Shown piece by piece: positions 1 through 53,460 of a stretch of DNA of 53,460 nt. The notes under the pieces are model-generated. The model saw only the letters and a list, made by a program, of their open reading frames with translations, was not told where the DNA came from and made no database searches. Location of the stretch: contig NZ_ANMO01000040.1 of the NCBI RefSeq assembly GCF_000338295.1, positions 1 through 53,460 on the forward strand, given 5' to 3'. Position numbers and translations under genes: made by a program. Each line of letters begins with the position of its first letter. The stretch's first letter is position 1. The DNA comes from Rhodopirellula europaea 6C. GTDB taxonomy: Bacteria > Planctomycetota > Planctomycetia > Pirellulales > Pirellulaceae.

Positions 1-2
1 AC

Positions 3-743
3 CCCGGTGCGATGCCTGACCCCACCACCATGCCAGGCCTGCCTGCAGGAATGCCATCGCCGCCCGATGCTGCTCCCACACCCGATATGGGAATGCCGTC
101 GGACGCCGGCGACAACATGCAGCCTCCCCCAGCCCCCGAGCCATCTCCCACAACGACACCATCGCCCGCCGCTCGTCCCGAAGCAACAGAGGAAAACATC
201 GCGGCTGGTGATACCGCCATTGCGGCTGCAGAAGCATCAATTCGGCAACGGGATTGGTCGAAGATGAAGTCCTTGGCCGAAACCGCCGAGAAAGCCGCGG
301 CCACCGACGAACAGGTTGCTCGCGCAGAAACGCTTTATCAAATCGCGGACCTGGGGACGTACTATCGAAGTGGCGTTTCGCGGGCGATGGCAGACCTGAC
401 CGCCGGAAATGAATTCAACGTGACGGATGCAATTTCGTTGTTGGTCGTTGAAGCCAGTGCCGAACAATTGATCGCTCGCCGCGGAGCTAGAAACTACACC
501 TACACGCTCGACGATTTACCGTTTGTGGTTTCCAAGGCATTGGCTAAGTTCCAGTTACCAATGGAATCCGAAACGGGGCAAGCCGCTCAGGCGGTCTACG
601 AATCGATCGCCACCAAATCCACTCCGGAAATCCGGGCCGATTCGGCGGGTATCTTGCGGTCGCTGCAAAATGTCGAAGGTGCTGAGCCACAACGAATTGC
701 CGATTGGATTGAAACACGATACACCCCATCAACTTCGCAGTGA
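3..743 (+). CDS. Proline/methionine-rich protein with helical C-terminal half, 5' end cut by window
   Basis: The reading frame is open to the left edge, so the gene probably begins upstream; the first visible ATG is at 12. Residues up to about 60 are rich in Pro, Met, Gly and Ala with no predicted fold, as in a linker or wall-spanning tether. From about residue 65 the protein is Ala/Glu-rich and looks alpha-helical, with segments such as AAEASIRQRDWSKMKSLAE that resemble TPR-like repeats. The stop codon overlaps the GTG start of the next gene, so the two are almost certainly co-transcribed and translationally coupled. I do not recognise the family. A role with the downstream exported repeat protein is inferred from this overlap only. 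Confidence 0.6.
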   Translation, partial: PGAMPDPTTMPGLPAGMPSPPDAAPTPDMGMPSDAGDNMQPPPAPEPSPTTTPSPAARPEATEENIAAGDTAIAAAEASIRQRDWSKMKSLAETAEKAAATDEQVARAETLYQIADLGTYYRSGVSRAMADLTAGNEFNVTDAISLLVVEASAEQLIARRGARNYTYTLDDLPFVVSKALAKFQLPMESETGQAAQAVYESIATKSTPEIRADSAGILRSLQNVEGAEPQRIADWIETRYTPSTSQ

Positions 744-3730
744 CCACCACCTTGAGTAACAAGCTAGCGTTCGCGATTGTCGCCGCGTGTCTGTCCTGCA
801 CCATCGTTCCTGCGCAATTCGCATGGAGCGTCGACCAGGAATCACCAACGCCTGAAACGCCAACGACTCAAACGGGATTGTTGGCGGCTTCGGAATTCGA
901 CGATCGAGTTCAAACGACGTTGCAGTGGTGGCGTGACCGAGATCGCTGGCGGTCTGACGTCATCCAGGCGATCCGCCATCGCGATCCCGAAATTTCGGAT
1001 CGTGCCCGCTGGGTGCAATCTCAATGGCAACGCGGGATCCTTGCCGACACACCGACCGAACTGGCCGACATTCTTTCCAAAGTCAGCCCCGCCGAAGCGA
1101 TTGAAGTGTTGCTCGAAGCCGGCCGATTTCGTGCCGCCACTGTCGCGATGGAAGAAGCTGCCGGAACAATCGAATACGAAGCCATCCTCGCCCGAGTCTC
1201 CTTGGTCGTCGAATCCCGCTATCCGATTTACGCCCGAATCGCGGTCCTGCAAAACTCACTTCCTGATTTGATCGCATTTTTAGATCGTGCATCAGCCAAC
1301 AAGAAAATGGCGTTGTGCCGCGACGATTTGATTCGCAGCCCCGGCGATTCACCTTCGCTTCCAGCGACCGCAGAAACATGGCGAGACGATCAACGTGCGG
1401 AAGCATTGTGCGTGATGCATTTGCTGCGTGGAAATCATGAAGCCGCCTCCGAAGTCGCGCAACAGCACGACGAACTCGCTCAGCAACAACCACCCCCAAC
1501 CGACGAGCCCAATACTTCGCGGCACTCGCTCAACCGAGTCGTTCGAATGGTGACATCGGATTGGAAAGCGATCGCAGAAGAATCCGCGCAAGAAGCCAAG
1601 CGGCTCGATGAATCCGCAAACGAAGGATCAGCTGCCGAGCAACAATTTGCACGTGATGAAGCCGTTCGACACTGGTCCGATACTTTGCTCGCCGCCACAC
1701 GATCGGGCAATGATTCGCTTCGCCAGGCAGCCATCGATGCGTTGAAGCGGGAACGTGAAAAAAGTCTTTCGCCGTCCTACGAAACGCTTCGTTGGCGTTC
1801 ACTGCTGATCCACGGGGAAGTCGACTCGGCCATCGATCTATTGGAACAGCAATCACCACGGGAAGCGTCTGCGATCGCGATCAAGACATCGCGTCATGCT
1901 CGCGGTTTGCAGCTTTTGGGATTTGAAGCAGAACGGCTCGACACGCAATTGGAACAATGGATCGACGAAGCCATCCACCAACAACGCAGCGTATCGGAAG
2001 AGGAATTGACTTCCGGATCAGGTGTTGCCCCCAAAGAAAAAGTCCTGGATTGCCTCGCTCTGATGCGAACGGCAATCGACATTGGACGACCTGACATCGC
2101 TTATCGAATCGCGACCCAACTTTCCGATTCCAGGATGTATGTCAAAGCCTCGCCGGGACGCGAATCGGTCCTGACTCAGCACTTCGTTCTAGCGACGCTC
2201 GCCGCGACGAACAAAACCGACTGGATCTTTGAACTGGCGGCGCCCGAGAAACCCAGCCTTCTATCTCGGTTGTCACTGCGTTTGGTTTCGCGTGTGGTTG
2301 AACCGACGAACGAAGAACTGCTGTACTACCTCAACTGGTTCATCTTTCACCATCGTCCTGAATGGTCGACCGAGCGTAGCTTCATCACGGCCTGCGAGAT
2401 CGCGCGAGCCGCTCCGGAAGACATTCGCAAACATCGTGAATGGATCGATTTGCTTGGCGAGCACCTTCGTTCCGGCGAATCGGAAGAGGATCTTCAACGC
2501 CGCACCAAGGTCGATGAATACACACTGTCGGAATCGGATGTCCCCTCCGCGCAGCAGTGGGAAGCACTCTTCGAAGCACATGGACGAGCTGATTTTGTCC
2601 GCGGGATCGTTCGAGGAATGGCACAAAGTGGAGACCTGCCCGCGCGTTTGAAATTGCTAACCGATCGTCACCGAGATGACTCGCACGCTCCTACGCCGGA
2701 GGACTTTGAGAGCATCTGGCAAGAATTAATCAGTGAACCACAAAGGGTGCTGAACGCGGGACTGCGAGACGACGCGATGATCGGGTTCCAAGTTGTCCTT
2801 CAACAATTCATGTTCGCACAAAGAGACGGCGACCAATCGTTGGCCGATGAACTTCGCACACAATTGCGAGTCATGGCGGCAACACCATCGACCGACATGC
2901 GACAACAAATGGCTGACGCGTTGGCCGGTGCCGGCATGTGGGATTTGGCGGAAGACCTGTATCAATCATTGCTCTTGGTCACCGCTTTTGAATCGGACGA
3001 AACGCTCGCGTTGATGGACATCGCTCGAGCTTACAACCGATTTGTCTTGCGACGCACGACAGCAGCATCCGCCGACGAGGGCAACGCAGCGGAAGCGGAA
3101 CTAGAACAACTGCCACCCGACGCGATCGAAAAACGCCTGCAAGCGATCCGCTGGTACGACCTCGGCTTTGCGGGCACCCTGGCGGCCTCTGACTACCAAG
3201 AGATCAACTACGTTCTTTTGCCTCAATTGATCCTACGCAATCAATTGGAACTGATCTTGCAATCTGATCTGCAGCAACTGAATGCCGACGAACAACAAGA
3301 AGTCGAACGCATCTTCGAACTGCTGCTTCGTTTCGAGCCCATCGATATTCACTCAGCGGAATTGATGCTGCCACGAATCAAACAACTGGGCATGACACAG
3401 TCCGCCGACAAATGGCTCAACCGGATCGTGGACGCTGGGATGGAACACCTTCGCCAGTTCCCGCTCGATGCGACGACCGCAAACAATGTCGCTTGGTGTG
3501 CCGTTCGCAATCATTCGAGACTGGACGACGCGTTGGAGATGTCGCGTCATGCGGTTTCGGTCGAACCGAACAGTGCTGTCTACCGTGACACGCTCGCTGA
3601 AATTTTGGCCCAACAAGGCGAGATCGACCAAGCACTGCTGCTGGAACAAACCAGCCTCTTGGACGACCCGGGCCAGTGGCACCTGCATCTTCAAATCGAC
3701 CGTTTCAAGTCGATGAAAGAAGACGAATAA
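740..3730 (+). CDS. Large exported helical-repeat (TPR-like) protein
   Basis: A 996-aa protein starting at GTG, overlapping the stop of the preceding gene by 4 bases. Residues 1-30 have a short polar start, a hydrophobic stretch (LAFAIVAACLSCTIVPAQ) and a likely signal peptidase site, so the protein should be exported. The remainder is a long run of helix-loop-helix segments rich in Ala, Glu, Leu and Arg. The C-terminal part (about 900-985) contains a recognisable TPR pair: NNVAWCAVRNHSRLDDALEM followed by YRDTLAEILAQQGEIDQALL. No catalytic motif is visible. A periplasmic scaffold is the most that can be inferred. It converges on the DUF937 gene with only 8 bases between the two stop codons. 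Confidence 0.8.
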   Translation: MTTTLSNKLAFAIVAACLSCTIVPAQFAWSVDQESPTPETPTTQTGLLAASEFDDRVQTTLQWWRDRDRWRSDVIQAIRHRDPEISDRARWVQSQWQRGILADTPTELADILSKVSPAEAIEVLLEAGRFRAATVAMEEAAGTIEYEAILARVSLVVESRYPIYARIAVLQNSLPDLIAFLDRASANKKMALCRDDLIRSPGDSPSLPATAETWRDDQRAEALCVMHLLRGNHEAASEVAQQHDELAQQQPPPTDEPNTSRHSLNRVVRMVTSDWKAIAEESAQEAKRLDESANEGSAAEQQFARDEAVRHWSDTLLAATRSGNDSLRQAAIDALKREREKSLSPSYETLRWRSLLIHGEVDSAIDLLEQQSPREASAIAIKTSRHARGLQLLGFEAERLDTQLEQWIDEAIHQQRSVSEEELTSGSGVAPKEKVLDCLALMRTAIDIGRPDIAYRIATQLSDSRMYVKASPGRESVLTQHFVLATLAATNKTDWIFELAAPEKPSLLSRLSLRLVSRVVEPTNEELLYYLNWFIFHHRPEWSTERSFITACEIARAAPEDIRKHREWIDLLGEHLRSGESEEDLQRRTKVDEYTLSESDVPSAQQWEALFEAHGRADFVRGIVRGMAQSGDLPARLKLLTDRHRDDSHAPTPEDFESIWQELISEPQRVLNAGLRDDAMIGFQVVLQQFMFAQRDGDQSLADELRTQLRVMAATPSTDMRQQMADALAGAGMWDLAEDLYQSLLLVTAFESDETLALMDIARAYNRFVLRRTTAASADEGNAAEAELEQLPPDAIEKRLQAIRWYDLGFAGTLAASDYQEINYVLLPQLILRNQLELILQSDLQQLNADEQQEVERIFELLLRFEPIDIHSAELMLPRIKQLGMTQSADKWLNRIVDAGMEHLRQFPLDATTANNVAWCAVRNHSRLDDALEMSRHAVSVEPNSAVYRDTLAEILAQQGEIDQALLLEQTSLLDDPGQWHLHLQIDRFKSMKEDE

Positions 3731-3738
3731 GGTTTCGC

Positions 3739-4359
3739 TTACTTGCGACCGAAGAAGCGGCCCATCCCGAACTTGACGACATCCATCATGTCAAAGTCAC
3801 CGTCGCCATCTTGATCAAAGATCCGGCCCAACATGCTTCCGCCGTCAGCCGATTGCTGCACCGAAGCCTTCTCCTGACGTAGCATTTCGCCCAGCCCATC
3901 CGGGGACAACCCTTTGGATTTTCGCTGCTGTCCCAGAACGCCCATCAGGACCGGGGCCAACATCATCATCAACTTCGTCGACTGTCCCATCGACAGACCG
4001 CTCGCTGCGCTAACACCATGTTCGACGCGTTCTTTCTTGTTGCCGAGAATGTGATCCAAGATCGCGCCGCCAGCGGTCGTCTTGGAAGTCACACCAGCGT
4101 TCTGAGTAGCATCATCGGATCCAAACAAACCGCCCAAATGATCCAACACCGAACCATCGTGATCGCGTTCCAACGCATGATGCAATTGGGCCGTTTGGGC
4201 AGGGTCATCGGCTTGACGTGTTACCGCACCCAACAACGTCGGCAACGCTGCGCTGACCGCATTTCGAACCGTGGATTCATCCGCGCCCAACGATCGACTC
4301 AGACTTGAGATACGTTCGGGCGTCATTTGACGACCGACTTGTTCCAACAATTCAGACAT
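3739..4359 (-). CDS. DUF937 (YidB-like) protein with C-terminal EF-hand-like loop
   Basis: A 206-aa protein with an ATG start. The N-terminal half matches the DUF937 pattern: MTPERISSLSRSLGADESTV followed by AVSAALPTLLGAV and a small-residue-rich helical region ending in HLGGLF. The middle (about 110-150) has a second helical segment, STKLMMMLAPVLMGVLGQQ. Near the C-terminus, IFDQDGDGDFDMMDVVKFG fits the calcium-binding EF-hand or dockerin loop consensus DxDxDGxxD, which suggests metal binding. The function of DUF937 proteins is not established. No signal peptide is seen, so it is probably cytoplasmic. Convergent with the upstream repeat-protein gene; same strand as purine nucleoside phosphorylase with a 113-base gap. 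Confidence 0.85.
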   Translation of the reverse strand: MSELLEQVGRQMTPERISSLSRSLGADESTVRNAVSAALPTLLGAVTRQADDPAQTAQLHHALERDHDGSVLDHLGGLFGSDDATQNAGVTSKTTAGGAILDHILGNKKERVEHGVSAASGLSMGQSTKLMMMLAPVLMGVLGQQRKSKGLSPDGLGEMLRQEKASVQQSADGGSMLGRIFDQDGDGDFDMMDVVKFGMGRFFGRK

Positions 4360-4472
4360 GGATGAATCCTAGAGACGGGGTCTTCGAAAAGAAGTGAGGA
4401 GGTGTGAACGATTGTATCTTTCGTCCGACCAACATGGCACCCGCCGCGATCGTCCTATCACGTTCGCATCGA

Positions 4473-5312
4473 TCAAGCGATACGAACTTCGCCGCACTCT
4501 TGAACGATGCCGCGAACAATCGTTCGCAGTTTGGGTTCGGCCGCATTTGCCGTCGCAATGATCTCAGACACATCAGCCGGTTTCAGTGCATCAGGCAAGC
4601 ACATGTCGGTGATCACGCTCAATCCGACGACTTTCATTCCAGCATGCACGGCAACGATCGTTTCGGGCACTGTACTCATTCCAACGACATCCGCTCCGAT
4701 CTGACGCAGGTAGCGATATTCAGCGCGTGTTTCGAGGCACGGTCCCGCGACTGCGACAAAAACACCTTTGTGAGGATAGATTTCGTTGCGACGAGCGATG
4801 GCCAATGTCTTGTCGATCCATTGCTGGTCGTAAGGTTCGCACATGTCGGGAAAACGTGGGCCCAAGCGATCGTCGTTGATCCCGATCAACGGGTTGCCGC
4901 CCATCAGGTTGATTTGGTCCTCGATGACCATGATGTCGCCATTGTTGAAATAAGGGTTCAGTCCCCCGCAGGCGTTGCTGACAACCAACAATTCGGCACC
5001 CATCGCTTTGAAAACACGCACGGGCAGCGTGATGTCTTTCAGGTCGTAACCTTCATAAAAGTGGAAACGACCTTCCATCGCCAACACCGGCACGCCGCCC
5101 ATCCGGCCGATGATCAGTCGTCCGGCGTGGCTGGTCGCGGTCGACTTCAAAAAGTACGGCACCTCGGAATAGTCCAGCGTTGCTTCGACTTCGATGTCCT
5201 CGACCAACCCGCCCAGCCCGGTCCCCAGGATGATGCCGACTCGCGGCGTGTCGCGAGTGTGACGACGGATTTCTGTGCAGGCTTCATCAATTTTGTCGTA
5301 CAGATCGAGCAT
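4473..5312 (-). CDS. punA: Purine nucleoside phosphorylase, trimeric PNP/MTAP family
   Basis: A 279-aa cytoplasmic enzyme, the usual length for the trimeric family, which splits purine nucleosides with phosphate into base and (deoxy)ribose-1-phosphate for salvage. Family motifs in order: glycine-rich phosphate loop GIILGTGLGG (27-36), SHAGRLIIG (61-69), EGRFHFYEGY (80-89), SNACGGLNPYF (112-122), NLMGGNPLIG (135-144), GPCLETRAEYR with Glu194, GMSTVPE (211-217) and SVITDMC (232-238). Residue 236 is Asp, whereas 6-oxopurine PNPs have Asn there (Asn243 in human PNP) and MTA phosphorylases have Asp. This leaves inosine/guanosine versus adenosine/MTA preference open. It is divergent from the HerA-like gene across 103 bases. 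Confidence 0.93.
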   Translation of the reverse strand: MLDLYDKIDEACTEIRRHTRDTPRVGIILGTGLGGLVEDIEVEATLDYSEVPYFLKSTATSHAGRLIIGRMGGVPVLAMEGRFHFYEGYDLKDITLPVRVFKAMGAELLVVSNACGGLNPYFNNGDIMVIEDQINLMGGNPLIGINDDRLGPRFPDMCEPYDQQWIDKTLAIARRNEIYPHKGVFVAVAGPCLETRAEYRYLRQIGADVVGMSTVPETIVAVHAGMKVVGLSVITDMCLPDALKPADVSEIIATANAAEPKLRTIVRGIVQECGEVRIA

Positions 5313-5415
5313 GGATCAGGTCGTGTTGGAGTGGCACCGATGATTGAAACTGCCGAACGTTGTATGTTACCAACCGCTTGGAATCCACTCGTCTGCTCGC
5401 AACACGATTCGTCGC

Positions 5416-7878
5416 ATGTCCTCATCTTCTCCTTCTCAGACATCTGCCACGCCTTCTCCCGACGTGTTCGAGAAACTGGCCACGTTCTACTTGGGACGCC
5501 AGTATGACATCGCGGGCGGCAAAGCTCTCGACGATTTGCTGCTCTACGACGCGAAAGATTTGTGCACTCATGCAATGTGCGTGGGCATGACTGGCAGCGG
5601 GAAAACCGGACTGTGCCTGTCGTTGCTCGAAGAAGCCGCGATCGATGGAATCCCTGCGATCTGCATCGACCCCAAGGGCGACCTGGCGAACCTGATGCTG
5701 GCCTTTCCTGACATGAAGCCCGACGACTTCCTGCCTTGGTTGGAACAGGGCGAAGCGTCCCGCAAAGGCATGACGCTGGAGGAGTACGCCGCCAAAACCG
5801 CCAAGACCTGGAAGAACGGCTTGGCTTCTTGGGGACAGACGCCCGAGCGAGTTGCCAAGTTCAAAGCCGCCGCCGACGTCGCGATTTACACGCCGGGCAG
5901 CAACACCGGAATTCCGCTGACCGTTTTAAAAAGTTTTGACGCTCCGCCACCGGAGGTCCTTTCCAACACCGACGCGATGCGGGAACGAGTCACTGGCGCC
6001 GCCTCGGGATTGCTGACGCTGCTGGGGATGGAAGCCGACCCGTTGCTTTCTCGCGAACACATCTTGATCAGTTCGATCTTGGATCATTGCTGGCGAGACG
6101 GTCGCAGCGTCACGATCGGTGATTTGATCGGATTGATCTCAGCACCACCAATCACCCGCGTCGGAGTGCTCGATCTCGACACGTTCATGCCACCGAGTGA
6201 ACGATCCAAGCTGGCGATGACGCTCAACAACTTGTTGGCCTCTCCCGCCTTCTCATCGTGGCTGGAAGGCGAATCGCTCTCGATCCCCGATTTGCTGTAC
6301 ACCAAAGAAGGCAAACCCAAACTATCGATCCTTTCGATCGCGCACCTGGGGGATCAAGAACGGATGTTCTTTGTCACGATCTTGCTCAACGAGATCGTCT
6401 CCTGGATGCGAACACAAAGCGGTACCAGCTCACTCCGCGCAATGCTGTACATGGATGAGGTCGCCGGTTACTTCCCACCGGTTGCCAACCCGCCGTCCAA
6501 ACCGCCGATGCTGACGCTACTCAAACAAGCCCGAGCGTTTGGCTTGGGAGTCACGCTCGCGACTCAGAACCCGGTCGACCTCGACTACAAAGGCTTGTCC
6601 AACATCGGCACTTGGTTCCTCGGCCGTTTACAAACCGAGCGTGACAAGGCTCGTGTGCTGGATGGGCTCGAAGGAGCCGCCGCTCAAACTGGCAAACCCT
6701 TTAACAAAGCCGAGATGGAACAACTGCTCGCTTCGTTGGGTAGTCGCGTGTTCCTGATGAACAACGTGCATGACGATGGACCCACCGTGTTCCAAACTCG
6801 TTGGGCGATGTCGTTCCTCGCCGGTCCATTGGCTCGCGATCAAATCTCGGCACTGATGGCAGATCGCAAAGCGGAACTCGCGGCCGAACAAGCCGGCGAA
6901 CACGAATCGGTCTCCAACGAAGTCTCTTCACCCAGTCGGCCAGTCTTGCCGACCGGTGTTGGGGAAGCGTTCCTGGTCCCCACCCGGTATCCCGGCGGCG
7001 ATGGTCGGCGAGTCTACCGGGCTGCACTTTTGGGTGAAGGTTCCATGCACTTCGTTCGCAGCAGTGCAAGCGTGGACGAATGGGTCGACGCGCGGCGAGT
7101 CCTGCGTTGCGGCAAAGGAGTCCCCGAGGACGTGTGGGAATCCAGCGAACCCTTGGACGTCGACGCTGAATGGGTGTCCGATCCCGAAGAAGGTTTTGAC
7201 TTCACCGATCTGCCCGACGACCTTCGCGGAGCCAGCAAGCTGAAGTCCATTCAAAAGCAATTGAAGGACTATCTCTACCGACATCATCCAATGGAGCTTT
7301 TCAAAAGCCCTGCGTTGGGTGATTACGCTCCGGCGGGTGCAAGCGAAGTCGAAGCTCGATTGCATTTCCAACAAGCCGCTCGTGAAGAACGCGATTTGCA
7401 AACGGAAAAGCTGCGTGACAAATACGGTTCGAAGATGAAGTCGCTGGAGAGCAAGATGCGAACGGCAGAGGAACGAATCGCACGTGAAGAAGGGCAGTAC
7501 GAATCCGCCAAGATGTCTTCACTGCTGTCCTTTGGCACCTCGCTGATCGGCGCCTTCATGGGCCGCAAAATCGCCAGCCGTACCAACGTCTCCAAGATGT
7601 CGACGGCGGCGAGAGGAGCCACCCGAGCGGCTCAGCAACGCGGTGACGTCAAACGAGCCGAAGCGGCTCTGGAGCAACTGCACATCGACATGCAAGAGCT
7701 CGAAGACGAACTGCGTCACGAAATCGATCAGCTCGGACAGGAATTCGACATCGAAAACCTGGTGCTCGAAACAGTGACCATCCCGCCGCGAAAAAGCGAC
7801 TTGAAGATCGGTAGTCCAGTCATCCTGTGGACGCCTTGGCAAGTCGACTCCACCGGCGACGCCACGGCGTTGTTTTAG
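5416..7878 (+). CDS. HerA/FtsK-superfamily ATPase (DUF87-type, helicase-HerA-like)
   Basis: An 820-aa protein. I start it at ATG 5416; the frame runs open upstream to 5344, but that extension overlaps the spacer and looks non-coding. Walker A is GMTGSGKT with Lys63-Thr64, and Walker B is MLYMDEV with Asp347-Glu348. The segment QNPVDLDYKGLSNIGTWFLG is typical of the HerA/TraG/VirB4 class of motor ATPases. Residues around 660-720 form a charged coiled coil. A short glycine-containing hydrophobic stretch (SSLLSFGTSLIGAFMGR) follows, then another coiled coil and a beta-rich tail. HerA proteins usually act as hexameric DNA or protein translocases, and archaeal HerA works with NurA, but no NurA gene is visible here. 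The substrate is unknown. Confidence 0.88.
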   Translation: MSSSSPSQTSATPSPDVFEKLATFYLGRQYDIAGGKALDDLLLYDAKDLCTHAMCVGMTGSGKTGLCLSLLEEAAIDGIPAICIDPKGDLANLMLAFPDMKPDDFLPWLEQGEASRKGMTLEEYAAKTAKTWKNGLASWGQTPERVAKFKAAADVAIYTPGSNTGIPLTVLKSFDAPPPEVLSNTDAMRERVTGAASGLLTLLGMEADPLLSREHILISSILDHCWRDGRSVTIGDLIGLISAPPITRVGVLDLDTFMPPSERSKLAMTLNNLLASPAFSSWLEGESLSIPDLLYTKEGKPKLSILSIAHLGDQERMFFVTILLNEIVSWMRTQSGTSSLRAMLYMDEVAGYFPPVANPPSKPPMLTLLKQARAFGLGVTLATQNPVDLDYKGLSNIGTWFLGRLQTERDKARVLDGLEGAAAQTGKPFNKAEMEQLLASLGSRVFLMNNVHDDGPTVFQTRWAMSFLAGPLARDQISALMADRKAELAAEQAGEHESVSNEVSSPSRPVLPTGVGEAFLVPTRYPGGDGRRVYRAALLGEGSMHFVRSSASVDEWVDARRVLRCGKGVPEDVWESSEPLDVDAEWVSDPEEGFDFTDLPDDLRGASKLKSIQKQLKDYLYRHHPMELFKSPALGDYAPAGASEVEARLHFQQAAREERDLQTEKLRDKYGSKMKSLESKMRTAEERIAREEGQYESAKMSSLLSFGTSLIGAFMGRKIASRTNVSKMSTAARGATRAAQQRGDVKRAEAALEQLHIDMQELEDELRHEIDQLGQEFDIENLVLETVTIPPRKSDLKIGSPVILWTPWQVDSTGDATALF

Positions 7879-7928
7879 GACACCGTATTGTTCATGGTGT
7901 CACGTTTTATTGGATTCCCGCAACAACA

Positions 7929-8010
7929 ACCTCTCCCGAAACGAAGTTTGGGGAGAGGTCAAGCGACGCCGTTCAGGCGTACGCGAGGGTGAGGGTCGGG
8001 CATGGGAAGC
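7929..8010 (+). repeat. Dispersed palindromic repeat, hairpin plus flank (copy 1)
   Basis: Positions 7929-7959 form a near-perfect hairpin: acctctcccgaaac, loop gaa, gtttggggagaggt. The flank through about 8010 includes gccgttcaggcgtacgcgag and continues with gagggtcgggcatggga. The reverse complement of essentially the whole unit recurs at about 20585-20662 with few mismatches. It resembles a REP/BIME-type element. The hairpin may also work as a terminator for the upstream gene, although no T-tract follows. Confidence 0.75.
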
Positions 8011-8098
8011 GGCGCGACGTTGCTTCCTATCCGTGGAGCGGTGACAGATTCGCAACGGTAAGGTGAGTGCGCCGCCCGAGCATGCGATTGAAAAAGTG

Positions 8099-8124
8099 AA
8101 ATTGAAAATTCTAAATTGAAAATT
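8099..8124 (+). repeat. 12-bp direct repeat, AT-rich
   Basis: aaattgaaaatt occurs at 8099-8110 and again at 8113-8124, separated by ct. It is the only AT-rich patch in the spacer. Nothing points to a function. Confidence 0.6.
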
Positions 8125-8249
8125 TGATGTGGCTGATGGGATGGTGCATCGCACAATCGACGCCATCCATGTCATCGAGCAGCATGACGCGAATGCTAGC
8201 AAGCGGAATTGGCTGCGAACAAGGCTTGGCCCTTGAGGGCTGCCCGACG

Positions 8250-8271
8250 GAACAGTTGAGGACAACTGTTC
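8250..8271 (+). repeat. Short perfect inverted repeat (hairpin)
   Basis: gaacagttg, loop agga, caactgttc: a perfect 9-bp stem with a 4-base loop. It lies mid-spacer and has no T-run, so it is not a classic terminator. It may be part of a repeat element. Confidence 0.5.
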
Positions 8272-8312
8272 TACTCTGATGCTCTGCTCTGATTCTACTT
8301 GATTCGCTCACC

Positions 8313-8342
8313 CACCTCTCCCAAAACGAAGCTTGGGTGAGG
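8313..8342 (+). repeat. Degenerate copy of the palindromic repeat (copy 2)
   Basis: cacctctcccaaaacgaagc followed by ttgggtgaggt is a diverged version of the hairpin at 7929. The following sequence gtcgagcgagggg also matches the repeat flank before the similarity stops near the 3' end of the glycine-zipper gene. Confidence 0.6.
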
Positions 8343-8371
8343 TCGAGCGAGGGGAAGGTTCAGTCTTCTGA

Positions 8372-9061
8372 TCAGCGACCGTAGTGGATATGAAATCCGC
8401 TGCTACGACCATGTCTTGGCGGTCCATGGTAGACGGGACGGGCACGATAGACCGGTGCTGGCTGCACGTAGACGCGAGGCGCGGGCACATAGACTGGCGT
8501 TTCTACAACTGTCGGTGCTTGCACGACGACTTGGTCACCGACGGGAGCGTTCTGCATTGCCGAAATCACCACTTCGCTGACTCCCTGCTGATGCAGCGAG
8601 ATGATGTCCGAAACGACGGGGCGTCGCTGAACACCTCGCGATGCGATTTGGTTCAGCACCACACCTTCGCTCACACCACTGCGGCTCATCGCGACGACGT
8701 CGTTGAACGAGACGGCTCCGGTGGGCACCAGCGGTGATGCGGATGGTTGGGGGGCAACGGTTCGTGTGTAATGGCTCGGCTGCGAGTAATACTGCTGAGC
8801 TTGCAACTCTTTGTCTTTCGCGTTGCCCAGCAATCCGCCGGCGACGGCTCCGACAGCACCACCGATGGCAGCTCCGGCACCCGCTTCGTTGTTGTTGTCG
8901 CCGATGATCGCGCCCGCGATCGCGCCGGTGATACCACCCCAAGTCGCACCGCGTTGGGTGTTGGCTTGCGCCATGGCGTTGTTCGGAGAGAAAACTCCCG
9001 ATGCCAGAACAGCGGCACCAGCGAGAATCAGACGGACGCCAAAGTTGAATTGGATTTTCAT
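8372..9061 (-). CDS. Glycine-zipper exported envelope protein
   Basis: A 229-aa protein. I choose ATG at 9061, because gaggtgg (minus strand, 9070-9076) sits 8 bases upstream as an unusually good Shine-Dalgarno site and the protein then begins with a clean signal peptide (MKIQFNFGVRLILAGAAVLA, cleavage near AMAQA). The mature N-terminus is a glycine zipper, with segments ITGAIAGAIIG and AAIGGAVGAVAGGLLG separated by a short acidic Asn/Glu loop, as in YmgG/OmpA-associated and SlyB-like envelope proteins. Residues about 110-170 form a small helical region with two similar stretches (DVVAMSRSGVSEGVVLNQI and DIISLHQQGVSEVVISAMQ), an internal duplication. The tail is rich in Pro, Tyr, Arg and His. 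Outer-membrane association is inferred. Confidence 0.82.
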   Translation of the reverse strand: MKIQFNFGVRLILAGAAVLASGVFSPNNAMAQANTQRGATWGGITGAIAGAIIGDNNNEAGAGAAIGGAVGAVAGGLLGNAKDKELQAQQYYSQPSHYTRTVAPQPSASPLVPTGAVSFNDVVAMSRSGVSEGVVLNQIASRGVQRRPVVSDIISLHQQGVSEVVISAMQNAPVGDQVVVQAPTVVETPVYVPAPRVYVQPAPVYRARPVYHGPPRHGRSSGFHIHYGR

Positions 9062-9069
9062 GTTCAATG

Positions 9070-9076
9070 CCACCTC
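9070..9076 (-). promoter_or_regulatory. Strong Shine-Dalgarno site fixing the start of the glycine-zipper gene
   Basis: On the minus strand the sequence reads gaggtgg, 8 bases before ATG at 9061. Most genes in this window lack such a site, so it decides between this start and the upstream extension to 9145. Confidence 0.6.
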
Positions 9077-9288
9077 AAACGGGGCAAACGAAGGGAACGC
9101 GAACGGAAAAGGTTGCTCGCCTCGGCTGCGACGGAAACCATCCATCGACCACCTACGCTTTTAGATCGGCAGTCCCTTCAACAACAACGCCAATTTTTTG
9201 AATCCGCTTCACAACCGTGCGCGAGTGTTCGTGAAACGGCTCCGTGAAACCGCACTTCGCAACAATGCCTTGAAAGTCTGGCTCGGTC

Positions 9289-9975
9289 CTATCCCCGCAA
9301 CGCCTTGGCCAGAGGACAGCCCACCATCGCGTTATCCTCGCCGGAGCGATACTTCTGCAGCAGCTCGCGAGATTTCGCTGCCAATTCACGGCGGACTTCG
9401 CGACGCCGGCCTTTGACGCGTTCGATTTTCATGTTGTCGTACGCCGTCGTTTGATGACGCATCCAAGCGATCACGGCCGATTCGGCTCGACGTTCGATTG
9501 GGATCCGCTCGGTGCGAGCGACCGTGCCGCTGCCCACCGGCGTCGCGTGCTCGGTCACCGCTTTGGCAAGGTGCTTGGCGACCGCTGAATACTCTGGTGC
9601 AAATCTCAAAAAGTCGCAGACGGCTTGGAAAAAATCCTCCACATACTCGCCTTGTTTCTCTTCCCGCCGTTTTTTCGCTGCCGCCTGCTTTTTCGCGTAA
9701 TCGGCGGTGGATCGAGTCGCCTCCATCGAAGCCTTCGCGTCCGCGATCTGCTTCGCATCAGCCCAAAGCCCCTGCGAAAATTCCCGTCGGCCTTTCTTCT
9801 CTTTGACCGTCCACGTCGGCCCGGCGGCTTTGACACGACGAGTCACACCGGCATCTCCCGGCGGCAACAATTCCCAACCGCTCGGCACTTCGCAAATCTC
9901 TCCTGATGCCAAACGAACCGTTCGCTCTTTGGGCCCCGGCGAACCGGTCAATGTTTCAGTGGATCGATCCGCCAT
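9289..9975 (-). CDS. DUF2293 domain protein
   Basis: A 228-aa cytoplasmic protein with an ATG start. The C-terminal 90 residues match the DUF2293 pattern: AVIAWMRHQTTAYDNMKI followed by VKGRRREVRRELAAKSREL and a Tyr-Arg motif. The N-terminal 60 residues contain a small beta-rich segment (VRLASGEICEVPSGWELLPP). The middle is a Lys/Ala/Arg-rich helix, ADYAKKQAAAKKRREEKQ. The DUF2293 basic helix resembles a nucleic-acid-binding surface, but the function is not known. It is divergent from the sulfatase, with about 290 bases between starts; no regulator site was recognised there. Confidence 0.85.
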   Translation of the reverse strand: MADRSTETLTGSPGPKERTVRLASGEICEVPSGWELLPPGDAGVTRRVKAAGPTWTVKEKKGRREFSQGLWADAKQIADAKASMEATRSTADYAKKQAAAKKRREEKQGEYVEDFFQAVCDFLRFAPEYSAVAKHLAKAVTEHATPVGSGTVARTERIPIERRAESAVIAWMRHQTTAYDNMKIERVKGRRREVRRELAAKSRELLQKYRSGEDNAMVGCPLAKALRG

Positions 9976-10269
9976 CGTCGTCTTTGAATTGGGTGGTGAC
10001 TGTGCCGCTACGAGCTCAATATCGGCATGCGATCATCCGTGCCCCAGCCCAGTCATGGCACCTCGATTTCCGCCAAAATCGTCACAACTTCCCATCGACA
10101 GTGGCATTGGTATCCAGTCTTTGGCAGCACACCGGCTGAAAGCCTCTGCCACTCGGCAGGAGCCCCCCGGTACCACCGAGTGCCTTTGGATTGGGCTACA
10201 ATGACGCTCAGCCCAATCATCGACCTGGGTCAGACAACCACCACCCTGCTAGACATCTTGTGCCGTCAA

Positions 10270-11835
10270 ATGCTGCGATCTCATTGCCTTCTCACATCGC
10301 CCTCACGTTCTTTATCGAACCAGGTGACAACGGCAGTGTTGTTGCTTGCGATGATCGCTTCGCTTGGAAACCTGAAGGCGCTAGTTGCTAAAGAAAGCTC
10401 CTCAACAGCATCACGTCCCAACGTCCTGTTGTTTTTGGTGGATGATTTGGGATGGGCGGATTTGGGTTGCTACGGCAGCACTTATCACGAAACGCCACAG
10501 ATCGATGCGTTGGCCGAATCGGGAACTCGATTCACCAACGCTTACGCCGCCTGCCCCGTGTGCTCTCCCACGCGAGCCAGCATCCTGACCGGACGCCACC
10601 CGGTTCGCGTCGACATCACCGACTGGATCCCTGGCATGTCGACCGACCGAGCCCAGAACCCTCGTTTCCAACATGTCGACGACCGAGACAACCTGGCTTT
10701 GAACGAAGTCACGCTCGCTGAACACTTGCGAGACGCCGCCGACTACCAAACGTTCTTCTTGGGCAAGTGGCACCTCGGCGATGTCGGTCACCTGCCGACC
10801 GATCAAGGATTTCAAATCAACATCGGCGGCGGTCACAAAGGATCGCCTCCCGGCGGATATTACTCACCTTGGAGAAACCCTTATCTAAAGGCCAAGCACG
10901 ATGGAGAGTACCTGACGACGCGACTGACCGACGAAGCGGTCTCACTGGTCGACACAGCATCTCGTGAAGACAAGCCCTTCTTCATGATGATGAGCTACTA
11001 CAACGTTCATTCGCCAATCACGCCTGACAAGCGAACCATCGATCACTTCCAAGAGAAGCAAGCGAACACGCCGGAACTGCGAGGCGACACACCAACGATT
11101 GCGGAACGCGATGCGGTCACGAGAGGTCGCCAAGACAACCCGGCATACGCGTCGATGGTGAAGGCGGTCGACACCAGCGTCGGACGAATCATGCAAGCGT
11201 TGAAGGAACACGGCGTCGATGACAACACACTGGTCGTCTTCTTTTCCGACAACGGCGGTCTGTCGACGCTTCGCAAGTTTGGGCCGACGTGCAATTCGCC
11301 CCTGCGAGCCGGCAAGGGTTGGTTGTACGAAGGCGGAATCCGAGAACCATTGCTGGTGCGACTGCCAAAGACCGCGCCGGATGCGGCGAGAGCGAAAACA
11401 GCTGCTCTCCAACTGAAAATCATCGACAAGATCGCGTGCAGCACGGATCTGTTCCCAACGATTCTCGACGTTGTTGGATTGCCGCTTCAACCTGAACTGC
11501 ACGCCGACGGAATCAGTCTGCTGCCCGCAATCAAGGGTGAAGTATCCAGAGCCAATTCCACTTCCCGTGATCTGCACTGGCACTACCCTCACTACCATGG
11601 TTCGCTATGGCGTCCCGGTGCGGCGATTCGCCGTGGCAACTACAAATTGATCGAGTTCTACGAGACCGACACCGCAGAACTGTATGATCTATCGGTCGAC
11701 ATGGGCGAAACCAAAGACTTGTCGAAAACCGAGCCCGAACGCTTCACCGAACTGCGTGATGCACTTCGGCAATGGCAAACTGTAATGGATGCCAAAATGC
11801 CCGTTCCTAATCCAAACTTCACCTCTTCGAACTGA
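10270..11835 (+). CDS. Exported sulfatase (arylsulfatase A family, formylglycine-dependent)
   Basis: I start it at ATG 10270 (521 aa), which begins the segment that ends in a hydrophobic signal sequence ([19 protein letters not shown]). Upstream ATGs at 10027 and 10201 would add sequence that does not look like protein. The metal site opens with [19 protein letters not shown]. The activation motif is C98-S-P-T-R102, followed by ASILTGRHP; Cys98 would be converted to formylglycine by an FGE or anaerobic maturase. GKWHLGD and FFSDNGG supply further conserved catalytic and metal ligands. Planctomycetes carry many such enzymes for sulfated polysaccharides, but the substrate here cannot be named. 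Only 11 bases separate it from the MoxR gene. Confidence 0.93.
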
Positions 11836-11846
11836 CACACAAGCTT

Positions 11847-12851
11847 ATGAGCACCACCGTCGATGCGATGCGAGCCGACGCGGAACAATTTCGTCAGCGA
11901 TACGTCGCGATCCGTGAAATGATTGGTCGCGTGATCGTGGGTCACGATGACATCGTCAGCGGCGTTTTGACATCGATGCTTTGCGGTGGCCACTGTTTGC
12001 TCGAAGGCGTTCCGGGGCTCGGCAAAACGATGCTGGTCCGCACGTTGGCTGAAGTGCTGGACCTGCAATTCAATCGCATTCAGTTCACCCCCGACCTCAT
12101 GCCCGCGGACATTTTGGGCACCAACATGGTCGTCGAAGACGAATCCGGTCGCCGCAAGTTTGAGTTTCAAAAGGGGCCCGTCTTCACGCAGATCCTGCTC
12201 GCCGACGAAATCAACCGAGCGACCCCGAAGACTCAATCGGCCATGCTGGAAACGATGCAAGAAGGCACCGTGACCGCGGGGGGGCATCGCTACACGCTCG
12301 ACCAACCGTTCTTTGTCTTGGCCACTCAAAACCCGATTGAGCAGGAAGGCACCTACCCGCTTCCTGAAGCCCAGATGGACCGCTTCCTGTTCAAACTGGT
12401 GGTCGGCTACAGCAACCGGGATGAGCTGGCGACGATCGTCGACCGCACGACTCGCGGCGAACGTCCAGAGATCGAAAAGGTCATGGACGGCGAAGAAATT
12501 CAACGCTGGCAAAAACTTGTTCGTGAAGTCATCCTCGCCCCGCACGTCCAGGATTACTTGGTGCGTCTGACCATGGCGACGCACCCCGATGGCCCGTACA
12601 GCGTTCCGATCACCAATGAGTATGTCCGCTGGGGCAGCAGCCCGCGTGGTGCCCAAACGCTCGCTTTGACCGCGAAAGTCCAGGCTTTGTTGGACGGACG
12701 GTTCAACGTTTCCTTCGAAGATATCCGGCGGATGTTCCTGCCCGCGATGCGTCACCGCGTGCTGCTGAACTTCGAAGCTCAGGCCGAGGGCATCGACACC
12801 GACCGCGTTTTGCTGGAAATTCTAGAGAAGGTTCCAGAAAAGGGCGATTGA
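11847..12851 (+). CDS. MoxR-family AAA+ ATPase
   Basis: A 334-aa cytoplasmic ATPase of typical MoxR length. Motifs: Walker A GVPGLGKTML (about 54-63), the MoxR signature FTPDLMPADILGTNMV, Walker B LLADEINRATPKTQSAMLE, and sensor-1/arginine-finger region TQNPIEQEGTYPLPEAQMDR. The C-terminal lid covers about 235-334. MoxR proteins act as chaperones that help assemble metal-containing or secreted complexes, usually with von Willebrand factor A partners. No VWA or DUF58 gene lies beside it here, which makes it an orphan locally. The sulfatase is 11 bases upstream and the zinc-ribbon protein 73 bases downstream, so a transcription unit is possible. Confidence 0.94.
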   Translation: MSTTVDAMRADAEQFRQRYVAIREMIGRVIVGHDDIVSGVLTSMLCGGHCLLEGVPGLGKTMLVRTLAEVLDLQFNRIQFTPDLMPADILGTNMVVEDESGRRKFEFQKGPVFTQILLADEINRATPKTQSAMLETMQEGTVTAGGHRYTLDQPFFVLATQNPIEQEGTYPLPEAQMDRFLFKLVVGYSNRDELATIVDRTTRGERPEIEKVMDGEEIQRWQKLVREVILAPHVQDYLVRLTMATHPDGPYSVPITNEYVRWGSSPRGAQTLALTAKVQALLDGRFNVSFEDIRRMFLPAMRHRVLLNFEAQAEGIDTDRVLLEILEKVPEKGD

Positions 12852-12924
12852 TCGGTGCTCCTATCCGTCTCACAATCTCACCCCCTCTTTTCACTCCCAT
12901 TCTCCAGCTCCCGCATTCTGCCTG

Positions 12925-13644
12925 ATGGCTTCGCCCTCCACCACGACTAAATTTTCCAGCGTCCTTTTGCGAACGTTGCACAACACGTTGCAACAACGCA
13001 CAGATTTGGAGGGGCAATTGCGCCGTGGCCCGCTTCAAATCAAGGCCGTTCAGTCGATGGTCGACGAGGCTCAAGCGAATGTGGATGCGGCGGCGGAAAC
13101 GCTGAAGAAAACCCGCATGACGGCGGATGAAAAGCAATTGCAACTGCAGACCCGCGAAGCCCACGTCAAGAACCTGCAGGGCAAACTGAACACGGCCGCT
13201 TCGAACAAGGAGTTCTCGCTGCTGAAGGACCAAATCGCCGCGGACGAACAAGCCAACAGCGTTCAAAGCGACGAAATTCTGGAAGTGCTCGAACGAATCG
13301 ATACCTGCGAGGTCGAACTGGACCGAGCCCAAAAGAAGCTCGAACAGGCTCAAGCAGACCAAACCAAACGGGTCAACGAAATCGAAGCTCGGCTCGAACA
13401 AGTTCGCCAGGATCTCACTCGCATCAACGAACAACTGGCCGCTCACGAGGCCGACATTCCGGCCGCGGTGAAGCCAGACTATCGCCGACTGGTTGATGCC
13501 CGCGGCGACGAGGCATTGGCGGCGGTGGAACAGGATTCGTGCGGTGGTTGTTACCAAACATTGACCACTCAGGTCCTCAACCAAGTGATGTTGTCGACGT
13601 TGACGCATTGCCCCAACTGCAACGCCTTTCTCTACCAGGCTTGA
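12925..13644 (+). CDS. Coiled-coil protein with C4 zinc ribbon (CT398/DUF164-like)
   Basis: A 239-aa protein. Residues about 15-180 are a long, highly charged antiparallel coiled coil (for example RAQKKLEQAQADQTKRVNEI). The C-terminus holds two CxxC knuckles, CGGC and CPNC, separated by about 22 residues, which together would bind one zinc. This arrangement matches the CT398/zf-RING_7 family, whose members are linked to nucleic-acid or flagellar/secretion roles without a settled function. The stop codon overlaps the ATG of coaE as TGATG, so the two are translationally coupled. Confidence 0.88.
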   Translation: MASPSTTTKFSSVLLRTLHNTLQQRTDLEGQLRRGPLQIKAVQSMVDEAQANVDAAAETLKKTRMTADEKQLQLQTREAHVKNLQGKLNTAASNKEFSLLKDQIAADEQANSVQSDEILEVLERIDTCEVELDRAQKKLEQAQADQTKRVNEIEARLEQVRQDLTRINEQLAAHEADIPAAVKPDYRRLVDARGDEALAAVEQDSCGGCYQTLTTQVLNQVMLSTLTHCPNCNAFLYQA

Positions 13645-14291
13645 TGTCGGACGGGCCACTGACCGATTCAACACCAGTGTCTTCAACACCAATCATTGGA
13701 GTCATCGGTCCGCCGTGCAGCGGCAAATCGACGGTCGCTCGTCACCTGGAATCTCTGGGTGGCGTCTGGTTGAACGCCGACGAAATCGCGAAGAGCCAAC
13801 TCAGCGAACCCGACGTCATTCACGAACTGAAATCGCTGTTTGGCGATTCCATTCAAATGGCGGATGGGTCTCTATCACGCTCGCGATTGGCTGATTTGGT
13901 CTTCGGTGACGACGAAAGTTCACACACTCGACTTCGACAACTGGAAGGCGTGCTTCATCCGAGAACACGAACGATTCTGCAATCTGAAATCGCAAAAGCG
14001 AAATCGGACCGGCGACCGTTTGTGATTCTTGATGTGCCGTTGCTTCTGGAAAGCGACTATCGCGAAACATGTGACGAGGTTTGGTGTCTGCAGGTCGATC
14101 CTGATCGACATCAAGAATTGCTTGCCTCTCGTGGCTGGGATGCAGAAGAACTCGAGCGACGAAACGCTCGACAGTGGTCTTGGGAGCGGAAACGTTTGGC
14201 CAGCACTCGCGTGATTCCAAACAACGGCACCGAGGAAGAATTGCGTCGCTTGGTCGAATCCGAACTGGCTTCGACACTACAATCCAGATGA
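13644..14291 (+). CDS. coaE: Dephospho-CoA kinase
   Basis: A 215-aa enzyme that phosphorylates the 3'-hydroxyl of dephospho-CoA, the last step of coenzyme A synthesis. I use the ATG at 13644 that overlaps the preceding stop; the frame is open further upstream but lies inside the zinc-ribbon gene. Visible motifs: P-loop GVIGPPCSGKSTVARHLESLG, given here as GPPCSGKST (residues about 18-26), LNADEIAKSQL with the substrate-binding Asp, LEGVLHPRTR, VILDVPLLLESDY, and the lid/base region RNARQWSWERK. It carries a short N-terminal Ser/Thr/Pro extension of about 12 residues. No terminator is obvious downstream. Confidence 0.92.
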   Translation: MSDGPLTDSTPVSSTPIIGVIGPPCSGKSTVARHLESLGGVWLNADEIAKSQLSEPDVIHELKSLFGDSIQMADGSLSRSRLADLVFGDDESSHTRLRQLEGVLHPRTRTILQSEIAKAKSDRRPFVILDVPLLLESDYRETCDEVWCLQVDPDRHQELLASRGWDAEELERRNARQWSWERKRLASTRVIPNNGTEEELRRLVESELASTLQSR

Positions 14292-14753
14292 CGTGATCTT
14301 CCTTCGGGGGTTGTTCACACGACTTCATCAGAAATTCTTTTGCAGCCGGCATGTTTGGAACGATTCATCCTTCGCTCCCCAGACTGACCACTCGCATGGC
14401 AGCACCGTCGTTCAGGAACTCCATGAACAGCCCAAAGACCTACCTCGCTCCACTAACTCACCCCAGCGAGACTCCAGGCAACATTAACACGTCGAACGAC
14501 AACCATGCTCAATAGACTCAGACAAGAATCTCCGCTCAATCGGCACGCCTCTTACGAATCCGGTCCGATTCAAAGTTGGGCAATATTTGCTAAGCTTCGC
14601 TCTACCAAGCCTGTCTTTGGATCCGGAGTTTTTCGTGAGACTGTCGTCGATCGCTTTGGACCAAAGATGCTCCACGATCCTTAGCCTTGAAGCTTTTCGA
14701 TCACAAAGCTTGGTTTTGCCGACCACATTCATGTTCGAACCGGAGAGATCCTC
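14292..14753. other. Spacer of about 460 bases without a recognised gene
   Basis: Short frames exist on both strands (for example 14484-14864 minus), but none has recognisable protein character. It probably contains the promoter and leader of the PEPCK-like gene. The last stretch has a clear ribosome-binding site (14742-14747). No palindromic repeat, riboswitch fold or tRNA was recognised. Confidence 0.55.
14742..14747 (+). promoter_or_regulatory. Shine-Dalgarno site for the PEPCK-like gene
   Basis: ggagag ends 6 bases before ATG 14754, giving normal spacing and supporting this start. Confidence 0.55.
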
Positions 14754-17700
14754 ATGGCATTGCTGCGAGAACCAACAGAACTTCAACGCGCGTTGAGCTG
14801 GGACCGCATGCTTGCGGCCACTCCGGAACAACGCCAACGTCTGCAAAACTATCTCTCGTTTCAATTGGCCCTAGCTGGCCTGATGCCCCCCGGCGAAGAG
14901 GACCAAGAACGTCCTGACGCGGCATTCCCTCGCGAAATGCTGGATAGCTTTCGTGAACGCAACGCGATTCTTCGCCAGCACCAACCACCAATTGATCAAC
15001 GAATCGAAGCGTTCCTCGCATCCTACTTTGGCGACGAGGTAGGGGACGAACCACTCAAGCTGCCCAGTCGCTCATTGAATCTCGACCGTCACGGCATGGC
15101 TCGTGAGTTGAGCATGCCTTTGGGTGGCAACAAGTTCGAAAATGATCAGGTCAAATCGTATCGTTGCTTCAACGGCGTTTTGAACAATCCACGTGCCGAC
15201 CGCCGGACCACGGCAGGCACGTTCCACGTGGTCGAAGGCGGTTTGCCAATCCCTGGGGACAAACGAGTCGTTCCCAAAAATGTGTTCGTGAATCTTTTCC
15301 GAGCCGCCATGCAGCCGCCTGCGGCCGACATGGAATTGCCGTACACCCACAACTCACCTCACCCCGCTGAGTCATGGGTGTCGCTGATGTTGCGTCCATT
15401 GGTTGCTCCAGGTGTTCCTGGGTACAGCGAATCAAAGTCGATGGAAACCCGTTTCTTCGTTCCTGGCAATTACGTCAGCAACCTGGACTTCGTCGAATCG
15501 ATTTTTGGCAATGCCGGCGACCCCTTGATCGCTGCTTGCGATGCAGGCCTGGACGCCAAACACTGGAGCGGTCACACCGGTTGCGTGATCCTGGCAACAC
15601 ACTTGACTCAGTTGACCAAGAAAGAACTGGGGCTGCCTCACTACGACGACGCGACCGAACGGCAGCGTCACGACCGGATGTGCTGGCAAGACGAAACCGA
15701 ACGCTACAACGACGGAGGTGCGTTCAAACTCACCTGCCGCAACAGTGATGGCGTGGTCGTGACTTTGATTGCCGATAACTACTATGGCTATTGCAAGAAA
15801 GAAGTCAAAACCCAGCTTAGCTACGCCGCTAATTTGATGGGCAACGCAGAAGAGGAGCACGCCGGGGGTGCAATCGCGTTTGCCTCGTACTCTTTGGGCG
15901 ACGAGTTCCAGGTCAACAGTCGACTTTACAACGGCCAGACATTCGCTGATGTCGCGAAACGCTACGGCGATTTCATTGATGTTCAACCAGAGGGATACGG
16001 CATCGACCGCATCCATCCGAGCGTCATTTACATACCAGAAGATGCTCTGGCGACACTCCGTGAACGCTGCATTCGCTGGACAGATTCGTCCGGCAAAGAG
16101 CAATCGATTCCACTATCGCCGGATGAGATATACATCGCTCCGAGTGGTTACAAGATTCAACTCGAAAAACACCCCTCCGCACCAAGCTGGCGTCTGATCG
16201 GCACGGTCGGCGAAGGCGTTTTCTGCCACAAACCCTGCACGGTCAGCGGCGGCGGCAAGAGCGAAATCAGCAAGAGTCTTCGCGACTACATGTTGTATGG
16301 ACCGATCTTTGTCAAAGACCACGAGATCGATTTCCAACTCGTCGATGACATCTTCTCGAAAGATTACGGATCGCGTTGGTCGGATTCCTACACCGGGCGC
16401 ACCGACTACAGCGAACGGTCCAGCCGCAAGGTGCTCGACCCCAATCGTTCACTCGGTAGCGTTATCAAGTTGCTGACGCCGAGCCCTGAATACAACGACG
16501 ACTACAATGCTTGGTTGAAGAGCATTCCCGAGCACGTCTACGCTCTCGCCTTGATCATCAAACGTTTCGCCGGGCCTGGCGTCGGCGACGATTGGCGTGA
16601 ATCGTTCGGCGTCGATATCGTCAATGGTTCACCGGGCCATGAACTGAAAATCGGTAGCCGCCCATTGGTCGGAACCTACTTGCGTGTGGGATTGGAGAAC
16701 TCGCAATGGCGAACATTCAAACTGCGTCAAGACTTCATCGCGTCGTCCAAGGTTCAGCGTGAAGATGACATCTCCGCCAGCATCGTGGTTCCTGCGGGAA
16801 GCATTGGTGATGTCGGATCAACTGTCGCGGAAGCGCCAAGCTACAAATTTGTTGAAAACTGCGAATACCGCTTATTCCAGCGCCCCGACGATGCCGTTCA
16901 TCGCGGACTGGACAAACAAACCGAATCCGACCTGGCCGCGCCGGGCAACTTCATCAGCAACTTTGAACCGCTCACCAGCCAGCAAGCTCGCGACATCATT
17001 CGCGATGCCATCGAATTTGACAAATTCACCGGTCCCATGGAAGACTTGTTGCTCACCGCGGCAGCATCCGAGGACGGCTACGTTGTCAGCACCGCCAATC
17101 CGCGCTTGGTCGATGGAAAGCCAACCAAGAACCCTCGCTATCTGCAAGACCGTCCTGATTTAGCATCACCCCGCGCGACCTATGTTGCGATGCGAGGCAT
17201 CCAACTGCATCGCAAACTGGGCACCGACGATGCGGTCCTGACTCCGGTGGGTGCGGTCTTGTCCGGCCGTCGCAACAATCCACCAGACGCCGAAGCCGGC
17301 ATCCGTTCATTGGCGGTCTACTCGCCACTGCACTATCAGGAACTTCCTGAATTGATCATGGACTACGTTTGCTCACTGACCGGCAAGAGCCCTAGCACGA
17401 CCGGTGCGGGTAGCGAAGGTGCACTAACCAAAGGTCCGTTCAACGCTCTGCACCCTGCCGTCGACCTGAATGCCGTGATCGTCTCGATGATCCTGACCGA
17501 TCTGGGCGGCTTCAGCACTCCCGCTGGTCACGTTGGTCCCAACCTCGAAGTCGGCCACGACATTTCTTTGTTGATACCCGAAGTCTGGTGTCGCATGACG
17601 GCCGAAGAACGCGACCCACGCCGCATGATCGAAGATGGCATGCTGGAAAAAGTTGAGGACTTCGACCACAACGGCAAAATGATCCCCGCCAGCCGGCTCG

Positions 17701-18287
17701 GTTATCGCATCACCGACAAATTTGTTCGCACCTACTTGGCGCGTGTCTTCGACAACCCATCGAAGGTCTTTCCCGAACCGATTTTGCGTCCCGAAAAACA
17801 GGACCAAGATTCGTTCGCCGATGGCGTGCTGCAAATTTCCGAAGCACAAGCTCGTGTTGCTCAGAACTACTTTGGTGATTCTGGCTACGAACTGGCGTGT
17901 CCACCGCTGCGTGCGGCACTGGACATCATGGTGCACGGCGAACACAACGGCAAAACGATCGACGATCCCGAAGTACGCCAGCTCTTTTCGCGAGAATCGC
18001 TGCTCAGCAGTGACTGGTATCGCCGTCGCCTCGACGCCAAGCAGCAACGCGATATCGCTCACTGGAAATCGATGCAGCAGCGATTGCAATCGTTCATGGA
18101 CGATCCGCTGAACACCGATGCGACGGAACGGTTGGACATGAAAGCCCAATACGAATATGCGACCCAACAACGCCAATTGGCCGAGTCGGGAGACTATATT
18201 GCATCGTTGCAGGGAACCTTGGGCGTCGACCCGATGTCGCCGTCACCCAATGACCCTGTGATGCTGGACCGGTTGGCCAGCGTCTAG
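14754..18287 (+). CDS. Probable PPi-type phosphoenolpyruvate carboxykinase (1177 aa)
   Basis: A 1177-aa soluble protein. Its length and an internal set of PEPCK-like motifs point to the pyrophosphate-dependent type (PEP + CO2 + Pi to oxaloacetate + PPi), described as a ~130-kDa enzyme in Propionibacterium and Entamoeba. The motifs seen are Lys348-Lys349 followed exactly 20 residues later by His369, like Lys244 and His264 of GTP-PEPCK; a P-loop VSGGGKSEIS with Ser498 and Lys502, like SACGKTN; and LVDDIF (Asp531-Asp532), like GDDIAW. The remainder, including the C-terminal 350 residues, matches nothing I can name. Ribosome-binding site ggagag. The family assignment is from memory plus this alignment by eye; many databases would call it hypothetical. 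A PEPCK of this kind could feed the citrate synthase encoded in the same window. Confidence 0.7.
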   Translation: MALLREPTELQRALSWDRMLAATPEQRQRLQNYLSFQLALAGLMPPGEEDQERPDAAFPREMLDSFRERNAILRQHQPPIDQRIEAFLASYFGDEVGDEPLKLPSRSLNLDRHGMARELSMPLGGNKFENDQVKSYRCFNGVLNNPRADRRTTAGTFHVVEGGLPIPGDKRVVPKNVFVNLFRAAMQPPAADMELPYTHNSPHPAESWVSLMLRPLVAPGVPGYSESKSMETRFFVPGNYVSNLDFVESIFGNAGDPLIAACDAGLDAKHWSGHTGCVILATHLTQLTKKELGLPHYDDATERQRHDRMCWQDETERYNDGGAFKLTCRNSDGVVVTLIADNYYGYCKKEVKTQLSYAANLMGNAEEEHAGGAIAFASYSLGDEFQVNSRLYNGQTFADVAKRYGDFIDVQPEGYGIDRIHPSVIYIPEDALATLRERCIRWTDSSGKEQSIPLSPDEIYIAPSGYKIQLEKHPSAPSWRLIGTVGEGVFCHKPCTVSGGGKSEISKSLRDYMLYGPIFVKDHEIDFQLVDDIFSKDYGSRWSDSYTGRTDYSERSSRKVLDPNRSLGSVIKLLTPSPEYNDDYNAWLKSIPEHVYALALIIKRFAGPGVGDDWRESFGVDIVNGSPGHELKIGSRPLVGTYLRVGLENSQWRTFKLRQDFIASSKVQREDDISASIVVPAGSIGDVGSTVAEAPSYKFVENCEYRLFQRPDDAVHRGLDKQTESDLAAPGNFISNFEPLTSQQARDIIRDAIEFDKFTGPMEDLLLTAAASEDGYVVSTANPRLVDGKPTKNPRYLQDRPDLASPRATYVAMRGIQLHRKLGTDDAVLTPVGAVLSGRRNNPPDAEAGIRSLAVYSPLHYQELPELIMDYVCSLTGKSPSTTGAGSEGALTKGPFNALHPAVDLNAVIVSMILTDLGGFSTPAGHVGPNLEVGHDISLLIPEVWCRMTAEERDPRRMIEDGMLEKVEDFDHNGKMIPASRLGYRITDKFVRTYLARVFDNPSKVFPEPILRPEKQDQDSFADGVLQISEAQARVAQNYFGDSGYELACPPLRAALDIMVHGEHNGKTIDDPEVRQLFSRESLLSSDWYRRRLDAKQQRDIAHWKSMQQRLQSFMDDPLNTDATERLDMKAQYEYATQQRQLAESGDYIASLQGTLGVDPMSPSPNDPVMLDRLASV

Positions 18288-18315
18288 CCCGCCATCCCCG
18301 CTCCTGAGTCTACGC

Positions 18316-19008
18316 ATGTTTCGTCCCCACCTGCTGCTACTGTCCGCCGTCGTTTCACTCGTCCCCGCCCTCTCGATCCAATCGATCGTGAAGGCGGACG
18401 ATGCCTCTAAAAACGCGTCCGCACAAGAAACCGGATTTGTTTCCTTGTTCGACGGCGAGTCACTCGACGGCTGGAAAAAGTCGACCGAGAACCCGGACAG
18501 CTGGCAGGTTGAAGACGGAATGCTCGTCTGCAAAGGCGAACGTTGCCACCTCTTCTATGTCGGTGACCTGGCTCCGCTGAAGAACTTCCACTTCAAAGCC
18601 GACGTGAAAGTGATGCCCGGCAGCAACGCCGGAATTTACTTCCACACCCAATATCAAGAATCAGGCTGGCCCAAATTTGGCTACGAATGCCAAGTCAACG
18701 TCAGCCACAAAGACCCCAAGAAAACCAGTTCGCTCTACGGGGTCGAAAACATCGACGCGGAAACGCTTGCGGCCAATGGCATTAGCGACAGCGAATGGTA
18801 CACGCAAGAAATCATCGTCCGCGGCAAACACATTGAACTGAAAGTCAACGGAAAGACCCTGGTGGATTTCACCGAACCGAGCGACCAAGAAGCCTTCTCA
18901 GATCGCTTCGAACGCCGGTTGGGCGAAGGCACGTTTGCCTTGCAAGCCCACGACCCACAAAGCATCGCCTACTTCAAAAACCTGCGAGTCAAACCACTCG
19001 ATGAGTAA
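18316..19008 (+). CDS. Exported DUF1080 (3-keto-disaccharide hydrolase-type) protein
   Basis: A 230-aa protein with a signal peptide (LLLLSAVVSLVPALSIQSIV). The mature protein is a single DUF1080 domain, a concanavalin/laminin-G-like beta sandwich: GFVSLFDGESLDGWK at the start, WQVEDGMLVCKGE, the central NAGIYFHTQYQESG, a polar loop, and FALQAHDPQSIAYFKNLRVK at the end. DUF1080 proteins are abundant in planctomycetes; some cleave 3-keto-glycosides and others probably bind carbohydrate. Its stop overlaps the purD start by 8 bases, an odd pairing of an exported protein with a purine gene. Confidence 0.9.
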   Translation: MFRPHLLLLSAVVSLVPALSIQSIVKADDASKNASAQETGFVSLFDGESLDGWKKSTENPDSWQVEDGMLVCKGERCHLFYVGDLAPLKNFHFKADVKVMPGSNAGIYFHTQYQESGWPKFGYECQVNVSHKDPKKTSSLYGVENIDAETLAANGISDSEWYTQEIIVRGKHIELKVNGKTLVDFTEPSDQEAFSDRFERRLGEGTFALQAHDPQSIAYFKNLRVKPLDE

Positions 19009-20314
19009 ATACAACGTGTTGATTGTTGGCTCTGGTGGACGTGAACATGCCCTGGCATGGAAAGTCAAACAGAGCCAGCACGTTCAAAATGTTTTCGTTG
19101 CCCCCGGCAACGCCGGCACCGGGATGGACGCGACCAACGTCGACTTGGATCCGGCCGATCACGATGCCGTGATCCAATTCGCGAAAGAGAACAACGTCGG
19201 CTTGGTCATCGTCGGTCCCGAGGCACCCTTGGTCGCAGGTTTGGTCGATGCGTTGACCGACGCCGGACTGCGTGCCTTTGGCCCCAGCAAAGCGGCATCG
19301 GAACTAGAAGGCAGCAAAGTCTTCTGCAAAAACCTGCTGCGATCCGCTGACATCCCGACGGCAGACTACCGTACCTTCCGCAGTGCCGACGACGCATCGC
19401 GGTACATCAAAGATCGATTCAGCGAACCCACCGATCCCGTCAATGTCGTTGTCAAAGCCGATGGTTTGGCCGCCGGAAAAGGCGTTGTCGTCTGCGACAC
19501 TCGCAGCGAAGCGTTGGAAGCAATCGACCGCATCGCGGCTCGCAAAGAGTTCGGTGCCGCGGGCAAAGAACTGATCATCGAAGAACGTTTGACGGGCCCC
19601 GAAGTCAGCGTGCTGGCAATCACCGATGGTGAAACGATCGTCACGTTGCCGCCCGCGCAAGATCACAAGCCCGCCAACGATGGCGACACCGGTCCCAACA
19701 CCGGCGGCATGGGCGCCTACTGCCCGGCACCCGTGTTGGACGAAGAGACCCTGGCGAAAGTCGAATCGAGCATCCTGGTCCCGGTCGTTCACGCGATGAA
19801 ACGTTCGCGTCGTCCGTTCAAAGGCGTGCTGTACGCGGGTTTGATGCTCACCCCCGCCGGTCCCAAAGTGTTGGAGTTCAACGTTCGTTTCGGCGACCCC
19901 GAATGCCAACCGTTGCTAATGCGTTTGAAGACCGACCTAGTCGAAGTCATGCAGGCCGTCGTCGATGGCAAACTGGAAGAAACCGGTCCACTCGAGTTCG
20001 ATCCGCGACCCGCCATTTGCGTTGTGATGGCCAGCGAAGGCTATCCGGCTGATTACGAGAAAGGCCACGCGATCACCGGCATCGAATCAGCCGACAAGAT
20101 GGAAAACGTCAAAGTCTTCCACGCGGGGACTCAGCGTGTTGACGGCGAAGTCGTCAACACCGGCGGACGCGTGCTAGGCGTGACCGCAATGGGCGATTCG
20201 ATCAGTGCCGCGAAATTGCAGGCTTACAAAGCCGTGCGTGAGATTCGTTGGCAAGGTGCTTGGTGCCGCAAAGATATCAGCGACAAAGCACTCGCCACCG
20301 CGGCCAAGGCTTGA
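19001..20314 (+). CDS. purD: Phosphoribosylamine-glycine ligase (GARS)
   Basis: A 437-aa cytoplasmic ATP-grasp enzyme, second step of de novo purine synthesis: phosphoribosylamine + glycine + ATP to GAR. The start is ATG 19001, inside the end of the DUF1080 gene, because it yields the conserved N-terminus NVLIVGSGGREHALAWK. Other motifs: GPEAPLVAGLVDAL, FGPSKAASELEGSK, VVKADGLAAGKGV (ATP-grasp), EERLTGPEVSVLAITDG, PNTGGMGAYCPAP and LEFNVRFGDPECQPLL. The length and C-terminal domain are normal. No other pur gene is adjacent; the nearest purine gene is the PNP about 14 kb away. Confidence 0.97.
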   Translation: MSKYNVLIVGSGGREHALAWKVKQSQHVQNVFVAPGNAGTGMDATNVDLDPADHDAVIQFAKENNVGLVIVGPEAPLVAGLVDALTDAGLRAFGPSKAASELEGSKVFCKNLLRSADIPTADYRTFRSADDASRYIKDRFSEPTDPVNVVVKADGLAAGKGVVVCDTRSEALEAIDRIAARKEFGAAGKELIIEERLTGPEVSVLAITDGETIVTLPPAQDHKPANDGDTGPNTGGMGAYCPAPVLDEETLAKVESSILVPVVHAMKRSRRPFKGVLYAGLMLTPAGPKVLEFNVRFGDPECQPLLMRLKTDLVEVMQAVVDGKLEETGPLEFDPRPAICVVMASEGYPADYEKGHAITGIESADKMENVKVFHAGTQRVDGEVVNTGGRVLGVTAMGDSISAAKLQAYKAVREIRWQGAWCRKDISDKALATAAKA

Positions 20315-20403
20315 ACCCGCGAAGACGCAATCCACTGCGAACGTGGTGAATGAGACACGAATCCTCAACTGATGAATTCGACGTTCCATCCGCCATGTTT
20401 TCG

Positions 20404-20463
20404 TAGGTCGTGCAGTTTTTAAGTGCTGTGTTCGTGACGTCTTGCGAACCCCGCCCGCGCAGG
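20404..20463 (+). repeat. Dispersed repeat module A (about 60 bases)
   Basis: Begins taggtcgtgcagtttttaa and ends gaaccccgcccgcgcagg. A related module starts at 53401 with the same opening and the same gaaccccgcccg ending, diverged in the middle. Confidence 0.75.
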
Positions 20464-20464
20464 A

Positions 20465-20521
20465 GGTCGTTCAGTTTTGAAGTGCCGTGCTCGCAAGGTT
20501 GAAATCACCCTCCTGAACGCA
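20465..20521 (+). repeat. Dispersed repeat module B (57 bases)
   Basis: Runs from ggtcgttcagttttgaag to accctcctgaacgca. The copy at 53344-53400 is the same length and differs at one base in my reading (cgttcag against cgtgcag). Confidence 0.85.
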
Positions 20522-20631
20522 GTTGGGGAGGGTCGGAATGCGAGCGTTCAGCGAGAATTCCGGGGAGGGTAGTGCGCGCCCTTTCCCGTGCTCGGCCCTC
20601 ACCCTCGCGTACGCCTGAACGGCGTCGCTCG

Positions 20632-20662
20632 ACCTCTCCCGAAACTTCGTTTCGGGAGAGGT
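20632..20662 (-). repeat. Perfect palindromic hairpin (copy 3, inverted relative to 7929)
   Basis: acctctcccgaaac, loop ttc, gtttcgggagaggt: a perfect 14-bp stem. The adjacent 45 bases upstream are the reverse complement of the flank at 7960-8004, including gcgtacgcctgaacggc. This is the best-preserved copy in the window. Confidence 0.8.
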
Positions 20663-20756
20663 ACGGTGTGCGAAAGCAGCGTTAATACCTTTATCAACAA
20701 ACTGCACGACCTCTTCGCTCGGGGTGATTGAGCAAGTCCTGGTACCTCTGCTGATC

Positions 20757-21461
20757 TCAGTGATTCAGCAAACCGGGCGTGTCTTTTTGCGTGACTCGCC
20801 GGAAAATGTCCTGCAACAGGATTTGTTCCAGCGTCGTGTCGCGTCCCAAGGGAATCCATCCGAGAGTTTGCGGATTGTCGTCGAAGTCATCCACACGACT
20901 GGTGCGTGAACCATCGTGACGTTGTCCGGCGGTGGTTTCGGTCGCGTACTGAGTTCGATCGGTGTCTTCCAAGTCCTTTTGGACGATGATCTCGACGGAA
21001 TAGCCGTTCGAGTGCGGACGAACATGGACGATCGCTCGGCGTCGGATGGATTGCAGTGTGCTTTGCAAACGTTCGAATCCGGGCGAGCTGTCTTTCCGCC
21101 ACGGTTCCAAAATGGAACCACCGACTTTGTAGCTCGTTTCGAGTCGACCTTCGAGAACGGCACCAGGTTGATTGACCACCGGTTGCTCCCGAGAGATCCG
21201 AAACACGTCGTCCACCGCGTCGACCACCTGCAACCACAGGAAGTCAGCCGGAACGGGCGGTAGATCCAACGGATTGGGAACGTACTGCGGCGGCATGTCG
21301 GTTCCAAGCCGATACGCAAGTTGCCCACAACCGGCCGACATCAAGGCCAATCCGCAAAGGACCAACCACTGCACGCGAAAGGTACAGCGTTGGTGCTGGG
21401 TTCGGTGGTGACAAACGCGTTGATTCCGAGTCGAGCGATGTCGTGATGCGCAATTGGCCAT
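20757..21461 (-). CDS. Predicted lipoprotein of unknown function
   Basis: From ATG 21461 the protein is 234 aa. A lipobox, LALMSAGC, puts the lipidated Cys at residue 45 and leaves an unusually long basic start; a GTG at 21374 would give a more normal signal peptide and 205 aa. After the Cys comes a Pro-rich linker (PPQYVPNPLDLPPVPADF), then an alpha/beta region with SREQPVVNQPGAVLEGRLET and IVHVRPHSNGYSVEIIVQKD. I do not recognise the domain. It follows the parvulin isomerase gene by 5 bases on the same strand, so the pair is an operon and both products act outside the cytoplasmic membrane. A role in outer-membrane or envelope protein handling is inferred. Confidence 0.82.
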   Translation of the reverse strand: MANCASRHRSTRNQRVCHHRTQHQRCTFRVQWLVLCGLALMSAGCGQLAYRLGTDMPPQYVPNPLDLPPVPADFLWLQVVDAVDDVFRISREQPVVNQPGAVLEGRLETSYKVGGSILEPWRKDSSPGFERLQSTLQSIRRRAIVHVRPHSNGYSVEIIVQKDLEDTDRTQYATETTAGQRHDGSRTSRVDDFDDNPQTLGWIPLGRDTTLEQILLQDIFRRVTQKDTPGLLNH

Positions 21462-21466
21462 GCCGC

Positions 21467-22636
21467 CTACCTTTGCATCGCCGGTCGAGCAGACACCTGG
21501 ATCAACGGTTTTGCTTCCGGGAAATCGTCGGGATAGAACGACCAGACTGGAACACGTTGGCGAACCTCGACCATCACGTTTTCTTGGTCCGCACGAATTT
21601 TTTGCTGACGAAGAATATCCGAGATATCGTCTTGCAGCTCTCCAACCGGAGTCACTCCAGCGTCTTCGCGTTCCAAAACTCGAATCACATGGAACGCATT
21701 CGTGTCCTCAATAATGTCGCTCAGCTTTCCAGTTGGGAGCGAGAAGATATTCTTATCCAGGACAGTCGAAACCAAAGAACCTTGGTTCGTCCAATCGTGC
21801 AATCCACCTGAACTCGCGAATGGTTCTTCACTCTTGGCTTTCGCAACCGCTTGCACGTTTCCTCCGTACAACGCTTCTTGAAACATGTCGGTGATTGCCT
21901 TCATCGCCGCATCACGGGTTGGATGATTGCTGAACATGACCGTCAGCTGCTCCCAACGAGCCCGAGCTTTGTGTTCGTATTCGGATTGATGTTCCTGGTA
22001 GTACCGCACAATCTCGGAAAGCGAGACCGAGGGATCTTTGTTGACCTTGCTGCGGATGTACAAGCTGCCCAGCATCTGGTCCATGAATTCGCGTTGGCGG
22101 AATGCGAGCGACGATCCTTCTTTGCGAAGAAGATCATCGAGTTCCGCCTTCGAATCCACATTGGCTTTTTTCATCAGCCCGGGTAGTTCCGTTTCATAGA
22201 ACATCTGACGAGCCTTGGCGGCCATCGTCGCTTCCGCTTCACGGCGTTTGTCCGCAGCAGCGGTTCCAACTTGTTCCAACAGAAACGCTTCGCGAAGCAT
22301 TCGACTTTGAATGGTTTGGACGAGCAGGCTGCGAGTCATCCGCAACTTCACGTAGTGCAGCTCGTCCTCCGGCACTTCTCCACTGGCTTGCGAGAGCATG
22401 CGAGAGAGCTGAGCATCCACGCGTGGTTTCAGCTCGCCAAGCAGAACTCGTCCTTGTCCAACAACGGCCATGACGGTCGCCGGATCGGTGGGAAGCGGTA
22501 TTTTCTTTGCTTCTTCCACTTCTGCGGGGGAGGGCATCTGCGCATGCACACGCGGCACAGCCATGGCGGTTACCCCAATCACCAACGCAATCCAAGCGAA
22601 ACAACGAGGGACAACGTGATGGCAGGGCGAAGGCAT
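21467..22636 (-). CDS. Exported parvulin-type peptidyl-prolyl isomerase (SurA/PrsA-like)
   Basis: From ATG 22636 the protein is 389 aa; a TTG at 22663 would add nine residues ahead of the signal peptide (FAWIALVIGVTAMAVPRVHA). Residues about 35-220 are a helical chaperone region like the SurA N-domain, beginning with VMAVVGQGRVLLGELKPRV. The parvulin domain covers about 235-350, with RARWEQLTVMFSN, a central AVAKAKSEEPFASSGGLHDW, and NAFHVIRVLEREDAGVTP. It would assist folding of exported proteins. It is first in a two-gene unit with the lipoprotein gene and divergent from nadC, with about 210 bases between starts. Confidence 0.88.
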   Translation of the reverse strand: MPSPCHHVVPRCFAWIALVIGVTAMAVPRVHAQMPSPAEVEEAKKIPLPTDPATVMAVVGQGRVLLGELKPRVDAQLSRMLSQASGEVPEDELHYVKLRMTRSLLVQTIQSRMLREAFLLEQVGTAAADKRREAEATMAAKARQMFYETELPGLMKKANVDSKAELDDLLRKEGSSLAFRQREFMDQMLGSLYIRSKVNKDPSVSLSEIVRYYQEHQSEYEHKARARWEQLTVMFSNHPTRDAAMKAITDMFQEALYGGNVQAVAKAKSEEPFASSGGLHDWTNQGSLVSTVLDKNIFSLPTGKLSDIIEDTNAFHVIRVLEREDAGVTPVGELQDDISDILRQQKIRADQENVMVEVRQRVPVWSFYPDDFPEAKPLIQVSARPAMQR

Positions 22637-22849
22637 GGTGACCCCAATTCGCAACGGAAACAAATGAATAAGTTCGGCTTGTAGAGAAATCGAACGCGCA
22701 TTGGCAACCGCGATTTAGCGACAATCGATGGATGAACAATAGTTTTCCCTCGTATATCGACTCGGTGTCGCATTGCTGGCACCGTCACCAGGCGAAACAA
22801 TGCGTGAAACCCTGACCGTGAAACCGCTCCACTTCGATTGAAACCAGCC

Positions 22850-23785
22850 ATGGATTATCGCCCTGTCCAACTCGACGACGCCCTGGAAAACGACCTGCGG
22901 CAATTGGTTCGTCTTTCGATCGCAGAGGACTTGGACATCGCCGTCGACTGGACCACGGTCGCCATGATCGCACCCGAACGCCGCGGTGCCTGCCAGATCG
23001 TCCCTCGATGCACCGGGATCGCGGCGGGGATCGCTTTGGCACCGTGGATCGTCGATGAGTTCGATGCCGATTTGGAAGTCAAGGTTTTGATCGACGAGGG
23101 TGCTCCATTGGTTCCCGGAGAACCGATCGTGCGGCTTTCAGGTTCGGCCAGGGATCTGCTGACCAGCGAACGCGTCTTGCTCAACATTCTTTCGCGACTG
23201 TGCGGGGTCGCGACATTGACCGGACGATACGTCGAAGCGATCGGCGAACACACCGCTCGACTGTATGACACTCGCAAAACGACGCCCGGTTGGCGACGGC
23301 TCGAAAAGTATGCGGTGCGTTGCGGCGGTGGCCACAACCATCGCACCGGCCTGTACGATGGCTTTCTGATCAAAGACAACCACCTCGCTCTCGGTCGCAG
23401 CGAGAACGATCCATCCTCCAAATTGACTGCTGGCGAAGCGGCGACTCGAGCCGTTGCGATGCGGGGTGCCAGCGTCAATCAACTGGTTGCCCCACCGATG
23501 GTTGAAATCGAAGTCGATACCCTGGAGCAATTTGAACAAGTCGCCACGACCGGCATCGACATTGTCTTGCTGGACAATTTTTCGTTGGAAGACCTTCGCC
23601 GCGCGGTGGCTCGACGAGATGAGCTGGGCGTGACACTCGACTTGGAAGCATCAGGAAACGTCACGATCGATACGATCGGCAACGTCGCTGCGACTGGCGT
23701 GGACCGAATCAGCAGTGGAGCTTTGACGCATCAAGCGACGTGGTTGGACCTGGGGATGGACTGGCTCGACGGGTTCGCGACCTAG
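22850..23785 (+). CDS. nadC: Nicotinate-nucleotide pyrophosphorylase (quinolinate phosphoribosyltransferase)
   Basis: A 311-aa cytoplasmic enzyme that joins quinolinate and PRPP to give nicotinate mononucleotide, CO2 and PPi in de novo NAD synthesis. Conserved residues appear in order: EDLDIAVDWTT, ERVLLNILSRLCGVAT, TRKTTPGWR, KYAVRCGGGHNHR, LYDGFLIKDNH, VEIEVDTLEQ, DIVLLDNF, LEASGNV and DRISSGALTH. ATG 22850 and TTG 22838 are both possible starts, and neither has a good ribosome-binding site. No nadA or nadB is nearby. Confidence 0.96.
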   Translation: MDYRPVQLDDALENDLRQLVRLSIAEDLDIAVDWTTVAMIAPERRGACQIVPRCTGIAAGIALAPWIVDEFDADLEVKVLIDEGAPLVPGEPIVRLSGSARDLLTSERVLLNILSRLCGVATLTGRYVEAIGEHTARLYDTRKTTPGWRRLEKYAVRCGGGHNHRTGLYDGFLIKDNHLALGRSENDPSSKLTAGEAATRAVAMRGASVNQLVAPPMVEIEVDTLEQFEQVATTGIDIVLLDNFSLEDLRRAVARRDELGVTLDLEASGNVTIDTIGNVAATGVDRISSGALTHQATWLDLGMDWLDGFAT

Positions 23786-23842
23786 TGTTGGGGAAATCAG
23801 GCCGTTGGTAGCGGTCATTCACTTCCTCTTTGTACACCGACC

Positions 23843-25354
23843 ATGCCGTCAACTCACTCGGACGCTCCGCCTGCATCGTCGAAGTCCGCCGATTCACCTC
23901 AATCGGTGTCCATCCTGGGCAGCCGGCACTGGTATGACTTCGTTCAGCCGTGCCTGGATTCGGCATCGATTTTGGCATCCTTGGTGATGGTCAAATTCGC
24001 TGCGAGAGGTCATGTCGACGATGCATCGTTCGCGATGGGTTTGATCGCGGTCATCGTGTTCTTTCTCAGCAGCCAACTGACGGGACTGCAGCGGGGCGAC
24101 CGCCGCGCCTGCACCGACAGCGAAATCATTCGAGTGCTGGCAACATGGACGATGACGATCCTGGTTCTAGGAGTCATCGCCTTTGCCACTCGCTACGGAC
24201 AATACTTTGCCCGATCCGTGATTCTGTCCTGGTGCGTGCTTTGTCCCGCCATGATCGGACTTTCACGAATGTGTTTGCGAATCGTGCAATTCGGATTGCT
24301 TCGTCGCGGGGTTGGTGTTCGACGAGTCGCCATTGCAGGCTGCAATACCCTCGGACATCAAACACAATCCAATATCGAATCGGACTCATCGCTCGGTCTG
24401 CAATTCGCCGGCTTCTACGATGACCGCAATTTCACTCGCGAAAAAAGCGACAATGGAAGTGGCGAAACCGGCAGCAATGATTCAGATGAACTGAACTCAA
24501 TCGAATCCGAACCAGCGGTCTCACTGCAAGGCGATTTGAATGACCTGATTGCTGCGGCACGTTCGGGCGAGATTGAAACGGTGCTTGTGACCCTTCCCAT
24601 GCGAGCCGAAAAGAGAATCCGATTTCTGCTGGACGAACTGAGTGACTCGACCGCATCCGTCTACATCGTTCCCGACTTTTTCGTGTTCGAACTGCTTCAC
24701 GCTCGCTGGACCCAAGTCGGCGGTCTGCCGGCGGTCAGCGTCACCGAATCGCCGATGTTCGGCATCGACGGTGTCGCGAAACGGGCGGCGGATTTGATCA
24801 TCGCGACGGCCGGATTGCTCGCGATTTCTATTCCGATGTTGCTCATCGCGGCGGCTGTCAAACTGACATCGCCCGGTCCGGTGTTTTTCCGTCAACGTCG
24901 CTACGGTTTGGACGGCCAAGAAATTCGCGTTTGGAAATTCCGCTCCATGACGACCTGCGATGATGGTGCGGTCGTCAAACAGGCCACCGCCAACGATTCG
25001 CGGATCACTCCTCTGGGAGCGATCCTCCGGAAAACCAGCCTGGACGAACTCCCCCAGTTGTTCAACGTGATCGAAGGATCGATGTCATTGGTCGGACCGC
25101 GGCCTCATGCGTCCGCACACAACGAACAATATCGCGGTTTGATCCGTGGTTATATGATGCGGCACAAGGTCAAACCGGGAATCACCGGCCTGGCCCAGGT
25201 CAACGGCTGTCGCGGCGAAACAGAAACGGTCGATAAAATGGAACAACGGATCCATTTCGATCACCAATACATTCGCTCTTGGTCGTTGTTGCTCGATATA
25301 AGAATCCTGTTCCGAACGCTGCTTGTCGTTTGGAAACAACCCGAAGCGTACTGA
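23843..25354 (+). CDS. Polyprenyl-phosphate sugar-1-phosphate transferase (WcaJ-like)
   Basis: A 503-aa membrane enzyme that starts exopolysaccharide repeat assembly by moving a hexose-1-phosphate onto undecaprenyl phosphate. The N-terminal half has four or five membrane segments (for example FAMGLIAVIVFFLSS and MTILVLGVIAFATRYG), then a nucleotide-fold-like domain (RRVAIAGCNTLGHQ). The C-terminal catalytic domain is clear: KRAADLIIATAGLLAIS, SPGPVFFRQRRYG, WKFRSM, LRKTSLDELPQLFNV, SMSLVGPRPH and KPGITGLAQVNG. A Ser/Asp/Glu-rich insert of about 30 residues (around residue 205-232) interrupts the middle domain. No other exopolysaccharide genes are adjacent, so it stands alone. Confidence 0.94.
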   Translation: MPSTHSDAPPASSKSADSPQSVSILGSRHWYDFVQPCLDSASILASLVMVKFAARGHVDDASFAMGLIAVIVFFLSSQLTGLQRGDRRACTDSEIIRVLATWTMTILVLGVIAFATRYGQYFARSVILSWCVLCPAMIGLSRMCLRIVQFGLLRRGVGVRRVAIAGCNTLGHQTQSNIESDSSLGLQFAGFYDDRNFTREKSDNGSGETGSNDSDELNSIESEPAVSLQGDLNDLIAAARSGEIETVLVTLPMRAEKRIRFLLDELSDSTASVYIVPDFFVFELLHARWTQVGGLPAVSVTESPMFGIDGVAKRAADLIIATAGLLAISIPMLLIAAAVKLTSPGPVFFRQRRYGLDGQEIRVWKFRSMTTCDDGAVVKQATANDSRITPLGAILRKTSLDELPQLFNVIEGSMSLVGPRPHASAHNEQYRGLIRGYMMRHKVKPGITGLAQVNGCRGETETVDKMEQRIHFDHQYIRSWSLLLDIRILFRTLLVVWKQPEAY

Positions 25355-25378
25355 TCCCACCCCTCGCATCGATGTCAC

Positions 25379-25954
25379 ATGTTTCCCTTGCTGCTCATCG
25401 ATGGATACAACGTGATCGGGCCTGTGGCTCCTCCGTCGCGTGGTGCATCAGCGAATTGGTTGCAGGACGAACGCCAATTGCTACTCAACCGGTTGTCGGA
25501 ACATCTGACCGACATCATTCGCAGTCGAACCTGCGTGGTCTTTGACGCTCGCAATCCGCCACACGGCGTGAGCGATCGAATGTCGTTCGCCGACATGGAT
25601 GTTCGTTTCGCGGTCGGCTACCCAGAAGCGGATGACTTGATCGAAGAGCTGATCTTCCAACATCCAAATCCAAAGTCATTGACGGTGGTCTCCTCCGATC
25701 ACCGTCTGCATGCCGCCGCCAAACGCAAGAAGGCGTTGCCAATTGATTCCGATGTTTGGTTGGACGCGTTGTTGGATGGGCAAATCCAAATGGCCAAGCT
25801 TCCGAAAGCAACTTCCAAACGAAAACGTCCCAAGCAGTCCGACAGCCCATCTGGTGAATCATCCGACGAAGCGGCCTTGAGCGGTCCAACCCTGGACGCG
25901 ATGCTGGACACGGAAGAGCTGCAGAAGTGGCTCGATCAGTACGGGTCGGACTGA
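25379..25954 (+). CDS. NYN-domain (YacP-like) predicted ribonuclease
   Basis: A 191-aa protein whose first 130 residues fit the YacP/NYN fold: LLIDGYNVIG at the start, VVFDARNPPHG, MDVRFAVGYPEADDLIEELI and LTVVSSDHRLHAAAKRK. The acidic residues in these motifs form the metal-binding site of PIN-like nucleases. The Bacillus relative Rae1/YacP cleaves mRNA on ribosomes, so an RNA-processing role is plausible, but its target here is unknown. A Lys/Ser-rich linker (around 140-165) leads to an acidic C-terminal helix. It lies 24 bases after the sugar transferase gene and may share its transcript. Confidence 0.88.
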   Translation: MFPLLLIDGYNVIGPVAPPSRGASANWLQDERQLLLNRLSEHLTDIIRSRTCVVFDARNPPHGVSDRMSFADMDVRFAVGYPEADDLIEELIFQHPNPKSLTVVSSDHRLHAAAKRKKALPIDSDVWLDALLDGQIQMAKLPKATSKRKRPKQSDSPSGESSDEAALSGPTLDAMLDTEELQKWLDQYGSD

Positions 25955-26112
25955 GAGCGAAAACGCGATCACAACACCCCAAACCTGACTCAGCCGACGC
26001 CATGAATGCACTCTCGCGATCGTCAGGTTTCGCATTGGGCTCCCGTGTATGCTGTGGCCTTCGTAGACCGATGGTCCCTTTTGAATTTTGACTCTTGGCG
26101 GATTTGACTGAA

Positions 26113-28230
26113 ATGGCTCTGGTGTTGACTCGTGGACTGGTTGCCTTCGGATGTCTCGCAATCGCATCGGCGGCCCCGGTGCTGGCTGATGGACCGGCTG
26201 ACAACCAAGCCGAAAACGTTCGTCCGATTCCGCCGGCAGGAATCGAAGTCGACGCGGAAGCAGTGGATGCTTTGCAAGCCAACGCCGCCATGGTTCGGAA
26301 ACGCTGGCAGCAATTGATCGACGCCGCGAAAACGGACAAACAAGGATCAACGGCACTGGCTCGATTGATCGATCTCGAACCCGAAGTCCTGGTGTTCCCT
26401 CGTGCGGTGGAGATGACGATCGAGCAATCCATTTTTTACTCGCCCAAAGCATTGACGGACGCCGATCGATTGTTGGAAATTGCCAACGAACGAATCGACC
26501 GGATCGCCGCCGGTGCCTCCTGGGCCGAGGTGGTGGGACTGGAAACGAGCAACGAAAAGCAACTGATTGCAGGTGGCTATCGATCCAAGATCGACGATTC
26601 GTTTCAACCCTACGGTGTGGTCGTTCCAGCAAACGTGAACGCCTTGGACGCGTTGCCGATCCGAATGGATGTCTGGCTGCACGGCCGAGGCGAAAAGGTT
26701 TCTGAGTTGGCGTTTCTGAACAAACACAGCAACCGGCCAGACCGATACCGAACGGGCAACGAACCGATGCCCCAATCCGCCATCGTCGCCCATCCATACG
26801 GCCGCTATAGCAACGCGTTTAAATTCGCCGGAGAAGTCGATGTTCTGGAATTGATCGATTACCTGCAGCGCCGCGCTGCCATCGATGATCAACGCATTGC
26901 CATTCGCGGGTTTTCGATGGGTGGTGCGGGATGCTGGCAATTCGCGACGCACTATGCCGATCGATTCTTTGCTGCCACGCCCGGTGCTGGATTCTCCGAA
27001 ACGCCGCTGTTCTTGAAAGTGTTCCAAGGCGAAGACGCCGCCGGGACCGCTCCCTCCCACCAAAAAACATTGTGGCAACTTTACGATTGCCCACCGTGGG
27101 CTGCCAATCTTCGGAACCTGCCGACCATCGCCTACAGCGGCGAAATCGATCGACAAAAGCAGGCCGCTGATGTCATGGAATCAGAACTGGAGAAACACGG
27201 CGTCGACTTGGTGCACTTGATCGGTCCTCAAACCGCTCACAAGATCCATCCTGATGCCAAGCAAGAAATCGCACGCCGGTTGAATTTGATCGAACAACAG
27301 ATTCAGCCCGGCGTTCCCCGCCACGTCCACCTGACAACCATGACTTTGCGGTATTCGAAGATGCACTGGATCGAAGTCACTGGCATGCAACAACACTGGT
27401 CACCGGCCACGGTTGATGCAGCGGTGATACGACATCCCGCTGACTCAAGCGAACAGATTGAGATCGAGTGCGAAAACGTGACTCGCCTGCGTGTGAACTT
27501 CGACGCAGGGCAGTGGCCAGGAAAACCCAACGGACGTGTAGGCGTGATGATCAACGGCAACCACGTCACCAACGCTAGCAACGGCCCGATGGTGGGATCC
27601 GATCGTTCGTTCACCGCCGAATTCATGCACGACGGAAAATGGAAAATCGCCACCGAAGACTCCACTTCGCTTCGCAAGCGGCCTGGACTTCAAGGACCGA
27701 TCGACGATGCCTTCATGGACCGGTTTGTCTTTGTGATGCCATCGGGAACCACCGCCGATCTGATTGTTGAAAAATGGATTCAAGAGGAATCGAAGCACGC
27801 CATGGATCATTGGCGATTGCACTTCCGAGGTGACATTCGTGTGATCCAAGACACGGAAGTCGACGCGGCAATGATGGCGGATCAAAACGTGATTCTGTTT
27901 GGCGATGCCACCAGCAATCAGGTGATTGCACAGCTGCTACCCAAACTGCCGCTGAACTGGACAAAGGAACAAATCCGCATTGGAAACAATGAGGCCGACG
28001 GGGCAGGGCACGTGCCAGTGATGATCTACCCCAACCCGGAAAGCCCGAATCACTACGTCGTGATCAACAGCGGATTCACGTTTCGCGAATACGACTATTT
28101 GAACAACGCACGTCAGACCCCCAAGTTGCCTGACTGGGCGATCTTGAATGTCAGCGAAGGCTCAACCTTCCGCGACCCAGGCAAGGTCGTCGCGGCGGGC
28201 TTCTTCGATGAAGCATGGCAACCGAAGTGA
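26113..28230 (+). CDS. Exported alpha/beta-hydrolase (prolyl-oligopeptidase-like esterase/peptidase)
   Basis: From ATG 26113 the protein is 705 aa with a signal peptide (LVAFGCLAIASAAPVLADG); TTG 26095 would extend it by six residues. The hydrolase core lies at about 165-400. It has RMDVWLHGRGE where these enzymes bind the oxyanion, the nucleophile elbow GFS268MGG, NLRNLPTIAYSGEIDRQKQA containing the likely acid, and the likely base in QTAHKIH (His376). After about residue 420 comes a beta-rich region and a C-terminal domain with DTEVDAAMMADQNVILFGD and HYVVINSGFTFREYDY, a pattern common in planctomycete secreted hydrolases. The substrate is unknown. Confidence 0.88.
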   Translation: MALVLTRGLVAFGCLAIASAAPVLADGPADNQAENVRPIPPAGIEVDAEAVDALQANAAMVRKRWQQLIDAAKTDKQGSTALARLIDLEPEVLVFPRAVEMTIEQSIFYSPKALTDADRLLEIANERIDRIAAGASWAEVVGLETSNEKQLIAGGYRSKIDDSFQPYGVVVPANVNALDALPIRMDVWLHGRGEKVSELAFLNKHSNRPDRYRTGNEPMPQSAIVAHPYGRYSNAFKFAGEVDVLELIDYLQRRAAIDDQRIAIRGFSMGGAGCWQFATHYADRFFAATPGAGFSETPLFLKVFQGEDAAGTAPSHQKTLWQLYDCPPWAANLRNLPTIAYSGEIDRQKQAADVMESELEKHGVDLVHLIGPQTAHKIHPDAKQEIARRLNLIEQQIQPGVPRHVHLTTMTLRYSKMHWIEVTGMQQHWSPATVDAAVIRHPADSSEQIEIECENVTRLRVNFDAGQWPGKPNGRVGVMINGNHVTNASNGPMVGSDRSFTAEFMHDGKWKIATEDSTSLRKRPGLQGPIDDAFMDRFVFVMPSGTTADLIVEKWIQEESKHAMDHWRLHFRGDIRVIQDTEVDAAMMADQNVILFGDATSNQVIAQLLPKLPLNWTKEQIRIGNNEADGAGHVPVMIYPNPESPNHYVVINSGFTFREYDYLNNARQTPKLPDWAILNVSEGSTFRDPGKVVAAGFFDEAWQPK

Positions 28231-28269
28231 TTCAACGAGGTGTGAGGGTTTGATAATCGTCGAGTTTGA

Positions 28270-28528
28270 AACGCACGAAATACCGTTCGTTCGGCGTCTC
28301 CTGATTGGCGTTCGAAAGCGTGGTCACATGGTGCTGTTCGAAAATCAGTTTCGTCCAAACCAACTCGATGGCGATGACAAAGGGCTCTGGGCTCCCCATG
28401 TCGGTTTCGCTCAATTCGCGTTGTGCAACGGCAGCGTGCGTGCGATCACGCAAGAAATCGATGCGGAAATCTACAACGCCCTCGGCAGCCGCAATGGTGG
28501 TGAAGTCATCGACTCCGACGGTTTCTGA
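28270..28528 (+). pseudogene. Truncated remnant of a DUF1559 (H-X9-DG) pseudopilin gene
   Basis: On the plus strand the frame ending at 28528 encodes a DUF1559 C-terminus: WAPHVGFAQFALCNGSVRAI, then QEIDAEIYNALGSRNGGEV. The family motif His-X9-Asp-Gly is present as His (28397) + nine residues + Asn-Gly, so the Asp is lost. The type II pilin-like N-terminus and the central domain are absent, and the frame begins inside the preceding hydrolase gene. The opposite-strand frame at 28232-28591 shows no protein character and is treated as a shadow. The left boundary of the remnant is approximate. It is most likely a leftover of a duplicated or deleted pseudopilin gene. Confidence 0.65.
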
Positions 28529-28615
28529 ATCGTTCTGCGAATGGTTGAAATTCGACTCCATCCGATTCGAATGACCACCTAGCAGACTCATCGCTGCTGC
28601 CCGACTGCCATGACG

Positions 28616-30088
28616 CTATTCCGTGGCGTCGGGCTCTTCTTGTGAAAGGTTGTATTGAGTCCGGATTTGAAGATTGAGGGCGGCCAATCGTTGATAGACC
28701 AAGGTCATTCGTTCTCGCACCGTTTTGACTTCGCCGTCTGGGAATTGAAGTTCCAGCTCCACTTCCCAATCCAGATCGTGCCCCATCTTTGAAACCACCT
28801 CCACGAAGTCTTCGGTGAAGCGTTTGCGTGCTGTCGATCCATATTGCTCGTTGGCGAATGACATGATGTCTTGGATTGGGACCCCATCGATTGAATTGAG
28901 CTGAGCCCAACCATCCGTCAGACGAATCGTTGGCAGATCGCCTTCCCAACGCACGTCTGAGAACGGAGCCACCTTGGCGTACGTGCCTGCGTTCACGGGA
29001 GAATCAGCCACCACGACGGATTCCGTATCAGACGATCCTCCCGATCGCGCGTGCCCGACAAAAGAGAAGACAGCCGCGACAGCCAGGGTGGAAATCACGA
29101 AGATCAGGATCAGCACCAAGATCGCCGGAGCACCAATCTGCTTTGCAACCGAATCCGTCGGTGGTTTCTCGTTGGAGCGTTTGGAGATGAGGTACCAACG
29201 TCCGAAGAACATGATTTCAAACGGAATGACAGCGGAGACGACCGCCTGAAAGAACACCGGACCGGCTTGCGAAAAACTAAACCGATATCCGCAGTACCCT
29301 CCCACCAAAGTTGGCACCAAAATCATCGCTGCCATCCACCACGAGGGGACGATCCGGTTCCAATTCTCAGACCATGAGACCCAATCTTGCCCGCCAGGAA
29401 TGTCCCCTGACGTTTGTTCGTTCACAACAAGCGACGAGACCAGCTCGACCAGGTCATCGACCTCACCGCCGTCGCTTGCATCATCACTTTCCAGGTTTGC
29501 CACGATCCTCTGCAAGTGTTCTTGCCGCGGCTGAAGCTGCTCATCGACCGCTTTTTGATTGAGTCGATAAATCTTGCGGTAGAGATAAAAAAGAAACACT
29601 CCGAACGGTGTCGTCACAAGGATGCATCCCCACCAAGTCCCCGTGGTGTTCCATGCGACATTGATGAAGAACGCCATCAGCGAAATGGTGAACGGCAGCA
29701 GGTACCACCAGAAGATGTTCCGTAACAACCAAATTTGATGTTCGACCTGCGTCAGCGATTCTTTCGCATAAAACAAAAGTGGCTGACCAGGATCGCTTGC
29801 CGCCTTGGGATGCAGCTTGCGATCAATCAGCATGAAGCCAGCGATCCAAAGCAACACTGGCACAGTCAACCACCACGACCAAGGCAACGACATGCCGATG
29901 CCCATGGCCAACCAGATCGGAATCATCAGCAGTGACACGCTGACTTCACGTACATCTCGCCAGAAGATGATGTTGCGAAATTGGTCATGCGACTGCTGGA
30001 CCTGCTGCGACAGCAACTCGGCATCGAATGTCACTTTCAACTCCGATGCATCGGCCTTCCAAGCTCTTTGAAACTTATCAAGATTCAT
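28616..30088 (-). CDS. Multi-pass membrane protein paired with an ECF sigma factor
   Basis: A 490-aa protein with an ATG start that overlaps the sigma-factor gene by 11 bases. The N-terminal 40 residues are soluble and helical (FQRAWKADASELKVTFDAEL), the position and size expected for a sigma-binding segment. About six membrane helices follow in two groups: near 45-100 and 115-170, then near 245-350. The C-terminal 110 residues lie beyond the last helix and form a soluble domain with VRWEGDLPTIRLTDGWAQL and a Glu-rich strand region. No HxxxCxxC zinc anti-sigma motif is seen. Its location suggests it controls the sigma factor, which is an inference from gene overlap. Confidence 0.8.
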   Translation of the reverse strand: MNLDKFQRAWKADASELKVTFDAELLSQQVQQSHDQFRNIIFWRDVREVSVSLLMIPIWLAMGIGMSLPWSWWLTVPVLLWIAGFMLIDRKLHPKAASDPGQPLLFYAKESLTQVEHQIWLLRNIFWWYLLPFTISLMAFFINVAWNTTGTWWGCILVTTPFGVFLFYLYRKIYRLNQKAVDEQLQPRQEHLQRIVANLESDDASDGGEVDDLVELVSSLVVNEQTSGDIPGGQDWVSWSENWNRIVPSWWMAAMILVPTLVGGYCGYRFSFSQAGPVFFQAVVSAVIPFEIMFFGRWYLISKRSNEKPPTDSVAKQIGAPAILVLILIFVISTLAVAAVFSFVGHARSGGSSDTESVVVADSPVNAGTYAKVAPFSDVRWEGDLPTIRLTDGWAQLNSIDGVPIQDIMSFANEQYGSTARKRFTEDFVEVVSKMGHDLDWEVELELQFPDGEVKTVRERMTLVYQRLAALNLQIRTQYNLSQEEPDATE

Positions 30089-30695
30089 GGTGCTGGGCCT
30101 CCGCGACTTCGACGTTCAGCAATTCGGCGAGTGCTTTCTTTGCACGACCAAGTCTCACTCCGACATTGCTCTCAGAGATCCCCAGCACGCCGGCCATTTC
30201 ACGGTAGGACAATTCGTCCAAGTACAGCAGCACCAACGCGACATCGGATTTCGGCAACTGATGAATGGCCTTGTACAGTTGTTCCAGCGTTTCACGCTGC
30301 TCAGCGTGTTGGCTGGAATCGATTGATTCGGCCGGAATGGTTTGCACTTCGAGCAATGGTTGCTGACACGTCCTTCGACGTTGATCGTTGCGTCGCCAAT
30401 TCATCGCGGTATGCAGTGCGACGCGATAAAACCATGTTGCCGGACTAGCTTGCCCCTGGAAACGAGGCAACGAATGCCATGCCTGAAGCAAGATTTCTTG
30501 AGCCAGATCCTGGCTTTCTTCACTGCCAAGCGTGTAAGCACGCGCTACCTGAACGACCGAAGCTTTGTGCCTCTCCAGCCAATCAATGAATAGCGATTTG
30601 GCATCCTCTTCTTGCACCAGTAGCTCTCGCTCAGGGGATCCGTAAGAAGTCTCTCTATTTGTGTTAGTACCGCTGGCAGCGATCCCCTTACACAA
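30078..30695 (-). CDS. ECF-type RNA polymerase sigma factor
   Basis: The frame gives 205 aa from TTG 30695. A GTG at 30617 (179 aa) gives a length closer to typical ECF factors and is preceded by gagcgag, so the start is unsettled. Region 2 is clear: DLAQEILLQAWHSLPRFQG followed by SPATWFYRVALHTAMNWRR, which read the -10 element and melt DNA. Region 4 is the helix-turn-helix SYREMAGVLGISESNVGVR preceded by LPKSDVALVLLYLDE. It probably directs RNA polymerase to a small envelope or stress regulon, held by the overlapping downstream membrane protein. The regulon cannot be read from this window. Confidence 0.92.
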   Translation of the reverse strand: MCKGIAASGTNTNRETSYGSPERELLVQEEDAKSLFIDWLERHKASVVQVARAYTLGSEESQDLAQEILLQAWHSLPRFQGQASPATWFYRVALHTAMNWRRNDQRRRTCQQPLLEVQTIPAESIDSSQHAEQRETLEQLYKAIHQLPKSDVALVLLYLDELSYREMAGVLGISESNVGVRLGRAKKALAELLNVEVAEAQHHES

Positions 30696-30809
30696 ACAGT
30701 TTGAAGTTCACGGATAAAGTCGAAAAACCTGCGTGCCCCGGCCAAAAAACGCCTGCCGGCCTTGAGTGACGTGAGCTTCACCCTGCTCGAGTGGATGCGA
30801 CGAAAGCGG

Positions 30810-33800
30810 TCATGGACTCGCTTGAGAGACAAACTCGGATGGCAATTTGTACTGGCCGTCGGATGCCAAACGTGTCGTGATCAAGATCGCGGACTTGTCC
30901 GGTTTCACCACCCACACCAAAGCTTGCTTGGGATCGGCCGGTCCCGTCGCGGTTCGGTCCGGGTTGGCTCCCAGAACCAAATCCGTCAACACGGTTCGCA
31001 ACGGAACATCGTTTTTCGCAAAGTCGCGGATCTGCTGGTTCTGTGTGATCCCCATCTTTTGCAGGTCACCGCCAATGATTTGAATTGGTGGCAATTGATT
31101 GTTCGCAGGCAGGTCACGATTGAACTCTTCGGCGATCGTGTCGACCGCGAACTGCAAAGACTCTTGGTCAAAGCTGACCGACATCTTCCGATCCAGCATT
31201 TCATCGATCGACAACTTGGTTTGGTTGGTCGCCATCGCCTCCGAGACTGGTTCGGTCGTCGTGTTCGTGGCAAGCAAGGTTGCCAACGTCAGTTGCGGCA
31301 GAGCCAATGGAGGTAGGTAGGCGTTCCAGACGAGTTTGCGGTCCACGCGACCGGTGCGGACATTTTCTTCCGCAAACGCCCACATCGATGGAAGCCTAGC
31401 GGCGAGCAAACGCCACGACGGGTCAATGTCTCGCGTCACCAAGAAGTCTTCTGCCCAACGAGGTGCATTGTCGAGTTGCTCACGAAGTGGTGTCGCCAAC
31501 GCGGTTGGATCAACGCCCGGGGCCGCAGCCAATCGAACTTCGACATACGATCCAGCTGTACCGAGTGATGTCACTGTACCGGATGATGTCTCGCCGGACG
31601 AATCGTCGGATGTCGATGCCACTCGAACCAACATACCGCCGCAATCGGCGAGAAGGTTTTGGCGGATCCATGGAATCAACTCCGGCGAAGTCGCGTCCAT
31701 CCAACGTCTCGCATCGCTGACCAAGAAATTGGGCTGGGTCAGAAACGCGATCGCGTCATTGGGGCGAGCGGATTGCCAAAGTTCTTCCAGCAACCGCGGC
31801 AGCACAACTGGTGCCCCGCCCATCTCGGCGACCTCACCAATGCGAGCGATGGAACCGACCGCGAACGCATCGACCAGATCGTCGGCAGCCTCCGCGGGAC
31901 GTCCTTGCGTCATCGGGAAATACGCCAGCGCATCACGAGTGTCACCGGCATAGATGGTCTCACCGCCGGGTCCGCGTGCGGAAGAGACGTCCCAGGTATC
32001 CAGCAAAGTTTCCAAAGACTTTGGTTCGTTCAAACGAATCGCGGCGGCGACCTCTGGGACACCTTCTTGTCCAGGAAACCAAGCCAACGCAACGTGAGAA
32101 ATTGTTTCGCTGGGCACGCCCGACCATTGGTTCAGCGCATCCAACCAGCCTTGAGTTTCGGGGCCGAACATATCCAGCAACCCGATTTGTTGAAGTCGTT
32201 GCCAATCCATCGTGACCACCGCGGCGGGGCCGGGCGGCAACAATCCGGTGGCTCGACTGACTTGTTCACCGTCAGCCCGCAGGTCTGGCGGAGCCCAAAG
32301 CATTTGCTCGTTGTCAACGACTTGGATGCCGGTTGCAGGCGGATCGGGTCGGCGAGCGGGAGAGCGAACTGGCGTCGTTGGTTGGTTCGTGTCACTGGAA
32401 ACACGAGGGATGAATTTTGGAACCGCCGGCCGAACTCGCTTGGTAACTTCACGCGGAGTTTTGTCTCGGGTTGCAAGCATCGCGACCAAAACCAAGAGGG
32501 GAATGCACAACGCATAGATCCCGTACCAAGCTTTCCGGTTGCGACGTCTTCGTCGACGTCGAGCCGGAACAACAGCGGCAACGCTCTGCTTTGATTCCTC
32601 AGATTTCGATTCCGTTTCAATCGATTCGGATATGGCCGTCGATTCGTCAGCTTCGGTCGTCTCGTTGATCACGGCGACCGGAGTAGACGACTCAGACACT
32701 TCCGACTTTGCCACGGCGGGCTGAGTCGCATCTGCTTCAGAGCCTTCTGCAACAGAAGCAACGACCGTCGAAGTTTCAGGCTTGGGCGTATCGGCTTGTT
32801 CTGGCTTCGGCTCCTCCGCAGCTTCCGCGACGGGAGCCAGCTTTGTTTTCGCAATGACCTTCGCGTCGGGTGCTTTCTCGGCCTTCTTATTTTCAATCTG
32901 TTTGAGTGAAGTCTCCAAGCTTGAATCCGCCGGGCGAGATGGCTTGGCGACCGGCGTCTTCTTTGGCGTCGGTTTGGGCTTCGCCGGCGAAGTCGCCTGT
33001 TCCACCTTTTTCTCGATCGGCTTCTTCTCAGCCGACTTCTTCACCATCGGCGTCTTCTCAGCTGGTCGCTTTTCAGTCGCCAGTGTTTCTGCCGCCGACG
33101 GTTGTTTTGTAGACGTGGATTGCTTCGTCGCGGGTTCCGCCGGTGTGGCCGTCGCCGCCACGTTCAAAGCTTGTGCGAATTGCTCGACGCTCGCGAAACG
33201 GGCGTTGGGATCCGTCGCCAATGCCGCTGCCAAGACTCGGCACAACGGATCGCCCGTCGCGCCCTGTTCAACCGCCGATGTCAGTTCCGAAGGCAATCTT
33301 GCTCGAGATTCGTCGGCGAAAGCAGGACGTCCGAACCGCAGCTCAAAACCCAAACATCCAATCGCAAAGATGTCGTCGGCGACCGTCAGTTCGTGGCTCT
33401 GCGAACCAGCCAAACGTTCGGGCGACCAGTACGATTGCCAATCACGTGATGACTGAAGCCAAGTTTCACGTCCGGATTCTCCGTCTTTACTGGCAACGCT
33501 CTGCATCGAGACGGATGGATCTCGCAACAAAGTCCATTGACCTGAATCGTTGGTCCAGATTCGATCGCGACGAATCTCGCCATGCACCATTTTTTTTGAA
33601 TGCATCGCGGTGACCGCATCGCAAATCGGAATCAGAACAGCAACGGTTTGCTGGACAGATCGATGCTGATTGGGTGAATCCACGCATCGTCCCGAAACCA
33701 ATGGGATGAACACCCCCGCGAAGTCTCGGTGGCTGCCGATGGGTTCGCCCAAAGGACCGTTTCGAACCGGCACGATCTCAATCGGTTGCAAGGATGGATG

Positions 33801-34226
33801 CGTTAGTTCGGCATGAGCCCTCAGATTGGCGGCGGCATCAGCTGACAAGCTGGACGGGTCGATTTGTCGCAACCACCCAGCAACCGGCTTTTCACCGGAT
33901 TGCGCCGGGTCGCAAACCACGGTTTGCCAATCCGAAAAGGGAAAGGGAGCCGATTTGTCAGCCGCAACCAGGGTCAGCGGAGGAATTCGCAGAAGTGGCG
34001 TGTTGGGAAAATCCGCTTCCCACGTGGTGTGCTGCAGCACTCGCGAAATAGGGTATTTTTTAACTCGGCCGGTTTTGACCAGCCACGAGGCGAGAGACGC
34101 GGCGTCCGAAGGCGGTTTGCCCCCGTGATCGTTCGCGAAATCGGCGGCCCAGATTGGTGGGTCGGAGGCGTCGGCCAGTCCGCTTTGGACCATCCGTTTC
34201 CAAAAATCGACAAGTTGCAGCGGCAT
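30810..34226 (-). CDS. Membrane pseudokinase with long Lys/Pro/Glu linker and large extracytoplasmic domain
   Basis: From ATG 34226 the protein is 1138 aa; a TTG at 34247 would add seven residues. Residues about 100-355 resemble a Ser/Thr kinase fold, with the helical signature DDIFAIGCLGFELRFGRPAF (284-303). The catalytic loop is degenerate: HGEIRRDRI in place of HRDxKxxN, so the catalytic Asp and the Asn are missing, and DFG is replaced by Arg235-Asp-Pro. An approximately 200-residue Ala/Lys/Pro/Glu-rich linker leads to a run of arginines (556-562) and one membrane helix (567-586), placing the kinase-like part in the cytoplasm. The outside part has a 350-residue domain and a C-terminal region (about 1000-1138) with SVSFDQESLQFAVDTIAEEF, which looks STN/secretin-like. 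Confidence 0.82.
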   Translation of the reverse strand: MPLQLVDFWKRMVQSGLADASDPPIWAADFANDHGGKPPSDAASLASWLVKTGRVKKYPISRVLQHTTWEADFPNTPLLRIPPLTLVAADKSAPFPFSDWQTVVCDPAQSGEKPVAGWLRQIDPSSLSADAAANLRAHAELTHPSLQPIEIVPVRNGPLGEPIGSHRDFAGVFIPLVSGRCVDSPNQHRSVQQTVAVLIPICDAVTAMHSKKMVHGEIRRDRIWTNDSGQWTLLRDPSVSMQSVASKDGESGRETWLQSSRDWQSYWSPERLAGSQSHELTVADDIFAIGCLGFELRFGRPAFADESRARLPSELTSAVEQGATGDPLCRVLAAALATDPNARFASVEQFAQALNVAATATPAEPATKQSTSTKQPSAAETLATEKRPAEKTPMVKKSAEKKPIEKKVEQATSPAKPKPTPKKTPVAKPSRPADSSLETSLKQIENKKAEKAPDAKVIAKTKLAPVAEAAEEPKPEQADTPKPETSTVVASVAEGSEADATQPAVAKSEVSESSTPVAVINETTEADESTAISESIETESKSEESKQSVAAVVPARRRRRRRNRKAWYGIYALCIPLLVLVAMLATRDKTPREVTKRVRPAVPKFIPRVSSDTNQPTTPVRSPARRPDPPATGIQVVDNEQMLWAPPDLRADGEQVSRATGLLPPGPAAVVTMDWQRLQQIGLLDMFGPETQGWLDALNQWSGVPSETISHVALAWFPGQEGVPEVAAAIRLNEPKSLETLLDTWDVSSARGPGGETIYAGDTRDALAYFPMTQGRPAEAADDLVDAFAVGSIARIGEVAEMGGAPVVLPRLLEELWQSARPNDAIAFLTQPNFLVSDARRWMDATSPELIPWIRQNLLADCGGMLVRVASTSDDSSGETSSGTVTSLGTAGSYVEVRLAAAPGVDPTALATPLREQLDNAPRWAEDFLVTRDIDPSWRLLAARLPSMWAFAEENVRTGRVDRKLVWNAYLPPLALPQLTLATLLATNTTTEPVSEAMATNQTKLSIDEMLDRKMSVSFDQESLQFAVDTIAEEFNRDLPANNQLPPIQIIGGDLQKMGITQNQQIRDFAKNDVPLRTVLTDLVLGANPDRTATGPADPKQALVWVVKPDKSAILITTRLASDGQYKLPSEFVSQASP

Positions 34227-34387
34227 GGCGACGAGAAGAAGTAACAACAGACCGGATCAACCGGCATCACATAGAACTTTGACCTAGTTTATTCTGTCTG
34301 GCACGTCGACACCGGATGCCTTTTCGACGAATGTCCTTAGTCTCGTCATTTTCCTGATTCGCAACCTTGTAGAACCCCACCGTTGCC

Positions 34388-35911
34388 TTGAATATCGTCT
34401 ACCTGACGACCGAAGCCGTTCCATTCGCCAAAACCGGTGGTCTCGCCGACGTCTGTGGCACGCTGCCCAAAGTTGTCGCCGCTCAAGGGCATCGCTGTGC
34501 GGTCATCATGCCCGCCTTTTCGTCGATTGAACGATCGTTGCAACCGATCGAGACGACCGATATCAGCTTCGCGGTTCCGATGTCGGATCAGAAGCTGATC
34601 GGTTGTCGGTTGTTGAAGAGCCATCTGCCGAAAGATCCCAACGATCCGGAGGACTCGGCCGAGGTCCCGGTTTATTTCATCGATCAACCGCAATACTTTC
34701 GGCGTCCCTCGCTCTACGGCGACGCCAACGGAGATTACCACGACAACGCCGAACGATTCATCTTCTACTGTCGCGCCGCGATCATCGCGATGACTCGACT
34801 GGGCTATCCGGTTGATTTGGTGCACTGCAACGACTGGCAATCGGCACTGGTACCGGCTTTGTTGCGAGCGGCATCTGACAACGTGGCAAAGACTCAGCCG
34901 ATTGCGACGATGCTGTCGATTCACAACATGGCGTATCAAGGCAACTTTGGTTTCGATGCGTTCCCGTGGACTGGTTTGAGCTGGGATCACTTCCGACCGG
35001 AGTCATTCGAGTACTACAACCAGCTGAACTTTTTGAAAACCGGCGTCGTGACCTCCGACGTTGTGTCGACGGTCAGCCCCACGTACGCCCTGGAGATTCA
35101 AACGCCACAATACGGCTGCGGCCTGGATTCGATCCTGCAAGGCATCCCGCAACCTGTCGCGGGAATCATCAACGGAATCGACACAAACATTTGGAATCCC
35201 GAAACCGATCCACACCTGAAACGCAATTACAGCGTGGAGGATTGGGCCGACGCGAAGATCGACAACAAACTCGCGTTGCAAGCCGAAGTGGGTTTGCCAC
35301 AGGATCCCGACGTTCCGTTGCTGGGATTGATCGGTCGCTTGGCCGATCAAAAAGGTTGGGACCTGATCCTTCCAGTCTTGAAACAACACCTCGCTGAATC
35401 ACGCCCAACGCAGTGGGTCGTGCTAGGCAGCGGCGATCCCAAAATTGAGACTCAACTGCGCGAGTTGACTGAGCAACATCCGGAACAACTGGCCGCTTAC
35501 ATCGGTTTCAGCGATGCATTGGCTCATCGCATCGAAGCATCGAGCGACATATTCATCATGCCCAGCCACTACGAACCCTGTGGGCTGAACCAACTCTATA
35601 GCCTTCGTTACGGAACACCTTGCGTTGTCACCAAGACTGGCGGCTTGGCGGACACAATCGTCGATGCGACTCCGGAGAACGTCGCGGCAAACCTTGCGAC
35701 AGGATTCCATTTGAATGACAGCAGTGCCGGTGCGCTTGACCACGCGATCAACCGGGCTCTGCAGCTTCGATATCACTCTCCTGAAAATTGGAAAAATCTT
35801 GTCGAATTCGGCATGTCGCAAGATTGGACGTGGAGGAAGAGTGCAGACCAATATATTCAGCTTTATGCCCGCACAATTTCCCTAAATCGTCGAAGGCGAT
35901 CGGAAGGCTAG
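34388..35911 (+). CDS. glgA: Glycogen synthase (ADP-glucose type, GT5)
   Basis: A 507-aa cytoplasmic enzyme that extends alpha-1,4-glucan from ADP-glucose. The start is TTG 34388, because it yields the conserved N-terminus NIVYLTTEAVPFAKTGGLAD with the KTGGLAD substrate motif; there is no ATG in a suitable place. Other motifs: DLVHCNDWQSALVPALLR, MLSIHNMAYQGNF, GIINGIDTNIWNPETD, IGRLADQKGWDLI, and the C-terminal PSHYEPCGLNQLYSLRYGT followed by a second KTGGLADTI. Length is normal. It is followed after about 75 bases by the GalT-family gene and is divergent from the pseudokinase gene across about 160 bases. Confidence 0.96.
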   Translation: MNIVYLTTEAVPFAKTGGLADVCGTLPKVVAAQGHRCAVIMPAFSSIERSLQPIETTDISFAVPMSDQKLIGCRLLKSHLPKDPNDPEDSAEVPVYFIDQPQYFRRPSLYGDANGDYHDNAERFIFYCRAAIIAMTRLGYPVDLVHCNDWQSALVPALLRAASDNVAKTQPIATMLSIHNMAYQGNFGFDAFPWTGLSWDHFRPESFEYYNQLNFLKTGVVTSDVVSTVSPTYALEIQTPQYGCGLDSILQGIPQPVAGIINGIDTNIWNPETDPHLKRNYSVEDWADAKIDNKLALQAEVGLPQDPDVPLLGLIGRLADQKGWDLILPVLKQHLAESRPTQWVVLGSGDPKIETQLRELTEQHPEQLAAYIGFSDALAHRIEASSDIFIMPSHYEPCGLNQLYSLRYGTPCVVTKTGGLADTIVDATPENVAANLATGFHLNDSSAGALDHAINRALQLRYHSPENWKNLVEFGMSQDWTWRKSADQYIQLYARTISLNRRRRSEG

Positions 35912-35986
35912 TTTGCGACGTTCGTTTTCGCCGTTGTTGGAGAAGATTGGGGATGCATCTCGGTTCTGGACTGCTACATTGCAGGG

Positions 35987-37450
35987 ATGAATATTGAGCG
36001 GGGAGGTCTAACCACTCTGCCGTCCGCCCTACGATCGCGAGTCGAATCGATGAAGACACAACAGTCAGGAGTCAACATCGATCCGCGTCAAACTTCGCTG
36101 TGTGAGACCTCCCGAACTGCTGAACATTCGCTTCCCACGGAACAAAACGGATTGGACACGCAAAGCGTTTCCGACCTGCAGACCGAGCGTGACAAGCCCG
36201 ATCCTACGCGCAAGCGTCCGCCAGCGACAAAAACAGAATTCGATCGTTCCACCACGTCGCAACGTGCGGAGGATTTGGTCAATCGCATGGTCGACGCCGA
36301 AATCCTCGATCAACCCAACCAAGACGGTCGGTACGTTGACTTTCCCAACGAGTCACACGTTCAAACCGGTCGCTCGCGAAAAGATCCGATTTCGGGCAGT
36401 TGGACAATATTCGCTCCCGGCCGTGCTCGTCGTCCTGATCAATTCAAATCTCATCGGCCAAAACCTGACGCGTCGATGGATTGCCCGTTTTGCCACGGCA
36501 ACGAAAACCTGACACCTGCCTCGGTGTGGTCAGCGAAATTGTCGGAAGACGAGGAAGCCGTTCCACAGTCTTCTGATTGGACCGTTCGAGTCGTTCCGAA
36601 CTTGTTTCCGGCTATCAAACCTGAAGGCAACACTGAGCTCAAACCCACCGCTGCCGACGACGAAGCAGAAACTCGTCTGTCGCCATTCGCTCAATCGTTG
36701 TTTGTTGAAGAGATCGCATCGGGTGGCCACGAGGTCATCATCGAAGCCGCTCGCCACACTCGCTCACTCAGCGAACTGAACTTGGCAGAGATCGCCCTCG
36801 CGTTTTCTGCTTATGCAGCCCGGATGCGTCATTGGCGGCAACAACCCGGCATCCAGTTTATCAGTCTGTTCAAAAACGTCGGCCGTGATGCCGGTGCTTC
36901 GTTGCAGCACAGCCATAGCCAACTCATCGCGTCGAACCACTTGCCGCACTCGGTTCGCGAAGTCAACAAACGCATGCGATCGCACTTCGATCGTTACGGA
37001 CGCTGTTTGCAGTGCGACGTTTTGCAGGCTGAACTGGAACGCAAAGAACGGATCGTTCATCAATCCGATTCGCTGGTCGCCTATTGCCCTCACGCCAGTC
37101 GGTTCCCATACCTGATTCGAATCACGTCCAAAATGCACGTGGGTTGTTTCGAAGACCTTTCGGTTTCGATGAACGAAGAAGTCGCCCGTTTGGTACTGCG
37201 AAGCGTTCGTTGGCTCGAAGCAATCATTCCCGGCGTCGCTTACAACATGATGCTGCACACCGGTCCTGCGGGTGACCAGCACGACAACAAAACGCACCAC
37301 TGGAGCCTTGAATTGGCACCACGAATTGGTCGTTTGGCCGGATATGAACTGAGTTCCGGTGGAATGATCAATACGGTGTACCCCGAGGCAGCCGCGGACG
37401 AATTCCGCCATCAAGCCCGACGCAGCGATCCGCGTCACGCCCTGCGATAG
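35987..37450 (+). CDS. GalT-family hexose-1-phosphate nucleotidyltransferase
   Basis: A 487-aa protein in the histidine-triad GalT family. The first about 100 residues are polar and probably disordered; ATG 36050 is an alternative start. The zinc site begins at C166-P-F-C169. HEVIIEAARHTRSL follows, and the nucleotidyl-accepting active site is H308-S-H310-S-Q312. A second CxxC (RCLQCDV) lies near residue 342. The active site HSHSQ differs from classical GalT (HPHxQ) and matches the variant seen in ADP-glucose phosphorylase. The upstream neighbour is glgA, which uses ADP-glucose, so a role in sugar-nucleotide balance is inferred. Whether it acts on UDP-galactose or ADP-glucose is not settled by sequence. 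Confidence 0.85.
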   Translation: MNIERGGLTTLPSALRSRVESMKTQQSGVNIDPRQTSLCETSRTAEHSLPTEQNGLDTQSVSDLQTERDKPDPTRKRPPATKTEFDRSTTSQRAEDLVNRMVDAEILDQPNQDGRYVDFPNESHVQTGRSRKDPISGSWTIFAPGRARRPDQFKSHRPKPDASMDCPFCHGNENLTPASVWSAKLSEDEEAVPQSSDWTVRVVPNLFPAIKPEGNTELKPTAADDEAETRLSPFAQSLFVEEIASGGHEVIIEAARHTRSLSELNLAEIALAFSAYAARMRHWRQQPGIQFISLFKNVGRDAGASLQHSHSQLIASNHLPHSVREVNKRMRSHFDRYGRCLQCDVLQAELERKERIVHQSDSLVAYCPHASRFPYLIRITSKMHVGCFEDLSVSMNEEVARLVLRSVRWLEAIIPGVAYNMMLHTGPAGDQHDNKTHHWSLELAPRIGRLAGYELSSGGMINTVYPEAAADEFRHQARRSDPRHALR

Positions 37451-37557
37451 GCAATCGGGCTCCCGCCTCGACGCACCTCGCCCAATGATTGCTTGCTTGA
37501 GATAGAATGTGGCTCCGATTGCCCACATCCTGTCCACCCAATCAAGCTTGAGCAGCC

Positions 37558-38601
37558 ATGAAAAAGCGTTGTCACGCCATCACCGCATTCGCATTTGCAG
37601 TTTGCTTTCTATCCACCCTGACCTCACTTCATGCGGCGGATCACTTGGTGTTCGAGCCCGCCGAAGGCAAGTCCAACGGCAAACACATCGTGCTGATCTC
37701 GGGCGATGAAGAATACCGAACCGAAGAATCCTGCCCGATGCTCGGGAAGATTCTCAGCCAAACCCACGGCTTCAAGTGCACCGTGCTGTTCGCCATCGAC
37801 AAAGAAACCGGCGGCATCAACCCGTACCAAATCGACAACATCCCCGGCACCGAAGCACTCAACGATGCGGACCTGATGATCCTGGCGACTCGTTGGCGAG
37901 TCCTTCCCGACGATCAACTCGATCCGATCTTGAATTTCATCAACGCGGGCAAGCCAATCATCGCCTATCGCACCGCGACTCACGCTTTCAAAAGCGGTCA
38001 CTACGGTGACTACGACTGGGCCAACTTTGGAATCAACGTGGTCGGCGAGAACTGGCACTCGCACCATGGCAAACACAAAGTCGAAGGCGGCCGCGCGGTC
38101 ATCGTGGAAGACAACGCCAACCATCCGATCTTGAACGACGTTGCCGACATCTACACACCCTCGGACATCTACGGCGTTGTCCATCTCGACGAATCCGCCG
38201 CTACGGTCTTGCTGCGAGGCATGGTGATTCAGCACCTCGACCCAGCCGCTCCTCCGGTTGAGGCGAAGAACGATCCAATGATGCCGCTAGCTTGGTTGAA
38301 ACCTTACGAAGCCCCGTCGGGAAAAACCGGTCAGTGCGTGGCCACCACCGCCGGTGCCGCCGTCGACTTTCGCAGCGAAGACCTACGTCGCTTGATCGTC
38401 AACGCCAGCTACTTCCTCACCGGAATGGACGTCCCAAAATCAGCCGACGTTTCATTCATTGATCCGTATGTGCCATCGTTCTACGGTTTCGAAACCGGAA
38501 AACTGTACCGCGAGCGTGACCTTCGCGTGGAAGAGTTCGATCTCGGTTCATCCGCGACCGTCTTTACCCCCAAAGGCTCATTCGCGCCCATCGCTCACTG
38601 A
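37558..38601 (+). CDS. Exported ThuA-domain protein
   Basis: A 347-aa protein with a signal peptide (AFAFAVCFLSTLTSLHA). The ThuA fold, related to class I glutamine amidotransferases, follows: KHIVLISGDEEYRTEES, a strand-helix unit with ALNDADLMILATRWRVL, and KPIIAYRTATHAFKSG. The conserved nucleophile Cys of true amidotransferases is not at the expected elbow, as is usual for ThuA. NWHSHHGKHKVEG and PSDIYGVVHLDESAATVLLR lie further on. ThuA proteins in planctomycetes are often beside sugar dehydrogenases and DUF1080 proteins and may act on carbohydrate derivatives; neither neighbour here confirms it. Confidence 0.88.
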   Translation: MKKRCHAITAFAFAVCFLSTLTSLHAADHLVFEPAEGKSNGKHIVLISGDEEYRTEESCPMLGKILSQTHGFKCTVLFAIDKETGGINPYQIDNIPGTEALNDADLMILATRWRVLPDDQLDPILNFINAGKPIIAYRTATHAFKSGHYGDYDWANFGINVVGENWHSHHGKHKVEGGRAVIVEDNANHPILNDVADIYTPSDIYGVVHLDESAATVLLRGMVIQHLDPAAPPVEAKNDPMMPLAWLKPYEAPSGKTGQCVATTAGAAVDFRSEDLRRLIVNASYFLTGMDVPKSADVSFIDPYVPSFYGFETGKLYRERDLRVEEFDLGSSATVFTPKGSFAPIAH

Positions 38602-38654
38602 GCGGAACGGCGATCGATGCTGTTGAGGATGGCAACCGACGCGACTGCCAGTTT

Positions 38655-40013
38655 TCATTCCTCAGCACTGGCAATGATCGGGGCGGTCACACTGCCCGCC
38701 CCGGGACGAATCGAGAGCACTCGCATGCCGATCGATTTCAACGAATGCTTGGGAAGAACGGCTCCCACCAACAATCCCAAGCAAAGCAACCGGCCGGCCG
38801 AAGAGAGACCGAACAAGTAGTAGTAAGTCAGTGACGTCGTTCCCCAATACGCCAAGATCGCGGCTCCGGCCAAGGCACCCGCACAAATAGCGAGCGTGTT
38901 GGCGAAGTTGTGATAGGTCAACAACCGGGTTCGATGTTTCGCGGGCAAGGTCTCGAAGAACATCAGGAAGAACCCCAGCTCGTACGCGGCCCAAGCAATG
39001 CCACTGAGGATCTGAATGATCGCTAACCAAATCAGGTTGGTCGAAACAATCCACAGCGATGCCAGCGGCACCAATCCGATGCCGCCGAACCACAGCACCT
39101 TCGCCGCACCGGACTCTTCCGCGATGCGTCCCCAAAATGCGAATGAGATGACTTTGCTGAGGAAGGCGAGTGCGATCAGACCGACGTAGACGACGTAGTC
39201 AAATTCCAACTGCCCCAGCATGTACGGCACAAAGTATGGGCCGCTGAGTTGAATAAAAACTTGCATGGCGACCAAGTAAGCCAGTAATCGAATGGCCGAT
39301 CGATCGTCCACTCGTTCTTCAGCTGGCTTCTCCGCCACATCTTTCTGAGGAGGCTCGATGTGGTTTGCAACCTGCGATCCGTTTCGAGTCCGGTGCAGGA
39401 AACTCGCGGAGACCAAACGCAACATCGCGGCGACCAAGAACAATCCGGCAAACCCGGTCAACGCCATGTCTTGGTGGGACGTCCATTGCAACACCAAGCC
39501 GGCGACCATCAATCCGGAGAACGTACAGATCTGTTGCAGCCGAGATCGCTTTGAAAAGAATCGTGCGCGTCCCGCGACGGGAACGATCTGTTCGATCCAG
39601 GTGTTCCATGCAGGCCCGGTCGACAGGCCCGCGGCCCAGTATACCGACGCGATCAACAGGAACATCACGATCGACAGACTTCCGGTCCAGGCCGCATACG
39701 CCAGCGGCAAAAACGCGAGCGATTGCAACACCGCGCCCGCAACGATCCAACGTCGGTAGCCGCCAATCCAAGAGATGGCCTTGGGCGAGACCAACTGGAT
39801 CACTCCGCCGACCAGCAGCGGAATGCTGGCGATCAAACCCGACGCGGTTTCGCTCAGCCCCACCGCCAACGCGAACGCGGAAAAGTAGGTTTCACCGCAT
39901 CCAACCATGCCGCCAAAACACGCCGCATCACCCAAGCTTCGGGCGAGGTTCCGGTCGCTCTTGCCAGCTGAAGAAGTGCGATGAATCGTTGCGGGATTGA
40001 GGATTCGGTCCAT
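38655..40013 (-). CDS. Major facilitator superfamily transporter
   Basis: A 452-aa membrane protein starting at ATG 40013; a TTG at 40016 would add one residue. About 12 hydrophobic segments alternate with short loops, with a longer charged cytoplasmic loop near the middle (NHIEPPQKDVAEKPAEERVD) that separates two six-helix bundles. The first membrane segment contains GLSETASGLIASIPLLVGG and the second half ends with AGALAGAAILAYWGTTSLTY. The substrate cannot be inferred, and no linked metabolic gene is adjacent. The gene ends 53 bases from the convergent ThuA gene. Confidence 0.88.
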   Translation of the reverse strand: MDRILNPATIHRTSSAGKSDRNLARSLGDAACFGGMVGCGETYFSAFALAVGLSETASGLIASIPLLVGGVIQLVSPKAISWIGGYRRWIVAGAVLQSLAFLPLAYAAWTGSLSIVMFLLIASVYWAAGLSTGPAWNTWIEQIVPVAGRARFFSKRSRLQQICTFSGLMVAGLVLQWTSHQDMALTGFAGLFLVAAMLRLVSASFLHRTRNGSQVANHIEPPQKDVAEKPAEERVDDRSAIRLLAYLVAMQVFIQLSGPYFVPYMLGQLEFDYVVYVGLIALAFLSKVISFAFWGRIAEESGAAKVLWFGGIGLVPLASLWIVSTNLIWLAIIQILSGIAWAAYELGFFLMFFETLPAKHRTRLLTYHNFANTLAICAGALAGAAILAYWGTTSLTYYYLFGLSSAGRLLCLGLLVGAVLPKHSLKSIGMRVLSIRPGAGSVTAPIIASAEE

Positions 40014-40185
40014 CAAAAAGATGCGAAATTGTGGAAGCAGTTGTCAGTCGTGCTTGTACTTCTTTCCCGGTCCATTCAACAGGTCGTTTCTTTGCAAGAC
40101 TGCGGCATTACTGCGCCCACAGCGGCGTCAAACCCCGCCACGTGATAAGATTCTTTCCCCCGCGAAAACCGTGAGGATTCCTTTT

Positions 40186-40191
40186 GAGGAG
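40186..40191 (+). promoter_or_regulatory. Shine-Dalgarno site of the flotillin cluster
   Basis: gaggag ends 8 bases before ATG 40200, one of the strongest ribosome-binding sites in the window, which suggests efficient translation of the first cluster gene. Confidence 0.6.
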
Positions 40192-40199
40192 ACAGACGC

Positions 40200-40922
40200 A
40201 TGTTGGCGATGACTTGGACCGAACGGCTCGACTCCATCCTTGTGGGGCCCATGTGGCCTGCCACCGTTCTGGCCGCGTTGTTTCTGCTCTACGCCCTCGT
40301 CTCGATGCTGGGCATTTTTGAGTTTGGCGTCGACGCGGATGTCGATGTCGACTTGGACATCCCCGATCTAGATGCTCCGGATCTGGCGGGCGACGTCGGT
40401 GGCGATTTAGGCATGGACGCTTCCGGCGAACCCATGCACGGTGACTGGTTTGGCGGTGCGGGCGCGGCCACATTGCGGGCCATGAACCTGGACCGAGTGC
40501 CGCTGGTCGTTTGGTTTTCCGTCTTCAGTGTCCTGTTTTGGGTGATCAGCTTTTACCTGTGGTTTGGTTACGACGTGCGGCGCTACGATCCTGACTTCCT
40601 GACCAGCGGACTGCTGACGATCCGCAACGGCGTCCTGGGGATCGTCGCGACCAAAATGGCGACTTGGCCACTGCACCGAATCATGGTTCCGCCGACCGAA
40701 TTCCACGCCTCCAGCCTGGTTGGCGGAACGGCCACCATCGAAACCCGGCAAGCCGACGAATCGTTCGGTCGTGCACGTTTTGCGACTGATGCGGCCCCTC
40801 TGCTGATTTCCGTCCGAACCGGTGGTGAAATTATCCCAAAAGGGGTACGTGTCACGGTGGTGAACTATGATCAAAACAGCAAAACCTACCTGGTGCGGGC
40901 TGATTCTTCGGCTTCGACGTGA
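40200..40922 (+). CDS. YqiJ/NfeD-like membrane protein with OB-fold tail (flotillin partner)
   Basis: A 240-aa protein. A membrane helix (about 16-37, VLAALFLLYALVSMLGIF) is followed by an Asp-rich acidic loop (VDVDLDIPDLDAPDL), another helix (about 105-125, WFSVFSVLFWVISFYLWF) and possibly a third (GLLTIRNGVLGIVATKM region). The C-terminal 75 residues are beta-rich (SLVGGTATIETRQADESFG, ending ITLVNYD-like VVNYDQNSKTYLVRA), as in the OB fold of YqiJ/NfeD. In E. coli yqiJ sits beside flotillin yqiK, and the same arrangement is seen here with the flotillin gene about 105 bases downstream. Confidence 0.86.
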   Translation: MLAMTWTERLDSILVGPMWPATVLAALFLLYALVSMLGIFEFGVDADVDVDLDIPDLDAPDLAGDVGGDLGMDASGEPMHGDWFGGAGAATLRAMNLDRVPLVVWFSVFSVLFWVISFYLWFGYDVRRYDPDFLTSGLLTIRNGVLGIVATKMATWPLHRIMVPPTEFHASSLVGGTATIETRQADESFGRARFATDAAPLLISVRTGGEIIPKGVRVTVVNYDQNSKTYLVRADSSAST

Positions 40923-41027
40923 TTCGGCGCGCCCCGCTGGCTGATATTCCACGCCTGATCAACAGGCAAAATGTTTTCGGGATTCGTCATCGAATCATCC
41001 CGCAGTCAATCACTCGAAAGAACACTC

Positions 41028-43088
41028 ATGCTGGTTGCTCTCATCACAGATAGCCTCGCTGCGGACGTGGCGATCATTTTGGTCGGGGGACTCTTCCTCG
41101 TCGGCATCGTTGTCGCGCTCTTCTACAAGAGCTACTACGTTAAAGTCGGTCCGGATCGCGCCATCGTGAAATCGGGTTCCGGCGGTGTCAAAGCCGTGAC
41201 CGGCGAAGGCATGCTGATCATCCCGCTGATTCAGCAATACGAGTTCATGGACCTCACGCTGAAAAGCTTTGAGATCCATCGCCAGGGCAGCGAAGGTTTG
41301 ATCTGCCGCGACAACATCCGCGCCGACATCAAAGTCGCGTTCTTTGTGCGTGTCGACAAAAGCCCCGAGGAAATGAAAGAGGTCGCTCAGTCGATCGGTG
41401 CCAAACGCTGTAGCGAACTGGAAACGCTGCGTGAACTGTTCGATGCGAAATTCAGCGAAGCACTGAAAACGGTCGGCAAGCAATTTGACTTCGTCGATCT
41501 GTATGACCAACGCGACAAGTTCAAAGAGGAGATCCTGAAAGTCATCGGCACCGACCTGAACGGTTACCGGCTCGACGACGCCGCGATCGATTACCTGGAA
41601 CAAACACCGTTGGACATGCTCAGTCCAACCAACATCCTCGACGCCGAGGGCATCAAGAAGATCACCGAACTGACCTCGATGGAAAAGGTCAAGGAAAACC
41701 AGTTCACCCGCGACAAAGAAAAGACGCTGAAGAAGCAGGACGTCGAAGCCGAAGAAACGATTCTCGAACTGGAACGTCAACGCGTCGAAGCGGTCGAAAA
41801 ACAACAACGCGAAATCGCGGAAATCACTTCGCGTGAACAAGCCTCGGCTGCGAAAGTCCGCGAAGAGCAACGATTGGAATCCGAACGAGCCCGCATCCAA
41901 ACTGAAGAAGAAATCGGGATCGCCGAAGAGAACAAATCTCGTCAAATCCTGGTCGCGATGCGGAACAAGGAAAAGACGGACGCAGTCGAACTGGAACGCG
42001 TCAATCGCGATCGTGACTTGGAAGCCACCGAACGCATGCGTGTCGTGGGCGTCGCCGATGTCGAAAAAGAAAAGGCGATCGAAGTCGAGAAACGCAACAT
42101 TCAAGAAGTGATTCGCGAACGCGTCGCTGTCGAACGTGCCGTGGTCGAAGAACAAGAACGAATCAAGGACACCGAAGAACACGCCAAGGCCGAACGTCAA
42201 AAAACGGTCCAAATCACCGCCGCTCAAATGAAGGCGGAAGAAGAACTGATCCGTCAAACCAAGCTGGCTCAAGCCGAGAAGGAAAGCAGCGAGTTGCTGG
42301 CTGAAAAAGTCCGCATCGAAGCCGAAGCCAAACGCGACGCTGCGGAAAAAGAAACCGCCGCGACGAAAATGCTGGCCGAAGCCGAAGCCGCCCAAGCCGC
42401 TGCCGCTGGTTTGGCCGAAGCTCAAGTCCAAGAGGCCAAAGCCGTCTCACTGGAAAAAGAAGGCATGGCCGAAGCCAAGGTTTCTCGCGAGAAATACACG
42501 GCCGAAGCGACCGGTATCACCGAGAAAGCCGAAGCGATGAAGAAGCTGGACGGCGTCGGCAAAGAACACGAAGAGTTCAAACTCAAACTCGAGAAAGAGA
42601 AGTTCGTCGAAGTTGCTGCGATCGAAGCTCAACGCGGAATTGCCGAAAGCCAAGCCGGTGTCATCGGCGAAGCCTTGCAAGCCGCTCGAATCGACATCGT
42701 CGGTGGCGACGGAGAATTCTTCGAACAGATCACTTCCGCAGTCAAAGGCGGCAAAGCGATCGACCGATTTGTCTACAACAGCCAAGTCGCGACGGACGTC
42801 AAGAACACGTTCTTCGACGGCAACGCGGACTACTTCCGCGATCAAGTCAAAGAGCTGATCTCACAGTTCGGATTGGACACCGACGGCGTGAAAGACCTTT
42901 CCATCGCGGCATTGATTGCCAAGTTGATGGGCATGTCCAGCACCGACGATGTTCGAACGCAGTTGACCAGCCTGCTCAGCATGGCTGGGACCGCCAACGT
43001 GGCCGACCAAAAGGTCAGTCGCTTGCTCACGTCCGAGCCAAACACCGTTCCAGCGAAGAAAGTCTCGCCTAACGGGAAGAAGGCCTGA
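41028..43088 (+). CDS. Flotillin-like SPFH protein (YqiK family)
   Basis: From ATG 41028 the protein is 686 aa; ATG 40971 would add 19 residues and cannot be ruled out. A membrane anchor lies near residues 12-33 (VAIILVGGLFLVGIVVALFY), then an SPFH domain (about 35-210) with VKVGPDRAIVKSGSGG, LKSFEIHRQGSEGLICRDN and ADIKVAFFVRVDKSP. Residues about 220-570 are a very long Glu/Ala/Lys coiled coil (for example EAEETILELERQRVEAVE), typical of flotillins, which form oligomeric membrane scaffolds. The C-terminal region contains ITSAVKGGKAIDRFVYNS. Only two bases separate it from the giant ATPase gene. Confidence 0.95.
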   Translation: MLVALITDSLAADVAIILVGGLFLVGIVVALFYKSYYVKVGPDRAIVKSGSGGVKAVTGEGMLIIPLIQQYEFMDLTLKSFEIHRQGSEGLICRDNIRADIKVAFFVRVDKSPEEMKEVAQSIGAKRCSELETLRELFDAKFSEALKTVGKQFDFVDLYDQRDKFKEEILKVIGTDLNGYRLDDAAIDYLEQTPLDMLSPTNILDAEGIKKITELTSMEKVKENQFTRDKEKTLKKQDVEAEETILELERQRVEAVEKQQREIAEITSREQASAAKVREEQRLESERARIQTEEEIGIAEENKSRQILVAMRNKEKTDAVELERVNRDRDLEATERMRVVGVADVEKEKAIEVEKRNIQEVIRERVAVERAVVEEQERIKDTEEHAKAERQKTVQITAAQMKAEEELIRQTKLAQAEKESSELLAEKVRIEAEAKRDAAEKETAATKMLAEAEAAQAAAAGLAEAQVQEAKAVSLEKEGMAEAKVSREKYTAEATGITEKAEAMKKLDGVGKEHEEFKLKLEKEKFVEVAAIEAQRGIAESQAGVIGEALQAARIDIVGGDGEFFEQITSAVKGGKAIDRFVYNSQVATDVKNTFFDGNADYFRDQVKELISQFGLDTDGVKDLSIAALIAKLMGMSSTDDVRTQLTSLLSMAGTANVADQKVSRLLTSEPNTVPAKKVSPNGKKA

Positions 43089-43090
43089 TC

Positions 43091-46000
43091 GTGGCTGAGG
43101 ACGCTTCCACCGAAGCGACTTCGCTGCCTGGTTCCGCTGGTGTTAGTGGATCGGATGCAGGGATTTCCCAGGACGCCGCCTCGCAGTTGTCGGGCGGCAC
43201 CTACGAAGTCCTTCGCAACCGGCTTCGCACCGCCGCCGGCGATCTTCGCGATCGACTCGCCAAGCTGAACGAAGACCGCGGCGAAGTCTTCGGGAACATC
43301 GAAACGCGATTGATTGCGACGCAGCGGGTCTCGACCGAACACAACTGCGTCCCACGAGACATTGTCTCGATTGGTGACGAGTTCCTGTTTGGATACAACG
43401 TTCAGTTCGGATTGAAAACCGAAATCGAACTGGCCGACGTGTTCTCGATCTACCGCATGGAATCCACCGAGTTCCATGAACGACCGCTCGAGCGAATCAT
43501 GGACGATCGCTTCGTCAGTGATTTTCACGAGCTGTACCGGTTCTACAAAGACACCACGTTCCTGCGGTTCTTTGTGTCCGGCCCGATCTTGCACATGGTG
43601 TTCCAAGTCGGCAAAACCGCTCGCGATATCAAATCGTTCAAATGGCGTCGCAGCCCCGAAGGCCTGCAATACGTCGACAATCGCAGCGACCACGAAGTCC
43701 GCTTGCCCGACCAGCATGAATTTCGCTGGCAGAGAACCACGCGGGACATGCATCACTACGGTGAGCACCCGCATATCTCCATCGATGACCGCGTGTTCGT
43801 CGAAACGGTCGGTGGTGACCTGACGATCAAAGTCGAAAACAACACCAGCGTCGGCGAAGGCATCTACGCCGAACCGGTCGACAACTTCGACCAAAAACTC
43901 GACGACGCGGAGATTCATTACGCAATCGTCGGTCACTTGGTCTTGCTCAAGATCAAACCGTATCAAGAGAACCAATTTCGCTACATCATCTTCAACGGCA
44001 AGATCAACCAAGCGATCCGTTTGGACGAGATCCAGCACGCCTGCGTGATGCTGCCTGGCGACCAAGGTCTGATCTTCCCCGGCGGTTATTACTTGCAATC
44101 CGGCGAGTTCAAACGCTTTGACCACGGACTGGTCGACATGCGTTACGAGCGAACAATCAACTCGCCCAATGGCGAAGACAGCTTGTATCTATTTTCCCAC
44201 GTAGAAGACGGAACGTACATCCAACTACGCTACAACCAAATCCGCCAATCGGTCGATACGCCGCTCGTGTGCCACGGTCAAACGTTCTTCGAAGCCGGCG
44301 AAATGGTCTGTTTCAAAGGCCAAGACACACCGCAAAAGCACCATGCGATTCAGTTGTGGCAAACGCCGTTCACCAGCGAAGACTACCTGCCCGAGAACCA
44401 GACCGATTCGTTGCTGTTCAAGATCGGCAACAAAGATCTGGTTCGCGGGATGGCCGAATGCAGCGAACTGCTGCAACTGATCGAGAAGGACGACAGCTAC
44501 AACGATTTGTACATCGACCTGTCCAAGAAGTCCGGCGATGTCCTCGACAGCTACTTCTGGATCGACAACGAAGAGACACATCACCTCGCTGAACCACTTC
44601 GCAAAATTCGCGAAACGGCGGGAGCGGCGATCGAAGAATACGAGAAAGTCGTTCGTGTTCGCGAAGCCACGGCCAAGCAAACTCGCCAGGTCCAATCGGA
44701 CACGAACACGACGCTGAAAGAGATCGAGCGTTCGCGGTTCACTTCGATCGACCAGTTCGTCGCTTCGCTGGCGCAACTGCGAGTCCAGAGAGGTCGTGCG
44801 ATCGCTCTGCGAGAACTTCGGTTCGTCGACCTTTCCGTCGTGGAAGAGTTGGAATCGGTCACCGCCGAGCAATCAGATCGTCTCAGCCGTCGCTGCGTCG
44901 AATTCCTGCTCGGCGAAGATGCCCTGCAACCTTATCGCGACCGAGTTGCCGAAGCCGAAAACCGCGTTCCCGAAATCAAAGGCGTCGCTCAAGCCAAGGA
45001 ACTCGAGTCGGAGATCGACCAAACCGCTGCCGATTTGGAATTGCTGACCGAAACAGTGAGCAACCTGCAGATCGACGACGCGACTCAGCGGACGACCATC
45101 ATCGATGCGATCGGCGACGTCTTCGCGACCGTCAATCGCGTTCGCAGTGCGCTGAAAAATCGCAAGCAAGAACTGATCGGCGTCGAAGGCCGAGCCGAAT
45201 TTGCATCGCAGTTGAAACTGCTCGAACAAACCACCACCGGATACCTCGACGTCTGCGACACGCCCGCTCGCTGCGACGAGTACCTGACGAAAGTCATGGT
45301 GCAACTCGAAGAACTCGAAGGTCGCTTCGCCGAATTCGACGAGTTCATCGAAACGCTCGCCTCTCGTCGGGAAGACGTTTACGGCGCTTTCGAATCGCGA
45401 AAAGTTGCGTTGGTTGAAAAACGCAATCGACGAGCCGAGGCTCTCAGTTCCGCCGCCGAACGGATCCTCAGCGGGATCCAGCATCGCGTTTCGAACATGG
45501 AATCGATCGACCAAATCGCAGCGTACTTCGCTGGCGACTTGATGGTCGGCAAGATCCGTAGCCTGATCGAAGAGCTCGATGAACTCGGCGATGCCGTTCG
45601 CGTCGGTGATTTACAAAGCCGCCTCAAAACACTTCGCGAAGACGCGCTGCGAGGCCTCAAAGATCGCCAAGATCTCTACGAAGACGGTGGCGATGTCATC
45701 CGACTGGGCGAACGAAAATTCGCGGTCAACACTCAGCCTCTGGACCTGACGACGGTCCTGCGAAGCGACGAACTGTGCCTGCACCTGACTGGCACGCAGT
45801 ACTTCGATCCCATCGACGACGAGCGACTGATCGCCGCCCGCGACATTTGGAATCAATCGCTGATCAGCGAGAACTCCGACGTCTACCGAGCCGAATTCCT
45901 CGCGATGGACTTGTTCGAATCCGGGCAAGCGGAATCGATTCAAGAGTTGGAAACGTTGAATGCGGCTTGGGTCGCCGAACGCATGGCCGGCCGTTTCGAT

Positions 46001-48445
46001 GAAGGCTATGCCAAAGGGGTTCACGATGTCGACACCGCGATCATCTTGCGAGGTTTGATTGACCTAGATCGGTCCATTGGGCTGCTGCGTCACGCTCCAT
46101 CACTTCGCACCGCATCCCAGCTTTGGTGGCAATGCTTCCTCGACACCAAACAACGCACCAAAATGAAGAATTGGATCGCGGGCTTTGCCAAGCTCGCGAT
46201 GGCGTTCCCTCAAGCTCAACCTGCCGTCGAATTCCGTCAACACTTGACTGAACTAGCTGCCGAACATCAATCCGAATGGATTGGACTGTTCGAAAAAGTG
46301 ATCACGCCGGAACGGATCGCAGACTACCTGTTTGAACAACTGACGAGTACCCCCGACAAGGTCGCCATCAGCGGCCATGCAAACACGTTGCACGATGACT
46401 TCCTTCGCTCGCTTCCCGAGTCGGATCAAAAACGCTGGGTCCTCGGCGGGCTGAAACCCAACACAGCCTCTCCGGTTCACACCTTCGTGCTGGCTCGCAA
46501 CTGGGCCGACGCGTTTCTCAACAAACGGGCGAACGACGACAGCCATGAAACCGGTGACTCACCGCATTGGTACCGAGACGAATTGGCTTGGCTGATTTTC
46601 CAATCCGCCATGGATGCCAAAAAAACAACCACGACGGCTCGCCCCACCAACGAAGTCATCGACATCCCCGTCGCGAAACGCCTGAAGGGGTTGGTTGGCA
46701 GCCATGCCCGAATCGAACGTGGCGAGATGCCGCTGCACTATCACGAATACATCACGCGACTGCGTGGCTACCGCGAAAATATGGTGCCGCGATTCCGCTC
46801 GCTTCACCAAGCCAAAACCGAGTGCGTCGAGTCCGCTCGCGAATCGATGCGTTTGGATGAATTCAAACCTCGCGTCCTCAGCAGTTTCGTTCGCAACCGA
46901 TTGCTCGACGAAGTTTACCTGCCGCTGATCGGCGACAACCTCGCCAAACAAATGGGCACGGTCGGCGAAGACAAACGCACCGACCGAATGGGATTGCTGC
47001 TGCTGATCTCGCCTCCCGGCTACGGCAAAACGACGTTGATGGAATACATCGCCAGCCGACTGGGTCTGGTGTTCATGAAAATCAACGGCCCCGCGATCGG
47101 GCACGGTGTGACGTCGTTGGATCCAGCGGAAGCCCCCAATGCCGCGGCCCGCGAAGAAGTCATGCGTTTGAACTTGGCGCTCGAGATGGGCGACAACGTG
47201 ATGTTGTACCTGGATGACATCCAACACACGCACCCGGAATTGCTGCAGAAGTTCATCTCCTTGTGCGATGCCACTCGAAAAATCGAAGGGGTTCGAAACG
47301 GAAAGACGCGAACGTACGACCTGCGTGGCCGGCGAGTTGCGGTGGTCATGGCGGGCAACCCGTACACCGAATCGGGCGATCGTTTTCAAATCCCCGACAT
47401 GCTTTCCAACCGCGCCGACGTCTACAACTTGGGCGAGATCATCGGCGAATCGGCCGATGCGTTCGAGATGAGTTACCTCGAGAACTGCTTGACCAGCAAC
47501 GTGACCTTGGCACCGCTTTCCAACGCGTCGCCATCGGACGCTCGAGCGATCATCGCCGCGGCGGGACGGGATTCTGTCGAAGGCATCGAACTGGAAGCCA
47601 ATTTCAGCTTGGACCAAATTCGGGACATGTTCGAAGTCACCCGCAAATTACTGCGAGTCCGCGATGTCGTGCTGCGAGTCAACCGCGCCTACATCCGCTC
47701 GGCCGCCCAAGCCGACGAGTACCGGACCGAGCCGCCGTTCAAGCTGCAGGGCAGTTATCGGAACATGAACCGGATCGCCGAACGGGTCGCTCCGGTGATG
47801 AACGATGCCGAACTGCAATCGCTGATCATCAGCAACTACGAACAAGACGCTCAAACGCTGACGACGGACAACGAAGCCAACGTCCTGAAGTTCAAAGAAC
47901 TGATGGGCATCCTGACGCCGGAAGAGAAACAACGTTGGGACGCGATCAAGTACGCGTTTGTGGAAAGCGTCCGGATGGCGGGCATGGACGGCGAAGATCA
48001 GGCCGCTCAAGTCCTCCGGCAACTCGCATCGATGCGAGATGGTCTGGAATCGATCCGGCAAGTCATCGCCAAAGCCATCGCGATGGAAGATCACTCGGCG
48101 GAAGAACGCATGGATTCGCGGGTCGACACGCTGCGACAGACGTTGCTGTCGATGGGCGAATTGATGTCGGGCCGTTTGGAATCCACCGCGAATCAGCTCG
48201 AAGCGATTTCTCGGCAACAAGCCGCCTCACCGCCCGACCAAAAGATCCTGGTTCAACACAAAGTCCCACGCGTGATCGCGGAATTGGTCAAAGGCCAATT
48301 CCACCTGATGCAAGAATGGATGCGTCCGCTGCTGGAAGAATCAATCGACAACAGTCGCGACCTGGGCCGCTTGAAGCAGCAAATGGACCTGATGCTGAAG
48401 ACTTTTCGCGATGTGGAAGATTCGTTCCAACCACCCGGTGAATGA
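43091..48445 (+). CDS. Giant AAA+ ATPase of the flotillin cluster (1784 aa)
   Basis: The start is GTG 43091, two bases after the flotillin stop. Residues about 50-480 are an alpha/beta region with a beta-rich core (VSIGDEFLFGYNVQFGLKTE; TINSPNGEDSLYLFSHVEDG). Residues about 490-900 alternate coiled coils with short linkers. A helical region follows to about 1250. The AAA+ core has Walker A P1308-P-G-Y-G-K-T1314, Walker B MLYLDD (Asp1375-Asp1376) and VAVVMAGNPYTESGDRF as sensor 1. A last coiled coil (about 1660-1780) closes the protein. Relatives in actinobacteria are often annotated as DNA repair ATPases, a label without clear support here. Its tight coupling to flotillin suggests a membrane-scaffold-linked remodelling machine. 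Confidence 0.9.
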   Translation: MAEDASTEATSLPGSAGVSGSDAGISQDAASQLSGGTYEVLRNRLRTAAGDLRDRLAKLNEDRGEVFGNIETRLIATQRVSTEHNCVPRDIVSIGDEFLFGYNVQFGLKTEIELADVFSIYRMESTEFHERPLERIMDDRFVSDFHELYRFYKDTTFLRFFVSGPILHMVFQVGKTARDIKSFKWRRSPEGLQYVDNRSDHEVRLPDQHEFRWQRTTRDMHHYGEHPHISIDDRVFVETVGGDLTIKVENNTSVGEGIYAEPVDNFDQKLDDAEIHYAIVGHLVLLKIKPYQENQFRYIIFNGKINQAIRLDEIQHACVMLPGDQGLIFPGGYYLQSGEFKRFDHGLVDMRYERTINSPNGEDSLYLFSHVEDGTYIQLRYNQIRQSVDTPLVCHGQTFFEAGEMVCFKGQDTPQKHHAIQLWQTPFTSEDYLPENQTDSLLFKIGNKDLVRGMAECSELLQLIEKDDSYNDLYIDLSKKSGDVLDSYFWIDNEETHHLAEPLRKIRETAGAAIEEYEKVVRVREATAKQTRQVQSDTNTTLKEIERSRFTSIDQFVASLAQLRVQRGRAIALRELRFVDLSVVEELESVTAEQSDRLSRRCVEFLLGEDALQPYRDRVAEAENRVPEIKGVAQAKELESEIDQTAADLELLTETVSNLQIDDATQRTTIIDAIGDVFATVNRVRSALKNRKQELIGVEGRAEFASQLKLLEQTTTGYLDVCDTPARCDEYLTKVMVQLEELEGRFAEFDEFIETLASRREDVYGAFESRKVALVEKRNRRAEALSSAAERILSGIQHRVSNMESIDQIAAYFAGDLMVGKIRSLIEELDELGDAVRVGDLQSRLKTLREDALRGLKDRQDLYEDGGDVIRLGERKFAVNTQPLDLTTVLRSDELCLHLTGTQYFDPIDDERLIAARDIWNQSLISENSDVYRAEFLAMDLFESGQAESIQELETLNAAWVAERMAGRFDEGYAKGVHDVDTAIILRGLIDLDRSIGLLRHAPSLRTASQLWWQCFLDTKQRTKMKNWIAGFAKLAMAFPQAQPAVEFRQHLTELAAEHQSEWIGLFEKVITPERIADYLFEQLTSTPDKVAISGHANTLHDDFLRSLPESDQKRWVLGGLKPNTASPVHTFVLARNWADAFLNKRANDDSHETGDSPHWYRDELAWLIFQSAMDAKKTTTTARPTNEVIDIPVAKRLKGLVGSHARIERGEMPLHYHEYITRLRGYRENMVPRFRSLHQAKTECVESARESMRLDEFKPRVLSSFVRNRLLDEVYLPLIGDNLAKQMGTVGEDKRTDRMGLLLLISPPGYGKTTLMEYIASRLGLVFMKINGPAIGHGVTSLDPAEAPNAAAREEVMRLNLALEMGDNVMLYLDDIQHTHPELLQKFISLCDATRKIEGVRNGKTRTYDLRGRRVAVVMAGNPYTESGDRFQIPDMLSNRADVYNLGEIIGESADAFEMSYLENCLTSNVTLAPLSNASPSDARAIIAAAGRDSVEGIELEANFSLDQIRDMFEVTRKLLRVRDVVLRVNRAYIRSAAQADEYRTEPPFKLQGSYRNMNRIAERVAPVMNDAELQSLIISNYEQDAQTLTTDNEANVLKFKELMGILTPEEKQRWDAIKYAFVESVRMAGMDGEDQAAQVLRQLASMRDGLESIRQVIAKAIAMEDHSAEERMDSRVDTLRQTLLSMGELMSGRLESTANQLEAISRQQAASPPDQKILVQHKVPRVIAELVKGQFHLMQEWMRPLLEESIDNSRDLGRLKQQMDLMLKTFRDVEDSFQPPGE

Positions 48446-48448
48446 GCC

Positions 48449-48502
48449 GGGCGGTCACGTGAAATGACCGGCCCCGGGGATCTTGTCATTCCGCCGGAAT
48501 GA
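48449..48502 (+). terminator. Two tandem hairpins after the giant ATPase gene
   Basis: gggcggtca (48449-48457) pairs with tgaccggccc (48465-48474) around a 7-base loop with one bulge. Then tcattcc-gcc-ggaatga (48486-48502) forms a perfect 7-bp stem. Neither is followed by a T-run, so a factor-independent terminator is possible but not certain. Confidence 0.35.
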
Positions 48503-48518
48503 ATCAGACTTCTGCGTC

Positions 48519-49601
48519 ATGAATCCCAACGCGTTCCATCCGAAGATCTTGCCTGCCACGCCGGAATCGATCCGGCTTGCCAGCCAAGCCTTGCGCGATG
48601 GAAAGCTGATCGGATTGCCCACCGAAACCGTCTACGGCTTGGCCGCGCGAGGCGACCAGCCCGATTCGGTCGCGAAAATTTTCGCGGCGAAACAACGGCC
48701 TTCGACCAACCCGCTGATTTTGCACGTGGGCGATCCCGACGCAGTTCATCCGTTGGTCGCGATGGATTCAGACATCACGCGGCGACGTTTCGAAGCCGCG
48801 TCCTCCTTGTGGCCTGGACCACTGACATTGGTTCTGCCGCGATCCGAGTCGGTGCTGGACTGCGTCACCGCGGGAGGCAACACCGTGGCCGTGCGTGTTC
48901 CCGCTCACCCGGTCGCGTTGCAATTGCTGCGCGAAGTTTCGCTTCCGATCGCTGCCCCAAGCGCCAACGTATCGAACTACATCAGCCCGACTCGTCCCGA
49001 ACATGTGATCGATGGCTTGGCAGACTCGGTCGAGTGGGTGCTCGATGGTGGCATCTGCGACGTCGGTCTTGAGTCCACCGTGCTTTCGATTGCCGATCCA
49101 AACGCTCCGCCAACGATCCTTCGCGAAGGCGTGCTGTCGGCGACGAAACTCGAAAGCGTATTCGGAGAAACCGTGTTGTCAGCCGCGATCGACAACATGG
49201 AATTGACGAAGCCCCCATCCGACGCACCTGCAGCTTCACCGGGATTGCATCGCAGACACTATTCGCCTCGAACGCCTTTGCGTTTGGTTCGCGAGTCAGA
49301 TCATGCTTCATCTGCAAACAGCGACCTTCGCGTCCTTCGAATTCGGCTTCGTGGACCATCCAGCTCCTTGCCCGGCTACGCAGACGTTTGGAGTTTGTCG
49401 GCGGAAGGCGATCCGCTCGAAATTGCCAACCGGTTGTACGAGACACTGCGACGGGCGGACTCAGGGCAGTTCGACCAGATTGAAATCGATCAGATGAACG
49501 TCGAAGATTGGAGTGAATCAGGGAACGCCAACCTGATCGCCGCGATTTCAGATCGCTTGCATCGTGCATCCAACCAAGACGACGCACCGCTTGGACGCTG
49601 A
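48519..49601 (+). CDS. Threonylcarbamoyl-AMP synthase (Sua5 type)
   Basis: A 360-aa cytoplasmic enzyme that makes threonylcarbamoyl-AMP from threonine, bicarbonate and ATP for the t6A modification of tRNAs that read ANN codons. The start is ATG 48519; the upstream TTG extension is not protein-like. The YrdC domain (about 15-215) shows GLPTETVYGLAARG, KIFAAKQRPSTNPLILHV, LWPGPLTLVLPRS, VAVRVPAHPVALQLL, PIAAPSANVSNYISPT and GLESTVLSI. The linker PAASPGLHRRHYSPRTPLRL introduces the C-terminal Sua5 domain, so it is the longer Sua5 form and not a short TsaC. The neighbours are unrelated. Confidence 0.95.
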   Translation: MNPNAFHPKILPATPESIRLASQALRDGKLIGLPTETVYGLAARGDQPDSVAKIFAAKQRPSTNPLILHVGDPDAVHPLVAMDSDITRRRFEAASSLWPGPLTLVLPRSESVLDCVTAGGNTVAVRVPAHPVALQLLREVSLPIAAPSANVSNYISPTRPEHVIDGLADSVEWVLDGGICDVGLESTVLSIADPNAPPTILREGVLSATKLESVFGETVLSAAIDNMELTKPPSDAPAASPGLHRRHYSPRTPLRLVRESDHASSANSDLRVLRIRLRGPSSSLPGYADVWSLSAEGDPLEIANRLYETLRRADSGQFDQIEIDQMNVEDWSESGNANLIAAISDRLHRASNQDDAPLGR

Positions 49602-49642
49602 CACCGCCGTTGCCGAAGACGAAGCTACCGCCACCAGCGAAA

Positions 49643-50671
49643 TCACTGCAATTGAGGGCGAGACGCATCCGGTTGAGCTGCGATGATTGGCGGCTGCGAG
49701 GGATGAATCGGCATGCCTCCCGGCTGAACCATTCCCGGTGGCGTTGCAAGCCAAGTCTCGACCTTCCACCCGGCATTGCGAGTGGCGGACGGATCCAACC
49801 GCATCGCTTGGGCCAACCAGGTTTGAGCGATCTCCGGCTGGCCAGTTTCGACCGCGATCGATGCCAACTGCAATCGTGATGTCGCGTCTTCCGGATTCTT
49901 CTGTGCCGATGCGATAAAGAACTGAACCGACTCTTCCGTCCGCCCCAATTCACGCATCGCGATTCCTCGAAGCAAATCCGCCGCTCCGGGCCGGATGGCT
50001 TCGTCAACGTCTCCGACAAGCTCGGTGTCGTCACGAAGTCGATCCAATGTTGCTAGCAATCGATCGTATCGTTTTTGTTGATGGTAGATTTCCGCCGTTC
50101 GCAATTGAACGTACGGATAATCCGGCTGCAGCGACAACGCTCGGTGGTATGCCGACAACGCTTCGTCTTTCTCGTTGCGAGCGACTTGGCAATCGCCCCA
50201 AAGTGCCCAAAGAGCGGCCCATTCGCGATCCGAGTCCAACGCGATCTGGCATTGGCGGGCCGCCTCGTCGACGCGGCCGACTTCCAAGTACATCCGCCCC
50301 AAACGCTGCATGTGCTTGGGATCACCCGCCGAAAGCTGGACCGCTTTTTCGAGGTGTGCAATCGCCTCTTCGCGATGTCCTTTTTGCCACAGCGATTCTG
50401 ACATGCCTCGGTGAGCTGCGTCGTTGACGTTGGATACGTCGAGCGCCTCGGTGAACAGCGTTTCCGCGACGGTCCAATCGCCTTGACGCATCGCTTTCGT
50501 GCCCTGACGGGACAGCCTTCGTGCAGCGATCGATTGCCGACTTTCGCCGAAACGACCGATGCCGCGACAACCCGTTGAGGTCGGAATCGACGTGAAACAC
50601 GTCAGCAGCAGGCCGAGTCGCAATGTCCGCTTCGCCCACCGGACGACCGCCTCGGACCGGAGCACACGCAT
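49643..50671 (-). CDS. TPR-repeat lipoprotein
   Basis: A 342-aa protein from ATG 50671; the frame runs upstream to 50788 but the extension is not protein-like. The signal sequence (LRLGLLLTCFTSIPTSTGC) ends in a lipobox-like STGC, so the mature protein is probably anchored by a lipidated Cys near residue 35. Seven or eight TPR units follow, for example EEAIAHLEKAVQLSAGDPKH, DEAARQCQIALDSDREWAAL and DEALSAYHRALSLQPDYPYV. The tail is Pro/Met/Gln-rich and disordered. TPR lipoproteins act as scaffolds in envelope assembly; no partner gene is adjacent. Confidence 0.87.
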   Translation of the reverse strand: MRVLRSEAVVRWAKRTLRLGLLLTCFTSIPTSTGCRGIGRFGESRQSIAARRLSRQGTKAMRQGDWTVAETLFTEALDVSNVNDAAHRGMSESLWQKGHREEAIAHLEKAVQLSAGDPKHMQRLGRMYLEVGRVDEAARQCQIALDSDREWAALWALWGDCQVARNEKDEALSAYHRALSLQPDYPYVQLRTAEIYHQQKRYDRLLATLDRLRDDTELVGDVDEAIRPGAADLLRGIAMRELGRTEESVQFFIASAQKNPEDATSRLQLASIAVETGQPEIAQTWLAQAMRLDPSATRNAGWKVETWLATPPGMVQPGGMPIHPSQPPIIAAQPDASRPQLQ

Positions 50672-51087
50672 CCATCGGTCGCATCGCTTTGGATGCCAAT
50701 CGGTTGGAAAACGCAACGGTTTCACGAGGTTGATTCCGGAAGAAAACAATCGGCACCGCACGACAAAGGTGGCACCACTCTCACGCATAGCAAATTCGCG
50801 GTCACCGGTGCCAGACAGCTCGACCAGACCGCATTCCGCCCAAGACCCCCATCTCTTCAGTCGGATCGTCGCCTGCCGGCAAGGTTTACCAGACCGGAAC
50901 AGGCATTTGGACCGGAATCAATTGCTTGACCGGACCGACCGTCACGACCGAATCGTCAGTGCAAACCGTCGCGGAATCAGCCGATCGTTCAGCAACAGCG
51001 AAGGTCATCTCACACGCATTGCGACGTGAGATCGGCTGCGTGATGGATCACACCAGAGCACGTCGAACGTGTTCGTCTCCAACCGGA
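50672..51087. other. Spacer of about 415 bases between divergent genes
   Basis: A reading frame continues upstream of the small protein at 51088 to a TTG at 50926 (with an ATG at 51043), but its translation is rich in Thr, Ser and Arg and lacks protein character, so I treat it as spacer. No repeat or regulator site was recognised. It should carry the divergent promoters of the TPR lipoprotein and the small-protein genes. Confidence 0.5.
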
Positions 51088-51267
51088 ATGCAATTGATGT
51101 TGCCTTATTCTCTCGCCGAATCAGAAGCTGAAGCTCCTGGAATGCTGCTGGAAGAGTTGGAACGCCGCCAAGACGATGTGCTTGCTCAGCTGGATGACCT
51201 GGAAGCCAAGCTCAACGAAGTGCTCAGCGGGTTGAAGATCGAACCGGACACGACTCCGCTGGACTGA
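51088..51267 (+). CDS. Small acidic helical protein of unknown function
   Basis: From ATG 51088 the protein is 59 aa, almost entirely one acidic amphipathic helix (MLLEELERRQDDVLAQLDDL then EAKLNEVLSGLKIE), which suggests a coiled-coil partner protein. Starts at 51043 (ATG) and 50926 (TTG) would give 74 or 113 aa; the sequence before 51088 does not look coding. I do not recognise the family. The gene lies about 140 bases before another small unknown protein on the same strand. Confidence 0.5.
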   Translation: MQLMLPYSLAESEAEAPGMLLEELERRQDDVLAQLDDLEAKLNEVLSGLKIEPDTTPLD

Positions 51268-51410
51268 TCCGTGTCGCAGTAACGACACTCTGCGGCGTCC
51301 AAAATCACCGCAGTTTCTCGGGCATGCTTTCGGGGCAATTGATTGCCAAACGCGAGAAGTTTTCCGCTGATTTTTTTGAGCCCCCTCGCGCCGGTAACGT
51401 ACGCTTCATT

Positions 51411-51743
51411 ATGAAGTGTCACGAACTCGCCGAGAAAGTTTCGCAGCTGCGACCTGAATTGTCGCCGTCGGACGTTGCGCGCCTTTGCTTGATGATTCTC
51501 AACCAAGAAGACAACCCTTCGCGCCTGGATGATCCGGCGATGTTGCAGTCGGTTTGGCAGAACGTCAGCTTCCGCTTTGAAGCTGCGACGGATCAACACG
51601 CGGCTGTTTCACACGAGCTGGACACGTTGCTCAACGATGGTCCGGTTGAATTCACTCCGGACCAATTGTGGACGTTGCTTCGCGCAGTCAAGGTCCAAGG
51701 CCAAATGCTGGATCTCTACACAAAAGACGTCTCTTTCGCGTAG
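51411..51743 (+). CDS. Small helical protein of unknown function
   Basis: From ATG 51411 the protein is 110 aa; ATG 51324 would add 29 residues of less convincing sequence. It is predicted all-helical, with CHELAEKVSQLRPELSPSDV at the start and TPDQLWTLLRAVKVQGQML near the end. No signal peptide, membrane segment or cysteine pair is present. I do not recognise the family. It is convergent with citrate synthase, with about 50 bases between stops. Confidence 0.6.
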   Translation: MKCHELAEKVSQLRPELSPSDVARLCLMILNQEDNPSRLDDPAMLQSVWQNVSFRFEAATDQHAAVSHELDTLLNDGPVEFTPDQLWTLLRAVKVQGQMLDLYTKDVSFA

Positions 51744-51794
51744 ACCGACCTGGCTTTCGCACCAACCGGGCAATCTTTCCGATCCGCTCGCTAA

Positions 51795-53111
51795 CTAGCG
51801 TTGATCGACAGGAACCACGTCACGCTGCGTTGCGCCGGTGTAGATCTGACGCGGACGATTGATTCGCGAAGCCGGGTTGGCGTGCATCTCACGCCAGTGA
51901 GCCAACCAGCCGGGCAAGCGACCAATCGCGAACAGAACCGTGAACATCTGGACCGGAATGCCGAGCGCTCGGTAGATCACGCCGGAATAAAAGTCGACGT
52001 TGGGATACAACTTCCGCTCGATAAAGTATTCATCCTTGAGCGCGACTTCTTCCAGCTTCTGGGCAACTTCGAACAATGGATCATCCAGGTTCAACTTTGC
52101 CAGCAACTTGTCGCAGCTCGCTCGGATGATGGTTGCTCGTGGATCCGAGTTTTTGTAAACGCGGTGACCAAAACCCATGATGCGGAAGTCGTTGGATTTG
52201 TCCTTCGCCATGTCGACGTATTTCTTCACGTCGCCACCATCGGCCGCGATTCGTTCGAGCATGTTCACGCAGGCTTCATTGGCACCGCCGTGAAGCGGTC
52301 CCCACAAAGCACCGATGCCGGCGGAGATGGACGCGAACAAGTTGGCGTTGCTGCTGCCGACCATGCGAACCGTGGACGTGCTGCAATTTTGCTCGTGATC
52401 AGCGTGCACGATGAACAGCAAGTTCAGTGCTTCCGCAAAATCGGGATCGACCAAGTAATCCGAGGTTGGCGTTGCGAACATCATGTACAAGAAGTTCTCG
52501 CAGTAGTCCAACTCGTTCTTGGGGTACATGAACGGTTGGCCCATCGATTTCTTGTAGCTGTACGCCGCGATCGTGGGCAATTTCGCGATCAAGCGATACA
52601 GAGAAATCTCGACCTGACGCGGATCATTCAGATCCATTGAATCTTGGTAGAACGTTGACAGCGCTCCGACAACGCTGCTGAGGATCGCCATCGGGTGAGC
52701 ATCACGTGGGAAGCCGTTGTAGAACGATCGCATATCCTCGTGGATCATCGTGTGTTCACGAATCCCTGAACGGAACGTTTCAATCTCTTCCGCGTTTGGC
52801 AGATCGCCAAAGATCAAAAGGTAGGCGACTTCGACGAAGTCACAGCTTTTTGCCAGTTCTTCGATTGGATACCCGCGGTAACGCAGAATCCCTTTTTCGC
52901 CATCCAAGAACGTGATTGCACTGCGAGTGCTGCCCGTGTTGACGAAGCCGTCGTCCAAGGTGATCACGCCGGTGTCAGCTCGTAGACGACTGACATCGAT
53001 CGCTTTTTCACCTTCGGAACCTTCGACCAATGGCAACTCAAGGTTGGTATCCCCGAATTGGACTCGGACGGTGTCGGCTCGTTGAATTTCCAAACTGGAG
53101 GAGGAGCTCAT
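51795..53111 (-). CDS. gltA: Citrate synthase
   Basis: A 438-aa cytoplasmic enzyme that condenses acetyl-CoA with oxaloacetate, first step of the TCA cycle. The start is ATG 53111; the frame runs to 53270 but the extension is not protein-like. Visible motifs: ILRYRGYPIEELAKS, FPRDAHPMAILSSVVGAL, the catalytic His in VHADHEQNCSTSTVR, HGGANEACV with the second active-site His, and GFGHRVYKNSDPRA with substrate-binding residues, followed by the catalytic Asp in YPNVDFYSG. Length and motif order fit the bacterial type. Oxaloacetate could come from the PEPCK-like protein encoded about 34 kb away. Confidence 0.96.
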   Translation of the reverse strand: MSSSSSLEIQRADTVRVQFGDTNLELPLVEGSEGEKAIDVSRLRADTGVITLDDGFVNTGSTRSAITFLDGEKGILRYRGYPIEELAKSCDFVEVAYLLIFGDLPNAEEIETFRSGIREHTMIHEDMRSFYNGFPRDAHPMAILSSVVGALSTFYQDSMDLNDPRQVEISLYRLIAKLPTIAAYSYKKSMGQPFMYPKNELDYCENFLYMMFATPTSDYLVDPDFAEALNLLFIVHADHEQNCSTSTVRMVGSSNANLFASISAGIGALWGPLHGGANEACVNMLERIAADGGDVKKYVDMAKDKSNDFRIMGFGHRVYKNSDPRATIIRASCDKLLAKLNLDDPLFEVAQKLEEVALKDEYFIERKLYPNVDFYSGVIYRALGIPVQMFTVLFAIGRLPGWLAHWREMHANPASRINRPRQIYTGATQRDVVPVDQR

Positions 53112-53343
53112 GGGCGATCTGTAGATACAATTTACGAGTTGGCGGGACGTCTTGGGGGTGACAGACGTAGTGTAGCCCTGCGTCATCCAAGCGACAATCA
53201 GCGGGACCCCACATCCGATGGCCTGAGAGAGCGATTTTGGACTTTGATGTACCCACCCGACCGATTTCACATATTCCTAACAAGTTCTCCGACCGGGAAA
53301 TTTCGTCGCGGAAACACCAACGCGAAACCACCCCGGCTCCCGT
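53112..53343. other. Upstream region of citrate synthase, no gene seen
   Basis: About 230 bases without a credible frame on either strand. It should hold the citrate synthase promoter. No hairpin or binding site was recognised before the repeat that begins at 53344. Confidence 0.5.
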
Positions 53344-53400
53344 GGTCGTGCAGTTTTGAAGTGCCGTGCTCGCAAGGTTGAAATCACCCTCCTGAACGCA
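53344..53400 (+). repeat. Dispersed repeat module B (second copy)
   Basis: ggtcgtgcagttttgaag through accctcctgaacgca, 57 bases, one mismatch from 20465-20521. Here it precedes module A, the reverse of the order in the 20.4-kb element. Confidence 0.85.
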
Positions 53401-53460
53401 TAGGTCGTGCAGTTTTTAAACGCTGTGCTTGCACTGCCTTAAGAACCCCGCCCGAGCAGC
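53401..53460 (+). repeat. Dispersed repeat module A (second copy, cut by window edge)
   Basis: Starts taggtcgtgcagtttttaa and contains gaaccccgcccg, as at 20404-20463, with a diverged middle. It continues to the window end, so its right boundary and any inverted end are not visible. Confidence 0.75.

What the first reader, a model, noticed from the sequence alone, without database searches (positions are those of the whole stretch)
40200..48445. Three-gene flotillin cluster ending in a 1784-aa AAA+ ATPase
A YqiJ/NfeD-like membrane protein, a flotillin with a very long coiled coil and a giant coiled-coil AAA+ ATPase lie in one direction; only two bases separate the last two, and the first gene has a strong ribosome-binding site. 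YqiJ-YqiK pairing is known. A giant ATPase fused tightly to it suggests an ATP-driven machine mounted on a membrane scaffold. The usual label 'DNA repair ATPase' fits poorly with this setting. This is the strongest candidate here for an undescribed system.
Basis: partly seen in the sequence, partly recalled or inferred. Interest (0 to 1): 0.72.

Follow-up and report, generated by a model that had tools for sequence, protein, structure and literature searches.

The report
Flotillin-coupled giant AAA+ ATPase operon
Three neighbouring genes encode a small membrane protein, a flotillin scaffold and a giant ATP-driven motor that nearly always occur together in the bacteria examined; this gene set has already been described by comparative genomics, but its function appears untested.

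The parts
40200..40922 (+). YqiJ/NfeD-like membrane protein: two TM-like segments by hydropathy and an acidic D-rich linker
   Evidence: ORF; TM-like residues 22-40 and 100-118; 24 of 35 family members match YqiJ_N at E<=0.1, window copy 0.072; alignment
41028..43088 (+). Long flotillin (SPFH): N-terminal TM-like segment, Band_7, long coiled coil, conserved C-terminal part; the ORF opens at 40971, likely start 41028
   Evidence: Band_7 E 7.1e-14, E 1.5e-13; TM-like residues 33-51 of the 705-aa ORF; start inferred from relatives; alignment
43091..48445 (+). 1784-aa AAA+ ATPase
   Evidence: ORF; Pfam
43241..44557 (+). DUF3686 domain (residues 51-489); propeller-like in the model at about residues 69-426
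44591..45670 (+). Helical region (residues 501-860) with DUF7902 (610-694)
   Evidence: PF25472 E 5.4e-29; helical in the model
46877..47911 (+). AAA+ core, MoxR-like fold (residues about 1263-1607): Walker A PPGYGKTT, Walker B LDD, sensor-1 N1423, R1441, R1557

Best explanation
A membrane-mounted AAA+ remodelling machine of the PSP-linked flotillin kind. The flotillin (SPFH) anchors in the cytoplasmic membrane through its N-terminal segment and oligomerises into a scaffold or cage (inferred from the SPFH family). The YqiJ/NfeD-like protein sits beside it and helps assembly (inferred from YqiJ-YqiK pairing). The ATPase has a propeller that most likely binds the flotillin or a client, a long helical stalk, and a MoxR-like AAA+ ring that uses ATP to remodel or pull on client proteins at the membrane; no protease domain was found, so the outcome is remodelling rather than destruction. 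In Bacteroidota and on one Pseudomonas plasmid the client or effector is probably the ESCRT-III-like PspA encoded upstream in the same cluster. In this planctomycete no PspA was found, so here the machine acts on the flotillin scaffold itself or on other envelope proteins. Shown: gene order, co-occurrence, domains, conserved ATPase motifs. Predicted: folds. Inferred: docking, client, envelope-stress role.
For: Flotillin upstream on the same strand in 85 of 86 loci with at least 2 kb of room, gap under 1.5 kb in 82 (the 86 include the window and two loci that duplicate others). 8 of 8 ATPase-bearing Bacteroidota genomes of 296 and 11 of 11 plasmid-collection regions. In 294 genomes of the window's phylum, ATPase in 39 and strong flotillin (best match 630 bits or more) in 41; the two without ATPase sit at contig ends. 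Pairwise distances of flotillin and ATPase correlate at r 0.93 over the window plus 63 loci, YqiJ-ATPase 0.80 (species phylogeny not corrected, no control gene). CesT/Tir-PspA directly upstream of YqiJ-flotillin-ATPase in 7 of 8 Bacteroidota and on a Hymenobacter plasmid; YjfI-PspA further upstream on pQBR103. Motif residues identical in 92 of 92. MoxR-like fold, propeller-like fold. Published: B. subtilis SPFH protein YdjI is needed to bring PspA to the membrane (PMC8581546, abstract and discussion).
Against: No experiment. No PspA found in the host genome nor in 9 other ATPase-bearing genomes of 39, so the PSP link is not general. Exceptions to tight linkage: L036 (truncated ATPase, no flotillin in 3.2 kb), three loci with 1.9-5.4 kb between flotillin and ATPase, and L047, left out of the 86, with no flotillin in its 1.86 kb of upstream sequence. 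YqiJ is missing upstream of the flotillin in 5 of 78 loci with room, though those five genomes carry a YqiJ gene elsewhere. Models are of moderate confidence (pTM 0.48-0.51) and no complex was modelled. Foldseek ranks RuvB chains first for the AAA+ part, and Pfam's MoxR model AAA_3 does not match. In P. aeruginosa nine SPFH proteins are reported as largely dispensable in the laboratory (PMC13086221, passages).
Confidence: 0.6

Rival explanations
1. A strict PSP/ESCRT-III system: the ATPase is the disassembly motor for PspA, as Vps4 is for Snf7, and the flotillin and YqiJ are its membrane receptor.
For: CesT/Tir-PspA in the same cluster in 7 of 8 Bacteroidota; PspA over cut-off in 27 of 39 ATPase-bearing against 48 of 255 other genomes of the window's phylum (Fisher p 5.9e-10, not corrected for phylogeny); Ravi et al. 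suggest ESCRT-like roles.
Against: No PspA in the 99.93% complete host genome at E<=1e-3 with PF04012, whose controls ring in 9 of 14 genomes, nor with a profile of operon PspAs at E<=1, a search without a positive control; PspA inside the fetched stretch in only 2 of 38 other ATPase-bearing genomes of the phylum; the AAA+ core is closer to NorQ/CbbQ than to the p97 or proteasome ATPases listed.
Confidence: 0.2
2. A DNA-repair or DNA-processing ATPase, as its database name says, whose flotillin neighbour only tethers it to the membrane.
For: Pfam's own description of PF12458; partial RuvB_N and NCBIfam RuvB matches below cut-off; RuvB chains top the Foldseek list (E 2.3e-5).
Against: No DNA-binding or repair domain above cut-off apart from that title; N-terminal half modelled as a propeller; the constant partner is a membrane scaffold protein; in the second look NorQ/CbbQ lead and RuvB is not among the 50 rows shown.
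Confidence: 0.07
3. An anti-phage or conflict system using a membrane-bound AAA+ sensor.
For: Large multi-domain NTPase with a propeller, a layout seen in conflict systems (recalled); some copies on plasmids.
Against: Only two weak PADLOC matches confined to the P-loop region (E 0.004); no match in 50,697 phage records; none confirmed in viral contigs with the two patterns used; the scanned neighbours are ordinary (ThuA, MFS, Sua5, TPR).
Confidence: 0.06

Closest known systems
PSP-linked CesT/Tir-PspA / flotillin / YqiJ / AAA+ operons (Ravi et al. 2024, PMC11237479)
   [quoted passage not shown] YqiJ/YuaF. The window is their 'abbreviated operon' form.
   Different: No CesT/Tir-PspA in the window and no PspA found in the genome. 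'MoxR', 'DUF3686' and 'PF12458' do not occur in that paper's main text; its supplements were not read.
E. coli YqiJ-YqiK and B. subtilis YuaF-YuaG, SPFH2 operons (PMC2636767, passages)
   Same: NfeD-like gene in one operon with a flotillin-type SPFH gene.
   Different: 'ATPase' does not occur in that paper's text; here a giant ATPase is the constant third member.
HflK/C-FtsH (PMC12048511, start of abstract in a search listing only)
   Same: SPFH scaffold working with an AAA+ protein at the inner membrane (analogy).
   Different: Here the ATPase shows no TM-like segment, has a MoxR-like core and no protease domain match.
MoxR AAA+ ATPases NorQ (with NorD) and CbbQ
   Same: Fold of the AAA+ core.
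   Different: No VWA domain in the seven window proteins scanned; no Pfam AAA_3 match; embedded in a 1784-aa protein.
B. subtilis PspA-YdjGHI (PMC8581546, abstract and discussion)
   Same: SPFH protein hard-wired to an envelope-stress system.
   Different: No AAA+ partner is described there; its membrane partners are YdjG and YdjH.

Membership tests
SPFH / flotillin | Band_7 (SPFH) domain | tested here: met
   E 7.1e-14, 52.7 bits against cut-off 23.6. The whole-length scan gave none, and 8 of 40 full-length relatives match
SPFH / flotillin | N-terminal membrane anchor | tested here: met
   Hydropathy peak at residues 33-51; hydropathy only
SPFH / flotillin | Oligomeric cage or microdomain scaffold | not testable with these tools
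   Needs microscopy or cryo-EM
YqiJ / NfeD-like | YqiJ_N sequence family | tested here: inconclusive
   Window E 0.072, below cut-off; 24 of 35 relatives match at E<=0.1, best 6.9e-6
YqiJ / NfeD-like | C-terminal OB-fold | tested here: inconclusive
   NfeD in 4 of 35 and YqiJ_OB in 1 of 35 at E<=0.1, neither in the window copy
DUF3686 (PF12458) | Full-length domain match | tested here: met
   651 bits against cut-off 25, all 448 positions
Ravi et al. [quoted passage not shown]
   the propeller rests on a model and YqiJ on position plus weak match
Ravi et al. flotillin/AAA+/YqiJ operon | CesT/Tir-PspA dyad (long form only) | tested here: not met
   Not among the scanned neighbours and no PspA found in the genome; the abbreviated form does not need it
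MoxR AAA+ | Fold of the AAA+ core | tested here: met
MoxR AAA+ | Pfam MoxR family AAA_3 | tested here: not met
   Not listed at E<=1 for the AAA+ piece; AAA_5 just above cut-off. Hence 'MoxR-like', not filed as a MoxR member
MoxR AAA+ | VWA-domain partner gene | tested here: not met
   No VWA in the seven window proteins scanned
HflKC-FtsH-type system | AAA+ protein with protease domain | tested here: not met
   No peptidase family listed for the ATPase
DNA-repair ATPase | DNA-binding or repair domain | tested here: not met
   None above cut-off; only the title of PF12458

The most novel reading that the evidence does not exclude
In planctomycetes this is a PspA-independent machine: a flotillin scaffold carrying a giant MoxR-like AAA+ motor that remodels membrane proteins or the scaffold itself, a non-proteolytic counterpart of HflKC-FtsH. 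The PspA-containing operons of Bacteroidota would be a lineage-specific specialisation.
Probability: 0.35. Interest if true: 0.62.

Novelty: new member of a known kind. Interest (0 to 1): 0.4.

Why it matters
Bacterial flotillins have few defined biochemical partners (general knowledge). A motor that is almost never found without its flotillin gives a direct handle on what such a scaffold does, and would correct a misleading database name ('DNA repair ATPase'). The apparent absence of PspA in this host makes it a good place to separate flotillin-motor function from the phage-shock response.

Tried and rejected
DNA-repair reading: set aside for want of any such domain beyond the family title. 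Defence reading: weak P-loop matches only in PADLOC, nothing in phages, nothing confirmed in viral contigs. The whole-protein Pfam scan of the flotillin found no Band_7 and phmmer against PDB gave one chance hit, E 0.81; scanning the N-terminal part alone resolved it. The one PDB hit of the flotillin profile, QmcA (E 3e-4), is over the coiled coil and was not used as proof. In the rows shown, sequence searches of the ATPase against PDB matched stretches around the P-loop; the N-terminal profile hit only TEX12 coiled coils (E 0.014). A profile comparison with MoxR proteins of the own genome had only two of them as template (probability 75, E 2.5e-5) and was not relied on. The hairpin after the ATPase stop is not better than shuffles (z -1.15, 29 of 200); promoter-like sites 1 (minus strand) against 2.0 expected, terminator-like 17 against 13.6. 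Window neighbours ThuA, MFS, Sua5, TPR and the 35987-37450 ORF (GalT-like, recalled name) have no tblastn match at E<=1e-10 in 116 related loci; the 51795-53270 ORF (citrate synthase, recalled name) hits 5 of 116 at 30-32% identity. So nothing suggests that they belong to the unit, though many loci have short flanks. Families not seen are not thereby excluded.

Rows left out before the count of 86: 12 of 98 loci with under 2 kb upstream of the ATPase: L008, L009, L012, L016, L021, L031, L035, L040, L047, L057, L126, L127. L012 shows the end of a flotillin; L047 shows none in 1.86 kb. One plasmid-collection record of 12 (H5, a second Proteus) was not fetched. The first motif count chose added sequences by a Walker A pattern and so lost 2 of 18; the recount without that filter is.

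Literature searches. 'DUF3686' is in 0 held papers and 'DNA repair ATPase' together with 'flotillin' in 0; I saw no experimental study of the trio in these listings, but most subscription papers are not held.

Full report
WHAT IS THERE. Three + strand genes stand in a row: 40200-40922, 40971-43088 and 43091-48445. The first has AGGAG ending 8 bases before its ATG; two bases separate the last two. Relatives suggest that the flotillin starts at ATG 41028 rather than 40971.

DOMAINS. The ATPase matches DUF3686 over the model's whole length (residues 51-489, E 8.7e-196), DUF7902 (610-694) and the AAA+ clan. Scanned alone, the AAA+ region passes the AAA_5 cut-off over most of the model (positions 2-125 of 139, 25.6 bits, cut-off 22), whereas PF00004, also over its cut-off, covers only 38 of 131 positions. 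The flotillin's Band_7 domain is hidden in the full-length scan but clear in the N-terminal piece and in the genome search. The first gene is YqiJ-like by position and through its relatives (24 of 35 match YqiJ_N at E <= 0.1); the window copy alone falls below cut-off.

LINKAGE. I took 57 loci from one scan of genome contigs, 40 stretches from 38 other ATPase-bearing genomes found among 294 of the window's phylum, and the window: 98 loci, two of them duplicating others by exact match. The phylum is Planctomycetota by the names of those duplicates (L006, L052). In 86 loci the contig reaches at least 2 kb upstream of the ATPase frame; 85 have the flotillin there on the same strand, 82 of them within 1.5 kb. 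In L032, L048 and L056 (Bacteroidota by their record names) 1.9-5.4 kb lies between. L036 has a truncated ATPase and no flotillin in 3.2 kb; L047, under the 2 kb limit, has none in 1.86 kb. YqiJ is upstream in 73 of 78 loci with room; four of the five without it are Rhodopirellula and close genera, the fifth is L056, and these five genomes each carry a YqiJ gene elsewhere. In the other direction, the strong flotillin (best match 630 bits or more) occurs in 41 of 294 genomes, 39 of them with the ATPase; in the other two the contigs end 248 and 39 bases after the flotillin frame. In the phylum of Saprospira (Bacteroidota) 8 of 296 genomes have the ATPase, all 8 with flotillin and YqiJ, and 7 of 8 also with CesT/Tir and PspA directly upstream. 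Twelve plasmid-collection records have it; of the 11 fetched, 11 have the flotillin and 10 a YqiJ-like gene. They are Hymenobacter, Nonomuraea, two Streptomyces, Proteus, two Deinococcus, Pseudomonas pQBR103, Halomonas, Photobacterium and Vibrio.

PSPA. PF04012 is over cut-off in 27 of 39 ATPase-bearing genomes of the window's phylum and in 48 of 255 others (Fisher p 5.9e-10); kinship was not corrected for, so this is suggestive only. The window's own genome (99.93% complete) has none at E <= 1e-3 and none with a profile of operon PspAs at E <= 1 (that search had no positive control). Nine other ATPase-bearing genomes also lack it. PspA lies within the fetched stretch in 2 of the 38 other genomes (G142, G027). 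So the flotillin-ATPase pair is the core and PspA is optional.

LITERATURE. Ravi et al. 2024 (PMC11237479; section 19 read whole, passages) describe this operon in long and abbreviated forms and propose chaperone-like assembly of membrane-linked complexes. 'MoxR', 'DUF3686' and 'PF12458' do not occur in its main text; its supplements were not read. Scholz et al. 2021 (PMC8581546; abstract and discussion) show an SPFH protein needed for PspA membrane recruitment in B. subtilis. The SPFH2-NfeD operon link is from PMC2636767 (passages). Passages only were seen of PMC9239133, PMC13086221, PMC10948618 and PMC10936438.

VERDICT. It is a member of a published kind for which I found no experiment.

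Noticed in passing
L135-L145 (11 of the 14 genomes concerned): A second, more divergent YqiJ + flotillin pair in 14 genomes of the window's phylum, none with the DUF3686 ATPase; all 11 fetched stretches show both genes, and in 6 of these genomes a PspA match lies on the same contig close by, one of them below cut-off.
   Followed up: partly
window 40329-40409 (YqiJ-like protein, residues 44-70): Acidic linker with a repeated D-x-D pattern after the first TM-like segment; similar D-rich stretches are seen in many relatives although the rest of the protein is poorly conserved.
   Followed up: no
window 11847-12851: A canonical MoxR (AAA_3) gene in the same window, one of 13 over cut-off in this genome; not linked to the flotillin unit.
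   Followed up: no
L090:3426-5141: An unidentified ORF between a PspA-like gene and the YqiJ-flotillin-ATPase unit in one genome of the phylum.
   Followed up: no
L036:1-3272: The ATPase match begins at residue 459 with no flotillin upstream: broken gene or misassembly.
   Followed up: partly
L047:1-1858: ATPase with no flotillin in the 1.86 kb upstream (Saprospiraceae MAG); relatives of this group have other DNA between the two genes.
   Followed up: no
L002, L003, L005, L007: Rhodopirellula and close genera keep flotillin-ATPase together but carry YqiJ elsewhere in the genome.
   Followed up: partly
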